Shown here one piece after another: positions 1-64,000 of a stretch of DNA of 64,000 nt. The translations under genes were made by a program, and so were the position numbers. The notes below the pieces were generated by a model that was given only the letters and a program-made list of their open reading frames with translations, was not told the origin of the DNA and searched no databases. Each line of letters opens with the position of its first letter. Positions within the stretch are counted from its first letter, which is position 1. This DNA comes from Synechococcus elongatus PCC 11801 (GTDB lineage Bacteria > Cyanobacteriota > Cyanobacteriia > Synechococcales > Synechococcaceae), in assembly GCF_003846445.2 (NCBI RefSeq), contig NZ_CP030139.2, positions 2,211,223 through 2,275,222 on the forward strand, given 5' to 3'.

Positions 1-1182
1 ATCCTCAGCACTTGCAACCGCCTCGAAATCTACTGTGTCACCCGCGCCACCGAACCCGGCGTGCGCGAGATCACTCAATTTCTGTCTGAGCACAGCCACC
101 TGCCCCTAGCGGAGTTGCGGCCTCACCTGTTTGTCCTGCTTCATCAAGATGCGGTGATGCACCTGATGCGGGTGGCAGCGGGTCTCGACAGTTTGGTGCT
201 GGGAGAAGGCCAGATTCTGTCCCAAGTCAAAACCATGTACAAGCTGGGGCAGCAGTACGAAGGTGTCGGTCGCATTCTCAATCGCCTGCTCAAGCAAGCA
301 GTGACGGCAGGCAAGCGCGTCCGCACTGAAACCAGTATTGGCACTGGCGCTGTTTCGATCAGCTCTGCTGCGGTGGAACTAGCGCAGCTCAAGGTCATGG
401 CACGGGGCGATCGCAATGATGGCAACCTCGCGGGCCAGCGAGTACTGATTCTCGGTGCAGGCAAAATGTCGCGCCTGTTGGTGCAGCACCTGATCGCCAA
501 AGGAGCCGACACGATTCAGATCCTCAACCGCACCTTGGGACGGGCCGAAGAATTGGCCAAACAGTACGGTGGCGATCTGCAAATTCAGGTCGGGTTGCTC
601 TCGGGCTTGATGGGAGCGATCGTTGAGGCCGATATTGTCTTCACCAGTACCTCCTCTACCGATCCAATTCTCGATCGCGCCAAGCTAGAGATGGTGCTGG
701 CGCCCGAACAACAGCTGATGCTGATCGATATTGCGGTGCCGCGGAACGTGGCAGCCGATGTGGTCGAGCTGACGGCGGTTGAGTCCTACAACGTCGATGA
801 CCTCCGCGAGGTTGTGGCGCAAAACCAAGAGAGTCGCCGCAAGCTGGCTGAAGAAGCAGAAGCACTTTTGGAAGAAGAGGTCGACGCCTTCGACAACTGG
901 TGGCAGTCCCTCGATACGGTGCCGACGATTAACTGCCTGCGGGACAAGATTGAGATGATTCGCGAGCAAGAGCTAGAAAAAGCCCTGTCGCGACTCGGCA
1001 CGGAATTTGGCGACAAGCACCAAGCGGTGGTGGAAGCGCTAACCCGCGGCATCGTCAACAAAATCCTGCATGACCCGATGGTGCAGCTGCGATCGCAGCA
1101 GGATATCGAAGCCCGCCGTCGTGCTGTGGATGCCCTGCAAATGTTGTTCAACCTCGACCCACAGGAACAGTTGAGCAGCTGA
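1..1182 (+). CDS. hemA: Glutamyl-tRNA reductase, 5'-truncated by window edge
   Basis: First enzyme of C5 tetrapyrrole synthesis: NADPH-dependent reduction of glutamyl-tRNA(Glu) to glutamate-1-semialdehyde, feeding chlorophyll, haem and bilins. The frame is open from base 1, and codons 1-10 read [10 protein letters not shown], the conserved catalytic-cysteine segment (Cys at bases 13-15). The GTG at 61 is therefore internal, and roughly 45 N-terminal residues lie outside the window. A Rossmann motif (LILGAGKM) for NADPH starts near base 445, followed by the helical dimerisation domain. The stop codon overlaps the start of the next gene by one base (TGATG), suggesting translational coupling. 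Family identity is clear. Confidence 0.97.
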
Positions 1183-1490
1183 TGGTGGTTGAGTGGCTCA
1201 AATTCGCCGTTCCTGAAGCTGAACAAGCGGCTTTTCTGGCTGCCGATGCGGCAATTTGGACGCCCCTTCTCAGTCACTATCCGGGTTACTTGCGCAAAGA
1301 AATCTGGCGGGATCCCGGCGATCGCGATCGGGTTGTGCTCGTCATTCACTGGCAAAGTCGCGAGCAGTGGAAGAGTATTCCTGAGGATGTGTTGATCGAG
1401 GGCGATCGCCGGTTTCAGGAACAGCTTGGCCGTGAATATCCGATCGTCGAAGCCCAAGAATTTGCGATCGTTCCCCAGCCTGAACCCTAA
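1182..1490 (+). CDS. Small TIGR03792-type conserved cyanobacterial protein
   Basis: A 102-residue soluble protein with no signal peptide or membrane segment. It resembles a small cyanobacterial family of ferredoxin-like alpha/beta-barrel proteins (the TIGR03792 type, related in fold to antibiotic-biosynthesis monooxygenases). Features include the N-terminal VVEWLKFAVP strand and the central VVLVIHWQSREQW segment. The ATG shares its A with the hemA stop, and the next gene starts 3 nt after its stop, so it is probably cotranscribed with hemA. No catalytic function can be assigned; the family call is from memory. Confidence 0.8.
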   Translation: MVVEWLKFAVPEAEQAAFLAADAAIWTPLLSHYPGYLRKEIWRDPGDRDRVVLVIHWQSREQWKSIPEDVLIEGDRRFQEQLGREYPIVEAQEFAIVPQPEP

Positions 1491-1492
1491 CC

Positions 1493-2056
1493 ATGGCCAC
1501 AATTGCTGAACTCGAAACCGATCGCTTACGCCTGCGGGCATGGCAAGAGAGCGATCGCGAGCCCTTTGCGGCACTCAATGCCGATCCCTTGGTGATGGAG
1601 CATTTTCCTGCCTGCCTGAGTCGGGCCGAGAGTGATGCCTTCATCGATCGCATCGAAGCGCATTGGCAGCAGTTGGGATTTGGCCTCTGGGCGGTTGAAC
1701 AAAAGAGCGATCGCGCCTTCATTGGGTTTATTGGCCTGAAGCAAGTCCCCTTTGAAGCTGCATTTACACCGGCCATTGAAATTGGTTGGCGACTCGCACA
1801 ACTCTACTGGGGGCAAGGGCTGGCGTCTGAAGGAGCAAAGGCTGCCCTGCAATTTGGCTTTGAGCAGCTTCAGCTCGAAACAATCGTCAGCTTTACCGCT
1901 GTCTGTAACCAGCGATCGCAGCGGTTAATGCAACGGCTGGGGCTACAACCCGTTGGGACGTTCGAGCATCCGGCATTGCCAGAGGGCGATCGCCTGCGGA
2001 CGCATGTCTTGTATCGGGGCGATCGCCAGCAATGGTCGGCTGGCCTTCTAGGCTAG
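1493..2056 (+). CDS. GNAT-family N-acetyltransferase (RimJ/RimL type)
   Basis: 187-residue acetyl-CoA-dependent acyltransferase. The N-terminal ETDRLRLRAW strand, the central EIGWRLAQLYWGQGLASEG segment (acetyl-CoA pyrophosphate loop, about residues 96-115) and the late NQRSQRLMQRLGLQPVG helix-strand are typical of the RimJ/RimL subgroup. Members acetylate ribosomal protein N-termini or small amines; the substrate here is unknown. It starts 3 nt after the preceding stop, so it is likely in the hemA transcription unit. Confidence 0.88.
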   Translation: MATIAELETDRLRLRAWQESDREPFAALNADPLVMEHFPACLSRAESDAFIDRIEAHWQQLGFGLWAVEQKSDRAFIGFIGLKQVPFEAAFTPAIEIGWRLAQLYWGQGLASEGAKAALQFGFEQLQLETIVSFTAVCNQRSQRLMQRLGLQPVGTFEHPALPEGDRLRTHVLYRGDRQQWSAGLLG

Positions 2057-2080
2057 AGGGAAACGATCAGCCAGAAACCA

Positions 2081-2731
2081 ATGCGCGTTTTAGTTGTGGG
2101 TGCCACCGGTCGCACGGGGCGATGTGTTGTCGAAACGGCGATCGCAGCCGGACATCAGGTGCGGGCGCTGGTGCGGAGTGCCAATCCCCAGCCACCCTTA
2201 CCCGAGGGCGTGGAAGTCGTGGTGGGTAACCTTGGCGATCGCGCCAGTTTGGAGGCAGCACTCACCGGTATGGACGCCGTGATCTCAGCTGCTGGGGCTA
2301 CACCCAACCTCGATCCCCTCGGTCCCTTCAAGGTTGACTATCTAGGAACAACTCAGCTGATTGATCTGGCCGGTGCCGCCGGCATTCAGCGCTTTGTCTT
2401 GGTCAGCTCGCTCTGTGTGTCGCAGTTGCTGCACCCGCTCAACCTGTTTTGGCTGGTGCTGTTCTGGAAGCGCCGCGCTGAGCACTACCTCCAATCCAGC
2501 GGCCTGTCCTACACGATCGTGCGTCCTGGCGGTCTACGTAGCGATCGCACAAGGGTTCCCCTCAAACTAACGGGGCCGGATCAGCTCCTTGAAGGCAGTC
2601 TGCCGCGCCTCCAAGTGGCGGAAGTCGCAGTCGAAGCCTTGACCAATCCAGCCGCCGCGAATCGAATTGTCGAAATTGTGGGTGACGCTAGCCTGCCCGA
2701 GCGATCGCCCGCTGAGCTGCTCAGTGCTTAA
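2081..2731 (+). CDS. NAD(P)-binding atypical short-chain dehydrogenase
   Basis: 216 residues with an N-terminal dinucleotide-binding loop VVGATGRTGR (residues 4-13) of the NmrA/SDR_a5 type. These proteins include plant Tic62-like and cyanobacterial Ycf39-like enzymes that bind NAD(P)H. A YTIVRPGGL segment in the second half matches the substrate-side strand of atypical SDRs. The classical YxxxK pair is not obvious. It follows the acetyltransferase by 24 nt on the same strand. Reaction and substrate are not deducible. Confidence 0.85.
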   Translation: MRVLVVGATGRTGRCVVETAIAAGHQVRALVRSANPQPPLPEGVEVVVGNLGDRASLEAALTGMDAVISAAGATPNLDPLGPFKVDYLGTTQLIDLAGAAGIQRFVLVSSLCVSQLLHPLNLFWLVLFWKRRAEHYLQSSGLSYTIVRPGGLRSDRTRVPLKLTGPDQLLEGSLPRLQVAEVAVEALTNPAAANRIVEIVGDASLPERSPAELLSA

Positions 2732-2740
2732 CCCGCCACG

Positions 2741-3094
2741 ATGGGTAAACGTCGTCTCCTTGGGCTTGCGATCGGCAGCACGGCGATCGGACTCTTAGGC
2801 TATTGGGCCGGAACGGAACTGCTGCGCGAGCCTAGCTTGGCAGAGATCTATCCGGGGCCGTGGCAAACCCAACCATTAGCGGAGTTGGATAGTAGCTTGA
2901 GCCGCTACACCGTCCCGAACTGCAAACCCTACCGCTACCGCGCCAACCAGCTTGACCCTGAAATTGGGGAATACCTGGTCGCTTGCCCAGCCGAAGGAGG
3001 ACAACCGCCACTGGCTTACTTGGTGCAGTTGCCGTTGCAAAAAGTCGTCAGTGGCCCATTTCCGCTTGACCCGGCCCTAGCGGCGGCTCCCTAA
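2741..3094 (+). CDS. Hypothetical protein with N-terminal membrane anchor
   Basis: 117 residues. An N-terminal hydrophobic segment (about residues 5-24, after the basic MGKRR start) suggests a signal anchor or uncleaved signal peptide. The rest is a polar, probably extracytoplasmic domain with two cysteines (in PNCKPYR and VACPAEGG) that could pair. It starts 9 nt after the SDR gene and is probably in the same operon. I do not recognise the family. Confidence 0.7.
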   Translation: MGKRRLLGLAIGSTAIGLLGYWAGTELLREPSLAEIYPGPWQTQPLAELDSSLSRYTVPNCKPYRYRANQLDPEIGEYLVACPAEGGQPPLAYLVQLPLQKVVSGPFPLDPALAAAP

Positions 3095-3134
3095 CCCATC
3101 TCGCGATCGCTTTGTCGGAGTTTTCCGGCGAGGA

Positions 3135-4187
3135 ATGACAGATCAGCAGCGTCCGACGGGTATTCCAAGGAAGTTCGCTGAGGATGTCCGGATGGATGCA
3201 AGTTTGCTGCTGCGTCAGATCACGACTGGTTATTGGGGATCACAGGCGCTCTACGTCGCAGCGAAGTTAGGCCTTGCCGATCAACTGGTGGATGGCCCGC
3301 GATCTTGTGATGATCTGGCGATCGCCGTTGGGGCTAAGGCGGATGTTCTTTACCGACTGCTGCGGGCTCTTGCCAGCCTAGGCATTTTCACTGAGGTTAG
3401 CGATCGCCAGTTTGCCCTGACACCGGCTGCCGAACTGCTGCGATCGGGCACGACGGAATCGGTGCGTCATCTCGTGATCATGTTTGGCGAAGAGCATTAC
3501 GTGGCTTGGGGTGAGCTGCTGCATAGTGTCCAGACTGGTGAGAATGCCTTTGAGCATCACTATGGTGCGCCGGTGTTTGCCTACTACGCGCAGCACCCTG
3601 CGCCAGCAGCCATTTTCAATGGCGCGATGTCCGATATCTCGCGACAAGATACGGCTGCCGTGATTGCCGCTTATGACTTTCAAGGAATTCGCTGTCTGGT
3701 AGACGTGGGTGGCGGACATGGCCAACTGCTGACTCAGATCTTGGCGGCCTATCCTGAACTGACGGGCATTCTCTTTGACCAACCGGCAGTGGTCGCGGGT
3801 GCTGACAGCGTTTTAGCAGACTGGAGCGATCGCATTCAGATCAGCGGCGGCGATTTCTTTGAGGCTGTACCTGCCGGTGGCGATGCCTACCTGCTTAAGC
3901 ACATCATTCATGACTGGGATGATGCTGACTCCCGCAAGATTCTGGCGAATTGTCGTCAGGTGATGCAGCCAGGCGATCGCCTATTGCTGGTGGAACAGGT
4001 CGTACAGCCGGGCAACACGATCAATGTCGCCAAGTGGCTCGACCTGAACATGTTGGTGATGACCCAGGGTGGCCGCGAACGTACCCAAGCAGAGTTCGCA
4101 ACACTCCTGTCTGAATCCGGTTTCCAGCTCAAGCAGATTCACACCACTGCCAGCGAAGTCTGCATCATCGAAGGCTACGCGAGTTGA
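3135..4187 (+). CDS. SAM-dependent O-methyltransferase, Methyltransf_2 family
   Basis: 350 residues. The N-terminal half is a winged-helix dimerisation domain (about residues 25-105). The C-terminal Rossmann domain has a glycine-rich SAM loop DVGGGHG at residues 190-196 and the HIIHDWDD segment (255-262), whose second histidine (258) matches the catalytic base of plant and bacterial O-methyltransferases. Relatives include hydroxyneurosporene and acetylserotonin methyltransferases; the acceptor here is unknown. The ATG at 3135 is preceded by a GAGG ribosome-binding site. It converges with the gene ending at 4203, and a short inverted repeat (AGAGCC...GGCTCT) covers the junction. Confidence 0.9.
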   Translation: MTDQQRPTGIPRKFAEDVRMDASLLLRQITTGYWGSQALYVAAKLGLADQLVDGPRSCDDLAIAVGAKADVLYRLLRALASLGIFTEVSDRQFALTPAAELLRSGTTESVRHLVIMFGEEHYVAWGELLHSVQTGENAFEHHYGAPVFAYYAQHPAPAAIFNGAMSDISRQDTAAVIAAYDFQGIRCLVDVGGGHGQLLTQILAAYPELTGILFDQPAVVAGADSVLADWSDRIQISGGDFFEAVPAGGDAYLLKHIIHDWDDADSRKILANCRQVMQPGDRLLLVEQVVQPGNTINVAKWLDLNMLVMTQGGRERTQAEFATLLSESGFQLKQIHTTASEVCIIEGYAS

Positions 4188-4202
4188 ATCCTTGAGAGCC
4201 AA

Positions 4203-6716
4203 TTACGGGCTCTGAATGGTTGCGACAAACTGCTCGATCCGCTGTTGATAACTCCCCAGTGTTTGTTCGACCCAGTGATGGTCTTGGGCATTGGCATAGA
4301 GATGAATCAGCGGGTAACTGGCATCTGGCAGGACGAGCAGCCATTGATCACTGCGATCGCCATGAATCCGCAAGCCTTCCTGGAAATTGAGGCGATCGGG
4401 ATGATGGCTTTCGAGGAGTTGCCGCATCAGCGTTCCTAACAGATTGCGCGGGCAGCTCAGGGTTAGGTGGCGATGGGCAATACTCGGCAGCGACTCTACC
4501 CACTGGGACAGCGATCGCGACTGGCGATCGAGCCCTTCCATGAGGCGAGCAATGCCAAACATGGCATCAAAACCGGCGTGCAGCTCTGGGAAAATAAAGC
4601 CCAACTCGCCGCTGCCGCCGAGGATGACGTCCGGTAGATTGCGGCAGGCAGCCATCAACGCCGTTGGTGTGGGTCGGCAGCGATGAACCCGCCCCTGATA
4701 GCGCCAAGCTGCTTGTTCCACAGCGCTGGAGCTGGTCATTGGCACCACCACGGTGCCCCCGGGCCGCCGCAACCAGCAAATTTCTGCCATCAAAACCGTC
4801 AACTGCTCTTGGTCCAGCGCCACGCCCTGCTCATCCACCAGCGTGAAACGCTCACCATTGGCTGCCACTTGTACGCCACAGTTCGCTTTAATCGCGCTGA
4901 CGACTTGCCCCATCTGGGCCAGCAGGGACTGGCGTTCGATCTCTGTGGGCGGTTGCTGACGCAGGCTGGCATTGAGCACTACGGCATCACAGCCAAATTC
5001 ACTCAGCAGCAACGGCAGCACGGCTCCCGATACGGCATAGGCGTAGTCGATCACGATGCGGTTGGGCGATCGCAGCAGTAAATCCCGATCGAGGCGATCG
5101 CAAAAGAGTTGGCGGTAGAGCGGCAGGGTTTCGCTGACAGTAATCATCGTGCCCAGATCCTGCATCGGGACGCGGCGCAGATCCTCTTGGAAGAAGGCAG
5201 CTTCAATCCGCCGCTCCAAAGCGCGATCGACGGTCAAGCCCTCGCGATCCAAAAACTCGATCAGGACATGGGTGGGCCAGAGGGGATCGAGACGGACGTG
5301 AATGCCGCCCACCACCGGCAGCCGCGCCAGCATCGAACGGGCGATCGGCACCGCTGCGGCTTCGAGATTCCGAATCGTGATGCCTGCGGACATCAAGCCA
5401 GCGATCAGCGATCGCGTCACCATTTGCGAAATACTGCGCTGGTCCCGCGAGACCGTGACACTGCTACCGGGCGGCAGGGTTGAGCCGTAGGCGACTCCGA
5501 GCTTGACGGCAAACTCCGGCGTGATATCGACGTTGGCGATGCCGCGCACGCCCCCATCACTAAATAGGCGACGGCGGGCACTGGTCGCCCAAATTAGATT
5601 GAGGTTGACGATCGCCCCAGCTTCAACTTGTTTGCGCGGCCAAATCCGCACTTCGGCCTGCACTTGCGCTTCTTCTTGAAGACGACAGCCGCTGCCAATG
5701 ACCGCGCCCTCGTGAATTTGCACATGGCGTTCCAGCCGCACCCCATCCGCCAGCACACAGCCCTCTAAGTGCGATCGCTGCCCAATTTGAACCCGATTCC
5801 AAATGACCGCGCGATCGAGGCAAGCACCGGCCTCGACTCGGCTTTCATCGCCAATGACGGTACCCGCTTTGAGCTGAACCTCTTCGCCAATCTGACAGTG
5901 GCGACCAATCCAGAGCGGCGGTTCGAGCTGCGCACTACTCGCGATCGTGCTGCCTTCCCCCACATAGATGCCGGGCTGCCATTCCACATGATCGGCTTGC
6001 AGTTGTACCCGCCCTAGCAAGGCATCCAGTTGCGCTCGCTGATAGGCCTGCCGATTGCCGATGTCGCACCAGTAGCCCTGATCCACGTAGCCTGTCACCA
6101 CTTCTCCAGCCGCGAGCAAGCGGGGCAGAAGATGGGTCGCAAAGTCCGAGGGCTCATCCAGCGGCAGATAATCCAAGGCCTCGGGCTCCAGGATGTAGAA
6201 GCCACTGTTGACGGTGTCGGAGATTAATTCGCTAGCGTCCGGTTTTTCAATCAGACGAATGATCCGTTGCTGGCGATCGCAGACAACGCAGCCAAATTCC
6301 AGCGGCTGATCGACCGTCGCCAAAATCACCGTGGCAATGGCCTGCTGCTGTCGATGCCAAGCCAAGGCCGCCGTTAGGTCAAAGTCGCTCAGGCAGTCGC
6401 CACTGGCAACCAAAAAGGTTTCTCGCAGCTGACCGGCCAGATTTTTAACACTGCCTGCTGTTCCCAAGGGGCGATCGGCCTCGAGGACGTAGCGCAGGTC
6501 AACCCCCCAGTCCTGACCTTGCTGAAAATACTGCTGAATCGTCTCGGGATGATAGTAGAGGGTCGCCAGAATTTCTTGATAGCCGTGACGTTGGAGTAAC
6601 TGCAGAATGTGGGCCGCGATCGGGCGATTGAGGATCGGCACCATCGGTTTGGGGCGATCGCAGGTCAAAGGCCGCAACCGCGTTCCCAATCCACCCGCCA
6701 GTAAAACAGCACGCAT
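4203..6716 (-). CDS. Sugar-1-phosphate nucleotidyltransferase fused to a degenerate phosphomannomutase domain
   Basis: The ATG at 6716 begins MRAVLLAGGLGTRLRPLT, the nucleotidyltransferase signature; the longer frame from 6740 opens with TTG and is not needed. Domains: nucleotidyltransferase (1-235), left-handed beta-helix hexapeptide repeats (about 245-375) and a phosphohexomutase-like domain (about 384-837, starting RLFSDGGVRG). The family is annotated as mannose-1-phosphate guanylyltransferase/phosphomannomutase and likely supplies GDP-mannose or another NDP-sugar for surface glycans. The mutase active-site loops are replaced: GGIHVRLDP (470-478) in place of the phosphoserine loop, AANGERF (618-624) in place of DGDxDR, GGSGELG (700-706) in place of GGExSGH, and LPDASYP (from 796) in place of RPSGTEP. 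Mutase activity is therefore doubtful. Confidence 0.92.
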   Translation of the reverse strand: MRAVLLAGGLGTRLRPLTCDRPKPMVPILNRPIAAHILQLLQRHGYQEILATLYYHPETIQQYFQQGQDWGVDLRYVLEADRPLGTAGSVKNLAGQLRETFLVASGDCLSDFDLTAALAWHRQQQAIATVILATVDQPLEFGCVVCDRQQRIIRLIEKPDASELISDTVNSGFYILEPEALDYLPLDEPSDFATHLLPRLLAAGEVVTGYVDQGYWCDIGNRQAYQRAQLDALLGRVQLQADHVEWQPGIYVGEGSTIASSAQLEPPLWIGRHCQIGEEVQLKAGTVIGDESRVEAGACLDRAVIWNRVQIGQRSHLEGCVLADGVRLERHVQIHEGAVIGSGCRLQEEAQVQAEVRIWPRKQVEAGAIVNLNLIWATSARRRLFSDGGVRGIANVDITPEFAVKLGVAYGSTLPPGSSVTVSRDQRSISQMVTRSLIAGLMSAGITIRNLEAAAVPIARSMLARLPVVGGIHVRLDPLWPTHVLIEFLDREGLTVDRALERRIEAAFFQEDLRRVPMQDLGTMITVSETLPLYRQLFCDRLDRDLLLRSPNRIVIDYAYAVSGAVLPLLLSEFGCDAVVLNASLRQQPPTEIERQSLLAQMGQVVSAIKANCGVQVAANGERFTLVDEQGVALDQEQLTVLMAEICWLRRPGGTVVVPMTSSSAVEQAAWRYQGRVHRCRPTPTALMAACRNLPDVILGGSGELGFIFPELHAGFDAMFGIARLMEGLDRQSRSLSQWVESLPSIAHRHLTLSCPRNLLGTLMRQLLESHHPDRLNFQEGLRIHGDRSDQWLLVLPDASYPLIHLYANAQDHHWVEQTLGSYQQRIEQFVATIQSP

Positions 6717-6797
6717 CGTCTCTGCCGTCTTTTTTGGCAAGATGCCCGCAATGAGGCAAAAATCCTATGATCGGGGCAAGACCAGAGAAAAATTGCA

Positions 6798-6974
6798 ATG
6801 ACCGGCTTGCTCTACCTTGGGTTGATTGTTTACCTCCTCGGCGCTTGGCGGTTCTGGGTGGGCTTTGGAAAAACCCACTTCAGTCATAACCGTGCTCTTT
6901 TGACGCTGCTCTGGCCGCTGCTGTTAGTCAGTCAGTCCTTCCGCCAGAACTTCCGTCGCGCCCTCAAGGGTTAG
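6798..6974 (+). CDS. 58-residue membrane protein
   Basis: A complete small frame (ATG at 6798, TAG at 6972-6974). Two hydrophobic stretches (LLYLGLIVYLLGAW, residues 4-17, and ALLTLLWPLLLVS, 33-45) are separated by a polar loop, and the tail is basic (SFRQNFRRALKG). It lies divergently from the nucleotidyltransferase gene and only 4 nt before the next methyltransferase start, with HIP1 elements around it. It resembles small conserved cyanobacterial membrane proteins of unknown function. Confidence 0.7.
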   Translation: MTGLLYLGLIVYLLGAWRFWVGFGKTHFSHNRALLTLLWPLLLVSQSFRQNFRRALKG

Positions 6975-6978
6975 GGTC

Positions 6979-7668
6979 ATGGCGATCGCAGATCCTTGGC
7001 AAGACCGCTGGCAGACCGTTGCTCGTCGCTACAGCCGCGAGTATCGGCGCGAAGACCAACCGCTCCCGGATGACCTCGAGTCGTTGGCGATCGTCCAAAC
7101 CTGGCGCGCGGGTCATCTCCAGAACCAGATTGCTTCTCCCTTCTGGGAACTGGTGCAACCCAGCAAAGGCCAAACTTGGCTGGATTTAGGCTGTGGCCTC
7201 AGCTTTTTGGTCTATCCTTGGCGCGATTGGCAGGCTAGCTTTTCAGGACAAGATATTTGCCCCGAAGCTTGCGAAATCCTGCGGCAGCGGGGGCCTCAGC
7301 TCAACTCCAAACTGTTCAAGGGCTGCCGCCTCGCCCCTGCCCACCAACTCGACTACTCTGATCGCAGCTTCGATGGCGCGATTGCCACGGGAGTCAGTGC
7401 CTACTATCCGCTCGACTACTGGGCTGAAGTCCTGACCGCAGTCCAAAAGGTGCTCAAGCCGGGTGGTCATTTCCTGTTTGATGTTGTGAATCCGGAAGCA
7501 GCGATCGCTGAAGACTGGGCCATTCTTGAGACCTATCTTGGGGCACCCGTGGAATTAATTGATCTTGACCAATGGCGACAACTCTGCCGCGATCGCGGAG
7601 CCCGCATCCGGGCAGAACTCCCTGGTCCTCTCTTCCATCTGCTGCGCATTGATTGGCCGAAAGCCTAA
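6979..7668 (+). CDS. Class I SAM-dependent methyltransferase
   Basis: 229 residues. The SAM-binding motif I is LDLGCGLSFL (about residues 65-74), followed by an acidic residue in GQDICPEA and the late motif VLKPGGHFLFDVVNP (about 159-173). This is the fold of small-molecule methyltransferases (Methyltransf_11/25 type). It starts 4 nt downstream of the 58-residue membrane protein, so the two are probably cotranslated. Substrate unknown. Confidence 0.88.
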   Translation: MAIADPWQDRWQTVARRYSREYRREDQPLPDDLESLAIVQTWRAGHLQNQIASPFWELVQPSKGQTWLDLGCGLSFLVYPWRDWQASFSGQDICPEACEILRQRGPQLNSKLFKGCRLAPAHQLDYSDRSFDGAIATGVSAYYPLDYWAEVLTAVQKVLKPGGHFLFDVVNPEAAIAEDWAILETYLGAPVELIDLDQWRQLCRDRGARIRAELPGPLFHLLRIDWPKA

Positions 7669-7847
7669 GTCGCATGACGTGAACATCAAAATTAACCTGC
7701 AGTTGCGGGTTTCAATAGATGCAACAAATTGCTCAACTTACAGTTGATACACTCCGAGTGGTGGCTTTGTCTGACTGCATCACTGTCTAAACCTTCAAGG
7801 TGAGAGAGGATCTTTGAGCATGACTCTTTCGCAGTAAAAATCGGCCA

Positions 7848-7884
7848 AATTTCACTCTGTTTCTGGAGTGAAATTACGCTTTTT
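7848..7884. terminator. Hairpin with T-run in AT-rich gap 7669-8041
   Basis: The 373-bp gap between the methyltransferase and the CNNM gene is AT-rich and holds no convincing gene. Inside it, AATTTCACTC (7848-7857) and GAGTGAAATT (7866-7875) form a perfect 10-bp stem with an 8-nt loop, followed after a few bases by five T (7880-7884). This is consistent with a Rho-independent terminator reading rightward. It is 180 bp past the methyltransferase stop, so it may also belong to an unrecognised small transcript. Confidence 0.5.
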
Positions 7885-8041
7885 GTTGACCAATAAACAG
7901 GCATAATCAACAAGTCAAAATTTGAGTAATAGTAATTGAATAAGTCTTAGAAATTATCGATTTTTGTTGTTATAAAAATAACTTTATAAAATCTTGTTTA
8001 TTCTGCTATGATCTCAACTAGAAAGTCTCAAGATCAAGGCA

Positions 8042-9349
8042 ATGTCAGCAATAATAGCTGAAATATTCTTTATCCTAGTTCTAGTTGTCGCTAATGGAGT
8101 CTTTTCTGGCTCGGAAATCTCTGTTGTTTCCTCTCGAAGAGTTCGCTTAGAGCAAATTGCGAAGCAAGGTAATCGTAGTGCCAATGCTGCAATTAGTCTT
8201 ATCAATTCTCCAAATGACTTTCTGTCAGCTGTACAGATTGGGATTACGTTAATCGGCATTTTAAGTGGTGCTGTTGGTGGAGCAACTATTGCTCAAAGAA
8301 TCAAACCCATCTTTGAGAGTATCCCTTCTTTGAAGTCTTATAGCGAAGGGCTTAGCGTTGTTGTCGTTGTCACGGTCATCACCTATCTTTCACTGGTCGT
8401 TGGAGAACTCGCTCCCAAACGCATTGCTCTGGGTAATCCTGAGAAATTTGCCTGCGCGATCGCTAGGCCAATGAAACTTCTGGCTCGCATCACGGCACCA
8501 ATTGTCCATATCTTGGGTACCTCAACCGATGCACTCCTTAAAGTTATGGGAGTTCAGGCTTCTGATGAACCTGAGATGACGGAAGAAGAGATTAAAGTTC
8601 TGATTCGACAAGGGGCACAGTCAGGCTTATTTGAAGAAACAGAACATAAAATGCTAGAGCGAGTCTTTCAGCTAGGCGATCGCCCCATTAGAGCGATGAT
8701 GACTCCTCGCACTGAGATCGACTGGCTAGATATGGAGTCTTCTTTAGAAGAAAATATAGAATTAATTATGTCGAGCAGTCACTCTCGCTTCCCTGTCGGA
8801 CAGGGTAGTTTAGACGACTGTGTTGGAATTATCCGAGGGAAGAACTTATTAGCGGCAAAACTAGCTGATCAATCTGTCAATATCGAAACGATTGTGCAGC
8901 CGCCTCTCTATGTTGCAGAGAATACTCGAGTCTTGAACGTCATCAGCCAATTTAAAAATACAGGAGTCCATATTGCTCTTGTGACTGATGAATATGGTGG
9001 GGTGGAAGGACTGGTAACCCTCAGTGACTTAATGGAGGCAATCGTTGGCTCTCTTCCCTCTGCTGAGCATCATGAGGAGCCCCTAGTTGTTCAACGAGAA
9101 GATGGATCTTGGCTGCTCGATGGATTTCTGGATATTCATGATTTTAAGAATTTAGTCAATCGTGAGCAATTACCAGAAGAAGAGACAAGTAAGTTTCATA
9201 CTTTAGGTGGATTTGTCCTGAATCATCTAGGACGAGTTCCGGAGACTGGCGAGACTTTTACTTGGGAAAACTTGAGATTCGAAGTAGTTGATATGGATGG
9301 AGTTCGAATTGATAAAATTCTCATGATAATTGTTGATAAATCTGCATGA
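8042..9349 (+). CDS. CNNM/CorC-type DUF21-CBS transporter (HlyC/CorC family)
   Basis: 435 residues. The N-terminal DUF21 membrane domain (about 1-170) has several hydrophobic helices, including one near residues 5-25 and one ending in the conserved VGELAPKRIAL segment. A CBS pair follows (about 205-330; MMTPRTEIDWLD and DEYGGVEGLVTLSDLMEAIVG are characteristic) and then a C-terminal CorC/HlyC domain (about 345-430). Family members act in Mg/Co ion efflux; the older name 'hemolysin' is misleading. The gene and its flanks are AT-richer than the neighbours, but it contains HIP1 sites (near 8455 and 8679), so any transfer would be old. Confidence 0.92.
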   Translation: MSAIIAEIFFILVLVVANGVFSGSEISVVSSRRVRLEQIAKQGNRSANAAISLINSPNDFLSAVQIGITLIGILSGAVGGATIAQRIKPIFESIPSLKSYSEGLSVVVVVTVITYLSLVVGELAPKRIALGNPEKFACAIARPMKLLARITAPIVHILGTSTDALLKVMGVQASDEPEMTEEEIKVLIRQGAQSGLFEETEHKMLERVFQLGDRPIRAMMTPRTEIDWLDMESSLEENIELIMSSSHSRFPVGQGSLDDCVGIIRGKNLLAAKLADQSVNIETIVQPPLYVAENTRVLNVISQFKNTGVHIALVTDEYGGVEGLVTLSDLMEAIVGSLPSAEHHEEPLVVQREDGSWLLDGFLDIHDFKNLVNREQLPEEETSKFHTLGGFVLNHLGRVPETGETFTWENLRFEVVDMDGVRIDKILMIIVDKSA

Positions 9350-9518
9350 CTCATGCAGCAATCGCTAATTTCTATATGACTGTCAAGTAGTAGCAAAGAA
9401 ACGAGCCTGTTCTCTTCCTAAGGCAACTGAAGGATCGGTGAACGCCCTGCAGCCTCAGCGGAAAACTTGCTTGGACGACTCGCAGCCTTGTTGCTTGAGC
9501 CGGAGTAGCCTGCATTGC

Positions 9519-9917
9519 TTAGTCGACCGGCTGTTCCATCACGGCTTTGAGTTGTCCCATGTTTTGGATAGTCTGAGCTTTTATCGTGAGAGACTCTTCT
9601 GCTTGAAAGCGATCGCAGTCCTGTTTTTCAATAGCCTTCCAGAGTCGATAGGCTTCAGAGTTATAGCTTTGTAAATATAAGTAAGATGTTGCAACCAGCT
9701 CAGCTTGAGCACAAATTTGGGCTAAATCTCCTTGCTGAAGAGCAATTTCATACTCTTTTTCTGCATTAAGAATGACTTGCGGTTGAACATTGTCTAGATT
9801 TTTCACGGGTCGGAAGACTGCAATGTCAGTTCTCGATTGATTGGAAGTGCAAGCTGTAGTTCCCAAGATGCACAAAACTGCAATCAAGTCCTTAAGCAGA
9901 TGGTTAGGCAGAAACAC
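9519..9917 (-). CDS. Hypothetical lipoprotein
   Basis: 132 residues starting at GTG. The N-terminus is a hydrophobic segment ending in LGTTAC (about residues 18-23), a plausible lipobox with Cys23 as the lipidated residue. The mature part has helical segments such as EKEYEIALQQGDLAQICAQA, suggesting a small all-alpha domain. It converges with the CNNM gene. No family recognised; the reading frame and lipobox are the main support. Confidence 0.65.
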   Translation of the reverse strand: MFLPNHLLKDLIAVLCILGTTACTSNQSRTDIAVFRPVKNLDNVQPQVILNAEKEYEIALQQGDLAQICAQAELVATSYLYLQSYNSEAYRLWKAIEKQDCDRFQAEESLTIKAQTIQNMGQLKAVMEQPVD

Positions 9918-10239
9918 AGGGTTCGGGCAAATTGGATACTGACTCGAAGACTATGAAAGTCAACGGTTAAAAACAGTCATGCTTGATACGGCATTGACTG
10001 GGCAATGACAAAGGATTGATGATGCCCTTGTTCGGCTGCGATCGCTGCTCAACTGGGTATTCATCAATCTGGCTGGCGATCCTCTACGGGCTGGGCTCAG
10101 GGAGATGTAGGCTTCTTCTCTCCATTTCTAGATACAGCAGCGCAGTTGTTTTTTCTGTTACTTGGCATGACTGCTGCTAGTTGTCATCCTGAGATAGCTA
10201 CCCGTTTAGGGTAGACAACTGGGCGATCGCTGATTGGGT
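9918..10239. other. Gap without a recognised gene
   Basis: About 320 bp between two leftward genes. It has short open frames in several phases but none with recognisable protein features, and no clear terminator. It presumably contains the promoter of the lipoprotein gene and the 3' end of the PPK2 transcript. Confidence 0.4.
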
Positions 10240-11724
10240 TCAGAGAGCAGCCGCGATCGCTTGGGTGACGGTTTCTAACACTTGCACGCGAGCAAAGCGC
10301 TTATCGTTGCCTGCAATTACCGTCCAAGGGGCGATCGCAGTACTCGTCCGCTGCAGCATTTGATTGACGGCCACTTCGTAGAGCGGCCACTTTTCACGGT
10401 TGCGCCAATCCTCATCCGTCAGTTTGTACTGTTTAAACGGACTGTTGCTGCGTTCTTCAAACCGCCTGAGTTGCTCATCAGCACTAATGTGCAGCCAAAA
10501 CTTCACCAAGATGTAATCGCCAGTCACGAGCTGAGCTTCAAACTCATTGATCTCGCCATAGGCCCGTTGCCATTCGCGATCGCTCGCAAAACCTTCAATC
10601 CGTTCGACCAGTACGCGACCGTACCAGCTGCGATCGAAAATACCGATCGTGCCTCGTGCCGGTAAGCGTCGCCAAAAGCGCCAGAGGTAATGCTGCTGTT
10701 GCTCTTCGGTGTTGGGAGCACTAAAGGGATAGACCGCAAAGCTGCGCGGATCGAGTTGGCTGGTCAGGCGTTTGATTGCACCGCCTTTACCCGCTGCATC
10801 CCAGCCTTCAAACAGAATTAAAACCGGACGGCGATCGCGATCGAGCTGCCGTTGCAGTTTCAGCAAAGCCACTTGCGCTTCCCCCAAGCGGCGATGGTAA
10901 TCGTCTTCGCTCAGTTGCTGGCTCAGATCTACCTTGGCGAGCCAGTCTGGTTCCATTGGGGCGAGCTGGGTTTGCGCTGGAAGGCTGGGTTCTGATGTGA
11001 TCTGCTGCAGTTGCGCCTGTTCCAGCCGCGATCGCAGTGCTGCCGTAAGGGTGGTGAGGGACTTAATGCTGGCCCAGCGTCGGCAATCTGCTTCGATCAA
11101 AGTCCAAGGTGCTGCCCCCGTACTGCTGTAGATCAGCATCTCTTCCGCCAACTGACGATACTCGTCGTAGTGCTTAGCCTGTTGCCAGTCCTCCGGACGA
11201 ATCCGCCAAGCGCGCAGTTCATCTTGGGCTGCTTTTTTAAGTCGCTTATTCAGCTTCTTTTTACTGACGTGCATCCATAGCTTGATGATCACAGCCCCAT
11301 CGTCGTGCAACTGCCGTTCAAAGGCATTGATCTGCTGGATGGTCTGGGGGACTTGGGCTGGATCAATCCGAGTGAACAGCCGATCTTCCAGCACTCTCGT
11401 GTACCAACTGTGGTAGAAGATGCCGACTTTACCGTGAGGGGGAAGCCGTAGCCAAAACCTTCGCAGAAAAGGAAATTGCTGTTCTTGTTCTGTCGGTGGC
11501 CAGACCGGATGGACGATGAAGCCCCGTGGGTCCATGTATTCAACCAGACTGCGAACGTAGTCGCCCTTCCCCGATGCGGCCCAGCCTTCGAGGACAACAA
11601 TGACGGGGATGCTCGCCTGCCAGCACTGCCGCTGTAGATTAGCCAAATCCAGCATTAGTCCTTCGACTTGCTGCTGATAGGCCTCCTTCGAGAGGCGATG
11701 GCTGAGATCTAAGCTTTCGAGCAT
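10240..11724 (-). CDS. pap: Two-domain polyphosphate kinase 2 (polyphosphate:AMP phosphotransferase type)
   Basis: 494 residues from the ATG at 11724; the frame extends to a TTG at 11790, but the ATG has an AGG upstream and gives the family's usual length. Two PPK2 domains lie in tandem, each with a Walker A-like loop (EGWAASGKGDYV in the first, EGWDAAGKGGAI in the second) and downstream lid motifs (FYHSWYTRVLEDR and FDRSWYGRVLVER). Two-domain PPK2 enzymes of the Pap class phosphorylate AMP to ADP using polyphosphate. The first domain has the less canonical lid (FYHSW instead of FDRSW), as is usual for the inactive half of Pap proteins. Cytosolic. Confidence 0.92.
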   Translation of the reverse strand: MLESLDLSHRLSKEAYQQQVEGLMLDLANLQRQCWQASIPVIVVLEGWAASGKGDYVRSLVEYMDPRGFIVHPVWPPTEQEQQFPFLRRFWLRLPPHGKVGIFYHSWYTRVLEDRLFTRIDPAQVPQTIQQINAFERQLHDDGAVIIKLWMHVSKKKLNKRLKKAAQDELRAWRIRPEDWQQAKHYDEYRQLAEEMLIYSSTGAAPWTLIEADCRRWASIKSLTTLTAALRSRLEQAQLQQITSEPSLPAQTQLAPMEPDWLAKVDLSQQLSEDDYHRRLGEAQVALLKLQRQLDRDRRPVLILFEGWDAAGKGGAIKRLTSQLDPRSFAVYPFSAPNTEEQQQHYLWRFWRRLPARGTIGIFDRSWYGRVLVERIEGFASDREWQRAYGEINEFEAQLVTGDYILVKFWLHISADEQLRRFEERSNSPFKQYKLTDEDWRNREKWPLYEVAVNQMLQRTSTAIAPWTVIAGNDKRFARVQVLETVTQAIAAAL

Positions 11725-11864
11725 CAGCAACCTGCTCCAACCGTTCTTCCCAAGCTGCCACAGTACAGCTGAGGGCTCGCCGAGCTTCAACCCAGCTTTA
11801 GGAGAGAACGCGATCGCTCAGCGACTAGGTGAGGTCTAGAAGTGTCTGTGTCAAAATGTGAAGC

Positions 11865-12812
11865 GTGAGAATTCTTGACAGCCTAGACTCAGCTTCAGGT
11901 CCCACTGCGATCGCGCTGGGCAACTTTGATGGCATCCACCTTGGGCATCAGCAGGTGATTGCCCCTGTGCAAGCAGTCCGTCATCCGCATCCCGACTGGA
12001 CTCCGTCGGTGGTGACGTTTAACCCCCATCCCCAAGCGTTTTTCTCTGGCAATTACCTGCCCTCTCTGACGCCGACTGCTGAGAAAGCAGAATTGTTGGC
12101 TGGTCTGGGCATTGAGCAGCTGATCCTGTTGCCGTTTACTCGGGAGCTTGCCAACCTGACGCCCGAGCAATTTGTTGCTGATGTGCTCGTTGAGCAGCTG
12201 CAGGCACGACAGATCAGTGTGGGTCAGGATTTTCGGTTTGGCCGCGGCCGTAGCGGTTCTGCCCAAGATTTGCAGGCGATCGCCCAGCGTCAGGGCATTC
12301 CCACGACGATCGTGCCGCTGTTGAAGCACCGCGACCTCCGGATCAGTAGTTCTGCGATTCGCAAAGCACTTGACCAAGGCCAGCCAGACTTAGCAGCAGC
12401 TTGGTTGGGGCGTCCCTATCGCTTGGCGGGGTGTGTAGTTCCTGGGCAGCAACTCGGTCGGCAGATCGGGACGCCAACGGCTAACCTCCAGATTCCTGCA
12501 GATAAATTGCTGCCACGTTGGGGAGTCTATGCTGGTCGTGCCCATCTGCCCGAGCAAGGGTTCAGAGATTTACCAGCCGTGCTGAATATTGGTCAGAGAC
12601 CTACCCTGAATGGCGATCGCACGATTAGCGTTGAGGTGCATCTGCTGGACTGGCAGGGCGATTGCTATGGTCAGCTTCTGCAAATTGATCTGCAATCCTT
12701 CTTACGACACGAGCAGAAATTTGACACGTTGACTGCTCTGACACAACAGATTCAGCAGGACTGCCGAACTGCGCGATCACAGCTCACAGCACAGCCCTCC
12801 AGCTTTGCATGA
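11865..12812 (+). CDS. ribF: Bifunctional riboflavin kinase/FAD synthetase
   Basis: 315 residues, GTG start. The N-terminal FMN adenylyltransferase domain has the nucleotidyl-transfer motif GNFDGIHLGHQ (residues 19-29) and the second motif ISSSAIR near 160. The C-terminal flavokinase domain (about 180-300) has GRQIGTPTANL and WGVYAGRA. It makes FMN and FAD from riboflavin. Divergent from the PPK2 gene. Confidence 0.95.
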   Translation: MRILDSLDSASGPTAIALGNFDGIHLGHQQVIAPVQAVRHPHPDWTPSVVTFNPHPQAFFSGNYLPSLTPTAEKAELLAGLGIEQLILLPFTRELANLTPEQFVADVLVEQLQARQISVGQDFRFGRGRSGSAQDLQAIAQRQGIPTTIVPLLKHRDLRISSSAIRKALDQGQPDLAAAWLGRPYRLAGCVVPGQQLGRQIGTPTANLQIPADKLLPRWGVYAGRAHLPEQGFRDLPAVLNIGQRPTLNGDRTISVEVHLLDWQGDCYGQLLQIDLQSFLRHEQKFDTLTALTQQIQQDCRTARSQLTAQPSSFA

Positions 12813-13067
12813 CCTCAAGCGGCGGCTGGGACTGGGTTCAGGCAATCCAAGTCGAGTGGCAGCTCGGGACTCAGCTCGTGGCTCAATGGAACAGCCAGCC
12901 TAGCAGGTCATGGCTGTGAATCAGTAAATGTAAGACGGATTAGCAATGGTGCTGAACCGCTGCAATTTTGCGGTTCTGAACGACCTAAGGCAGACTAGAC
13001 AGAGACAGACGCCTGTTCGTCAGGGTGCTGCAACAGCTGAGGTGCTGGGTTTCTCGGAGCTTGCCAA
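12813..13067. other. Gap upstream of the DUF751 gene
   Basis: 255 bp between ribF and the DUF751 gene. No gene or strong hairpin was recognised; it probably carries the promoter for the DUF751-rbfA-GH3 group. Confidence 0.35.
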
Positions 13068-13292
13068 ATGAAAGACTTTTTCGTCAATGTCCTCCGCTAC
13101 CCGCGCTATTTCATCACCTTTTTGCTGGGCATTTTCTACTCGATCTACCAGTGGGTGCGTCCCATGGTGCGGAATCGTGTAGCGGCATTGGCATTGCTAG
13201 GCTTCGGCGTTTCGACCTTGGCCTTCGTTAGCTTGACCCTAAAAGCGATGTTGGGTCAGGCGATCGCGACCCCCAGCAGTTTGGGCGGTTAG
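13068..13292 (+). CDS. DUF751 (Ycf33-like) small membrane protein
   Basis: 74 residues with two hydrophobic helices (about 13-30 and 40-62) after the MKDFFVNVLRYPRYF start, which is the hallmark of DUF751/Ycf33 proteins of cyanobacteria and plastids. Function unknown. It lies 51 bp upstream of rbfA on the same strand, an arrangement I recall as common in cyanobacteria. Confidence 0.85.
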   Translation: MKDFFVNVLRYPRYFITFLLGIFYSIYQWVRPMVRNRVAALALLGFGVSTLAFVSLTLKAMLGQAIATPSSLGG

Positions 13293-13343
13293 GCTGGGAC
13301 AGAGAAGCAATCACCGCAAAGCAGGCAAAGAGGGCGAAAGACG

Positions 13344-13757
13344 ATGGCAACCAATCGTCGGGTAGAACGAGTCGCGTCACTGATTAAGCGCGAAGTCAGC
13401 CAAATGTTGATGAGTGGCATCAAGGACGATCGCGTTGGGGCGGGCATGGTCAGCGTCACCGATGTGGTGGTGTCGGGCGACCTGCAACACACCAAAATTT
13501 TCGTCAGCATTTACGGCACGCCCGAAGCGAAAGCCGAAACGATGGAAGGGCTGCGATCGGCTGCTACCTATGTTCGTAGTGAGTTGGGGCAGCGGGTTCG
13601 GTTGCGCCGCACGCCGGAAGTGATCTTTGTGGAAGACAAAGGTCTGGAGCGCGGTACCCAAGTGATTTCGCTCTTGGAGCAACTCAGTCGCGAGCGCGAA
13701 GCCCGCGAAGCAGCTCAAGCCGCCGCTGCTGTTGTGGACTCGGCTGAAGACGCTTGA
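13344..13757 (+). CDS. rbfA: Ribosome-binding factor A
   Basis: 137 residues. A KH-like fold protein for 16S rRNA 5'-end maturation and cold adaptation of the 30S subunit. The N-terminal [17 protein letters not shown] helix and the later [20 protein letters not shown] segment (about 78-97) are diagnostic. The C-terminal tail is acidic and alanine-rich. Its stop overlaps the TTG start of the next gene. Confidence 0.95.
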
Positions 13758-15382
13758 GCGATCGCTTCCTACCGGATTGGCAGCGGCTCAGCCTAGAGCA
13801 GCAAATTGCGCAGTTGTTGGTAGTGCGCACATCAGGCGCTTATTTCGATAGCCAGATTGCCTATCCGCAGTACGAAGCCCCCCGCGATCGGCTCCAGCAT
13901 TGGATTAGCGAGCTGGTTGTTGGTGGTGTCATCCTGCTGGGTGGAAATGCCGCTGAAGTGGCGCTGCGCTGTCAGCAACTGCAAGAGTGGGCAACCATAC
14001 CACTGCTGATAGCGGCAGATATTGAGGAAGGAGTCGGTCAGCGCTTTGCGGGTGCGGTGCAGTTTCCGCCTCCCCTGGCTCTGTCTGCGATCGCATCTCA
14101 AGATCCCGATCGCGCTCAACAGTTGGCTCGATCGTTTGGTGAAATTACAGCAGCGGAAGCGATTGCGATCGGCTTGAACTGGATTCTTGCGCCGATTGTT
14201 GACATCAACAACAATCCCGCCAATCCCGTTATCAATGTCCGTGCCTTTGGTGAAGATCCGGAAACGGTTAGTCAACTGACGACTGCATTTATTGCTGGGG
14301 CGCAGCAGTTTCCCGTATTAACGACAGCGAAGCATTTCCCCGGACATGGCGATACGGCGACGGATTCACATCTGGAATTACCAATCATTCCCCACGATCG
14401 GTCGCGGCTAGATGCGGTGGAATTGCAGCCATTCCGGCAGGCGATCGCGGCTGGCGTGGATGCGGTGATGACGGCGCATTTGTCGATTCCAGCGCTCGAT
14501 CCAGACTATCCAGCCACACTGTCGCCCGCTGTTTTACAAGGATTGCTACGGCGCGATCTAGGTTTTGAAGGCTTGATTGTCACTGATGCATTGGTGATGC
14601 AGGCGATCGCAGCGCATTACGGACCAGGAGAAGCCGCTCGCCTTGCTTTTGAAGCTGGTGCGGATATTTTGCTAATGCCGGCTGATCCAGAAGCAGCGAT
14701 TCAAGAGATCGCGGAAGCTATTTGCGAAGGTCAGATTCGCTACGATCGCCTTGAGGAGTCGCTAGCACGGATTTGGCGAGCGAAGCAGAAAGTCTGCGGT
14801 GCGCGGCCTGCTTCATTCTTACCTCATGCTTGGGAACAGGAACCTGCGATCGCGATCGACCTCGAAGCAGTTTCCCAACTAAAATATTGGGCGATAGCAG
14901 CAGAAATCCTAACAGCATCGCAGGAGCACCAAGGTCAGCCCCTCGCTCTGCAATCGGGTATCAATTTGATTGTGGGCGATCGCCTTTGGCAAGCCCCTTA
15001 TTTGAGTGGAGCAGCTCCAGCGCGACAGCTGCCCAGTGACCACAGCCTCCAAGTACAGATTTGGGATACCGAGACGGGCACCACTCCAATCCTGACTCAG
15101 CCAACGCTGGTGCAGTGGTTCATTCGCGGCAATCCATTTCGGGGCAGTGCGGGTGCTAAACAAGTGGTAGAAACGCTCTTGCAACAGCTTCTCGACCAGG
15201 ACCAGTTGCTAGGGCTCGTTATCTACGGCAGCCCTTACATTTGGCGGCAGTGGCGATCGCGGCTTTCAACCGAGTTACCTGCCATCTTTTCCTTTGGACA
15301 GACAACGCAAGCCCAAGCGATCGCATTGAACGTAATTTTTCAATCAACTGATGCATTAAAAAGTGAAGAGTTCACAACTTAA
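13754..15382 (+). CDS. Glycoside hydrolase family 3, NagZ-like beta-N-acetylglucosaminidase
   Basis: 542 residues, TTG start overlapping the rbfA stop by 4 nt. The GH3 TIM barrel carries the NagZ signature [14 protein letters not shown] (about residues 194-207), which provides the acid/base Asp-His dyad, and the nucleophile strand VTDALVM (about 275-281). The second half lacks obvious repeats and is variable. NagZ enzymes remove GlcNAc from muropeptides in peptidoglycan recycling. No signal peptide is visible, so it is probably cytosolic. Its 3' end abuts the AT-rich island. Confidence 0.9.
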
Positions 15383-15383
15383 A

Positions 15384-15401
15384 TTACATCGCTTGACTGT
15401 T
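15384..15401 (+). repeat. Left copy of an 18-bp imperfect direct repeat flanking the AT-rich island
   Basis: TTACATCGCTTGACTGTT, one base after the GH3 stop codon. It matches the sequence at 18163-18180 at 15 of 18 positions in the same orientation. The two copies sit at the two ends of the HIP1-free island. They could be an attachment-site or target-site duplication, or chance. Confidence 0.5.
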
Positions 15402-15500
15402 GTCAAGGTATGCTGACTATCTAACCTTGGTATCTGGTTCACATATTAATGGCTTGAAATTAACAGGTAACAGTAGAAAATTATTGTCCTATGATTTTAT

Positions 15501-17564
15501 TTATCTTGAGTTTTCTGGCTTTCTTTGATTACGCTCTTTATGTCCAATACAGTTGTAGCTACAATAGCCACAATCATTCTTGGGACAAATTAATTTACCA
15601 CAATAATGACAATTAACATCTTTGCCAATTATTAGGGGCGAGTAACCACACTTACCTTTACCTTGAATCGTTCCACCACAAAAAGCAAGAATTGTAGTTG
15701 GATGATAATCTTTTTCTGAAAATTTTCCAGTCAAAAGACCTTTTCCATCAAATTTAAAGATTTTAAATCCAGTCAATTTTAATCTGTTCTTATTATTCCA
15801 AACGGTACTTAAGGTTTGACAAAATTCACTAACAATATTTAATGGGTAATAAATTTTTAAAGGATTAATATCATTACCAGAGACAGCTTTATTTAAGTTT
15901 AGAAAATACAGCAATTGATTTGGATGATAACTGTTATTATTGGTTGATAACATAATCAAGAAATGCCTAAGTATAGCTATAAAGATATGGGGTAATTTTA
16001 AACTTTCTTTATTTGATCGATATAGTAGCTGAATAAAAGTCTGCTTCCAGGATGGAACATTATCCTGCCAAGATGCAGGAATGGAACGGTTTGCATAAAT
16101 AAAGATAGGGATGTAGTAATCAATCTGGTTTTTATTCAAAATTAATAAATCATCATAGGATGGAATCTCATCTTCATGCAGATCAAGAAATTGAGTGGCA
16201 ATATTGATTTGCTCTTGATAAAATGTGGAACAGTAGTCGAATAACCAAGGGGGTAGATAAGTTTTCGGGTCAGTTCTTGTCATATCTAGCCTAATAATAT
16301 CATTTCTGAAATCTTGATTGAGGCTTTGCAATTGAGAGTTACTTAATTCTCCCAAATATTGAGGATCTTGTATCTTAAATGGAGCACCATCACTATTCAT
16401 AAATTCTAATTTAAGATAAGGAGACAGAACTGCAGCAATAACTACATCCTTACCTCGATTTTTTTTGAATTCAGGGATACAAAATTCTGAATAGATATCT
16501 GAATTTATTGTCTGACGAGAGTTTTTGATATCAATTAATTTTGATAGATTATTTTGGCTAATACAAATATCAGCTTTTTTCCATTCTATGCTCTTATTAT
16601 TTATCTGATGAATAGCTAAGTCTTCTACATTGGATCCTAAATTTCGATAAAAATATTGAACAAGTTTTTCTGCTCCTCTTGCTGAGAGCATTTTTGCCTT
16701 CTCAAAATCAATCCTTGTTCTATTCCCCCATAGGTCTGCTAGTTCTTTGTCATTAGAATCAAAATCGTAGAGATTTCTATAATTGTTACTAATATATTGA
16801 CTATAAGGATAGCTAGAGCTTTTAAATCTTTCTACTAGTTCAAAAAAGTCAGAGTATCTTTTTGTGATCAATTGCTGTTTGTACTCTAGAGGTGAAACAT
16901 CCCAAAAGGATCCACGATACTGTAAGTTATTTTTTAGATAAGCAACCTTATACCAAATATTAGATCTCTCTTCATCCGAGCAGTGATCTAGAAAGGTAGT
17001 TAAGTCATTAATCAAGGTTTTAGATAGCTTTAAGTTTTCCGAATTATCTAGAATCTTTTGGACTACATTCATGTATTGATTAAAGTTATAATCTCTCAAG
17101 CAGCTATGTAACTTACAGCTCTCTAGAAAAGCACTTGGATGATATTCAAGTGCTCTATCGAGCAAAGTTTTAGCTTGACCTGCTTCTAGAATCTTGATCT
17201 TATCTAAGATAAACTTAATAGCATCTTGTGTATTTACATAAATTAAGTAGAGTTTGAGAAGCTGAGAGATGACGTCAAAGTCATGAGAAGAGCAAATCGT
17301 ATCACTTATCTCTGACCACAACTTGCCTTTTGTATCTTCATCAACAGCCAATAGATTACTTTCAATAAATTGAATATATTGTCTAAAACTTATCTCTTTG
17401 AATCGAGCACGAAGCTCATCAGATATGAGAAATAAGTATTGACAGCCTTCATAAATTAATGAAAGTAAATCAATGGCGTCTTGGGTATCTAGATGTTTAA
17501 TCTTAGCAAGGATATACTGAACTGCCTCACTGTCATCAACTATCGATAGGTAATGACACATCAA
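15501..17564 (-). CDS. Large fragment of a PD-(D/E)XK-type nuclease protein with a cysteine-rich tail
   Basis: 687 codons from a TTG at 17564 (ATG at 17561), the first possible start after the in-frame TAA at 17898-17900. Two helical repeats share a 101-residue offset (about 14-75 and 115-176; FRQY and FNQY align). A nuclease-like core follows: E299 in GAEKLVQYFYRNLG, D332 in KKADICI and D345-x-K347 in KLIDIKNS, the order and spacing of PD-(D/E)XK enzymes. The tail has eight cysteines (629, 639, 652, 655, 660, 665, 668, 672) in CHYC- and CGYC-type pairs, probably binding zinc. The gene is very AT-rich and has no HIP1 site, unlike its neighbours. Function is inferred; whether the fragment is translated is unknown. 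Confidence 0.65.
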   Translation of the reverse strand: MMCHYLSIVDDSEAVQYILAKIKHLDTQDAIDLLSLIYEGCQYLFLISDELRARFKEISFRQYIQFIESNLLAVDEDTKGKLWSEISDTICSSHDFDVISQLLKLYLIYVNTQDAIKFILDKIKILEAGQAKTLLDRALEYHPSAFLESCKLHSCLRDYNFNQYMNVVQKILDNSENLKLSKTLINDLTTFLDHCSDEERSNIWYKVAYLKNNLQYRGSFWDVSPLEYKQQLITKRYSDFFELVERFKSSSYPYSQYISNNYRNLYDFDSNDKELADLWGNRTRIDFEKAKMLSARGAEKLVQYFYRNLGSNVEDLAIHQINNKSIEWKKADICISQNNLSKLIDIKNSRQTINSDIYSEFCIPEFKKNRGKDVVIAAVLSPYLKLEFMNSDGAPFKIQDPQYLGELSNSQLQSLNQDFRNDIIRLDMTRTDPKTYLPPWLFDYCSTFYQEQINIATQFLDLHEDEIPSYDDLLILNKNQIDYYIPIFIYANRSIPASWQDNVPSWKQTFIQLLYRSNKESLKLPHIFIAILRHFLIMLSTNNNSYHPNQLLYFLNLNKAVSGNDINPLKIYYPLNIVSEFCQTLSTVWNNKNRLKLTGFKIFKFDGKGLLTGKFSEKDYHPTTILAFCGGTIQGKGKCGYSPLIIGKDVNCHYCGKLICPKNDCGYCSYNCIGHKERNQRKPENSR

Positions 17565-18035
17565 ATTTATTGAAACTTGATAGTCGCAAATATCACAGAA
17601 AAACCTAACAGTACCTTTTGGAACTTGACCAACATCAACTAATTTTAAATCTGCAGCATGATTATTTTTGATATAAAATTCAACGATCTTTCCTTTGAGA
17701 GACGGATCGATTGTATTAATTTCAAAAGTGATATTGTCATTTGAAATGAGCTTTCTTAGGGCTGTAACAAAACCCAGCTTTGTAGTTAGTCTAATATTAG
17801 ATGCTTTTCTTTTTGGAGTTTTTCCCTCTTGAAGATCATGAATATCAAACTCAACTAAGTATCCCTTCCCATTTTTTTTATCCGTTTCAAGGAAATTTTA
17901 TAATTCGAGAGGGATGTCTTTTCTAAAGAACTTTACATCTTTTTCTTGACTATCAACAGTAATATAGCCAAAGTCATTAATTCTGCCAGTTTTATTGTTT
18001 TTTCCCCCGAACCACAAAATTTTTCCGGTGACCAT
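17565..18035 (-). pseudogene. N-terminal part of the same gene: cold-shock-type domain broken by TAA
   Basis: An ATG at 18035 opens a frame that runs in phase into the 687-codon fragment, broken only by TAA at 17898-17900 (codon 46). Before the stop, GKILWF, INDFGYITV and DVKFFRKDI match the first strands and the RNP1/RNP2 regions of cold-shock domains. After it, GYLVEFDI and KRKASNIRL match the last strands. The stop thus cuts the domain in the middle. A C-x2-C pair (CDIC) precedes the downstream TTG. No ATG, GTG or TTG occurs in frame between the stop and 17564. The simplest reading is a nonsense mutation in an 844-residue gene; a sequencing error or readthrough are alternatives. Confidence 0.7.
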
Positions 18036-18162
18036 CACTCGGCTTTTCTAGCGACGTTCCTAGTTTAGTTGATTTTTACACAAGGTTTTCATTAATCAAA
18101 CTCAAAAGTCTAAGGTCTTTATTAGCTTTGCACCAGTGAAGGTCGAAGCTTTCACCACCTAG

Positions 18163-18180
18163 TTACATCGTTAGGCTGTT
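18163..18180 (+). repeat. Right copy of the 18-bp imperfect direct repeat
   Basis: TTACATCGTTAGGCTGTT; 15 of 18 positions match 15384-15401. It covers the last codons of the leftward transporter gene, whose stop lies at 18163-18165. A separate 8-bp inverted repeat (CACCACCT at 18153-18160, AGGTGGTG at 18184-18191) surrounds it. Confidence 0.5.
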
Positions 18181-19125
18181 ATGAGGTGGTGCCGGTTTTA
18201 GTTGGCGTTGGGCTTGCGATCGCCAGGTCACAGCAAGAACGCTGCCGATTAGCGAATGCATAATGCCTGAAATAGCGCCGACGGCTGAAGCGAGGGGTAA
18301 AGCCGGAAAAGTTTGTCGCGCCAAAATAATCGCTAAACCGGAATTCTGCATTCCCACTTCGATCGCGATCGTGCGGGCGATCGCTTCTGAATAGCCGCAA
18401 AGTTTGGCAAACCCTAACCCCAGCGCAAAACCCAAACTATGCAGCAGAAAAACACCCAGCAACATCTGCCCACCCTGCTGCAAAATTGCTTCCGCATTCG
18501 CTGAAAACGTCGCGGCACAAATCAGGCAAACGCCTACCACTGATAGTAAAGGCGCGATCGGCAAAACCTGACGGACTAAGCGCGGTGCCCAACGATTTAA
18601 GGCAACCCCGATCGCGATCGGTAGAATCACCACTTGCAAGGTTTGGGCAAACAAGATCCAGCCATTGACCGGCACATAGGAACCCGCCAAAAACTGCGTC
18701 AGCAACGGCGTCAGAATCACCGCCGCCAAGGTCGAAGTCAGCGTCATCACCACCGACAGCGCCACATCTGCCCGCGCAATGTAGGTGATCAGGTTAGAAG
18801 CAGTACCCCCTGGACAGGTGCCGACCAAGATCAAACCAACAGCTAGTGCGGGAGGTAAGCGCAATGCTGCGGCGATCGCCCAACCCAAGAACGGCATGAT
18901 TAGGTACTGGGCGCAAAAGCCAGTCAACACCGCCCTTGGCAAGCGTCCGACCCGCCGAAAATCATCGAGACTCAGGGTCAGACCCATGCCCAGCATGATC
19001 AGGGTCAAGATCAAGACCGGCAGATTGCCTTGATTCAACCCAATAAAAATTTGTGGCCAGCGCAGCGCGATCGCGCCAATCAAAAGCAGCCAAAACGGGA
19101 AAAGATTGGTGAGTTGATCCGCCAT
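18163..19125 (-). CDS. Bile acid:sodium symporter (BASS) family transporter
   Basis: 320 residues, almost entirely hydrophobic, with about 9-10 predicted membrane helices. The LVGTCPGGTASNLITYIARADVALS segment region (about 100-124) and the EVGMQNSGLA motif (about 255-264) are the sodium- and substrate-binding crossover motifs of the family. Cyanobacterial BASS relatives include bicarbonate (SbtA is a different family) and organic-acid or pyruvate carriers; the substrate here cannot be told. Inner membrane. Convergent toward the island. Confidence 0.9.
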   Translation of the reverse strand: MADQLTNLFPFWLLLIGAIALRWPQIFIGLNQGNLPVLILTLIMLGMGLTLSLDDFRRVGRLPRAVLTGFCAQYLIMPFLGWAIAAALRLPPALAVGLILVGTCPGGTASNLITYIARADVALSVVMTLTSTLAAVILTPLLTQFLAGSYVPVNGWILFAQTLQVVILPIAIGVALNRWAPRLVRQVLPIAPLLSVVGVCLICAATFSANAEAILQQGGQMLLGVFLLHSLGFALGLGFAKLCGYSEAIARTIAIEVGMQNSGLAIILARQTFPALPLASAVGAISGIMHSLIGSVLAVTWRSQAQRQLKPAPPHNSLTM

Positions 19126-19252
19126 GACGCTCCGCAGATGCTGATGCTGGTTTGAGCCTGAGCGAATCTCAGTCGATCGTCAAGCGATTAGGCGGAGGGT
19201 CAGGGTAAGAATCGCGACAATAGAGAGCGATCGCTATTGTTCAGGGCCTGTC

Positions 19253-19774
19253 ATGACTGCTGCTGCTCCGAATCGCTCCCGTCGTCGCCTGTTGCTCGGC
19301 CTGTTCGGGGCTGCGGGCAGCGCGGGGTTGTTCTTGCTCTGGCGCCAATCGCGATCGCCCATTGATGAGGTGGACAATCCTTTGCAGCTCAGTGAGGCGG
19401 AATGGCAGCAGCGACTTGCGCCTGCAGCCTATGCGGTGCTGCGGCAAGCTGCAACTGAACGTCCCTTTAGCAGTGCACTGCTTGGTGAAAAACGGATCGG
19501 ACAATACTGCTGTGCAGGCTGCGAACAACCGTTGTTTGAGTCCAGTGCCAAATATGACAGCGGTACGGGCTGGCCGAGTTTTACAGAGGCGATCGCGGGC
19601 AGTCTGGGCTTCCAGACCGATTACAAACTAGTCGTGCCACGGACGGAATACCACTGCAGTCGTTGCGGTGGGCATCAGGGACATGTCTTTAACGATGGAC
19701 CAGCTCCGACCGGTAAACGCTTTTGCAACAACGGTGTCGCGCTGACTTTTATACCTGCAACTGATCAGGGCTGA
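19253..19774 (+). CDS. msrB: Peptide-methionine (R)-S-oxide reductase with Tat-like leader
   Basis: 173 residues. The N-terminus has a twin-arginine-like SRRRLLLGLFGAAG segment (about 9-22) and then a hydrophobic stretch, so export to lumen or periplasm, or a membrane anchor, is likely. The MsrB domain (about 45-170) has two zinc CxxC pairs (CAGC and CSRC), the TGWPSF motif and the catalytic Cys158 in KRFCNNG. It repairs methionine-R-sulfoxide. Its 3' end overlaps the convergent MCE gene by 10 bp. Confidence 0.93.
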   Translation: MTAAAPNRSRRRLLLGLFGAAGSAGLFLLWRQSRSPIDEVDNPLQLSEAEWQQRLAPAAYAVLRQAATERPFSSALLGEKRIGQYCCAGCEQPLFESSAKYDSGTGWPSFTEAIAGSLGFQTDYKLVVPRTEYHCSRCGGHQGHVFNDGPAPTGKRFCNNGVALTFIPATDQG

Positions 19775-20898
19775 TCAGGACGCCGGACTACGGTGGCGGC
19801 TGGGGCAGCATCACTTACAGGCAGCGGAGGAAGTGATTTGAGTTCTGCGACTTGCTCTTGCAGTTCTCCCGTGGAGGACAGCAGCTGTCCCAAGCTGTTG
19901 ATCAGCCGCCGAATGTTCTCGATCACGGCTGGATCGCCGGTGAGGCGATTGAGATCTGTAGTGATTTTCTGGGCGTTCTGGAAGGTGATGCGGGCAGAAT
20001 CGAGCGTCTGCTGCAAAGTCAGCAGATTCTCTGGTGAGTTCAGCGCCGTCGAAACATCGCGGAGATTGCGCGAAGCTACCGCTAAATTGGCCGATAGTTC
20101 ATTGAGGTTGTCGACCAGCTTGCCGCTGTTGACCTTATCAATGGCTGGCTCAAGATTCGTCAGAATCTGCTGCAGGTCTTGGCTGGAGCTTTCAAGGCTC
20201 GTCAGCGTGTTGCGCACGGATTGCCGATTTTCTGCGATCGCGGCTTCCACTTCGCTAGCAGCACCTTGAGCAGCGGCCAGTGTCTCGCGTAGCGGTGAAA
20301 TTTCTTGCTGAAGAGAGGTGCTGAGCTGACGAATACTGCGGGCGGCTTCCCCTGCGTCCTGTCCTGTCTGATTGAGTGTCTCGACTAAGTTGGCCTGCTC
20401 AATCTGCGCCATGAGCGTGGCGATCGAAGTGACAATGCTGGCGAGATTTGCCGACTGCACCCCTTCCACTTCACTGCCATTACACAGGATCAAGTTGGGA
20501 TCGCAGGTCGGCGATCGCGGACTGGTTTTGGCGAGCACCTCAGGGGAAATGCTACGCTTCGGTTCAATGGTCAGGTTGGGATTGCCCAAGAGTGACGAGA
20601 TTTGGGCTGAGATGACGGAATCGCGGGGGATGACCAGAGTGGCAGGCTCAATTTGAATGCGGACTTTAACGCTATTGCTCTCTGCTTGAATATCAGTGAC
20701 CTGTCCCACTTGAACCCCGCGATAGATCACGGGGGTGCCTACTGTTAGCCCAGCAGTGTCCTTAAACTTCACGGTCACTGAGTAGCGATTTTGATTGAGA
20801 CTGACGCCGCGCAGCCAAAAAATTAAGCCGGCTAGGGCGCCGACCCCGGCAATGAGCATGAGGCCAACGCTGCCTTCTCGGACAATTCGCGATCGCAT
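19765..20898 (-). CDS. MCE-domain (MlaD/TGD2-like) lipid transporter subunit
   Basis: 377 residues. An N-terminal membrane anchor (about 10-28) is followed by the MCE/MlaD domain (about 38-115; GLTVGTPVIYRGVQVGQV is the signature) and a long C-terminal helical, coiled-coil region rich in Leu, Gln and Asn. In MlaFEDB and plant TGD systems this subunit binds phospholipid in the periplasm. It lies 27 bp downstream of the ATPase gene. No MlaE/TGD1 permease gene is next to them. Confidence 0.92.
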   Translation of the reverse strand: MRSRIVREGSVGLMLIAGVGALAGLIFWLRGVSLNQNRYSVTVKFKDTAGLTVGTPVIYRGVQVGQVTDIQAESNSVKVRIQIEPATLVIPRDSVISAQISSLLGNPNLTIEPKRSISPEVLAKTSPRSPTCDPNLILCNGSEVEGVQSANLASIVTSIATLMAQIEQANLVETLNQTGQDAGEAARSIRQLSTSLQQEISPLRETLAAAQGAASEVEAAIAENRQSVRNTLTSLESSSQDLQQILTNLEPAIDKVNSGKLVDNLNELSANLAVASRNLRDVSTALNSPENLLTLQQTLDSARITFQNAQKITTDLNRLTGDPAVIENIRRLINSLGQLLSSTGELQEQVAELKSLPPLPVSDAAPAATVVRRPDQP

Positions 20899-20925
20899 CG
20901 CTGTTGTTCCTCCGGTTGATCGACG

Positions 20926-21720
20926 CTAGGTCGCGACTTGAATGGGACCGTCGATACGACCACTCAGGAATTGACGCACGTAGATGTTATCAGTCTCGTC
21001 TAGCGCTGCGGCAGACCCCTGCCAACAGACTCGTCCTCGGTAGAGCAAGATTAGGCGATCGGCTGTGCGGCGGGTTGTGCTTTCTTGGTGTGTGACAACC
21101 ACGTAGGCCGCTTGGGGCTGTTGTTCTTTCAAGCTCCGCATCAGGTCTTCGACCACCGTTGAGGCAATTGGGTCTAGCCCAGCAGTCGGCTCATCATACA
21201 AAATCAGCGATCGCCCGCCGGTCTCTTCCAAGAAGGTGCTGATAATGGCTCGGGCAAAACTCACCCGCTTGCGCATCCCACCCGACAGCTCCGAGGGCAT
21301 TAGGTGGGCGATATTCGGAAGTCCCACACTGTCGAGACTATGGGCAACATAGCGCTCAATTTCTGCTGGGGTCAGGTTTGTGTGCTGATAGAGGTAGAAG
21401 CCAACGTTCTCGCCCACTGTCAGCGAGTCGAACAGGGCTGCCTGCTGAAAGACCAAGTTGATGGGGAAGGGATTGGGTTGTTCAGTAATCGGAGCGGTTC
21501 GCTGTTGCCCTGCCACCCAGACCTCGCCGGAGTCCGGCAAAATCAAGCCGCTAATAATCCTGAGGATGGTGGACTTACCCGTTCCCGAGGGACCGAGAAT
21601 GCCGATCGCCTCTCCGGGATAAATACTGAGATCGACCCCATCTAGGACAACTTGGTTGCCAAAGGCTTTGCGGACATTGCGAAGCTCGATTAGCGGCTCA
21701 GCATCATGACAGCTCGACAT
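20926..21720 (-). CDS. ABC transporter ATPase, MlaF/TGD3 type
   Basis: 264 residues with Walker A GPSGTGKST (about 38-46), signature LSGGMRKR (about 144-151), Walker B LILYDEPTAGLDP and the switch histidine in VVTHQ. The SGGMRKR form is typical of the MlaF group. It powers lipid transport between membranes with the MCE protein encoded just downstream. Probably a two-gene transcription unit. Confidence 0.93.
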   Translation of the reverse strand: MSSCHDAEPLIELRNVRKAFGNQVVLDGVDLSIYPGEAIGILGPSGTGKSTILRIISGLILPDSGEVWVAGQQRTAPITEQPNPFPINLVFQQAALFDSLTVGENVGFYLYQHTNLTPAEIERYVAHSLDSVGLPNIAHLMPSELSGGMRKRVSFARAIISTFLEETGGRSLILYDEPTAGLDPIASTVVEDLMRSLKEQQPQAAYVVVTHQESTTRRTADRLILLYRGRVCWQGSAAALDETDNIYVRQFLSGRIDGPIQVAT

Positions 21721-21975
21721 TAACTTGGCTGCAAAGATTGCCCATATTTTAGGTGGGGTCGCGACAGATACCTGCGTTCAGTGAAGAGCAATGGTCGATC
21801 TCAAGTGGAACCCAAGCTCAGCCCGCAGGCTAAGGGATTGAAAAAGTAACCCGTTACCTTCGACAGGTCGCAGAGCTGCACGTACGATCGTGGTCGTGGG
21901 CAGCCTGTCTACACCTCCGCCTCTCCCAACTCGACGGAGAGTTTGGTCAATGCACGCAAAAGCTAGGCATCTTCT
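21721..21975. other. Divergent gap between the MlaF-like and DUF3611 genes
   Basis: 255 bp between divergent genes, so it must carry both promoters. No binding site or hairpin could be called with confidence. Confidence 0.35.
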
Positions 21976-22536
21976 GTGGATAAAGTCACTCTCCAGCGAA
22001 TTGCGACCCAGTTCCGACTTTTGGGCTGGGGGATTTTTTGGACGCAAATCACCCTTGCCGTCGTCGCTTTTGGGGTGTTGATGTTCAACAACCTAGGCCG
22101 TGCCCTGACCCGCGATCGCATTGTTGGCTTAGGGCCTGGTCTCTCGATGACCTCACTGGCCTTGGTGGCCTTGGCTTACACCACCTACCACGCCTTTCGC
22201 TACGTCCAATTGGGTCAGCGCTTGAATGGCGATCCGCTCCGGCGACCGAGCCGCGCTGAAACCCGAAATTTTGTAGTGCGTGGCATTTGGGTGAATGCGG
22301 CAGGTTTGCTGATTGCAGTCTTGGGCTATCAAGCCCTTGCCGGTAGCCTGACCTTCCAAGCCTCGATGCAGCAGCCTGGCTTTACCGGTCTCAATAACCA
22401 GATGGGGAACAACGCGATTACGTCGCTGGAAATGTTTTCCATGCTCTCTAATACCCAAGTGCTGACAGGGCACGTGCTCTCACTATTTGTCAGTCTCTGG
22501 CTTCTGCGCATTCTGTCCCAAGGCGCCAACCGCTAG
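21976..22536 (+). CDS. DUF3611 family membrane protein
   Basis: 186 residues, GTG start. Four hydrophobic helices (about 18-38, 53-72, 100-120 and 160-182) with an N-terminal FRLLGWGIFWTQ segment typical of DUF3611, a family of cyanobacteria and plastids related to Ycf60/Tic20-neighbour proteins. Probably thylakoid or inner membrane; function unknown. It precedes recA by 124 bp. Confidence 0.8.
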   Translation: MDKVTLQRIATQFRLLGWGIFWTQITLAVVAFGVLMFNNLGRALTRDRIVGLGPGLSMTSLALVALAYTTYHAFRYVQLGQRLNGDPLRRPSRAETRNFVVRGIWVNAAGLLIAVLGYQALAGSLTFQASMQQPGFTGLNNQMGNNAITSLEMFSMLSNTQVLTGHVLSLFVSLWLLRILSQGANR

Positions 22537-22660
22537 GCAACATCTGACCCCTCTGGGAGACCTTGGCTACGTCATCTCTATGACCCACGAACTGGCGTGG
22601 GATCGCACACGGCGATCGGAGAGGCGTGTAATAACATAGAGGCCACTCCCCGAGACCCCT

Positions 22661-23728
22661 ATGGCTAGCAAATCGGACGCGATCGCTCCAGAGAAGGAAA
22701 AAGCCCTAAATCTTGTGCTCAGCCAGATTGAGCGCAACTTTGGTAAGGGTGCCATCATGCGCCTTGGCGACGCGGCGCGGCTGCGGGTCGAAACGATTCC
22801 CACGGGGGCGCTGACCCTTGATCTGGCGCTGGGAGGTGGTTTGCCCAAGGGTCGGATTATCGAAGTTTATGGCCCCGAAAGCTCGGGTAAAACCACACTC
22901 ACCTTGCATGCGATCGCCGAAGTTCAAAAGCAGGGAGGCATTGCTGCTTTTGTGGATGCTGAACACGCCCTTGATCCGGTCTATGCCACAGCCTTAGGGG
23001 TCGACATCGATAACTTGCTGATCTCTCAGCCCGACACTGGCGAGATGGCACTGGAAATTGTTGATCAACTGGTGCGCTCGGCAGCAGTCGACATTGTGGT
23101 GATCGACTCAGTTGCAGCCCTCGTTCCCCGCGCTGAAATTGAAGGGGAAATGGGTGATACCCAAGTGGGTCTGCAGGCTCGCTTGATGAGCCAAGCGATG
23201 CGGAAAATCACTGGCAACATTGGCAAATCAGGCTGTACGGTCATCTTCCTGAACCAGTTGCGCCAAAAGATCGGCGTCACCTACGGTAGCCCTGAGACGA
23301 CGACCGGTGGCCAAGCCCTGAAGTTCTACGCGTCTGTCCGTCTGGATATTCGTCGGATTCAAACCCTAAAAAAAGGAACGGAAGAATACGGTACCCGCGC
23401 CAAGGTCAAGGTTGTCAAAAACAAGGTGGCACCACCCTTCCGCATTGCCGAATTTGACATTCTCTTCGGCAAAGGCATTTCTACCCTCGGTTGTTTGGTC
23501 GATTTGGCCGAAGAAACTGGCGTGATCCTGCGTAAGGGCGCTTGGTACAGCTACAACGGCGACAATATCGGCCAAGGTCGCGACAACACGATTACTTACC
23601 TCGACGAACATCCCGACTTCCGAGCAACGGTCGAGCAGCAAGTGCGTGAAAAATTAGCTCTCGGTGCCCAAGTCTCAGCCAATACGGTTGGGGCTGCTCC
23701 TGCTGCGGTGACAGCCGACGAAGACTAA
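22661..23728 (+). CDS. recA: Recombinase A
   Basis: 355 residues. Walker A GPESSGKT (71-78), Walker [10 protein letters not shown], and the L2/ATP-cap region [20 protein letters not shown] are all intact. It drives homologous recombination and strand exchange. A TAATAA element about 30 nt upstream of the ATG may be a -10 box; no SOS-box-like palindrome was seen. Confidence 0.98.
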
Positions 23729-23823
23729 AGCAGGCGTTAGCCCCATCATTGCCGACTTCATCGACCGATGGGAACGATGCCCGTTTTGCCCATTGGTTGA
23801 GCCTGCACTCATCACCTAAAGCA

Positions 23824-23852
23824 AAAGTCCCCAATCGCTGACTGGGGACTTT
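23824..23852. terminator. recA terminator hairpin
   Basis: AAAGTCCCCA (23824-23833) and TGGGGACTTT (23843-23852) form a perfect 10-bp stem with a 9-nt loop, about 95 nt past the recA stop. The A and T ends make it suitable as a bidirectional terminator for recA and for the small leftward gene beyond it. Confidence 0.75.
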
Positions 23853-23907
23853 AACACTTAAGGCACTAATGAGTAGCAGTGATTCAAGCGAGTGATCGCA
23901 GCTGAAT

Positions 23908-24072
23908 CTAGGCTGCTTCCGTGGTTTCCGTGCCTTTTTCTTCGTTACTTTGGCTATTGGCAAACGGAGATGGGCGACGACCCCGGCTGCGCAGGTTCCG
24001 TTTCCGGAACTTACGAGCATAGGCTTCGTTACGGAGAGCTTTTTCTTTTTTCAGGTTGCGGCGCTTCGCCAT
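23908..24072 (-). CDS. 54-residue highly basic protein
   Basis: Complete frame from ATG at 24072 to TAG at 23908. The N-terminal half, MAKRRNLKKEKALRNEAYAR (residues 1-20) and on to residue 33, is strongly basic. The C-terminal part is serine-, glutamate- and threonine-rich. I recall proteins beginning this way as conserved across cyanobacteria. The composition suggests RNA or ribosome binding, but no function is established here. It converges with recA. Confidence 0.75.
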   Translation of the reverse strand: MAKRRNLKKEKALRNEAYARKFRKRNLRSRGRRPSPFANSQSNEEKGTETTEAA

Positions 24073-24220
24073 GGTGACCTCTCGCGAAAGAACGGTGCGG
24101 ACTGTCTAACAAAACCGACAGGGGCAAGGGGCTTAGATCGTGGCGATCGCCCAGCCATGCCCACACGAACGCAGAATGACTATCTTATCATCCTTGTCCA
24201 TGTGTTGATTCCGTAGAAAC

Positions 24221-24988
24221 TTAAGAGCGACTAACGATGCCTGACCACTGTACTTGCCGCTGATTACTGCGGCGATAGGAGAAGAAGCGGGTTTCATCTT
24301 GGAAGGTGCAGTGCGGCGCGATCGCGATTTGATCGTCCTTCAATCCCAACTGCAATAGCTGCTGGCGGTTGACCTGACGAACATCCAGTCGCAGGCGATC
24401 GCGATCGGGATCCGGCAAGACGGCAGGCGAGGATCCCGCCAAGAACGGTTGGGGATCCGTGAGCGTCGGTTCTAGCGATTGCAGCGTTTGCAGGGCCACC
24501 TGCTGCTCGACTTGATAGACTTCACCGGCGATCGCAGGGCCGAGGGCAACGCGCAGATCCTCCGGTTGACTACCTTGCGCAAGAAGCTGTTGCACTGCAA
24601 TACGCAAAACACCAGCAGCAGTTCCCCGCCAGCCGGCATGAACGGCGGCAACTTGACCCTGCTGAACATCAGCGACTAAAGCAGGGGTGCAATCGGCAGA
24701 GCAGACCCAAAGCGATTGGCCAGCTGCTTCGCTGTAAAGGCCATCGGCTTCGGAGAGCGGTGACGCGGTATGTGGTGCGATCGTGGCTGGTAAGACCGTG
24801 TTGCCGTGAACTTGTTTGACGCGATGGACAGAGGCTTGTGGATTCAGGAACGGTTGAAGCTGATGGGGTTCGGCTGGTGCAAAGGTACGGGTAAAAAAGC
24901 CATGCTCAAAGTCAGCCAACAATTGGCAGCGAAGATAAGTTCCTGCTGAGGTGTCTTGCCAAAACCAATGGTCAACGTCTGCAATCAT
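24221..24988 (-). CDS. pgeF: Peptidoglycan editing factor / laccase-domain protein
   Basis: 255 residues of the YfiH (Cu-oxidase_4) family. Diagnostic segments are VHRVKQVHGNTV, ADGLYSEAAG, the cysteine-containing CSADCTPAL and the AVHAGWRGTAAGVL motif with its conserved His. Family members cleave incorrectly incorporated residues from UDP-MurNAc and show purine nucleoside phosphorylase activity. Divergent from birA. Confidence 0.92.
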   Translation of the reverse strand: MIADVDHWFWQDTSAGTYLRCQLLADFEHGFFTRTFAPAEPHQLQPFLNPQASVHRVKQVHGNTVLPATIAPHTASPLSEADGLYSEAAGQSLWVCSADCTPALVADVQQGQVAAVHAGWRGTAAGVLRIAVQQLLAQGSQPEDLRVALGPAIAGEVYQVEQQVALQTLQSLEPTLTDPQPFLAGSSPAVLPDPDRDRLRLDVRQVNRQQLLQLGLKDDQIAIAPHCTFQDETRFFSYRRSNQRQVQWSGIVSRS

Positions 24989-25033
24989 GGCAATGAACTT
25001 GAGCCGTCAGAGTCCTGTTGTCCAGCCTAGCGA

Positions 25034-25801
25034 ATGGTTTGTTTGAATCTCCAACAGCAAGCTCAGCAAGCCGGACTGCGCTATAACATCCGGACAATCG
25101 CCGTCACAGATTCCACCAATGCGCAGCTGTGGCAGCAGGTTGATCGCCATGATCAGGTGCTGATTGCTGCGCAACAGCGAGCCGGACGAGGACAGCAGGG
25201 ACGGAGTTGGTTGTCGCCCTTGGGTGGCCTCTATCTCTCCTTGGGACTCAGTGTCGATTTACCCGCAACAGAATCGGCGCGCTTGATGTTTGGATCTGCT
25301 TGGGGCGTTGCGCAAGCGCTGCGATCGCAGGTTCCGGTTCAGTTGAAATGGCCGAACGATCTGGTGCTGTGCGATCGCAAACTTGGAGGAATCCTGGTTG
25401 AAACTCGTCTGCAGGGCGATCGCTTGCGAGAGGCAGTGATTGGTCTGGGCTTGAATTGGAATAATCCAGTTCCTGAGACGGGTATTGCCCTCAGTCGCGT
25501 GACGACTGCTTGGGCAGACTTGCCAAATCTAGCGATCGCAGTGCTTCAAGGACTACAAGCAGGTTTGGATCGGTGGTTAGTCGCTGAGTGGGAAACATTA
25601 CTACCCCAATACGATCAATGGCTCTATCGGCGCGGCGATCGCTTTGAGTGGGAACAGCAGACCATGACCTTGATTGGTATTGATCCCAGTGGCGGGCTGC
25701 GACTGCGCGGGTGCGATCGTGACTATTGTGTTCAGCCCGGTGAGCTTAGTCTCTGGCATCTGCTCCGTCATGCTGAAACTGAGCCATCAATACGCCAATA
25801 A
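25034..25801 (+). CDS. birA: Biotin-[acetyl-CoA-carboxylase] ligase
   Basis: 255 residues without an N-terminal helix-turn-helix, so a monofunctional ligase. It has the biotinyl-AMP loop GRGQQGRSWLSPLGGLYLS (about 56-74), the KWPNDLVL motif (about 110-117) and KLGGILVE. It biotinylates the acetyl-CoA carboxylase BCCP subunit. Confidence 0.95.
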   Translation: MVCLNLQQQAQQAGLRYNIRTIAVTDSTNAQLWQQVDRHDQVLIAAQQRAGRGQQGRSWLSPLGGLYLSLGLSVDLPATESARLMFGSAWGVAQALRSQVPVQLKWPNDLVLCDRKLGGILVETRLQGDRLREAVIGLGLNWNNPVPETGIALSRVTTAWADLPNLAIAVLQGLQAGLDRWLVAEWETLLPQYDQWLYRRGDRFEWEQQTMTLIGIDPSGGLRLRGCDRDYCVQPGELSLWHLLRHAETEPSIRQ

Positions 25802-25886
25802 CGGGATCGAGTTTTTACACTGGGAAAGCTTGCTAATTTTGGGACTCAATTCTCAGAGGCAAGTGCTGCATTTTGTCGAGGCCCCT

Positions 25887-26930
25887 GTGAATCGCCCGTT
25901 CTCCTCTACATTGGCTGCCCTGCTCAGTGCTACAACCGTGCTGATCGGAGTTTCAGCCCCCTCGGGTCAGGCACAGTCAGTCCCCACTCCAACGACCCCC
26001 GAAGCGCTCCCGAGTCTACCCGATGATTTGCGGCTACGCCCCTCACCTCAGCCGGGGAATGATCTCGGAGAAGTGCGGTTACGGCGCGACAATCCTGAAG
26101 CCTTCCCGCAGGTAGATTTGCGAGCGCGGCTGCGATCAGCCTGTGGTAACCCAGAGTTTGCCGGCGCGCTCTCACCGCGAGAATGTCAGCAAGCGGAGCA
26201 GAACAGTAATACGGCAATCACCACTGGCGGGGAGCTGCAAATCGACCCGATTACGGGCGAGGCAGTACCGAACTTGGGTCGCCTCCAGCCGCCTTCGACG
26301 AATCCGCTGTCTGTAGCGGTTTCCTACCTCGGTCGCCAGCTCGGCAACACGTTGAATGTGGCGCAATACTTGAACCGCACGGCGCGACCCGATGGCATTC
26401 AGAACAATGGCGATCGCCAGCTTCTTTTTCCCCTGAGTGTCCGCGCTGCCATTAGCTCCACCTTTGGCTGGCGCGTGCATCCGGTGTTTGGCGACTATCG
26501 CATGCACACGGGCACCGACATCGCTGCTCCGATGGGAACGCCAGTCGTCGCTGCTTTCTCTGGGACCGTGGCGATCGCAGACTTTCTGGGTGGCTACGGC
26601 CTGACGGTTGTCTTGAACCATCAAGACCCGCTGCGGGAAACCCTCTACGCTCACCTCTCAGAAATCTTTGTCCGTCCCGGCGATCGCGTCAAACAGGGCG
26701 AGGTCATTGGCCGAGTTGGCATGACGGGCACAGCCACAGGACCACACCTGCACTTTGAGCTACGCGAACCTCGCGGTGGCAGTTGGGTTGCTGTCAACAG
26801 CGATAACCAGCTCCAGCAGGCGCTGGGCGGTATTTTTGCCACGCTGCAAGGCTCAGAGACCCAGAACGACAATCAGCTCGCTCTGCTGCTCAGCAAGCTT
26901 CTCCAAGTCTTAGAAAAACCGCAAGGCTAG
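25887..26930 (+). CDS. Secreted M23-family metallopeptidase
   Basis: The GTG at 25887 gives a 347-residue protein with a good signal peptide (hydrophobic segment followed by SAPSGQAQS). A longer frame from an ATG at 25770 overlaps birA and would bury the signal. The C-terminal M23 domain has the zinc motifs HPVFGDYRMHTGTDIAAPMG and GPHLHFELR (H-x-H). LytM/M23 enzymes cut peptidoglycan cross-links; activity here is inferred from intact ligands. The region between signal and peptidase is proline-rich and low in complexity. Confidence 0.88.
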   Translation: MNRPFSSTLAALLSATTVLIGVSAPSGQAQSVPTPTTPEALPSLPDDLRLRPSPQPGNDLGEVRLRRDNPEAFPQVDLRARLRSACGNPEFAGALSPRECQQAEQNSNTAITTGGELQIDPITGEAVPNLGRLQPPSTNPLSVAVSYLGRQLGNTLNVAQYLNRTARPDGIQNNGDRQLLFPLSVRAAISSTFGWRVHPVFGDYRMHTGTDIAAPMGTPVVAAFSGTVAIADFLGGYGLTVVLNHQDPLRETLYAHLSEIFVRPGDRVKQGEVIGRVGMTGTATGPHLHFELREPRGGSWVAVNSDNQLQQALGGIFATLQGSETQNDNQLALLLSKLLQVLEKPQG

Positions 26931-26957
26931 CAACCCGTAACGTGCGATCGCCCAAGC

Positions 26958-26996
26958 AAAAGCGGACGACCCGAAATCTTGAGCCGTCCGCCTTTT
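26958..26996. terminator. Bidirectional terminator between the M23 gene and psb27
   Basis: GCGGACG (26962-26968) pairs with CGTCCGC (26985-26991), flanked by AAA on the left and TTTT on the right. It lies between two convergent genes. Confidence 0.65.
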
Positions 26997-27019
26997 AGGT
27001 TGTGGTTGTCAGATGTAGC

Positions 27020-27421
27020 TTAGGCTTCGCGGTTCAGCGCCAGCTCTACCATGCGGAACTCTTTCTCGAGACGCTTCTTCAGCTTCTCGGGCACCGGTCT
27101 ATTGGGATAGGAGCTGTAGTGACCAGCCAAGCTATTCAAAGCGGTTTGCATGGTCGTGAAGGAGGACAGCCCTGAAACACGACTGTCGCGGCGGTAGCGT
27201 GAGGCAAAATCATTGATCAGTTTGCGGGCTTCAGCTTGAGCCGTACTTTTCTCAGGAGCATCATCTGGCAGCGTGATTGCATTGCGCAGACTCGTCACAA
27301 CGGCCAGGGTGTCCTGACGATAGTTGCCACTGATTGCCGAGTCACCACCACCGGTACAAGCCGTTAAGCCAATGACGGCAACGAGCACGATCGCAAACAG
27401 GCGTGCAAGAGGGCGAGTCAT
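27020..27421 (-). CDS. psb27: Photosystem II assembly lipoprotein Psb27
   Basis: 133 residues. The signal peptide ends in the lipobox GLTAC, so Cys22 is the predicted lipidated residue; the mature protein is a four-helix bundle. GNYRQDTLAVVTSLRNAI and the C-terminal KLKKRLEKEFRMVELAL are conserved Psb27 segments. It binds CP43 on the lumenal side of assembling PSII before the Mn cluster forms. Confidence 0.96.
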   Translation of the reverse strand: MTRPLARLFAIVLVAVIGLTACTGGGDSAISGNYRQDTLAVVTSLRNAITLPDDAPEKSTAQAEARKLINDFASRYRRDSRVSGLSSFTTMQTALNSLAGHYSSYPNRPVPEKLKKRLEKEFRMVELALNREA

Positions 27422-27484
27422 AGGCGCTCCAGAAAGAGTCAGGAATTTTTCCTATCCTATCCCGCAGCGGTGAAGCGACTGGCA

Positions 27485-27712
27485 TCAAGATGCTGGCGAA
27501 TCGGGAGACTTGAGCAAGTGTTCATGACTGGTTTGCAGCTTGTCCCACAGGCTTTTAATGCGGGCATAGGCTTGATCTTGGCTGAGTTTGCCATTGGATT
27601 GCAGCCCAACAATCAGTCCTACTTGCTCTGCGAATTCTTCTAAGTTGTTGTGGAAAGCTGCTGCTTGAGGAGTCCAAGGCTCACCGCGGTAGCGTTGACG
27701 TGGATAGAGCAT
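27485..27712 (-). CDS. DUF7219-like small protein
   Basis: 75 residues, soluble, mostly helical. The YPRQRYRGEP start and the GLQSNGKLSQDQAYARIKSL segment match a small family that is widespread in cyanobacteria (recalled as DUF7219). Function unknown. It starts 290 bp upstream of psb27 on the same strand. Confidence 0.75.
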   Translation of the reverse strand: MLYPRQRYRGEPWTPQAAAFHNNLEEFAEQVGLIVGLQSNGKLSQDQAYARIKSLWDKLQTSHEHLLKSPDSPAS

Positions 27713-27825
27713 AACCTTGGCCAGTTCGCTGGCAGACAGAAGAGATTTGCCTCAGTCTTAGCAAGAGACTGTTCGTGTCAATTGTGACGTAAACCACTTT
27801 TGTCCAGTCTCGACAGCCCAGTCGT

Positions 27826-28362
27826 CTAGCGAGAGGACCGCAACCACAAGGCCACACCACCCCCGCGACCCCGTGCAGCGATCGCAGCTGGTGTGACGGA
27901 GAAATAATGAAAAAATGGCAGCTTCGGACGGGGACGCTGCTGTAGGCGATCGCGCAGCGCAGCAGGAGCTGACCGTCTCAATCTTCCTTGGATCAGAAGG
28001 CGATCGCCCCAAGCGAGTTGCCATTGTTCGAAGTCAAACCAGAGCAGATTCCGTCCTGTTTCGAACTGGCAAGGCCCTTGAAAACAGAAACGCAGCGCAG
28101 CTAGGCAAACTTGATTGGTAATTTGACCACTTTCAGCTTCGGTCCAGCGATATTCCAAAGTCGCAGGCAGGAATGAGGGCCACCGCTGCAGACGCCCTGT
28201 TTTGTTGAGCACTGCTTGCAGTTGCCACACCCCTTCTAGTGCTTCAGCGGAGACTTGTGGTCGCTGCGATCGTGCCGATCGCTCTGCAGTTAACAGTTGC
28301 TCAGCCAAGACGGCTGCATCGGATTGGAGAAGGGCTTCCCAGTCAGGGGCGATCGCGGTCAT
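27826..28362 (-). CDS. Fibrillin/PAP-like hypothetical protein
   Basis: 178 residues from the ATG at 28362, which lies inside the end of the upstream protease gene (20-bp overlap); the longer frame adds residues translated from that gene. LEGVWQLQAVLNKTGRLQRW, the mid FCFQGPCQFETG and the WGDRLLIQGRLRR strand suggest a lipocalin-like fold of the plastid lipid-associated protein type. That assignment is tentative. Last gene of a five-gene overlapped set. Confidence 0.7.
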   Translation of the reverse strand: MTAIAPDWEALLQSDAAVLAEQLLTAERSARSQRPQVSAEALEGVWQLQAVLNKTGRLQRWPSFLPATLEYRWTEAESGQITNQVCLAALRFCFQGPCQFETGRNLLWFDFEQWQLAWGDRLLIQGRLRRSAPAALRDRLQQRPRPKLPFFHYFSVTPAAIAARGRGGGVALWLRSSR

Positions 28363-28924
28363 GGTCAAGTTTCCACCACAGGGCCGAGCCCCAGTTGATA
28401 CAGATGTGAGCCGTAATCGGCAGCAGTAGATTCCCTGTTTCCACAGCAGTCCAGCCCAAGACAAAGCCCACGCCCGTGGCCATCAGGGCATAGGGCCATT
28501 GGCTGCGCCCCCCGAGATGGAGGCTGCCAAACAGCAAGCTGCTGATCAGGACTCCTTGCCAGTTGAGACCGATCGCCGGCAGCGCCACGCCCCGAAACAG
28601 GAGTTCTTCACTCAGCCCCGGCAGCAAGCCAATCCAGAGTAGGTCTGCCCAAGTGAGGGGTTTGAGAACGATCGCGAGGTAGAAGTCACTGCTTTGACGA
28701 TAGCCGGGCCAGAGTTGATAGCAGAGCCGACTCAAGAGCAGCACCCCGATCGCCACACCCAACCCTGCGATCGCCAGTTCCGGTTGCCAGCGCCAGGGTA
28801 GCTGGGGAATCGCACCAACTCGCTGCCAGAGCTTGGCACCAATCAGTAATGCGATCGCCGTACAGGCAACAGCCAGCAAAATCTGCTGACGGCTCAACAC
28901 GTCTTCGGGGGCGGGGCTCGTCAT
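28343..28924 (-). CDS. CPBP-family intramembrane glutamic endopeptidase
   Basis: 193 residues with about six membrane helices. The three catalytic motifs are present: SEELLFRG (EExxxR), FGSLHLG (FxxxH) and HICIN (HxxxN). Related to Rce1/CAAX-type proteases. The start overlaps the DUF3326 stop by 4 nt (ATGA). Substrate unknown. Confidence 0.9.
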   Translation of the reverse strand: MTSPAPEDVLSRQQILLAVACTAIALLIGAKLWQRVGAIPQLPWRWQPELAIAGLGVAIGVLLLSRLCYQLWPGYRQSSDFYLAIVLKPLTWADLLWIGLLPGLSEELLFRGVALPAIGLNWQGVLISSLLFGSLHLGGRSQWPYALMATGVGFVLGWTAVETGNLLLPITAHICINWGSALWWKLDHDRDRP

Positions 28925-30000
28925 CCGCTCATGGCCTGCTGGACAGCATGGTTCAAGTATGACAAGCGGCGATCGCCCGGCGAGAGAGCCCCAGGATCAA
29001 GACCTGCTCGATAAGCTGCTAGCCAGCCTACTGCTTCCAAATGAGTCTGGACCCGCTGAACAGAAACTCCCAGATCTGCCGGTCGTAGGTCCAACGTAGA
29101 TTGATTCTCCGCTACGGCCAGAATCGGAATTCCCCGTGCTGCCCAGTGGAGAATGCCGGGACCACCGATCGCACTCTCAGGGGCAACGACGACATCCACA
29201 GACTCCGGTCGCAGAGCATCGGTGATTGTCTCGCTTGCCGAACAATAGCGGGGCGCCCGACTCAGCCCCGCCAAAACACAAGGCAGGAAGGTATGCCCCA
29301 ATTCTTCTGCTGCCGAGCGCGGTGAAATGCTGGTGTCTAGCGGTAAGGGCTGCAGCGCTGGTGCATGGGCGCAGGGCACTTGAAACTCTCGCACGATCAG
29401 ATGACTGATCACGGCTTCGGCCCCCGCCAGTGGATCGACGCCTTGGCCTTGACGATATTCCTGCAGGGCGATCGCCCCCGGATCATCGGGAAAACGGGCG
29501 ATGACAGCGATCGCCTCACACCCTGCTTTCAAGAGCTGCTCTGCCGCCCGCAGCAGACTATCGGGGCGATCGATTGTGCCCCAGGTTGATCCAGAGTCCG
29601 CCTGGCGCAGGGTCACGCCCAAAGGAGCATCCGTGATCACTGCTGCTGTCACCGCCAACCCCAGCGTGGCTTGGGCTGCTTCTGCGACCTGCTGGTGGCG
29701 AATCCGTAACTCTGGCTCGATTGCCGCATCGAGGAGTAGACCAATGCGGTTGCGATGGACAGGTTGCAGTTGCCAATCGCCCGCTGCAAAGCGATCGAGG
29801 GCATAGCCTTCCACGTAGGCGACGTTGGACAGCGGCCAGTAGAGACTCGCCCCATTCATCACATTGGGATGGGTGATCAAGCGATCGCTGACCGAGGCGA
29901 TCGCCCGCGCCAAGGGCAGGGCATCACCGGCATAGCCGCCTACCGCACAGCCAATGCCGGTCGGAACAATCAGGACAGTAGTTAGCGATCGCCCAAGCAT
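28921..30000 (-). CDS. DUF3326 domain protein
   Basis: 359 residues, soluble, spanning the whole DUF3326 family length. The VPTGIGCAVGGYAGDALPLA start and the HPNVMNGASLYWP segment are conserved in cyanobacterial and plant relatives. It may have a nucleotide- or cofactor-binding fold, but no reaction is known. The ATG lies 16 nt upstream of the stop of the preceding 59-residue frame, and its own stop overlaps the protease start. Confidence 0.85.
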   Translation of the reverse strand: MLGRSLTTVLIVPTGIGCAVGGYAGDALPLARAIASVSDRLITHPNVMNGASLYWPLSNVAYVEGYALDRFAAGDWQLQPVHRNRIGLLLDAAIEPELRIRHQQVAEAAQATLGLAVTAAVITDAPLGVTLRQADSGSTWGTIDRPDSLLRAAEQLLKAGCEAIAVIARFPDDPGAIALQEYRQGQGVDPLAGAEAVISHLIVREFQVPCAHAPALQPLPLDTSISPRSAAEELGHTFLPCVLAGLSRAPRYCSASETITDALRPESVDVVVAPESAIGGPGILHWAARGIPILAVAENQSTLDLRPADLGVSVQRVQTHLEAVGWLAAYRAGLDPGALSPGDRRLSYLNHAVQQAMSG

Positions 30001-30161
30001 GAGGTCACCACCGCTTCTACACGCACCATCGCTCCTTCCCGAGCCGCGATCGCCCAGCGCAATGGCTGGCCATGCTGACTCAGGGTTGTCTCAATTGCTG
30101 CAATCAACTGCTGCAAATCTGACTGCCAAGGCAAGAGCACACTCAAAAACTGCGTGGTCAT
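29982..30161 (-). CDS. 59-residue small protein between ferredoxin and DUF3326
   Basis: Complete frame from ATG at 30161 to TAA at 29982. Residues 1-20 read MTTQFLSVLLPWQSDLQQLI, followed by an amphipathic helix and a WAIAAREGAMVRVEAVV strand pair. The ATG shares a base with the ferredoxin stop (TGATG), and the frame overlaps the DUF3326 start by 19 nt, so translation is probably coupled on both sides. I recall similar short proteins beside DUF3326 genes in other cyanobacteria. Function unknown. Confidence 0.68.
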   Translation of the reverse strand: MTTQFLSVLLPWQSDLQQLIAAIETTLSQHGQPLRWAIAAREGAMVRVEAVVTSCLGDR

Positions 30162-30478
30162 CAGCGCGGCTGGCCGAATTGCAGGTCGTAAAGCGCGTCT
30201 TCTTGGTGGGTTTCAATTTTCAGATCAGAGCGGGGATATGCCACACAGAGCAGCGTGAACCCTTGCTTAGCCGGTTCCGGCCCAACACCCATGGCATCTG
30301 GCTGCTCGATTTCACCACTGAGCACTCGACCAGCGCAGGTAGTACAAACGCCGGACAGGCAGGAGGAAGGCAGCTCAATTCCTGCCGCCTGAGCCGATTC
30401 CAGAATCGTCTGTTCAGAGTCGGCACTAAAGGTTTGGGACTGACCCTGATAAATGACTTCAACTTGGTAAGTAGCCAT
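30161..30478 (-). CDS. Plant-type [2Fe-2S] ferredoxin
   Basis: 105 residues. Cysteines 40, 45, 48 and 78 form the CxxxxCxxC...C pattern of plant-type ferredoxins (CLSGVCTTC). The sequence around the cluster differs from the main photosynthetic PetF (usually CRAGACSTC), and the C-terminal tail is longer, so this is probably a minor ferredoxin with a specific partner. It is the first gene of the set ferredoxin, 59-residue protein, DUF3326, CPBP protease, fibrillin-like. Confidence 0.92.
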   Translation of the reverse strand: MATYQVEVIYQGQSQTFSADSEQTILESAQAAGIELPSSCLSGVCTTCAGRVLSGEIEQPDAMGVGPEPAKQGFTLLCVAYPRSDLKIETHQEDALYDLQFGQPR

Positions 30479-30529
30479 GGCGCTTCAGAAAAAAGGATGC
30501 GATCGCAACAAGATCTAGTCTGCCGGTTC

Positions 30530-30567
30530 AGCAACAAGAAACCGCGCCCGAATTCACTCAAGCGCGG
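30530..30567 (-). terminator. atp operon terminator
   Basis: On the minus strand a CCGCGC/GCGCGG stem (plus-strand 30542-30547 and 30562-30567) lies 20 nt after the gamma-subunit stop and is followed by a T-rich run. It would end the atp transcript before the ferredoxin operon. Confidence 0.6.
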
Positions 30568-30586
30568 CCTCAATCTCGGCAAAACC

Positions 30587-31537
30587 CTAGCCGTTTAGAG
30601 CTTCGGCTCCAGCCACAACTTCCAGCAGTTCCTGGGTAATAGCAGCCTGACGGGCTTTGTTGTAGACGAGTGTCAGCTGACCCACCAAGGCGTTGGCGTT
30701 GTCGCTGGCGCTGTTCATGGCCGTCATCCGTGCCGCCAACTCGCTGGCAGCCGCTTCCTGCAGGGCCCGCAACAGCTGATTGCTCAGGTAGAGCGGCAGC
30801 AATGCACTGAGGATTTGAACAGGATCTTGCTCGAAGATCATGTCGCGGGGTAGCGGTGCTACTTCCGAGGTCAGTTTTTCCCGCTCGACGGTGAAGCTAC
30901 CACCACGGGTGGTGAGGCGGAAGATTTCATCGTCGCTGCTGGCCAAACCTTGGGGATCTAAGGGCAAGAGCGTTTGAACGACAGGATTGGAAGCGACCAA
31001 GGAAAGGAACTTGGTGTAGACCAATTCCACCCGATCGACCGTGCCCGACAGGAACAGCGACAGCAGTTCATCGGCAATGTCGTTGGCTTCCTTGGCGGTC
31101 GGGATTTGTTCCAAACCGCTGTAGGTGGCTTCGATCGGTTGGTCGCGGCGTTGGAAGTACTGAGATGCTTTACGACCGACGATCACAAAGCGGTAGTCCA
31201 GACCTTGGGCAGCCAGTTCACGCGACCGTTGCTCTGCCCGACGAATGACGCTGGCGTTGTAGCCACCGCAGAGACCGCGATCGCCCGACACAACTAGCAG
31301 CGCGACAGTTTTGACTTCACGACGCTGTAGCAGAGGCAGGTCAGCATTTTCAAATTGCAGTCGCTGTTGCAGACCGGCCAGCACTTGAGCGAGGCGATCG
31401 GCAAAAGGACGGGTACTGAGAACCTGTTCTTGAGCCCGGCGCACCTTGGCGGCTGCCACCAGACGCATGGCTTCGGTAATTTTTCGGGTGTTGCGAACCG
31501 ACTTGATGCGATCGCGAATCGCCTTGAGGTTTGCCAT
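30587..31537 (-). CDS. atpG: ATP synthase gamma subunit
   Basis: 316 residues from the ATG at 31537, which has a GGAGAAG ribosome-binding site; the frame's earlier ATG at 31549 lies inside that site. Called atpC in the cyanobacterial scheme. N- and C-terminal helices ([31 protein letters not shown]) form the rotor coiled coil. A cyanobacterial insertion near residues 195-230 lacks the two redox cysteines of plant chloroplasts. Confidence 0.97.
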
Positions 31538-31599
31538 GAGCTTCTCCAAAAAGCGGCGCTGCCCAGCAAATCAGGCAGCGCCAACCAGTGTGTGAACGA

Positions 31600-33706
<2,107 letters not shown>

Positions 33707-33715
33707 CACAAAGTC

Positions 33716-34231
33716 CTAGAGCGTAGCCAAGCTGCGATCGATCAGGCGCTGTTGAGCAGCCTCGTCCAACTGCTGAGACAGTTGTGTCTCAACTCGGCTC
33801 AAGGCTTGGGCAACCGCATAGCGACGCAGTTCATCCAAGACGCGCTGTTGCTCGGTGCTGACGTCTTGAGCAGCGGTCGCTTTCAAACGCTCAACATCGA
33901 CAGCCGCTTTGTCCAAAATCTCTTGGCGCACCGCTGCAGCTCGGGTTTTAGCCTCAGCAAGCAGACGAGCAGCTTCGGATTCAGCTTCTTTCAGCTGTTT
34001 CTGAGCTTCACTCAGCGCTTGGGCAGAAGACGCCAGCTTTTCTTCAACCTCACGGATTTCTGCTTCGATCGCAGCGCGACGGTTGCTGAGCAAATTGCCG
34101 AGGAAACCCCGACCTGCATAGACCAAGAGACCAATGATGATCGCAAGGTTAATCAGGTTCGTTTCAAAGAGATCGAGATTGAGACCGAACCCAGAGGTCT
34201 CAGCATGCGCGAGCAAAATCCAAGAGGACAT
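33716..34231 (-). CDS. atpF: ATP synthase b subunit
   Basis: 171 residues from the ATG at 34231 (MSSWILLAHAETSGFG); the frame's earlier start at 34252 is a TTG. One membrane helix (about 27-47) is followed by a long charged coiled coil that forms the peripheral stalk together with b'. Confidence 0.94.
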   Translation of the reverse strand: MSSWILLAHAETSGFGLNLDLFETNLINLAIIIGLLVYAGRGFLGNLLSNRRAAIEAEIREVEEKLASSAQALSEAQKQLKEAESEAARLLAEAKTRAAAVRQEILDKAAVDVERLKATAAQDVSTEQQRVLDELRRYAVAQALSRVETQLSQQLDEAAQQRLIDRSLATL

Positions 34232-34274
34232 ACTATCCACTACCCAAAACAATGCCGAACTCGGACAGAAAGTC

Positions 34275-34751
34275 CTAGGCTCGGGCCAAGAGCTTATCGA
34301 GAATTTGGTGGCTCAGGGCGTCAACCTGCTGATCGAGCGCTTGCAGGGCAACCGCTTTCTGCTGGTCAATTTCCTGTTGTGCCTGCTCACGCTGGGCTTG
34401 AGCTTCACGCTGAGCTTCAGCCAATTGCTGTGCAGCAATCCGGCTCGCCTCAGCTTGGGCCTCAGCAATCAAAGCCTGAGACTGCTTCCGAGTGGCAGCA
34501 AGCTCCTGCTCATACTGTGCCGTCAAGGCTTTGACTTCTGCCAAACGAGCCTTGGCGTCTTGACGACCGCCGCGAACAAACTGATCGCGATCGTCTAAGA
34601 CTTTGCCAAAAGGTTTGTAGAAAACAGCATTGAGTAAGAAGACCAGGACCAAGATTTGCACTGCCATCAAAGGCAGCGTGGCATCGAGGTCAAATAGGCC
34701 CCCTTCAGCTTCTTGAACGGCCTCAGCCGCAAGAATCATCCAAGCGTTCAT
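34275..34751 (-). CDS. atpF2: ATP synthase b' subunit
   Basis: 158 residues, second peripheral-stalk subunit found in photosynthetic bacteria and plastids (atpG in the cyanobacterial scheme). N-terminal membrane helix ([20 protein letters not shown]), then an alanine- and glutamine-rich coiled coil. Positioned between the c and b genes as usual. Confidence 0.94.
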
Positions 34752-34894
34752 GAGTACGGGCTCCGCCGGAAGGTCGGAGAACAGCGGTTAAAACTGCCCA
34801 ACAACCATCAGTTCCACAGGAAGGATCCGCAAGGCAATTGGGCGCAGAAGAGAGGGCGGCTCAACCCGTGAGACCGCCCCGAAAATTGCTGAGC

Positions 34895-35233
<339 letters not shown>

Positions 35234-35282
35234 TCAAGCAGACTCAGGGATTAACCGCGAAATAGGCAGCGATCGCACTGCA

Positions 35283-36068
35283 CTACTCTGCGTGTTCCTC
35301 ACCATGCTCTTCGACGGCTTCGCCGATGTATGACGCAGCCAAAGTTGCAAAGATCAACGCTTGAATCGCACTGGTAAACAAGCCCAGAATCATTGCTGGC
35401 AGCGGCACGAAGAGAGGCACCAACAGCACGAGAACCGCCACAACCAACTCGTCTGCCAAGATGTTTCCAAACAGACGGAAGCTGAGGGACAAGGGCTTGG
35501 TGAAGTCCTCCAAGATTTTGAAGGGCAGCATCACCGGCGTGGGATGGACATAGTTGCCAAAGTATCCCAGCCCTTTGCGGCTGAAACCGGCGTAGAAATA
35601 CGCCAGTGAGGTTAATAGCGCGAGCGCTACGGTGGTGTTGATGTCACTGGTTGGGGCAGCCAATTCACCCGAAGGGAGCTTGATCAGCTTCCAGGGGATC
35701 AGGGCGCCGGACCAGTTGGACAGGAAGATAAACAGGAACAGGGTACCAATAAACGGAACCCAAGGACGATATTCCTTTTCGCCGATCTGGGTGCGGGCTA
35801 GGTTACGGATGAAGTCCAGAACGTACTCCATGAAGTTCTGGAGGCCGCTGGGAATGCGCTGAAGATTGCGATTCGCCAGAAGGGACAACACCACCAAGGC
35901 CGCGATCACGAACCAAGAGGTCAAAAAGACCTGGCCGTGAAGCCGATAGTTGCCGATCTGCCAGTAAAAGTGCTGGCCGACCTCGAGCTCGGCGAGAGGC
36001 AAAACTGACGAGAGTTCGAGTAGAGTCGGCATGGACATGAGGTCGGAAGGAAGGGATGCGGAGCCCAT
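35283..36068 (-). CDS. atpB: ATP synthase a subunit
   Basis: 261 residues with about five or six membrane helices. The essential arginine lies in [15 protein letters not shown]. ATGs at residues 11 and 13 are alternative starts, and no strong ribosome-binding site decides between them. Called atpI in the cyanobacterial scheme. Provides the proton half-channels of Fo. Confidence 0.96.
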
Positions 36069-36093
36069 TTACATCCGCGATCGCGACTGCACT

Positions 36094-36600
36094 TCAACTG
36101 TTTTCAGCAGCTGGGAATACAGTGCGCAGGGTGTACCAGATCAGGGCCGCTTTATAAGTCAAAAAACCTAAAAAGACAGGCATCAGTTCCAGATAATGCC
36201 ATCGTGCTGCTACAACAATGAGCACCACAAATAGCGCTAGACGTGACTTCCCAAACTGGCGACGGCGCTCACCAATCCGCTCAACCGCTTTCCCAAGCAT
36301 CCGGAGGTAAAGAAGCCCACCCATCGCTCCCAGCAAGTAGCTAGCAGCAGTGTTAAGGCTATAAGCCCACCAGACCGCCCCGAAAATAACGACTGTGCAA
36401 ATTAACGTGATCTGCAACAGTTGACGCTGCAGCGCGTAGTACTCTGCCATCGAATCCGACTGAGGTTCAGTGGCCGTTTCTGTTTTGGGTTCGGCTGCGG
36501 CAGAAGCAATCGCCTCGATCGCAGGGTCCTGGACAGAACTTTCAGAGGAACTCACAGGTCGGACAGAACCGAGCGGTTCTGTTGGCAAAATATGGCGCAA
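36094..36600 (-). CDS. atp1: ATP synthase subunit I (atp1)
   Basis: First gene of the atp cluster. The 168-codon frame opens with TTG; the first ATG is codon 51 (36450), giving about 118 residues, closer to the usual length of this family. Four hydrophobic helices in the C-terminal part. AtpI/Atp1 helps insert the c-ring; it is not part of the finished enzyme. The acidic N-terminal extension may be untranslated. Confidence 0.82.
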   Translation of the reverse strand: MRHILPTEPLGSVRPVSSSESSVQDPAIEAIASAAAEPKTETATEPQSDSMAEYYALQRQLLQITLICTVVIFGAVWWAYSLNTAASYLLGAMGGLLYLRMLGKAVERIGERRRQFGKSRLALFVVLIVVAARWHYLELMPVFLGFLTYKAALIWYTLRTVFPAAENS

Positions 36601-36640
36601 GCCAGGGGTAATCCTATCACGCAGCGTTGCACTGTCTTAC

Positions 36641-37837
36641 TTACGTTTGTGCGGGCACCAGCAAGACTAGTTGTTGCTCAACCAAGAGCCGTACATCTGC
36701 CAGGCTGAGGCTGCTGGTTTGTAAGAGGGTCGCGACAGTCGGAGCTGATTCCAGTGGCTGATCACACTGTTCTAGGAAGACATATTCCGCTTCGCTAAGC
36801 GTGCGCGGTCGATAGTCCGGATCGAAGATGTCGCGACTGGGCCAGCCGTAGAGACATTCGTTACGAACCGGTTTCGCCTGTAGGAGCTGGTCGTCGTTCG
36901 ACCAATCCCAGCGTGGTAGGGGCGATCGCCCGAGGAAAAATTCGAAGTGGGTGATTTCGGGGTCGAGCAATTCAATCAGCCGGTAGCGCTGCCATTCCGA
37001 GAGTGACTGGAAGCGATCGCGCAGCGTTTCTGAGGTGCCGAACAGCCGATCGGGACTCCAGCGATCGCGATCGGAAAAGCCGAGAAAGGTAAGGCCACTG
37101 CCTTCAATCCAGCGACGCAGCGTCAGCGTGTTGTAGTCAATCTCCTGGGGATGGACATACATATCCGCGAAGCATTCGTCACGCTGGTTTTCCAGTGCCC
37201 AGCGCTCTTCTTCCCGTCGTCGCAACCGATTGTTCGCCGGCAGTTGACTGAAGATTTCCCGCCCGATCGCCACGCCATCGCGGTAGTCCCCCCGACGATC
37301 GCCCTGCACAAGTGCGATCGCCTCCTGCATCTGCCGAATCTCAGCACGTCCAATCTCGGCATAGACAAAGATATGGAGGATTCCACCCGGCGCGAGTTTG
37401 CTCGCCAAAGCGGCCAACCCGCGATCGGGGTCTTCAAGGTGATGTAAAACCCCCACGCAGTTGATGTGATCAAATTCGCCCGGCAATTGATCAACGTCGT
37501 AAATACTGAGCTGCTGGAAGTGAATGCGATCAGCCACGCCCGATCGGCGGCAGCGCTCCTGCGCCACGGCCAAAGTTCCAGCACTGATGTCGATCGCTGT
37601 AATTTCTGCGCTGGGATTGAGGTGCGCCAGATAGTCGGTGCTGACACCGGTGCCACAGCCCGCATCTAGGATGCGGGGTCGTCCCAGCTTGGGTGCTTGT
37701 CTCGTGCAAAAGGCGTAGGCTGAAGGGTAGTGCCAGCGCCAGTTGTAGCCCGGTGGTGGTCCGTCCTGCATCGGTTCAGGCGGAAACGGATAGGCGTCGT
37801 AGAGCGCTGAAACGGCTTGGGTGACGGAGTCGGGCAT
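36641..37837 (-). CDS. SAM-dependent methyltransferase with C-terminal extension
   Basis: 398 residues. The first 55 residues are a proline-rich lead (AYPFPPEPMQDGPPPGYNW). The class I methyltransferase domain (about 50-230) has LDAGCGTG (about 57-64), VGVLHHLEDP and a motif-III-like LAPGGILHIFVYAE. A roughly 170-residue C-terminal region of unknown fold follows. It ends 40 bp upstream of the atp1 frame on the same strand, so it may share a transcript with the atp genes. Substrate unknown. Confidence 0.87.
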   Translation of the reverse strand: MPDSVTQAVSALYDAYPFPPEPMQDGPPPGYNWRWHYPSAYAFCTRQAPKLGRPRILDAGCGTGVSTDYLAHLNPSAEITAIDISAGTLAVAQERCRRSGVADRIHFQQLSIYDVDQLPGEFDHINCVGVLHHLEDPDRGLAALASKLAPGGILHIFVYAEIGRAEIRQMQEAIALVQGDRRGDYRDGVAIGREIFSQLPANNRLRRREEERWALENQRDECFADMYVHPQEIDYNTLTLRRWIEGSGLTFLGFSDRDRWSPDRLFGTSETLRDRFQSLSEWQRYRLIELLDPEITHFEFFLGRSPLPRWDWSNDDQLLQAKPVRNECLYGWPSRDIFDPDYRPRTLSEAEYVFLEQCDQPLESAPTVATLLQTSSLSLADVRLLVEQQLVLLVPAQT

Positions 37838-37933
37838 GGTGGCAAAAAACTGAGAAAAGCGATCGCCCCAGTCGGGTCGAATCCATCAGCTTCATCGCCT
37901 GTCAGCTCGCGTCTCGACAAGGCTGACGACACA

Positions 37934-37966
37934 TTTGTTAACAAAAAAGGGGTGCCGCCACGGCAC
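37934..37966 (+). promoter_or_regulatory. Palindromes upstream of apcE
   Basis: In the 263-bp gap before apcE, a perfect 12-bp palindrome TTTGTTAACAAA (37934-37945) and an inverted repeat GTGCCG-CCA-CGGCAC (37952-37966) lie just before a possible -10 element, TAATCT (37971-37976). They may be operator sites for a photosynthesis regulator; neither matches a motif I can name with confidence. Confidence 0.35.
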
Positions 37967-38085
37967 GCTCTAATCTAAAACAAACCCTTCTCAATCCCGG
38001 TTTAATCTCGTCGGGTCGGGGCGTTTTTGGAGCAATCCATCGCCATTCGCATCGCTCGACGGGTTCATCCTTCATAAGAACCTAG

Positions 38086-40218
<2,133 letters not shown>

Positions 40219-40241
40219 GCGATCGCCTCTCCTCAGATTTC

Positions 40242-40284
40242 AGCTGTGAGCGTTTAGGCAAAACCTAGACGCTCACAGCTTTTT
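40242..40284 (+). terminator. apcE terminator
   Basis: AGCTGTGAGCGT (40242-40253) and ACGCTCACAGCT (40269-40280) form a 12-bp perfect stem, extended by partial pairing in the loop, followed by TTTT. It is 23 nt after the apcE stop, so apcE is probably transcribed apart from apcABC. Confidence 0.85.
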
Positions 40285-40312
40285 GGGCATTTAAAGAAAA
40301 CTGAATTCCTTT

Positions 40313-40330
40313 ATTACAAACTGTTACGTC
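40313..40330 (+). promoter_or_regulatory. HLR1-like direct repeat (possible RpaB site) upstream of apcA
   Basis: ATTACAAACTGTTACGTC contains TTACA and TTACG ten bases apart, close to the HLR1 consensus (two G/T-TTACA-A/T-A/T units separated by two bases) bound by the response regulator RpaB. It lies in the apcE-apcA gap, about 260 bp before the apcA start. Match seen in sequence; binding is inference. Confidence 0.45.
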
Positions 40331-40433
40331 GATTTCTGTAGGGTTTCAGCAATGGCGCAAAATGATTCCGAAAGGTAATTCGGACGCTGTTGCCGGCTAC
40401 CTACGCTCGCCCCCGAGAGGTGTCTCTCCTCCC

Positions 40434-40497
40434 GGTCAGGCTTCAGGAATTCTGACCGCCTCGGGTTCACGATCGCCTTGACGGTCCGAACGTGAAC
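40434..40497 (+). promoter_or_regulatory. Structured leader upstream of apcA
   Basis: Two inverted repeats in the GC-rich region before apcA: GGTCAG/CTGACC (40434-40439 and 40452-40457) and GTTCACG/CGTGAAC (40465-40471 and 40491-40497). They probably fold in a long apcABC 5' untranslated region. A GGAGG ribosome-binding site lies just before the ATG at 40584. Confidence 0.45.
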
Positions 40498-40583
40498 GGT
40501 TTGCCTGACTTCACGGTTTCCTCATTGAGGGCCAGGGTCGGTGGAGGCCAGTCTGGTTTCAAAATGCTTGGAGGAATCCATTA

Positions 40584-41069
40584 ATGAGTATCGTCTCGAA
40601 GTCCATCGTCAACGCTGACGCCGAGGCGCGTTACCTAAGCCCTGGCGAACTGGAACGCATCAAAACCTTCGTTGTCGGTGGCGATCGTCGTCTGCGGATT
40701 GCGCAGACCATTGCCGAGTCCCGCGAGCGGATCGTCAAGCAAGCTGGCAACCAGCTCTTCCAAAAGCGTCCTGACGTCGTTTCGCCCGGTGGCAATGCCT
40801 ACGGCGAAGATATGACGGCCACCTGTCTGCGCGACCTCGACTACTACCTGCGTCTTGTGACCTACGGTGTGGTCTCCGGTGACATCACCCCGATCGAAGA
40901 AATCGGTATCGTCGGTGTTCGCGAAATGTACAAGTCGCTCGGCACTCCCCTGGATGCCGTCGCTGAAGGCGTCCGTGAGCTGAAGTCGGCTGCAACCGCC
41001 CTCTTGACTGGTGAAGACGCAGACGAAGCAGGCGCTTACTTTGACTACGTGATTGGCGCTCTGAGCTAA
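40584..41069 (+). CDS. apcA: Allophycocyanin alpha subunit
   Basis: 161 residues. Cys81 in [12 protein letters not shown] carries phycocyanobilin. Forms the phycobilisome core trimers with ApcB. First gene of apcABC, 56 bp before apcB. Confidence 0.98.
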
Positions 41070-41125
41070 TTCGGTCTTTTAAGTTCCTTTGACTCGAACG
41101 CGACTTTTTCAAGGATTTTAGGAAG

Positions 41126-41611
41126 ATGCAAGACGCAATTACCGCTGTCATCAACGCCTCGGACGTCCAAGGTAAATACCTGGATAGCTCCGCTCTCGAT
41201 CGCCTCAAGAGCTACTTCCAAAGTGGCGAACTGCGCGTCCGCGCAGCTGCCACCATCAGCGCTAACTCGGCTCTGATCGTCAAAGAAGCGGTTGCTAAAT
41301 CGCTGCTCTACTCGGACATCACCCGTCCCGGTGGCAACATGTACACCACCCGTCGCTATGCTGCTTGCATCCGCGACTTGGAGTACTACCTCCGCTACGC
41401 CACCTACGCCATGTTGGCTGGTGACACCTCGATCTTGGATGAGCGCGTGCTGAATGGTCTGAAAGAGACCTACAACAGCCTGGGCGTGCCCATCGGTGCA
41501 ACCGTGCAAGCCATCCAAGCGATCAAAGAAGTCACCGCTAGCTTGGTGGGCCCCGACGCTGGTCGTGAAATGGGTGTCTACCTCGACTACATCAGCTCTG
41601 GCTTGAGCTAA
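41126..41611 (+). CDS. apcB: Allophycocyanin beta subunit
   Basis: 161 residues. Cys81 in [13 protein letters not shown] carries phycocyanobilin, and Asn71 in PGGNMYT is the site usually gamma-N-methylated in beta phycobiliproteins. Partner of ApcA in the core. Confidence 0.98.
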
Positions 41612-41627
41612 GCATCCAGCTGCTAAG

Positions 41628-41673
41628 TCTAGAGAAGGTTGTTTGCCTCCTAAAAGCTGCAGCCTTCTCTAGA
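41628..41673 (+). terminator. Attenuator or mRNA-stabilising hairpin between apcB and apcC
   Basis: TCTAGAGAAGG (41628-41638) and CCTTCTCTAGA (41663-41673) are perfectly complementary and extend to 13 pairs with a G-U pair, closing a 20-nt loop. No T-run follows, so it is more likely to stabilise an apcAB message or partly attenuate readthrough into apcC than to stop transcription fully. Confidence 0.65.
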
Positions 41674-41702
41674 ACGATTAAGGGAACCCGGGAGAAACAA
41701 CA

Positions 41703-41906
41703 ATGCGGATGTTCCGAATCACCGCTTGCTTGCCCAGCCCCAGCAAAATCCGGACTCAGCGCGAGCTGCAAAACACCTTCTTCACGAAGCTCGTTCCTTA
41801 CGATGCTTGGTTTAGAGAGCAGCAGCGCATCCAAAAGCTGGGTGGCAAGATCATCAAAGTTGAATTGGCGACTGGCCGTCCAAATACCAATACTGGACTG
41901 CTCTAG
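41703..41906 (+). CDS. apcC: Phycobilisome core linker LC7.8
   Basis: 67 residues, basic, CpcD-like linker domain (RMFRITACLPSPSKIRTQRE, then FFTKLVPYDAWFREQQRIQK). Caps core cylinders by binding in an allophycocyanin trimer. Third gene of apcABC, separated from apcB by the hairpin. Confidence 0.97.
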   Translation: MRMFRITACLPSPSKIRTQRELQNTFFTKLVPYDAWFREQQRIQKLGGKIIKVELATGRPNTNTGLL

Positions 41907-41933
41907 GTCTCAAAGATTATTGCAATCGAACCG

Positions 41934-41977
41934 ACTCTCGGTCTGACTCGTATAGTGAGTGTGCCGAGAGTTTTTTT
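41934..41977 (+). terminator. apcABC terminator
   Basis: ACTCTCGG (41934-41941) pairs with CCGAGAGT (41964-41971), with an inner ACTC/GAGT stem, followed by a run of seven T. It overlaps the longer frame upstream of the ftsW ATG. Confidence 0.85.
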
Positions 41978-41991
41978 ATGGCGATCGCCCG

Positions 41992-43176
41992 ATGAGCTTT
42001 GCGATACCTCAGTGGCTAAACCTAGCCCCGACGGCGACTTGGAATCGCACGGCACGGCTTTTGCACTGGCTGGTGTTTTTTTGGCTGGTCTGTGGCCTGT
42101 TGATTTTGCTTTCGGCCTCCTATGATCTTGCCCTCAATGAATCGGGCAATGGTTTTGCCTATCTGATTCGCCAGGGGGTCTGGCTAATTTTGGGACTTGT
42201 GGGGTTTCGATGGGCGATCGCGACCCCGATTCAGCGCTTTGGTCAGTGGGCTCCCATTGGCTTAGGACTTTGCCTGCTTGGTCTGATGCTGACACTCGTC
42301 GCAGGGACCACCATCAATGGGGCTAGCCGCTGGTTGATTGTGGGACCGCTACAAATTCAGCCTTCAGAGCTGATGAAGCCGTTCTTGATTTTGCAGAGTG
42401 CTGTCGTGTTTGGTAGCTGGTCGCGTCTGCGTTGGTCACAGCGGGGATTCTGGCTGGTGATCTTTCTGCTGATTCTTGGAATTATCCTCAAGCAGCCCAA
42501 CTTGAGTACGGCAACCCTGTGCGGCAGTTTGCTGTGGATCATTGCCCTCGCGGCGGGCTTACCGCTGTCTCAGCTCCTACTAACGGTGATGGCAGGAGGA
42601 CTGGTCGCGGGGCTCAGTATTTTGCGTAATCCTTATCAGCAGGAGCGGATTCTAGCTTTCCTTGATCCGTGGCACGATCCCCTCGATAAGAGCTATCAGT
42701 TGGTTCAGAGTTTGCTGGCGATCGGCTCAGGAGGTACCTGGGGAACAGGCTATGGTCTCTCGGTGCAAAAGCTCTCCTATCTCCCCATTCAGAACACCGA
42801 CTTCATCTTTTCGGTCTATGCCGAAGAGTTTGGACTGGTGGGCAGTCTGCTCTTTCTGCTCTTTCTCTGCTGCTTTGGCAGCGTGGGTTTTTGGGTTGCG
42901 CTGCGATCGCGGCGAACCTTGAACCAGCTGGTGGCGACGGGTTGCACAACTTTGCTGGTGCTGCAATCGCTGCTCAATATTGGGGTGGCCTCCGGTGCGC
43001 TGCCGACGACGGGACTACCGCTGCCGTTTGTTAGCTACGGCGGTAATGCGCTGCTGTCCAGTCTGTTTATTGCCGGCCTTTTAATTCGTGTGGCGCTGGA
43101 AATGGACGATGAGGCTCCTGAGAATCCTGTGCCCATCGCCTCCCTCAAAACGGTGCGGCGGCGATCGCCGGCCTAG
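41992..43176 (+). CDS. ftsW: FtsW/RodA-family SEDS peptidoglycan polymerase
   Basis: 394 residues from the ATG at 41992 (MSFAIPQW). The frame's GTG at 41959 lies inside the terminator stem and is unlikely. About ten membrane helices; the conserved NGASRWLIVGPLQIQPSELMK segment and the late TTGLPLPFVSYGG motif define the family. FtsW polymerises septal glycan; a RodA role cannot be excluded from the sequence alone. Confidence 0.93.
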   Translation: MSFAIPQWLNLAPTATWNRTARLLHWLVFFWLVCGLLILLSASYDLALNESGNGFAYLIRQGVWLILGLVGFRWAIATPIQRFGQWAPIGLGLCLLGLMLTLVAGTTINGASRWLIVGPLQIQPSELMKPFLILQSAVVFGSWSRLRWSQRGFWLVIFLLILGIILKQPNLSTATLCGSLLWIIALAAGLPLSQLLLTVMAGGLVAGLSILRNPYQQERILAFLDPWHDPLDKSYQLVQSLLAIGSGGTWGTGYGLSVQKLSYLPIQNTDFIFSVYAEEFGLVGSLLFLLFLCCFGSVGFWVALRSRRTLNQLVATGCTTLLVLQSLLNIGVASGALPTTGLPLPFVSYGGNALLSSLFIAGLLIRVALEMDDEAPENPVPIASLKTVRRRSPA

Positions 43177-43195
43177 ACCTCGATAAAATCGAGGC

Positions 43196-43954
43196 ATGTT
43201 CGACACTTTTGCCAGATGGTTCGAAGCGCTGGAGACACTGCTGTTCCAGCTCAGCCTCTGGGCTGACACCCTTGTCAATGGTCAGCTCCAGCATCCGGGA
43301 GTCCTGACCTTTGTAATTGTCTGGGTTGCAGGGCTAGCCACCAGCTTGACCCCCTGCACGCTTTCGATGCTGCCCGTCACCTTCGCCTATCTCGGTGGCT
43401 ATAGCGAAGGCGATCGCGCTCAAAGCTTGCGTCAATCAGGACTCTTTTGTCTGGGCTTAGCGACCACGTTGATGGCATTGGGTTTGAGCGCTGCGGTGCT
43501 GGGTCGCATCTATGGTCAGATTGGCTGGGGGCTGACCTTGGCTTCGGGCCTGATTGCGATCGTCATGGGACTCAACCTGTTAGGACTCCTGCCACTGCGA
43601 CTGCCCGGACTCAACACCACCAGCTGGCTCCAAGAAGAATGGCCGGTTGACCTGCGCGCCTATCTCTTGGGTCTGACTTTTGGCCTGGTGGCTTCGCCCT
43701 GTAGTACGCCTGTCTTAGCGACGCTGCTGGCTTGGGTTGCGGCCAGTGGACAAGTACGGCTTGGGGCTGCCCTGCTAGGAATCTATGCCCTTGGATCTGT
43801 GTTGCCCCTTCTCCTCGCGGGACTACTCGCGGCCTCGCTTCGCCAACTCTTGGCGCTGCGTCAGTGGTCAGCTTGGCTGACGCCGACCAGCGGCATTGTT
43901 TTGGTTGGTTTTGGTCTGATCACTCTGCTCCTTCGTCTGCCCATCCACGCATGA
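43196..43954 (+). CDS. ccdA: Thylakoid CcdA-like thiol-disulfide transporter
   Basis: 252 residues, six membrane helices. The two functional cysteines are in [10 protein letters not shown] and VASPCSTP. CcdA moves reducing power across the membrane for the apocytochrome c haem-site thiols in System II. Its stop overlaps the start of ccs1 (ATGA). Confidence 0.93.
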
Positions 43955-45321
43955 CCTCTGATTCTCTTGTCTCGCCGTCACTTTCCGATCGCCTGCGGAG
44001 GGGGCAGCAAATTTTTTGGACTTGGCTGGCTGACCTGCGACTGGCGATCGTGCTGTTGTTGGGAATTGCGATCGCTAGTGCCAGTGGTACCGTGATCGAG
44101 CAAGGACAGAGTCTTGCTTTTTATCAGGAAAACTACCCTACTGATCCGGCCTTGTTTGGCTTCCTCTCGTGGCGCTGGATCCTGACGCTTGGCTTAGACC
44201 ATGTCTACCGGGCGGGTTGGTTCTTGGGTCTGCTGATTTTGTTTGGTGCCAGCCTGACTGCCTGCACCTTTCGCCGGCAATGGCCTGCCCTGCAGGCGGC
44301 TCAGCGCTGGCAGTTTTATCAAGAACCTCGGCAATTCAGCAAATTAGCCCTCAGTGCCAGTCTGCCTCAGGGCAAACTTGAAACCTTGGAACCACTGTTG
44401 CGTCAGCGCCGCTATCGTCTCTTCCGAGCCGACGACGCCCTCTACGCACGGCGGGGGTTAGCCGGTCGAGTTGGACCGATTTTGGTGCATGCAGGAATGC
44501 TCGTGGTCTTGGGTGGTGCAATTTGGGGCTCACTTGGGGGCTTCTTTGCCCAAGAGATGGTTCCCAGCGGTGAGACGTTTCAAGTACGGAATGTGATTGA
44601 TGCGGGGCCGTGGAGCAGTAGTCGCATTCCTCAAGACTGGTCTGTGAAGGTCAACCGCTTTTGGATTGACTATGCGCCTGACGGCCGTATCGATCAGTTT
44701 TACTCCGATCTCTCGGTGGTTGATCGGGACGGGCAAGAGCAAGACCGACAGACAATCCACGTTAACCAACCGCTGCGCTACGGGGGACTGACCTTCTATC
44801 AGGCTGACTGGGCGATCGCCGCTGCCCAAGTACGACTCAATAACAGTCCCGTCCTCCAACTCCCCATGGCTCGTCTTCCGGCAACAGGGCGGATTTGGGG
44901 CACCTTTGTTCCGACCAAGCCAGACCTTAGCAGTGGCGTTTCACTCATTGCCAAGGATCTCCAAGGAACGGCTGTAGTCTACGGCAATGACGGCGAACCC
45001 CTGGCAACCCTGCGGAAAGGCATGGCAGTGGAGGTAGATGGTGTCCGGCTCAGCTTGGTGGATCTGGTTGGTAGTACGGGTCTGCAAATCAAGTCCGATC
45101 CGGGTATCCCTTGGGTCTACGCTGGCTTCCTGTTCGTGATGGTGGGCGTGGTTTGTAGCTACATCTCCCACGCCCAAGTCTGGGCCTTACAACAGGACGG
45201 TCAACTATATATCGGTGGTCGCAGCAATCGCGCTCTGGTTGCCTTTGAACAAGAGATGCTGGAAGTACTTGCTCAGCTGGATGCTCAAAGTCAGCACTCG
45301 ACAGAATCCGCGATCGCCTGA
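43951..45321 (+). CDS. ccs1: Cytochrome c biogenesis protein Ccs1 (ResB)
   Basis: 456 residues from the ATG at 43951; the longer frame from 43732 runs through ccdA in another phase. Membrane helices near 30-50, 90-115 and 155-175 and one near the C-terminus enclose a large lumenal ResB domain ([15 protein letters not shown]). Works with CcsA in haem delivery and ligation to c-type cytochromes. Directly coupled to ccdA. Confidence 0.95.
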
Positions 45322-45413
45322 CGTTTCGTAACAGGTTGCTGGTCTGGACTGGCTTTGACCCAATTCTGCGATCGCGGCTGAATTAAAATGTAGACAGCGA
45401 ATTTTCGGCCGCT

Positions 45414-45427
45414 GTAGCAGTAACTAC
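45414..45427 (+). promoter_or_regulatory. NtcA box upstream of glnB
   Basis: GTAGCAGTAACTAC fits the NtcA consensus GTA-N8-TAC. A possible -10 element, TACCAA, lies about 23 nt downstream, as expected of an NtcA-activated promoter. The glnB start follows at 45516. Confidence 0.75.
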
Positions 45428-45467
45428 AACTGTGGTCTAGTCAGCGGTGTTACCAAAGAGTCGCTGA

Positions 45468-45854
<387 letters not shown>

Positions 45855-45917
45855 TCAGCGTTTACGACAACAGGTTTGTCGCGAGAGTCACCCTCGACCC
45901 GCGATCGCAAGACCTAG

Positions 45918-45979
45918 ACAAAAGAGTTCAGTTGCTTTGAGGTCAGCCAAGCTGACACGCGACAACTGGGCTCTTTTGT
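45918..45979. terminator. Bidirectional terminator between glnB and galE
   Basis: A 17-bp stem (45918-45934 with 45963-45979, including two G-U pairs) encloses a second hairpin, GTCAGC-CAA-GCTGAC (45942-45956). The outer stem has an A-rich left arm and a T-rich right arm. It separates convergent genes. Confidence 0.75.
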
Positions 45980-45995
45980 TATTCCGGGCTTCTTG

Positions 45996-46997
45996 TTAGG
46001 GGCGATCGCTACGCTGTTGCCACTGCCAAGCATGTTGAATCATCGTTTCTAGACTCGGGAATTGTGGCTCCCAGCTAAGGATCTGGCGAGCTTTCTCTCC
46101 GCTACCGACAAGAGCGATCGCATCACCGGGGCGGCGATCGCCAAATTGCACCGGAATCAATCGCTGGGTAACCCGCTCAGCGGTGGCAATCACTTCCTTG
46201 ACTGAGAAGCCATTGCCATTGCCCAAGTTGAAAGCAGTCGTTGCGCCACCGTCTGCCAAGTAAGTCAGGCCACGCACATGGGCATCCGCCAAGTCGCAGA
46301 CGTGGATGTAGTCACGAATGCAGGTGCCGTCCGGCGTTGGGTAATCCGTGCCGTAGACCTGAATACTGGGGCGTTGGCCTGCGGCCGCTTGAAGAACTAA
46401 AGGAATCAAATGGGTCTCAGGATCATGAGCCTCACCTAAGTCCCCCTGTGGGTCAGCACCGGCGGCATTGAAGTAGCGAAAGATCACTGATCGCAGCCCA
46501 TAGGCAGCCTGAAAATCCTGCAGAAACTGCTCCACCATCCACTTGCTGCGACCGTAGGGGTTGATTGGCGCTTGGGGATGATCTTCGGGAATCGGAATCA
46601 CTTGCGGGAGTCCGTAGGTGGCGCAGGTTGAGGAAAAGACAAGCTGCTGACAGCCTGCCGCCACCATCGCTTGCAGCAGGGTCAGGCTGCCGCTGACATT
46701 GTTGGCATAGAAATTACCGGGATCGCGTACTGATTCCCCCACTTCGATCGAGGCGGCAAAGTGGATGACTGCCTCAATCGGATGCTCAGCAAAGAGGCGA
46801 TCAAGTAAAGCGCAATCGCGCGTATCCCCCACGATCAGGGGCACTTGCAGCACATCTGCAGCGATCGCCCGATGCCCATTGCTGAGGTTGTCGAGCACGA
46901 TCGGCTGGTAGCCCTGAGCTTGTAGTGCCCGCACTGTGTGGGAGCCGATGTAGCCTGCACCGCCCGTTACCAGAATGGTTGCCCCAGTTGCTGCCAC
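45996..46997 (-). CDS. galE: UDP-glucose 4-epimerase
   Basis: 333 residues, GTG start. NAD-binding GGAGYIGSH (about 12-20) and the catalytic YGRSK (Tyr and Lys). Interconverts UDP-glucose and UDP-galactose for glycolipid and polysaccharide synthesis. Convergent with glnB. Confidence 0.94.
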   Translation of the reverse strand: MAATGATILVTGGAGYIGSHTVRALQAQGYQPIVLDNLSNGHRAIAADVLQVPLIVGDTRDCALLDRLFAEHPIEAVIHFAASIEVGESVRDPGNFYANNVSGSLTLLQAMVAAGCQQLVFSSTCATYGLPQVIPIPEDHPQAPINPYGRSKWMVEQFLQDFQAAYGLRSVIFRYFNAAGADPQGDLGEAHDPETHLIPLVLQAAAGQRPSIQVYGTDYPTPDGTCIRDYIHVCDLADAHVRGLTYLADGGATTAFNLGNGNGFSVKEVIATAERVTQRLIPVQFGDRRPGDAIALVGSGEKARQILSWEPQFPSLETMIQHAWQWQQRSDRP

Positions 46998-47027
46998 AGC
47001 TTGCCCTAAATTGCCTACTGTCGAGGA

Positions 47028-47846
47028 TTATCCGGCACGCAGTGCGGCGATCGCCTCAGTCGTGAGGGTATCAATCGCGGAATGATCGCCCACCCAGCTG
47101 GTTTCAGTTTCACTCAGCCAGAGCAAATATTCGATATTGCCCGCTGGTCCCAATAGCGGTGACCACGTCAGTCCCTGACCTTGCCAGCCCAACTCCTGAG
47201 CCGACTCCAAGACTTGAGCGATCGCCGTCACATGGTCTTTGCGATCGCGCACCACACCACCCTTGCCGACTTTCTCGCGCCCGACTTCAAACTGAGGCTT
47301 CACCAGCAGGATTAGTTCGCGGGGCGATCGCAATAGCTGCGCGATTGTGGGCAGAACCTTGGTCAAAGAAATGAATGAGAGGTCAGCTACCGCAAGATCC
47401 GGCCAGGTATCTTCAGCAGCGTATAAGTCTGTTGGCTGGAGATTGCGAATATTGGTGCGTTCCCTCAGCACAACTCGCGGATCGGTGCGAATTTTCCAAT
47501 CCACTTGCCCATAACCAACATCGACGCCGTAGACCTTGCTGGCACCAGCTTGCAGCAGGCAATCAGTGAAGCCACCGGTGGAAATACCTGCGTCCAGGCA
47601 GATGCGATCGCTGAGAGCGATCGGGAACGTGGCTAGAGCCTTTGCTAGCTTCTCTCCCCCCCGAGAGACGAAAGGTGGCTTTGCCGCAACTTCAATCACG
47701 GCATCTTCAGCAACCAAGCTACCGGGCTTATCGACAACAGTTTGGGCAACGCGCACTTCGCCAGCCCGAATCAGCCGCTGGGCCTGCTGGCGTGAAGGAC
47801 AGAGGCCGCGATCGACGAGTAGGGCATCTAAACGGTGCTTGGCCAC
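47028..47846 (-). CDS. tlyA: TlyA-family rRNA 2'-O-methyltransferase
   Basis: 272 residues from a GTG at 47846 (reading VAKHRLDALLVDRGL), which fits the family N-terminus; a TTG at 47873 would add nine residues. An S4 RNA-binding domain (about 1-60) is followed by an FtsJ-like methyltransferase domain (CLDAGISTGGFTDCLLQ). Homologues 2'-O-methylate cytidines in 16S and 23S rRNA; 'hemolysin' is a historic name. Confidence 0.9.
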   Translation of the reverse strand: MAKHRLDALLVDRGLCPSRQQAQRLIRAGEVRVAQTVVDKPGSLVAEDAVIEVAAKPPFVSRGGEKLAKALATFPIALSDRICLDAGISTGGFTDCLLQAGASKVYGVDVGYGQVDWKIRTDPRVVLRERTNIRNLQPTDLYAAEDTWPDLAVADLSFISLTKVLPTIAQLLRSPRELILLVKPQFEVGREKVGKGGVVRDRKDHVTAIAQVLESAQELGWQGQGLTWSPLLGPAGNIEYLLWLSETETSWVGDHSAIDTLTTEAIAALRAG

Positions 47847-47909
47847 AAATTTCGGAGGGAGTACATGCCCCAATTATCGGAGCTGTCTCCCTCCAACCAA
47901 AGAACTGAT

Positions 47910-48365
47910 TTAGTAACAGCCCAATACTGTGAGGATGTAGCTGGAGCCCACGGCATCGATGCCACCCAAATTGACGTTGACTTGAAAGGGCTGGCTGTCG
48001 CGTCGGGGAAGACCGGTCAGCTCCTTGGAAAGATTGCTGGGTAAATACAGGCTGCCGCTAAAACTTTGGTCAACGGTACCGTTGCTGTACTTGAGATTGA
48101 GGCCTGCCTGATAGGTGGTGTTGCCGCTGGTGGACTGCACTCTTGCAACGTAACGTCGAAAAGTTGCATCGGCTGGAACGGCAAAGTCTGTATTCCAGTT
48201 ATCCCGAAAGAAAGGACCTGCGCCTCCCGGCGTTACTGTTTTCGTCACCGATGTGCCGCTGCCACCCACGACCTGGAGGGGTGTGCAGTTGGCTTGAGCT
48301 AATAGTGCAGGCGAACTAGGGAGCGTACTGGGGAATAACAAAGCCAGAAGCAGGGCGGTCGACAT
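47910..48365 (-). CDS. Secreted two-cysteine protein, copy A
   Basis: 151 residues from the ATG at 48365, which has a GAGGAA ribosome-binding site; a GTG at 48380 is less likely. A signal peptide ends about residue 28 (SSPALLAQA). The mature part has exactly two cysteines, one near its start (ANCTP) and one at the penultimate position (LGCY), so the ends may be joined by a disulfide. Predicted beta-rich and Gly/Ser/Thr-rich. It is a close paralogue of the next leftward gene. Family not recognised. Confidence 0.75.
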   Translation of the reverse strand: MSTALLLALLFPSTLPSSPALLAQANCTPLQVVGGSGTSVTKTVTPGGAGPFFRDNWNTDFAVPADATFRRYVARVQSTSGNTTYQAGLNLKYSNGTVDQSFSGSLYLPSNLSKELTGLPRRDSQPFQVNVNLGGIDAVGSSYILTVLGCY

Positions 48366-48527
48366 GGAGCTATTCCTCACACAGGGAGCCTTGACCCCTA
48401 ATTTAGAAGGCTAGTCCACCTAGTGGGTAAGGCCGTGGATCAGTCTGAAAACCGCTACCGCGATCGCCAGGCTGAGGGAAAGTGTCTAACGAAGTTGGTA
48501 GCGCTGCTTTCCCTCAGTGCCGGGAAC

Positions 48528-48983
48528 TCAGAAACAGCCTGCGACGGTCAAGCTATAGGTGGAGCCGACGGCCCTCAGCCCTCCGAGATTGACGTTGATT
48601 TGAAACGGCTGGCTATCGCGTCTGGGCAGCCCAACTAATTCCTTAGAACCATTTCTCGGGAGATAGAAGCTGCCATTGAAGGTCTGATCAAACGTGCCGT
48701 TGCTGTACTTGAGATTGAGGCTGGCTTGATAGGTCGTATTGCCACTGAGGGATCGAATCGTTGCAACGTAGCGGCGGAAGTTGGCATCCGTGGGCACGGC
48801 AAAGTCTGTATCCCAGTTGTCCCGAAAGAAAGGACCTACTCCGCCAGGTGTGACTGTTTTAGTGACTGATGTACCGCTGCCGCCCACGACTGGGAGTGGT
48901 GTGCAATTAGCTCGGGTAAGCAGCATGGCGGGCGAACTAGACAAGGTGGGGAGTAAGAGAGCCAAAACCAAGGCAGTTGACAT
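48528..48983 (-). CDS. Secreted two-cysteine protein, copy B (tandem paralogue)
   Basis: 151 residues from the ATG at 48983 (a TTG at 48998 is the alternative). Colinear with copy A over its whole length, with roughly three-quarters or more of mature residues identical; for example, GGSGTSVTKTVTPGG occurs in both. The same two cysteines (ANCTP and AGCF) are kept. A tandem duplication retained with substitutions suggests both are functional. Confidence 0.75.
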   Translation of the reverse strand: MSTALVLALLLPTLSSSPAMLLTRANCTPLPVVGGSGTSVTKTVTPGGVGPFFRDNWDTDFAVPTDANFRRYVATIRSLSGNTTYQASLNLKYSNGTFDQTFNGSFYLPRNGSKELVGLPRRDSQPFQINVNLGGLRAVGSTYSLTVAGCF

Positions 48984-49268
48984 CAGGCCACTTCTCAAAG
49001 GGGTTGCTGTGCACTTAATTTAAAGTCGCTAATGGACCGATTGGGAGCAGGGAGCATTTGGGTCCGGAAATCTCTACCGCGATCGCTCTCGCCCAGCAAC
49101 GTTCAACAGTGAGAGGATTACGAAATGCAAGGGACAAGCTTAGGAAATTCTGCGGGAGAGTAGCCATCCATGCTCTCGCTGGCAAAATACGAAGCAAGTT
49201 TCTTGTGGCCAGAGAATAAAAACCAGCTCTGGCGCTGTCCCGGTCCTAGCTTCAGTGAGGAGGATCCC

Positions 49269-49460
49269 ATGGAGCAAGCGTTCGGTAACTGCTACGAAAT
49301 CTTTGGGCGCCAACTGGTTCGCCTCAAAGATCAGCCTGAAGACATGCCCGACTTTGTCTTGGAATACTGCCATGGCGATCGCTGCTGGGTGCGACAGCAA
49401 GCCTGGGGCAGAACCATTAATCTCGGGATTCAGCGATCGCAGATCATCGGTTTGGATTAG
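49269..49460 (+). CDS. Small hypothetical protein upstream of purB
   Basis: 63 residues from the ATG at 49269, chosen because GAGGAGG lies 6-8 nt upstream. An ATG at 49170 would extend it to 96 residues without a good site. Contains FVLEYCHGDRCWVRQQAWG and two cysteines. I do not recognise the family. It precedes purB by 57 bp. Confidence 0.6.
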   Translation: MEQAFGNCYEIFGRQLVRLKDQPEDMPDFVLEYCHGDRCWVRQQAWGRTINLGIQRSQIIGLD

Positions 49461-49517
49461 CGCAAGGCGATCGGGCAAAGCCGTAAGATAGGAAAGCTGT
49501 ATCCGTCGACACCAGCC

Positions 49518-50813
49518 TTGATCGAGCGTTATACGCTGCCTGCCATGGGCAGCCTTTGGACTGACACCTACAAGCTCAAAACCTGGCTGCAGGTTGAGAT
49601 TGCCGTCTGTGAAGCCCAAGCAGAGCTTGGCTACATTCCAGCCGATGCAGTTGAAACGATCAAGGCGAAGGCCAACTTCGATCCGGCCCGAGTGCTCGAG
49701 ATCGAGAAGGAAGTCCGTCACGACGTTATTGCTTTCCTGACCAACGTTAATGAATACGTTGGTGATGCAGGTCGCTACATCCACCTCGGCATGACCAGCT
49801 CGGATGTGCTGGATACAGGCCTAGCCCTGCAAATGGTGGCCAGTGTCGATCTGCTCTTGGCAGAAACCGAGAATTTAATTCAAGCAATTCGCTGGCAAGC
49901 CCAGCAGCATCGCGAAACCGTGATGATTGGCCGCTCCCACGGCATTCACGCTGAGCCGATCACCTTCGGCTTCAAGCTGGCGGGTTGGCTGGCAGAAATG
50001 CTGCGTAACCGCGATCGCTTGGTGCAAGCCCGCCAGTCCGTGGCAGTGGGCAAAATTTCGGGTGCTGTCGGCACCTATGCCAACATCGAGCCGCGCGTCG
50101 AAGCCCTGACCTGCCAAAAGCTGGGTCTGGAACCGGATACAGCCTCGACTCAGGTGATCAGCCGCGATCGCCATGCGGAATATGTCCAAGTCCTTGCCCT
50201 AGTTGCAGCGTCTCTTGAGCGCTTCTCCGTCGAGATCCGCAACCTACAGCGATCGGACGTACTGGAGGTTGAAGAATTTTTCGCCAAGGGTCAGAAAGGC
50301 TCCTCGGCAATGCCCCACAAGCGCAACCCGATTCGTTCAGAGCGGGTCAGCGGTTTGGCGCGGGTGGTTCGCGGCTATGCCGTGGCCGCGCTGGAAAACG
50401 TGGCACTCTGGCACGAGCGGGATATCTCCCACAGTTCTGTGGAGCGGATGATGCTGCCTGACTGCTCGGCTACCCTCCATTTCATGCTGGTGGAAATGAC
50501 CGAGCTGGTGAAAACCCTGCAGGTCTATCCCGAAAACATGACCCGCAACCTCAATCGCTATGGCGGGGTGGTCTTCAGCCAGCGCGTGTTGTTGGCTTTG
50601 GTAGATAAAGGGCTGAGCCGCGAAGAAGCCTATCGGATTGTCCAAAGCAACGCCCACAGCGCTTGGAATCGGGAAGGTGGCGATTTCCGCGCCCTGATTG
50701 AAGCAGATCCGACCGTTCAGGCTCACCTCAGCGCTGCCGAGATTGAAGACTGCTTCGCAGCTCAACATCATCTCCGCCACTTGGATGATGTCTATCAGCG
50801 CCTCAATATTTAG
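49518..50813 (+). CDS. purB: Adenylosuccinate lyase
   Basis: 431 residues, TTG start. Fumarase/aspartase superfamily signature SSAMPHKRNP (about residues 257-266), catalytic His in GRSHGIHAEP, and TSSDVLDTG. Acts twice in purine synthesis, releasing fumarate from SAICAR and adenylosuccinate. Confidence 0.97.
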   Translation: MIERYTLPAMGSLWTDTYKLKTWLQVEIAVCEAQAELGYIPADAVETIKAKANFDPARVLEIEKEVRHDVIAFLTNVNEYVGDAGRYIHLGMTSSDVLDTGLALQMVASVDLLLAETENLIQAIRWQAQQHRETVMIGRSHGIHAEPITFGFKLAGWLAEMLRNRDRLVQARQSVAVGKISGAVGTYANIEPRVEALTCQKLGLEPDTASTQVISRDRHAEYVQVLALVAASLERFSVEIRNLQRSDVLEVEEFFAKGQKGSSAMPHKRNPIRSERVSGLARVVRGYAVAALENVALWHERDISHSSVERMMLPDCSATLHFMLVEMTELVKTLQVYPENMTRNLNRYGGVVFSQRVLLALVDKGLSREEAYRIVQSNAHSAWNREGGDFRALIEADPTVQAHLSAAEIEDCFAAQHHLRHLDDVYQRLNI

Positions 50814-50859
50814 CGCTGATTAACACTCCAACTTCAGCAAGGCACAGGGCCACCTCCAG

Positions 50860-51486
50860 ATGTTCTCCAACATGGTTTTAAAGTTGGCAGCAGCACTGAG
50901 TGGTCTTGTGCTGATTTTGTTTGTGGGCTTTCACTTAGCCACCAACCTCTTGCTGTGGCGGGGAGCCGATGCCCTCGATCGCGCGGCGATCGCACTCCAC
51001 AACCAGCTCTGGCTCCCTGTAGCTGAAGTCATTGTGCTGGGGGCGATCGCCGTTCATTTTTTGACCGTGCTGATGCTGGCTTGGCGCAATCGGCAAGCGC
51101 GCGGCACTCAAGCCTATGCGCAATGGCAGAGTAAGCAAACTAGCTGGCTGCAGTGGGCTGCCACCTCTACGGTTTTTAGTGGGTCAGGGTTGGCGCTCTT
51201 TCTGATGCTTCATCTCCGCCACTTTCGCTGGACACCCCATGATCCAGGCGATACTGCTGCACTTGTCATCCAGACGTTGCACAAGCCGATGCTCGCGATT
51301 GCTTACGGTTTGGGCGCAACTTTTTTGGCACTGCACCTCAGTCATGGTCTCCGCAGCTTAGTCCGGAGCTTGGGGTTGTTCTACCCGAAGTGGGCAGGGG
51401 TGGGGCAACGCTTGGCCATTGCGATCGCGATCGGGCTGGGACTCGGCTTTAGCAGTCTCAGTGTTTTGGCGATTGGACTACCGTGA
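50860..51486 (+). CDS. Succinate dehydrogenase cytochrome b-like membrane subunit
   Basis: 208 residues with five hydrophobic helices. Histidines in GFHLATN, HFLTV, LHLRHFRW and HLSHGLRS are placed for haem ligation, as in SdhC/FrdC-type di-haem subunits (Bacillus and Wolinella class). It stands alone here; catalytic subunits are not next to it. It follows purB by 46 bp. Confidence 0.85.
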   Translation: MFSNMVLKLAAALSGLVLILFVGFHLATNLLLWRGADALDRAAIALHNQLWLPVAEVIVLGAIAVHFLTVLMLAWRNRQARGTQAYAQWQSKQTSWLQWAATSTVFSGSGLALFLMLHLRHFRWTPHDPGDTAALVIQTLHKPMLAIAYGLGATFLALHLSHGLRSLVRSLGLFYPKWAGVGQRLAIAIAIGLGLGFSSLSVLAIGLP

Positions 51487-51513
51487 GCGGCCTTCCATCC
51501 AATCGCGCTAGCC

Positions 51514-52344
51514 CTACAACTGCTCTGCGTGGAAGTGGAGGTGATCGTCGATGAAGCTGGCGATGAAAAAGTAGCTGTGGTTATAGCCCGGTTGGTAGCG
51601 CAGGGTGAGTGCTTTACCTGCTGCTTGAGCAGCTTGCTCTAGGTTCTGCGGCAATAGTTGACCTGCCAGAAACTCATCAGCTTCGCCCTGGTCGACGAGG
51701 ATGGGTCGATCCCAAGCACTGGTTTTCAGGCATTCGCAGGCATCGTAGGTCAGCCATGTTCTGCGATCGCTCCCCAAATAGGTCGTCAGGGCTTTTTCAC
51801 CCCAAGGACATTGGCTGGGTACAGCGATCGGCGCAAACGCTGACACCGATCGATAGCGATCGGGATTGTTCAGCGCCAGAGTTAACGCACCGTGACCGCC
51901 CATTGAATGACCAAAAATACCTGCGCGATCGCCATTAATCGCGGGAAACTCAGCAGCGATCAAAGCGGGCAACTCATCACGAACGTAGGTCGCCATTTGG
52001 TAGTGCGATCGCCAAGGATCTTGGGTCGCATCGACATAAAAGCCCGCGCCTTGACCAAGATCCCAGCCTGCATCATCAGCCACATCCGATCCCCGTGGAC
52101 TGGTATCCGGTGCCACGATCGCTAATCCTAGTTCCGCCGCACCGCGCTGTGATCCTGCTTTGGTAACGAAGTTTTCATCCGTGCAGGTCAAGCCCGAAAG
52201 CCAGTAGAGTACCGGCACTGAACCCTGCTCAGCCTGCGGTGGCAGGTAGACCGAGAATGTCGTCTCACTGTTGAGCGCCGTTGATTGAACACGGTAGCGC
52301 TGCTGCCAGCCGCCAAAGCTACGGTGCGAAGAAAGCAGTTCCAT
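51514..52344 (-). CDS. fghA: S-formylglutathione hydrolase
   Basis: 276 residues, esterase D family. Nucleophile Ser in [10 protein letters not shown] (about 143-152), with Asp and His in the usual later positions ([19 protein letters not shown]). Hydrolyses S-formylglutathione to formate and glutathione. Five nt downstream of the alcohol dehydrogenase gene, whose product supplies its substrate. Confidence 0.95.
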
Positions 52345-52349
52345 GGCGT

Positions 52350-53716
<1,367 letters not shown>

Positions 53717-54304
53717 TTAAAAGCGTGAACCCGGCTGTTGCAGAAAAGCCAGCTCTTCTGGAGTAGAAGGGCGGTCTAGGATTGCGTTGCGATGCGGAAA
53801 ACGGCCGAACCGCACAATAATCTCGCGGTGTTGATGGGCATAGTCGATCGCACCTGTATGGATTGGGTCATCGCCCAGTGCTTCAAACAAAGCAACTGCC
53901 CGATCTTGATCAGCGAGATTTTCGCTGTGTTCTAGCGGCAAGTAGACAAACCAACGCTGTACTGGTATCAGTTGCTGATCCCAGCCTTTGGCTAGACAGT
54001 GGTTGGCGATCGCTAGTGCTAATTCATCAGTGGCAAAGGCTTCAGGGCGATCGCGGAAACAGTTGCGTGGCACTTGATCAAATAAGAGCAGCAATGCCAG
54101 TGCCTGTTGCGGTGTGGCGATCGCCTCTAAATCAATTCCCTCTGCGAGGACTTGCTCGTATAGCCCCAAGAAGCGATCGCGCATCTCGGCATCAAAGGCC
54201 TCGGACTTCTGGAACCACGGCGATCGTGGTTGCCCATAGTCTGAATCGGTGGGCTGGCCGAACCAAAAATCGAGGAGTGCTTGTGCAGCGTCAGCAGTGA
54301 TCAT
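53717..54304 (-). CDS. DUF924 family protein
   Basis: 195 residues, all-helical. LLDFWFGQP near the start, LFDQVPRNCFRD, and FVYLPLEHSENLADQDRAV identify DUF924, a TPR-like family widespread in bacteria with no established activity. Its ATG overlaps the stop of the tyrosine phosphatase gene by one base. Confidence 0.9.
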   Translation of the reverse strand: MITADAAQALLDFWFGQPTDSDYGQPRSPWFQKSEAFDAEMRDRFLGLYEQVLAEGIDLEAIATPQQALALLLLFDQVPRNCFRDRPEAFATDELALAIANHCLAKGWDQQLIPVQRWFVYLPLEHSENLADQDRAVALFEALGDDPIHTGAIDYAHQHREIIVRFGRFPHRNAILDRPSTPEELAFLQQPGSRF

Positions 54305-54795
54305 CAGCGGCGGGCTTGAATCAGTCCCTCCTGTTGTAAGTGGTCGAGCAGTCCGCTGCAGGCATCGAGCAGCAGATTAATTACATAACGAAATCCTTCA
54401 GGTCCACCGTAGTAGGGATCAGGAACCTCACGATCGCTAAATTCGCGGCAGAACTCGCACATGCGCCGCACTTTGTGGCGATACTCACCCGCGCGATCGA
54501 GGGCCAAAATATCTTCGTAGTTCTCGTCATCCATCGCCAAAATCAGGTCAAACTGCTCAAAATCCGTGCGATGAAACTGGCGGGCTTTGCCCTGCATCGC
54601 GATGCCTTGCTCCCGAGCAGCAGCCGTCATACGGCGATCGGGCGGATTGCCGACGTGATAACTGGCAGTGCCAGCAGAGTCGCAGCGCACGACGCGATCG
54701 AGTCCTGCTTCGGTCAGCAAGTGATTCATGATGTTTTCTGCCGACGGCGATCGGCAGATGTTGCCCAAGCAAACGAACAGCACTTTGACAGTCAT
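54304..54795 (-). CDS. Low-molecular-weight protein tyrosine phosphatase
   Basis: 163 residues from the ATG at 54795. The P-loop VCLGNICRSPSAE gives Cys9 as nucleophile and Arg15 (C-x5-R), and the late DPYYGG motif gives the catalytic acid Asp. Cyanobacterial homologues dephosphorylate phycobilisome and photosystem proteins in vitro. Coupled to the DUF924 gene. Confidence 0.93.
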   Translation of the reverse strand: MTVKVLFVCLGNICRSPSAENIMNHLLTEAGLDRVVRCDSAGTASYHVGNPPDRRMTAAAREQGIAMQGKARQFHRTDFEQFDLILAMDDENYEDILALDRAGEYRHKVRRMCEFCREFSDREVPDPYYGGPEGFRYVINLLLDACSGLLDHLQQEGLIQARR

Positions 54796-54885
54796 TGCAA
54801 ACTCTCTCTGCGATCGCGACCAACCTAAACAGCAAAAGCGGGGAGACCTTGCGATCGCCCCGCCATCCTTCACTCCAGTCAGGGA

Positions 54886-55227
54886 CTAGAGGCCGGGGAT
54901 GCCCAAACCAGCCGTCAACTCTTCCATCTTTTCTTTCATGGCGGCAGTGGATTTTTGGTAGGCGTCTTTCATCGCCGTTGCCACCAGCTCAGAAAGCACT
55001 TCCGCGCCTTCATTCAGAGCCTCAGGAGCAATTTCAGCCCGCAGCGGTTCTTGGTTGCCGCTGACCCAAACCTTGACCAATCCACCTTGGGCTTGGCCTT
55101 CGATTTCCATGTTGTTGAGGTCTTCTTGAACTTGTTTGGCCCCTTCTTGCACTTGCTGCGCTTTTTTGAAGGCATCAGCAAGCTCTTTCATTTTTCCGAG
55201 GCTGAAGCCGAACCCTTTTCCCGCCAT
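54886..55227 (-). CDS. ebfC: YbaB/EbfC nucleoid-associated protein
   Basis: 113 residues from the ATG at 55227 ([20 protein letters not shown]); codons before it in the frame do not fit the family. A helical tail flanks a beta-strand core ([11 protein letters not shown]). A small dimeric DNA-binding protein. Confidence 0.93.
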
Positions 55228-55343
55228 AGTGCGTGTTGATCTCCGAAATTGTGTTGGGCTGCCAAGACCCAACTTTACCACCGCCCTTGATCCCCGCCAC
55301 GCTGCTCAGTCTGACCCTGCGGTGACATGCCCCAATGCCATAC

Positions 55344-56069
55344 TCAAGTTGGCGGTTGACCCGGGCAGACGAGGTTTTGGAAGTCACATTGATAGATCGT
55401 GGGTTTCTGCCAGCTCAGAGGAATTTCCAGCAGATCCCGTGCGCCAGTGACTCCTTGACCCAAAAACAGGGCAGCAGCGGCAATATTCAGCACGATATGC
55501 AAAATCCGCCAGCGAGGAAAGCGTTGAATTTCAGGCAAGGTTGCGAGAGCAAAGATCATCAACAGCACCAGAATGATGCCGTAGTAGTAGTGCGAAACCA
55601 ACGCTTCATAGTCCCGTTTGAAGACTTCAGGTTGTTGCCCTAAAGCGACGACCCCAAAACCGGTGAGGATGGCAAATAAAGCGCGGGGGAGACGAAGATC
55701 GCGCGGTGTTTTGGGGCGGATCAAAAAGAGGGTCGCGATCGCCACCAAAGAGCCGACCCAAGCGAGAATCAGTGCCACCAGTCGCGCTGTGCCACCTGTA
55801 AATTCGGCAGCACCGACTTCTACAAACTTCGAAAAAATTGGATAGCCAATGCCAAGGAGCGAGACAATAACGACGCCTGTTGTCAGCCAGCGACCTGCTT
55901 GACTATGCTCTTGCCCAACGCTGACAGGAATTTTCGATTTCGCATCCGATGGGCTGAGTCGGCGCTGACGTGTCAGCCAGGCCTGCCGCAACACCACCCC
56001 CAGAATCGGATAAATCACAACGACAGCGATCGCAGGGTGGAGTATCGCCCACCAATCTAAAAATTTCAT
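55344..56069 (-). CDS. DUF4079 membrane protein
   Basis: 241 residues with about seven membrane helices. The LHPAIAVVVIYPILGVVLRQA start and the C-terminal RILHIVLNIAAAALFLGQGVTGARDLLEIP carry conserved histidines, as in DUF4079, a cyanobacterial family resembling b-type cytochrome-like proteins. Function unknown. Divergent from the glycosyltransferase gene. Confidence 0.85.
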   Translation of the reverse strand: MKFLDWWAILHPAIAVVVIYPILGVVLRQAWLTRQRRLSPSDAKSKIPVSVGQEHSQAGRWLTTGVVIVSLLGIGYPIFSKFVEVGAAEFTGGTARLVALILAWVGSLVAIATLFLIRPKTPRDLRLPRALFAILTGFGVVALGQQPEVFKRDYEALVSHYYYGIILVLLMIFALATLPEIQRFPRWRILHIVLNIAAAALFLGQGVTGARDLLEIPLSWQKPTIYQCDFQNLVCPGQPPT

Positions 56070-56158
56070 GAGTTAATGCCCAGAGCATCCCATGGAGCGG
56101 ATAATAACCGTCCCATCACGTTAATGTGGGCACATTAACGCCGAAAGATTAAGAGAAA

Positions 56159-58408
56159 ATGACAAGGCCAATCAGCAGGCAACCGTCCCTGCCCCCGCTG
56201 GCCGCTCTTTGGCACTGGCTTCTCCAAAACCGACAGATCCCTACCTTCTTTGCGCTTGGGGTACTGCTGTCGCTGCTCACCCTACAAGTCGCTTGGGTAC
56301 TGGGTGAACCACGGATCAATCAGTTTTTTCAAACTCTCGATCGCTGGCAGCAGCGTCCTCCTGCTTGGTTGCAAACGCCAATGGAAGGGCTCTGGGCTTG
56401 GAGTTGGCCCTGTTTACTCTTAGTTCTCCTCTGGGTCATTACCCGCCTTTGGAAGCGGCCGAGTTTTTGGCCCCGGCTCGTTGTGGTCGGTATTCTGGCG
56501 CTACTGACGGTGCGCTACCTGCTGTGGCGATCGCTGTCGACGCTCAACGTCTCGACGCCCTTGAATGGCAGTTTGAGCTTAATGCTCTACGGCATGGAAC
56601 TGCTGTTGCTGGTTACTGGTCTCATCCAGCTGCTGCTTAGTGTGGCTGCCCGCGATCGCCAAGCGCAAGCCGATCAGTATGCAGTAGTGGTTCAGCAAGG
56701 GCACTATCAACCCCATGTCGATATCTTGGTGCCCACCTACAACGAGCCGGTTAGCTTGCTGCGGCGGACCCTCGTGGGTTGTTTGGCGCTGAATTACCCA
56801 GCCAAGACAGTCTATGTACTAGACGATGGCGATCGGCCCGAAGTAGCGGCTCTTGCGCGGCAATTAGGCTGTCGCTATCAGACGCGCTGCGATCGCGAGG
56901 GTGCGAAAGCCGGCAATCTCAACGCTGCCTTACCGAATTGCCAAGGCGAACTGATCGCAGTGTTTGATTCGGACTTCATTCCCCAAAAGACTTTTCTGGT
57001 GAGAACTGTCGGATTCTTTCAAGACCCACGCGTTGGGTTGGTGCAAACACCTCAAAGTTTTTATAACCCTGACCCGATCGCCTACAACCTCGATTTGGCA
57101 GCAGAGATTCCGCCTGAAGATGAAATCTTTTATCGGCATGTTCAGCCAATGCGGGATGGTGTCGGCAGTGTCGTCTGCGTTGGGACATCTTTTGTGGTGC
57201 GGAGACAAGCCCTCGAAGCAATCGGTGGCTTTGTCACTGAGTCCCTCTCGGAAGACTATTTCACCGGTATCCGTATCGCAGCATCGGGCTACCAGCTGAT
57301 TTATCTCAATGAAAAGCTCAGTCAGGGTCTGGCTCCCGAAAGCTTAGCGGCCTACGCCAAACAGCGCCTGCGTTGGGCGCGCGGCACTCTGCAGGCATTT
57401 TTCATCCAAGCCAACCCGCTGACCATTGCTGGTTTGAACCCGCTCCAGCGGCTCGGGCATTTAGAAGGACTTCTGCATTGGTTCTCCAGCCTGCCGCGCA
57501 TCCTGTTTCTGGTAATGCCGCTGGGGTATGGCATTGGGATCATGCCGGTGAAGGCCACGGGGCCGGAACTGCTCTACTTTTTACTCCCCATCTATCTCGG
57601 ACATCTGACGGTCTTCAACTGGTTGAACCGGCGATCGCGATCGGCTCTACTCTCTGAAATTTATTCCCTCGTCTTAGCGGTACCACTGGCAGTCACTAGC
57701 TTGCAGGCGCTCATCCAGCCTTTTCGGTGTCAGTTTTCTGTGACACCTAAGGGATTGCGTCAGGATCGTTTCTTCTTTAATTGGGCTTTAGCTTGGCCCT
57801 TGCTAATTCTGTTCGCGGCTACTTGGGTCAGTGTAGGGCTGAATTTGCGGCAATTTTGGCTGCTGAGTCAGCAGGCTGATGGCGCCCAGATGCGGGGCTT
57901 GGGGCTCGGTCTCTGGTGGGCGGGCTACAACTTGGTTTTGCTGGCCGTTGCTCTGCTAGCCCTTTGGGATGCTCCACGCGATGGTCGCGAAGCGATGATT
58001 ACTCACCCTCTAACTTTGGATCTGCAAACCGATTCAGGGGAGGTGCTGACGGTGCGCAGTCAAGCACAAAGTGAGGCAGTCATTCGCCTTGAGAGCAAGC
58101 TGGTTCTACCCGAAGGATCTCTAACCTTGACTCGCTTGGGGAATCAGATGTTCTCCGTTCCGATTCAGCGCTGCGATCGCGATGCCCAAGGGACTTGGCT
58201 GTGGCTCACCCCTCAGACTGCTGATCAAAACCGGCTGATTGAAGCCATCTACTGTCATGCAACTGAGTATCGTCGCTGGGAAAGTCCGGGTGAACGGCGA
58301 TCGCTGTTCTTGATTTTGAAAACCTTACTCTGGCCGCCGATTCTCCGATCGCGGCAGCGGCCAGCCCAACTGGGTCGGTTGTTGGTAGAGGCGCCGCAGC
58401 GTTTCTAG
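56159..58408 (+). CDS. Cellulose-synthase-like family 2 glycosyltransferase with PilZ-like C-terminus
   Basis: 749 residues. Two N-terminal membrane helices, then a GT2 domain (about 180-410) with the donor-binding VDILVPTYNEP and DDGDRPE (about 221), DSD (about 269), the catalytic-base region SEDYFTG (about 363-369) and QRLRWARG (about 401-408), the D,D,D,QxxRW pattern of processive enzymes. More helices follow, then a C-terminal domain with PilZ-like strands. It makes a beta-glucan or related exopolysaccharide; cellulose is the likeliest product. No bcsB-type partner is adjacent. Confidence 0.9.
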   Translation: MTRPISRQPSLPPLAALWHWLLQNRQIPTFFALGVLLSLLTLQVAWVLGEPRINQFFQTLDRWQQRPPAWLQTPMEGLWAWSWPCLLLVLLWVITRLWKRPSFWPRLVVVGILALLTVRYLLWRSLSTLNVSTPLNGSLSLMLYGMELLLLVTGLIQLLLSVAARDRQAQADQYAVVVQQGHYQPHVDILVPTYNEPVSLLRRTLVGCLALNYPAKTVYVLDDGDRPEVAALARQLGCRYQTRCDREGAKAGNLNAALPNCQGELIAVFDSDFIPQKTFLVRTVGFFQDPRVGLVQTPQSFYNPDPIAYNLDLAAEIPPEDEIFYRHVQPMRDGVGSVVCVGTSFVVRRQALEAIGGFVTESLSEDYFTGIRIAASGYQLIYLNEKLSQGLAPESLAAYAKQRLRWARGTLQAFFIQANPLTIAGLNPLQRLGHLEGLLHWFSSLPRILFLVMPLGYGIGIMPVKATGPELLYFLLPIYLGHLTVFNWLNRRSRSALLSEIYSLVLAVPLAVTSLQALIQPFRCQFSVTPKGLRQDRFFFNWALAWPLLILFAATWVSVGLNLRQFWLLSQQADGAQMRGLGLGLWWAGYNLVLLAVALLALWDAPRDGREAMITHPLTLDLQTDSGEVLTVRSQAQSEAVIRLESKLVLPEGSLTLTRLGNQMFSVPIQRCDRDAQGTWLWLTPQTADQNRLIEAIYCHATEYRRWESPGERRSLFLILKTLLWPPILRSRQRPAQLGRLLVEAPQRF

Positions 58409-59122
58409 ATCACGCTCTGTCAGCTGGATATTGCGGCTCGATTGAGCCACATACATTACATCTTCAGGCTGATCACTGTGCCCCCAGAGGCCAAAAGCAT
58501 GGCCCAATTCGTGGCGAGCGGTGGAAACGAGTCCTGCAAAGCCCTGTGTGAGGCCAAGGTCAATTCGGTAGCGCGGCAAGGCACGATCGCCTTCGCGATA
58601 GAACAGCAGCGTCGTTTCTGCTGTGCGGGCGCGATCGAGTTGCCCTTCTGCATTCCGGCGTAGAGGTGGGCTCCGTCGCCAAATACTGATATCAGCTTTG
58701 GCTGGATCGCTGACCAGTTGCAGGTCAAAGTAGGGTTGCCAGTCTGCCAAGGCTTGATTGACTGCTTGCTGCCATTGTTGTTGCCGTTGTTCCTCAGCCG
58801 TACTGCCCAAACTAGCGGGTTCAACATAGACGCAGAGTGGCGACACGGCCCACACTAAATAGCCGTAGCGACTCGGCGCGATCGCCTCTAGGTAATGATT
58901 GCCAGTCTGCGGTAAATCAGCCCAGCTTGCAGGTAGGGGGTGCACCTGCTGGGCGATCGGTACTTCCGTACTGCTCGACAAGAGTTGTCGACTGCGATCA
59001 ATTTGACAGCGATTGCTTGGCGGAGCCGAGTGACTCGCGAGTGGCAGGATAGTTGCAGCGATCGCCAGCAACACTGATGCAATCCAGCCGAGTCGCCAAA
59101 TCTGCGATCGCCGCCTACGCAC
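58325..59122 (-). CDS. Matrixin-like secreted zinc metalloprotease
   Basis: 265 residues from a GTG at 59122, five bases beyond the secG stop; a TTG at 59167 is the alternative. The start is RRRR-rich and followed by a hydrophobic signal. The zinc motif HELGHAFGLWGH (HExxHxxGxxH) is followed by EDVMY, the Met-turn. Metzincin (M10-like) family. Its last 84 bp overlap the 3' end of the convergent glycosyltransferase gene. Confidence 0.88.
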   Translation of the reverse strand: MRRRRSQIWRLGWIASVLLAIAATILPLASHSAPPSNRCQIDRSRQLLSSSTEVPIAQQVHPLPASWADLPQTGNHYLEAIAPSRYGYLVWAVSPLCVYVEPASLGSTAEEQRQQQWQQAVNQALADWQPYFDLQLVSDPAKADISIWRRSPPLRRNAEGQLDRARTAETTLLFYREGDRALPRYRIDLGLTQGFAGLVSTARHELGHAFGLWGHSDQPEDVMYVAQSSRNIQLTERDLETLRRLYQQPTQLGWPLPRSENRRPE

Positions 59123-59126
59123 AGGA

Positions 59127-59366
59127 CTAGCCAGCGGCGCGATTGAGCCAGCCTGCACTGAGCACAATCGTCAGTGACAGGAAGAGGGTGAACAGCGTCC
59201 AAGTCACGCGATTGAGCGTACTCTCAGCGCTTTTGGCACTGGTAAACAGTTGTCCTTGGCCACCAATGCCGCCCAAGCCATCGCCCTTGGGGCTATGGAG
59301 CAGCACCAGCACTACGAGGCCAGCCGCCGAGCCCATCCAGACGTATTGCAGGATATTTTGCAGCAT
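59127..59366 (-). CDS. secG: Preprotein translocase subunit SecG
   Basis: 79 residues, two membrane helices (about 7-25 and 56-73) around the glycine-rich HSPKGDGLGGIGGQGQLF loop, the SecG signature. Located 19 bp downstream of gpmI. Confidence 0.93.
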   Translation of the reverse strand: MLQNILQYVWMGSAAGLVVLVLLHSPKGDGLGGIGGQGQLFTSAKSAESTLNRVTWTLFTLFLSLTIVLSAGWLNRAAG

Positions 59367-59385
59367 GGGTTCAAAACAGAAGTCA

Positions 59386-60984
59386 CTAGACTCCTACTTT
59401 AACTGGCGTCCGCCCCTGCTTGACCTCATAAGCAGCCGCTTCAATCATCGAACGCCCTGTCATTTCTGGCGGTTGCGGCAATCCGAGCAGTTGCAGGATC
59501 GTCGGCGCGATATCCGACAGACGACCATCTTTCCGCAGGGGAACATCTGTGCCGTAGCCCGGTAACTTGCGCTGCTCACCCTCGACCAAAATGAAAGGCA
59601 CCTGATTGGTGGTGTGGGCCGTCCAAGGCTCACCGTTTTCGTCCCACATGTATTCCGCGTTGCCATGGTCAGCGGTGATCAAAGCGGTTCCGCCAGCCAT
59701 GTTGATGGCACTGACCAATCGGCCTAAACATCGATCGACTGCTTCAATCGCCTCCACGGTGGCCCCCATTTTGCCGGTGTGACCCACCATGTCGGGGTTC
59801 GCGTAGTTGATCACAATCAGGGAATAAATGCCCTTGTTGATCGCTGCGATCGCCGCATCCGTCACTGCAGCCGCCGACATTTTGGGTGCGCGATCGTAGG
59901 TGGCGACCATCGGGCTAGGGATCAGCTCCCGATCTTCACCTGGGAAGGGCTCCTCAATACCGCCGTTGAAGAAGTAGGTGACGTGTGGATATTTTTCAGT
60001 TTCTGCGGTGCGGAATTGCCGCAGGCCGTGGTTGGCAATCACCTCACCCAGAATGTTGGTCAGGTTTTGTGGCTCAAAAGCCACCGGCACATTCAGGTTG
60101 GCGTCGTATTGGGTGAAGGTGACAAAGGCCAGCGGCTGAATCAGATCCCGCTCAAAGCCCTCAAACTCTGGCTCCACAAAGGCGTAGGTTAGCTGGCGGG
60201 CGCGATCGGGACGGAAGTTGAAAAAGATCACTCCATCTCCGGGTGCGATCGCCCCCGGAGCAAGCCGCGTCGGTTCGACAAATTCATCGGAAACCCCTTT
60301 GGCGTAGGTTTCTTTCAACACTTCAGTGGCTGTTTGGCCGCAACCTTCACCATCAATCGTGAGCAATTCGTAGGCCTTGCGCACCCGATCCCAGCGGCGA
60401 TCGCGATCCATGGCAAAGTAGCGACCGCAAAGAGTAGTCAACTGACCCACGCCTGTGGCTTCAATCAGTCGCTCAATTTTGGCGATACAGTTCACCCCTT
60501 CCGTGGGGTTGGTATCACGACCATCGGTGATGGCATGGATACAGACCTCTTGAATGCCCTGAGCCGCTGCTAACTTCAGCAGGCCCCCCAAGTGATCGAG
60601 GTGGGCATGCACCCCACCATCTGAACAAAGGCCCAGCAAGTGTAGCTTGCTCCCATGCTGCCGGACAGCCTTGCAAGCATGAACTAGGGCAGGGTTTTCA
60701 AGAATACTGCCATCTTCAACGGCATCGGTGATGCGAACCAATTCCTGCGGCACAATGCGCCCAGCACCAAGGTTGAGATGTCCCACCTCGGAATTCCCCA
60801 TCTGACCATCGGGCAGTCCGACGTCCTTGCCAGAAGTGCGAATCAGAGTACTGGGGTAAGCCTCCCAGAGCGCATCCATAATCGGCGTCTCTGCCGTACG
60901 AATCGCGTTGCCTTCCGTAGCGTTGCGATATCCCCAGCCGTCAAGGATGACGAGGACAACAGGCGAAATGGAAGCATCCAACAT
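59386..60984 (-). CDS. gpmI: Cofactor-independent phosphoglycerate mutase
   Basis: 532 residues, alkaline-phosphatase superfamily. Ser65 in GNSEVGHL is the phosphorylated catalytic serine; metal ligands lie in ILDGWGYR, NYANPDMVGHTG and ADHGNAE. Interconverts 3- and 2-phosphoglycerate; binds Mn. Confidence 0.97.
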   Translation of the reverse strand: MLDASISPVVLVILDGWGYRNATEGNAIRTAETPIMDALWEAYPSTLIRTSGKDVGLPDGQMGNSEVGHLNLGAGRIVPQELVRITDAVEDGSILENPALVHACKAVRQHGSKLHLLGLCSDGGVHAHLDHLGGLLKLAAAQGIQEVCIHAITDGRDTNPTEGVNCIAKIERLIEATGVGQLTTLCGRYFAMDRDRRWDRVRKAYELLTIDGEGCGQTATEVLKETYAKGVSDEFVEPTRLAPGAIAPGDGVIFFNFRPDRARQLTYAFVEPEFEGFERDLIQPLAFVTFTQYDANLNVPVAFEPQNLTNILGEVIANHGLRQFRTAETEKYPHVTYFFNGGIEEPFPGEDRELIPSPMVATYDRAPKMSAAAVTDAAIAAINKGIYSLIVINYANPDMVGHTGKMGATVEAIEAVDRCLGRLVSAINMAGGTALITADHGNAEYMWDENGEPWTAHTTNQVPFILVEGEQRKLPGYGTDVPLRKDGRLSDIAPTILQLLGLPQPPEMTGRSMIEAAAYEVKQGRTPVKVGV

Positions 60985-61532
60985 AGCTAACCGTTAAACT
61001 CCGTTAGCAGTAACTGAGTGGATCTTGGAAGGATCTCAAGGCCACCAGCGTAAGCCAATCATAGCAGCAGGACTTTGCACTTCTAAATAAAACCTAAAGA
61101 AGCCCAGTAAGACGGATGATCAGACTGCAAGTCCTGCCCCAGCCCGTCGATGCTGCTCTTCTAACTGATAGGATTCGACGGATTTAAGAACAGTCTGAAG
61201 GATAATAATCTGAGAAATTAAAGGGATTTAGCGCTGCCAATTCACCGCAATTCTCAAGATTCACTAACCTAAACAGCTGGACAAGATCGTGGGAGCTTGA
61301 AACAGCGATCGCCCTAAACCCTGCTCGGAGGAGCGATCGCCTGATCCCAGCAAATTGTATTGGCGCTTACCAAACCTGAGTGAAGCTTGGCACGGTTCCT
61401 GAAAAAACTGTAAAGAATCATGAGCTTTCTGAGCAGAGTGGGGCTGGGTTAGTTGATCTATCAGACGGGTTGAAATCAATCCCCAGAGTTGAAAAGCGCG
61501 CGCTACGCTGTCGGCAATGTGAGAGCTGGCCC
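60985..61532. other. 548-bp gap without a recognised gene
   Basis: Upstream of gpmI and before the coiled-coil gene. It contains scattered HIP1 sites and a stretch (about 61070-61260) of lower GC content. No protein frame with family features and no tRNA-like structure were recognised. A small RNA cannot be excluded. Confidence 0.4.
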
Positions 61533-62066
61533 ATGCAGACTGAATCGCGCGAACCGGCACCCCACCCCGCAACCCCCAAGGCATTGGCCGAGTTGGATGC
61601 CGCGATCGCTCAGTTAGAAGCAGAAGTTCAAGCCCTACCCGCCGACTTGACTGCGCAGATGCAGCAGGAGTTAGCCCAGCTTGATGGACTTGCGAAAGAG
61701 ATTGCAGCGCAAGCAGCGGCGCTCACCCACTCTCTGCAAGCTTTTGCTAGCCAAGCGACTCAACTTAATCCGGTCTATCGGCGTTGGCGGCAACAGCAGG
61801 GCGCGATGTTACTACCCCCGACGGCGATCGATGGCCAGCGCCACCATGTGCGGCTACAGCGACAACGCCCCGCTCATCTGTGGGAAACAGCGACTTGTGA
61901 AGTGCCGTCAATTGAGCAGTATGGTGGCTGCTATCGCTTGGTGAAACAGACGGTGCCCTTGGGGTGGACACCTCCCAGCTTGGAGCAACCGGAGACGGCT
62001 GAATCTCTGCAGTCTTGGTTAACGCGGAGTCGGCAGCGAGTTTTGAAGGACTTTTCGGGTCTGTAG
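61533..62066 (+). CDS. Hypothetical protein with N-terminal coiled coil
   Basis: 177 residues from the ATG at 61533, chosen for its GAGAG upstream; the longer frame adds 51 codons without protein features. An alanine-, glutamine- and leucine-rich coiled coil (about residues 17-80) is followed by a small domain with aromatic clusters (YGGCYRLVKQTVPLGWTPP) and one conserved-looking cysteine pair. No family recognised. Confidence 0.65.
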   Translation: MQTESREPAPHPATPKALAELDAAIAQLEAEVQALPADLTAQMQQELAQLDGLAKEIAAQAAALTHSLQAFASQATQLNPVYRRWRQQQGAMLLPPTAIDGQRHHVRLQRQRPAHLWETATCEVPSIEQYGGCYRLVKQTVPLGWTPPSLEQPETAESLQSWLTRSRQRVLKDFSGL

Positions 62067-62206
62067 ATTGAGGCTTTCGAGCAGCGTGTCTAAGAGAGTC
62101 GTTGTCACCAAACAACGCTGGCTGCTCCTCAAGATAACGCTAGAAGACTTCCCGCTGCCAGCATCTTCGCCTAGGCTGAGAGCGATTCGCGTCAGGAAAT
62201 GGTGCC

Positions 62207-63037
62207 GTGCCGCTCTCCAGTCACTTGCGATCGCTCTTGCTCTACCTCCTGCTGGGGGCGATCGCGATCGTGATGTTGATCCCGCTGCTCTGGCTGGTCA
62301 GTACGGCCTTTAAGTCAGCAGGTGAGGACATTTTTCAGTTTCCGCCGCAGTTTCTCCCGTCGCAACCGACGCTGGATAACTTCCGCCGGGTCTGGGCTGA
62401 GAACCCACTGGCCCAGTACTTCTTTAACAGCACATTGGTGGCCTTGTTGACGGTGGGGCTCAATTTACTGTTCTGTTCCTTGGCTGCTTACCCTCTAGCG
62501 CGCTTGGAGTTCAAAGGGCGGCAGACGATCTTTCTGCTGATTGTGGCCACCATCCTGATTCCGTTTCAGGTGGTGATGATTCCGCTCTACGTCCTGATCA
62601 TCAATCTGGGACTGCGCAATACTTACCTCGGACTGGTGTTCCCCTACCTAGCGTCAGCCTTTGGCATCTTTCTCTTGCGCCAAGCCTTCCAATCAATTCC
62701 CAAAGACTTGGAGGAAGCTGCCCGCATTGATGGTTGCAACGATTTGGGCGTTTGGTGGAATGTGATGATTCCTTCGGCGCGGCCCGCGCTGATCACCTTG
62801 GCGATCTTTGTCTTCATCGGCTCTTGGAGTGACTTCCTCTGGCCGCTGATTATTTTGGATGAGCCTGATCGCTACACCTTGCCCTTAGGAATCGCGACCC
62901 TCGCCAGTGGCTTCTCGCTGGACTGGCGCTTAGTAGCAGCGGGTTCAGTGTTGTCGATTCTGCCGGTCTTTGGAGTCTTCTTGGCGCTGCAACGCTACAT
63001 CGTGCCTTCGGCTGCCGCTAGTGGTGTGAAGGGGTAG
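62207..63037 (+). CDS. Carbohydrate ABC transporter permease (MalG type)
   Basis: 276 residues, GTG start after CAGGAAAT, six membrane helices. The EAA loop EEAARIDGCNDLGVWWNVMIPSARP region (about residues 165-188) is the ATPase contact of binding-protein-dependent permeases. Similar permeases carry glucosylglycerol, sucrose or other sugars. It stands alone; partner permease, binding protein and ATPase are not adjacent. Confidence 0.9.
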   Translation: MPLSSHLRSLLLYLLLGAIAIVMLIPLLWLVSTAFKSAGEDIFQFPPQFLPSQPTLDNFRRVWAENPLAQYFFNSTLVALLTVGLNLLFCSLAAYPLARLEFKGRQTIFLLIVATILIPFQVVMIPLYVLIINLGLRNTYLGLVFPYLASAFGIFLLRQAFQSIPKDLEEAARIDGCNDLGVWWNVMIPSARPALITLAIFVFIGSWSDFLWPLIILDEPDRYTLPLGIATLASGFSLDWRLVAAGSVLSILPVFGVFLALQRYIVPSAAASGVKG

Positions 63038-63146
63038 ATTCCGATTTACACCAGAGGATAGTAGCAACTGAGCCGTATCGCAGGTTGCCAGATTGTAGTG
63101 AAGTCGTTCGCTAGGGTAAGGGCTGTTCTGTTAGCTGTGCGCGTTC

Positions 63147-63794
63147 ATGTCCATCGTTGCTGACACCTTGCTCGAAGCCTTGAATTGGCGGTATGCCACC
63201 AAAGCCTTCGACCCCGATCGCAAAATCCCGGCAGACACTTGGGAGGCACTTCAACAATCCCTCGTGCTGACTCCCTCTTCCTACGGCCTGCAGCCTTGGA
63301 AAGTGATTCAAGTGGAGTCCCCCGAACTGCGATCGCAACTGCTGCCGAACTCCTACAACCAAAAACAAGTGGTGGATGCGTCCCACCTGATTGTTTTTGC
63401 AGCCCGCACAGCACTGAGCGAAAGCGATGTCGATCGCTTGATTGAGCTGACTTCTAGTACGCGCAATGTCCCAGCTGACAAGCTGGCGGGCTATCGCAAC
63501 ATGATGGTTGGCGATCTTGTCCAAGGCCCCCGCAGCGCCATCATCAATTACTGGGCAGCTAATCAGGCCTACATTGCGCTGGGCAATTTCCTGACAGCGG
63601 CAGCTTTGCTGGGTATCGATACCTGCGCTTTGGAAGGCATCATTCCGTCTGCTTACGATGAGCTGCTCAACCTCAAGGGCACAGGGTATCAGACGGTCGT
63701 GGCCGCTGTGGCTGGCTACCGCTCGGCAGCGGATCCCTATGCAGGTCTAGTGAAGGTTCGCTATCCGGCAGCTGAACTGATTGAGACTCGCTAG
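63147..63794 (+). CDS. NAD(P)H-dependent nitroreductase family oxidoreductase
   Basis: 215 residues. WRYATKAFDPDRKIP near the start, SSYGLQPWKVI (FMN contacts) and the late EGIIPSAYDELL are typical of NfsB-like FMN enzymes. Reduces quinones or nitro compounds; physiological substrate unknown. Confidence 0.92.
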   Translation: MSIVADTLLEALNWRYATKAFDPDRKIPADTWEALQQSLVLTPSSYGLQPWKVIQVESPELRSQLLPNSYNQKQVVDASHLIVFAARTALSESDVDRLIELTSSTRNVPADKLAGYRNMMVGDLVQGPRSAIINYWAANQAYIALGNFLTAAALLGIDTCALEGIIPSAYDELLNLKGTGYQTVVAAVAGYRSAADPYAGLVKVRYPAAELIETR

Positions 63795-63909
63795 GTTTTG
63801 CCGGTAACTCAAGAGTGAAAAATGGGCTGGGTAAGCAGGCTAAGGCGCTCTTGTCTGCCAGCACCAGCCTTCTTTGCTACCGTTCAAATCAGTGCTGCTA
63901 GATGACTCA

Positions 63910-64000
63910 ATGGCCAAAGCCAAACCTGCTTGGAGCTACGAAACCGCGATCGCGGAAGTGGAACAAGTTGTCCAGCAACTAGAGAGTGGCGAACTGCCCT
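63910..64000 (+). CDS. xseB: Exodeoxyribonuclease VII small subunit, 3'-truncated by window edge
   Basis: 30 complete codons from the ATG at 63910. WSYETAIAEVEQVVQQLESG matches the first helix of XseB. It pairs with XseA to degrade single-stranded DNA. A GTG at 63892 is an alternative start. The rest lies outside the window. Confidence 0.85.
   Translation, partial: MAKAKPAWSYETAIAEVEQVVQQLESGELP

Follow-up and report, generated by a model that had tools for sequence, protein, structure and literature searches.

The gene considered here lies in a window of 64,000 nucleotides, the whole stretch of Synechococcus elongatus PCC 11801 DNA that was analysed, and it raises the question of what an AT-rich frame broken by one stop codon once encoded and whether its product might have belonged to the defences of the cell against viruses. 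Phage defence is less explored in cyanobacteria than in enteric bacteria. Translation of the minus-strand frame 18035-15501 gives 845 codons, which include the terminal stop and one internal TAA, in agreement with the preliminary description, which had reported a single TAA at 17898-17900 in an otherwise open frame of this length. Two observations argue that the coding is not by chance: a GC content of 31.9% and a match to a plasmid gene of Synechocystis sp. B12 (L004) that runs across the stop, with residues 1-837 aligned at 48% identity (the plasmid copy being itself frameshifted). Judging from the relatives, the whole frame, on both sides of the TAA, was one gene.

A gene start at 17564 (TTG, then ATG) was considered and ruled out, as two relatives (L008 and L004) start upstream; a product beginning that late would have no cold-shock domain, and no close relative backs such a start. 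Intact full-length homologues, for which the preliminary description had called, do exist—e.g., the Synechocystis salina copy is uninterrupted, 848 residues long, 58% identical in the core, and has an equivalent upstream methionine. Since intact relatives share this upstream start, the upstream domain can be taken as part of the gene. Apart from this one codon the frame is clean, and the stop would therefore reflect either a recent loss or a wrong base call, both of which are kept as alternatives. Unless the sequence is in error, the interrupted gene should give no full protein, its product ending after 45 residues. The earlier statement that the gene is disrupted in this strain is to be qualified, as an intact paralogue is present in the same genome (651 residues, 34.9% GC, with a different N-terminus and 42% identity in the core). 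This paralogue (L002:1351-3306) adjoins a small HNH-type gene. A scan for promoters and terminators returned nothing informative. The parts of the gene are collected in Table 1.

Table 1. Parts of the interrupted gene, from the N-terminus of its product, in window coordinates.
Feature	Residues	Coordinates	Strand	Basis
Interrupted gene		15501..18035	(-)	Translation; homology across the stop; GC 31.9%
Cold-shock-type OB fold, N-terminal	1-83	17787..18035	(-)	Pfam CSD, PDB profile, L008 model
In-frame TAA within the cold-shock-type domain	codon 46	17898..17900	(-)	Sense codons here in relatives
Probable second small beta barrel	~84-135	17630..17786	(-)	Three predicted strands (88-123) in L008, tentative
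Alpha-helical tandem repeats, two copies of a ~101-aa unit	~136-384	16884..17629	(-)	Self-alignment; L008 model
PD-(D/E)XK-type core	~438-544	16404..16725	(-)	E456 in helix, D489, D502-I-K504; invariance, model, fold matches
C-terminal, mainly helical domain	~545-780	15696..16403	(-)	Model; no Pfam match, no known family
Zinc tail, eight invariant cysteines	786-829 (cysteines)	15504..15695	(-)	Invariant in 21/21

At the N-terminus, the preliminary description had placed a cold-shock domain split by the stop, and this is borne out by the Pfam CSD match of the window protein (PF00313; E 0.008, with a score under the curated cut-off), which covers residues 20-82 and thereby spans residue 46. The match is firmer among the relatives, with six of 11 members recovered by the Pfam model at E-values reaching 1.4e-6. 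L009 and L032 gave 4e-5 and 4e-4, and the family profile retrieves solved cold-shock and Y-box proteins from the PDB (best E 6e-5). In the AlphaFold2 model of relative L008 (mean pLDDT 77), a five-strand barrel is followed by a low-confidence second barrel (pLDDT only about 39-56) and then by helices, so that both the profile match and the five-stranded OB barrel that are the marks of a cold-shock domain are present in the family. The resemblance to CspA and YB-1 is one of profile; in contrast to these, the present domain has an extended WFGG region and an insert before the second strand, and it forms part of a large nuclease-type protein. Most relatives carry this part; the exceptions, in which no sign of it is seen, are the paralogue and the Variovorax, Microvirga, and Anaerolineales copies. 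The helices that come next contain a tandem duplication, in which residues 147-228 align with 248-329 at a score of 97 versus 31 +/- 4 in shuffles, and the repeat region is all-helical in the L008 model, with pLDDT mostly 80-94. The copy number differs among relatives, with two in the window protein and four in a nuclease relative of 1156 residues (L031:6903-10373), whose four unit signatures are near-identical and therefore suggest a repeat expansion of recent date.

The residues proposed earlier as those of the nuclease, E456, D489, D502, and K504, are found at these positions, as are eight cysteines near the C-terminus (786, 796, 809, 812, 817, 822, 825, and 829). The four residues and all eight cysteines are identical in 21 of the 21 aligned members, and the E/D and (D/E)-x-K pattern of PD-(D/E)XK enzymes is hence conserved throughout. 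In the predicted structure of the C-terminal part of the window protein (mean pLDDT 81, pTM 0.85), an alpha-beta-beta-beta-...-beta arrangement presents the helix, the strands, and the D-x-K in the order seen in such enzymes, whose core is alpha-beta-beta-beta-alpha-beta. When the full-length model was used as the query, helical solenoids dominated the fold matches. The leading PDB matches of the C-terminal part are uniformly PD-(D/E)XK enzymes, namely I-Ssp6803I, HincII, and Hjc resolvases, with none statistically significant (best E 0.067, none <0.001). These enzymes share with the present protein the E in a helix, the D and D-x-K on neighbouring strands, and the predicted topology, but not the cold-shock domain, the repeats, or the zinc tail. 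A sequence search of the nuclease part alone against solved structures gave no match. A PD-(D/E)XK-like core is thus supported by the invariant motif residues, the predicted topology, and the identity of the top fold matches, and the intact protein is predicted from its invariant residues and fold to act as a nuclease; the preliminary assignment stands as regards the E/D/D-x-K residues and the topology, while the fold matches remain weak.

The protein body is without a model in Pfam, NCBIfam, PADLOC, and PHROGs, where only the cold-shock part and marginal matches were recovered; none of the PADLOC models fits the protein, and the zinc tail gave only weak treble-clef or zinc-finger matches against Pfam. 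The Pfam matches to SnoaL_4, PLATZ, and PAS were discarded as chance, and an identity with the NCBIfam retron Se72 effector (0.014, 0.091) was rejected, as these matches reflect the cold-shock part only. No description of this protein family was found in the papers searched.

A contig scan with the single window protein gave no match, and one with an alignment of the core gave 14 loci. Beyond Synechocystis, the family has members in Snowella, Nostoc, Tolypothrix, Calothrix, Pseudomonas, Azohydromonas, Sphingomonas, Campylobacterota, and one Anaerolineales genome, together with plasmid-borne ones in Variovorax and Microvirga; it extends, that is, over Cyanobacteria, Pseudomonadota, Campylobacterota, and Chloroflexota. 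Its distribution is rare and patchy: members occur in 8 of the 386 sampled cyanobacterial genomes and in 1/369, 1/337, and 2/249 genomes of three other groups, where the sole strong match is the genome on which the search was centred.

The suggestion that the gene is possibly antiviral gains from relatives that have genes of Hma, DISARM-type, Druantia, or Ssp systems around or next to them and is tempered by the fact that most relatives are solitary, amid ordinary genes, with no adjoining defence system. At three loci, the gene sits between the helicase and methylase genes of an Hma or DISARM-type operon. In G279 (L032), an intact copy is flanked by HmaA and HmaB, with about 20 bases left before hmaB (matches to HmaA 6e-199, HmaB 2e-149, and HmaC 2e-135); on the Synechocystis plasmid (L004), the gene starts 15 bases after a broken hmaA in the order hmaA, nuclease, hmaB; and in the Anaerolineales contig (L019), DrmD and DrmMI flank the gene, which overlaps the end of drmD. 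Elsewhere, the Pseudomonas massiliensis copy (L014) adjoins DruE1 of Druantia and two PADLOC candidates, PDC-M15A/B, the Microvirga copy (L006) is near SspH, and others are near toxin-antitoxin or integrase genes or amid ordinary genes. On the Synechocystis B12 plasmid (L004:8533-22755), the hma genes are frameshifted too, like the nuclease gene, through decay or assembly error.

Such junctions, short or overlapping, and the helicase, nuclease, methylase order that recurs at two Hma loci and one DISARM-type locus might be seen as the signature of an accessory subunit that cuts DNA on the order of these helicase-methylase systems, with the solitary copies as remnants. The Hma-subunit idea was tested on 20 further cyanobacterial Hma loci. 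In the set viewed for this gap (L032, L076-L092), hmaA and hmaB stand next to each other at 16 cyanobacterial loci, with cargo between the two in 12 and none in four. The cargo ranges over toxin-antitoxin pairs and genes that by eye are NYN-like, OLD-like, and GxxExxY-like, with the present family represented only once. The hmaA-hmaB gap is, then, a general cargo slot; its varied occupancy favours an independent module rather than an Hma subunit, and, as many unrelated genes occupy it, a place in it gives no more than a loose hint of function. Further, the full set of HmaA, HmaB, and HmaC that defines the Hma system (PMC8565338) accompanies the gene at just two loci, L032 and, with broken genes, L004, and the window genome has no HmaB. 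Likewise, none of the class 1 DISARM genes (DrmD, DrmMI, DrmA, and DrmB) is beside the window gene, and DrmD with DrmMI flank a relative in L019 only. The gene is not a defining component of either system, its window copy being without such an operon, and with most relatives solitary, a subordinate role of this kind is unlikely.

The base composition speaks to how the gene came to these places. The GC content of the window gene stands against a mean of 55.6% and a minimum of 43.5% in 221 stretches of the same length elsewhere in the window. In 20 of 20 loci checked, operon-borne copies included, the gene is lower in GC than its flanks—e.g., 36.8% against 60.6% and 55.5% in the DISARM-type operon (L019) and 31.3% against 43.7-47.1% in the Hma operon. 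As it lies below the flanking operon genes, this composition suggests that the gene joined the Hma and DISARM-type operons separately. The window copy was described earlier as a standalone gene, and its immediate neighbours are indeed only a glycosidase gene on one side and a transporter gene on the other. In a congener (G001), the gene is absent at the same site, where 475 bp of unrelated AT-rich sequence connect the flanks, and that genome has no family member anywhere; the site is variable within the genus. The congener's different stretch (L041:2015-2489) possibly encodes a small membrane protein.

These features could be expected of a selfish or homing-type nuclease gene, an AT-rich cassette spreading itself, for which defence operons would be merely permissive cargo sites: its GC is under that of the flanks at every locus checked, an integrase is near the L018 and L021 copies, the distribution is patchy, and the homing endonuclease I-Ssp6803I heads the fold matches. 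However, no intron or intein was found to house the gene, the protein far exceeds homing enzymes in size and includes a cold-shock domain as well as repeats, neither end repeats nor a target-site signature could be established, and a search of viral contigs and phage records for relatives recovered none; this reading is accordingly rather unlikely. A horizontally acquired enzyme of nucleic-acid maintenance outside defence (RNA turnover, recombination, or repair) might also be considered, given that RNA binding is common for cold-shock domains, that Hjc resolvases are among the fold matches, and that many loci are solitary, but a gene that is rare, accessory, absent from the congener, and repeatedly beside defence and toxin-antitoxin genes makes this decidedly unlikely. 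The window gene is probably a broken copy of a defence nuclease that is rare, is encoded by one gene, and moves horizontally, and the family, of putative antiviral activity, can best be described as PD-(D/E)XK-type defence nucleases into which a cold-shock domain is built.

Parallels might be struck with known conflict systems. In TALON/TOTE-type systems, a PD-(D/E)XK nuclease occurs together with helical-repeat (TPR) modules and cold-shock modules (PMC12458937), but there the modules are separate genes accompanied by a TATA-binding protein and a YprA helicase, whereas the present protein is one chain; the window gene has no TATA-binding protein gene or YprA helicase among its neighbours, all of them ordinary genes such as those for a glycosidase and a transporter. 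The type IV restriction systems known as CoCoNuT, a predicted RNA-targeting defence that features PD-(D/E)XK domains and zinc ribbons along with cold-shock OB folds (PMC11090510), are by contrast built on an McrB GTPase and McrC, and neither an McrB-type GTPase nor McrC is near the window gene.

In an intact copy of the defence nuclease proposed here, the N-terminal cold-shock OB fold would bind single-stranded nucleic acid exposed by an invader, the helical repeats of variable number might serve as a scaffold or recognition arm, the PD-(D/E)XK core would cut nucleic acid using a metal ion, and the zinc tail could add structural support or nucleic-acid binding. The gene would move as an AT-rich cassette, mostly alone and sometimes into a helicase-methylase cargo slot, as at the three loci above. 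A possible, if tentative, extension is that of an immune system in one protein, wherein the OB fold would sense the single-stranded nucleic acid of an invader and trigger the fused nuclease, the number of repeats would be tuned by an arms race, and the cassette, self-contained, would lodge repeatedly in unrelated defence operons, in the gap that separates their helicase and methylase genes. If it does encode a self-contained nuclease with its own sensor, this family would add a single-gene immune system, and the cargo slots in Hma and DISARM operons would become places to seek more systems. At two further loci (L035:7774-8508 and L036:11679-12572), related proteins (36% identical), without a Pfam match, are encoded directly upstream of the nuclease gene and have in common an R-x4-H motif resembling that of HEPN RNases.
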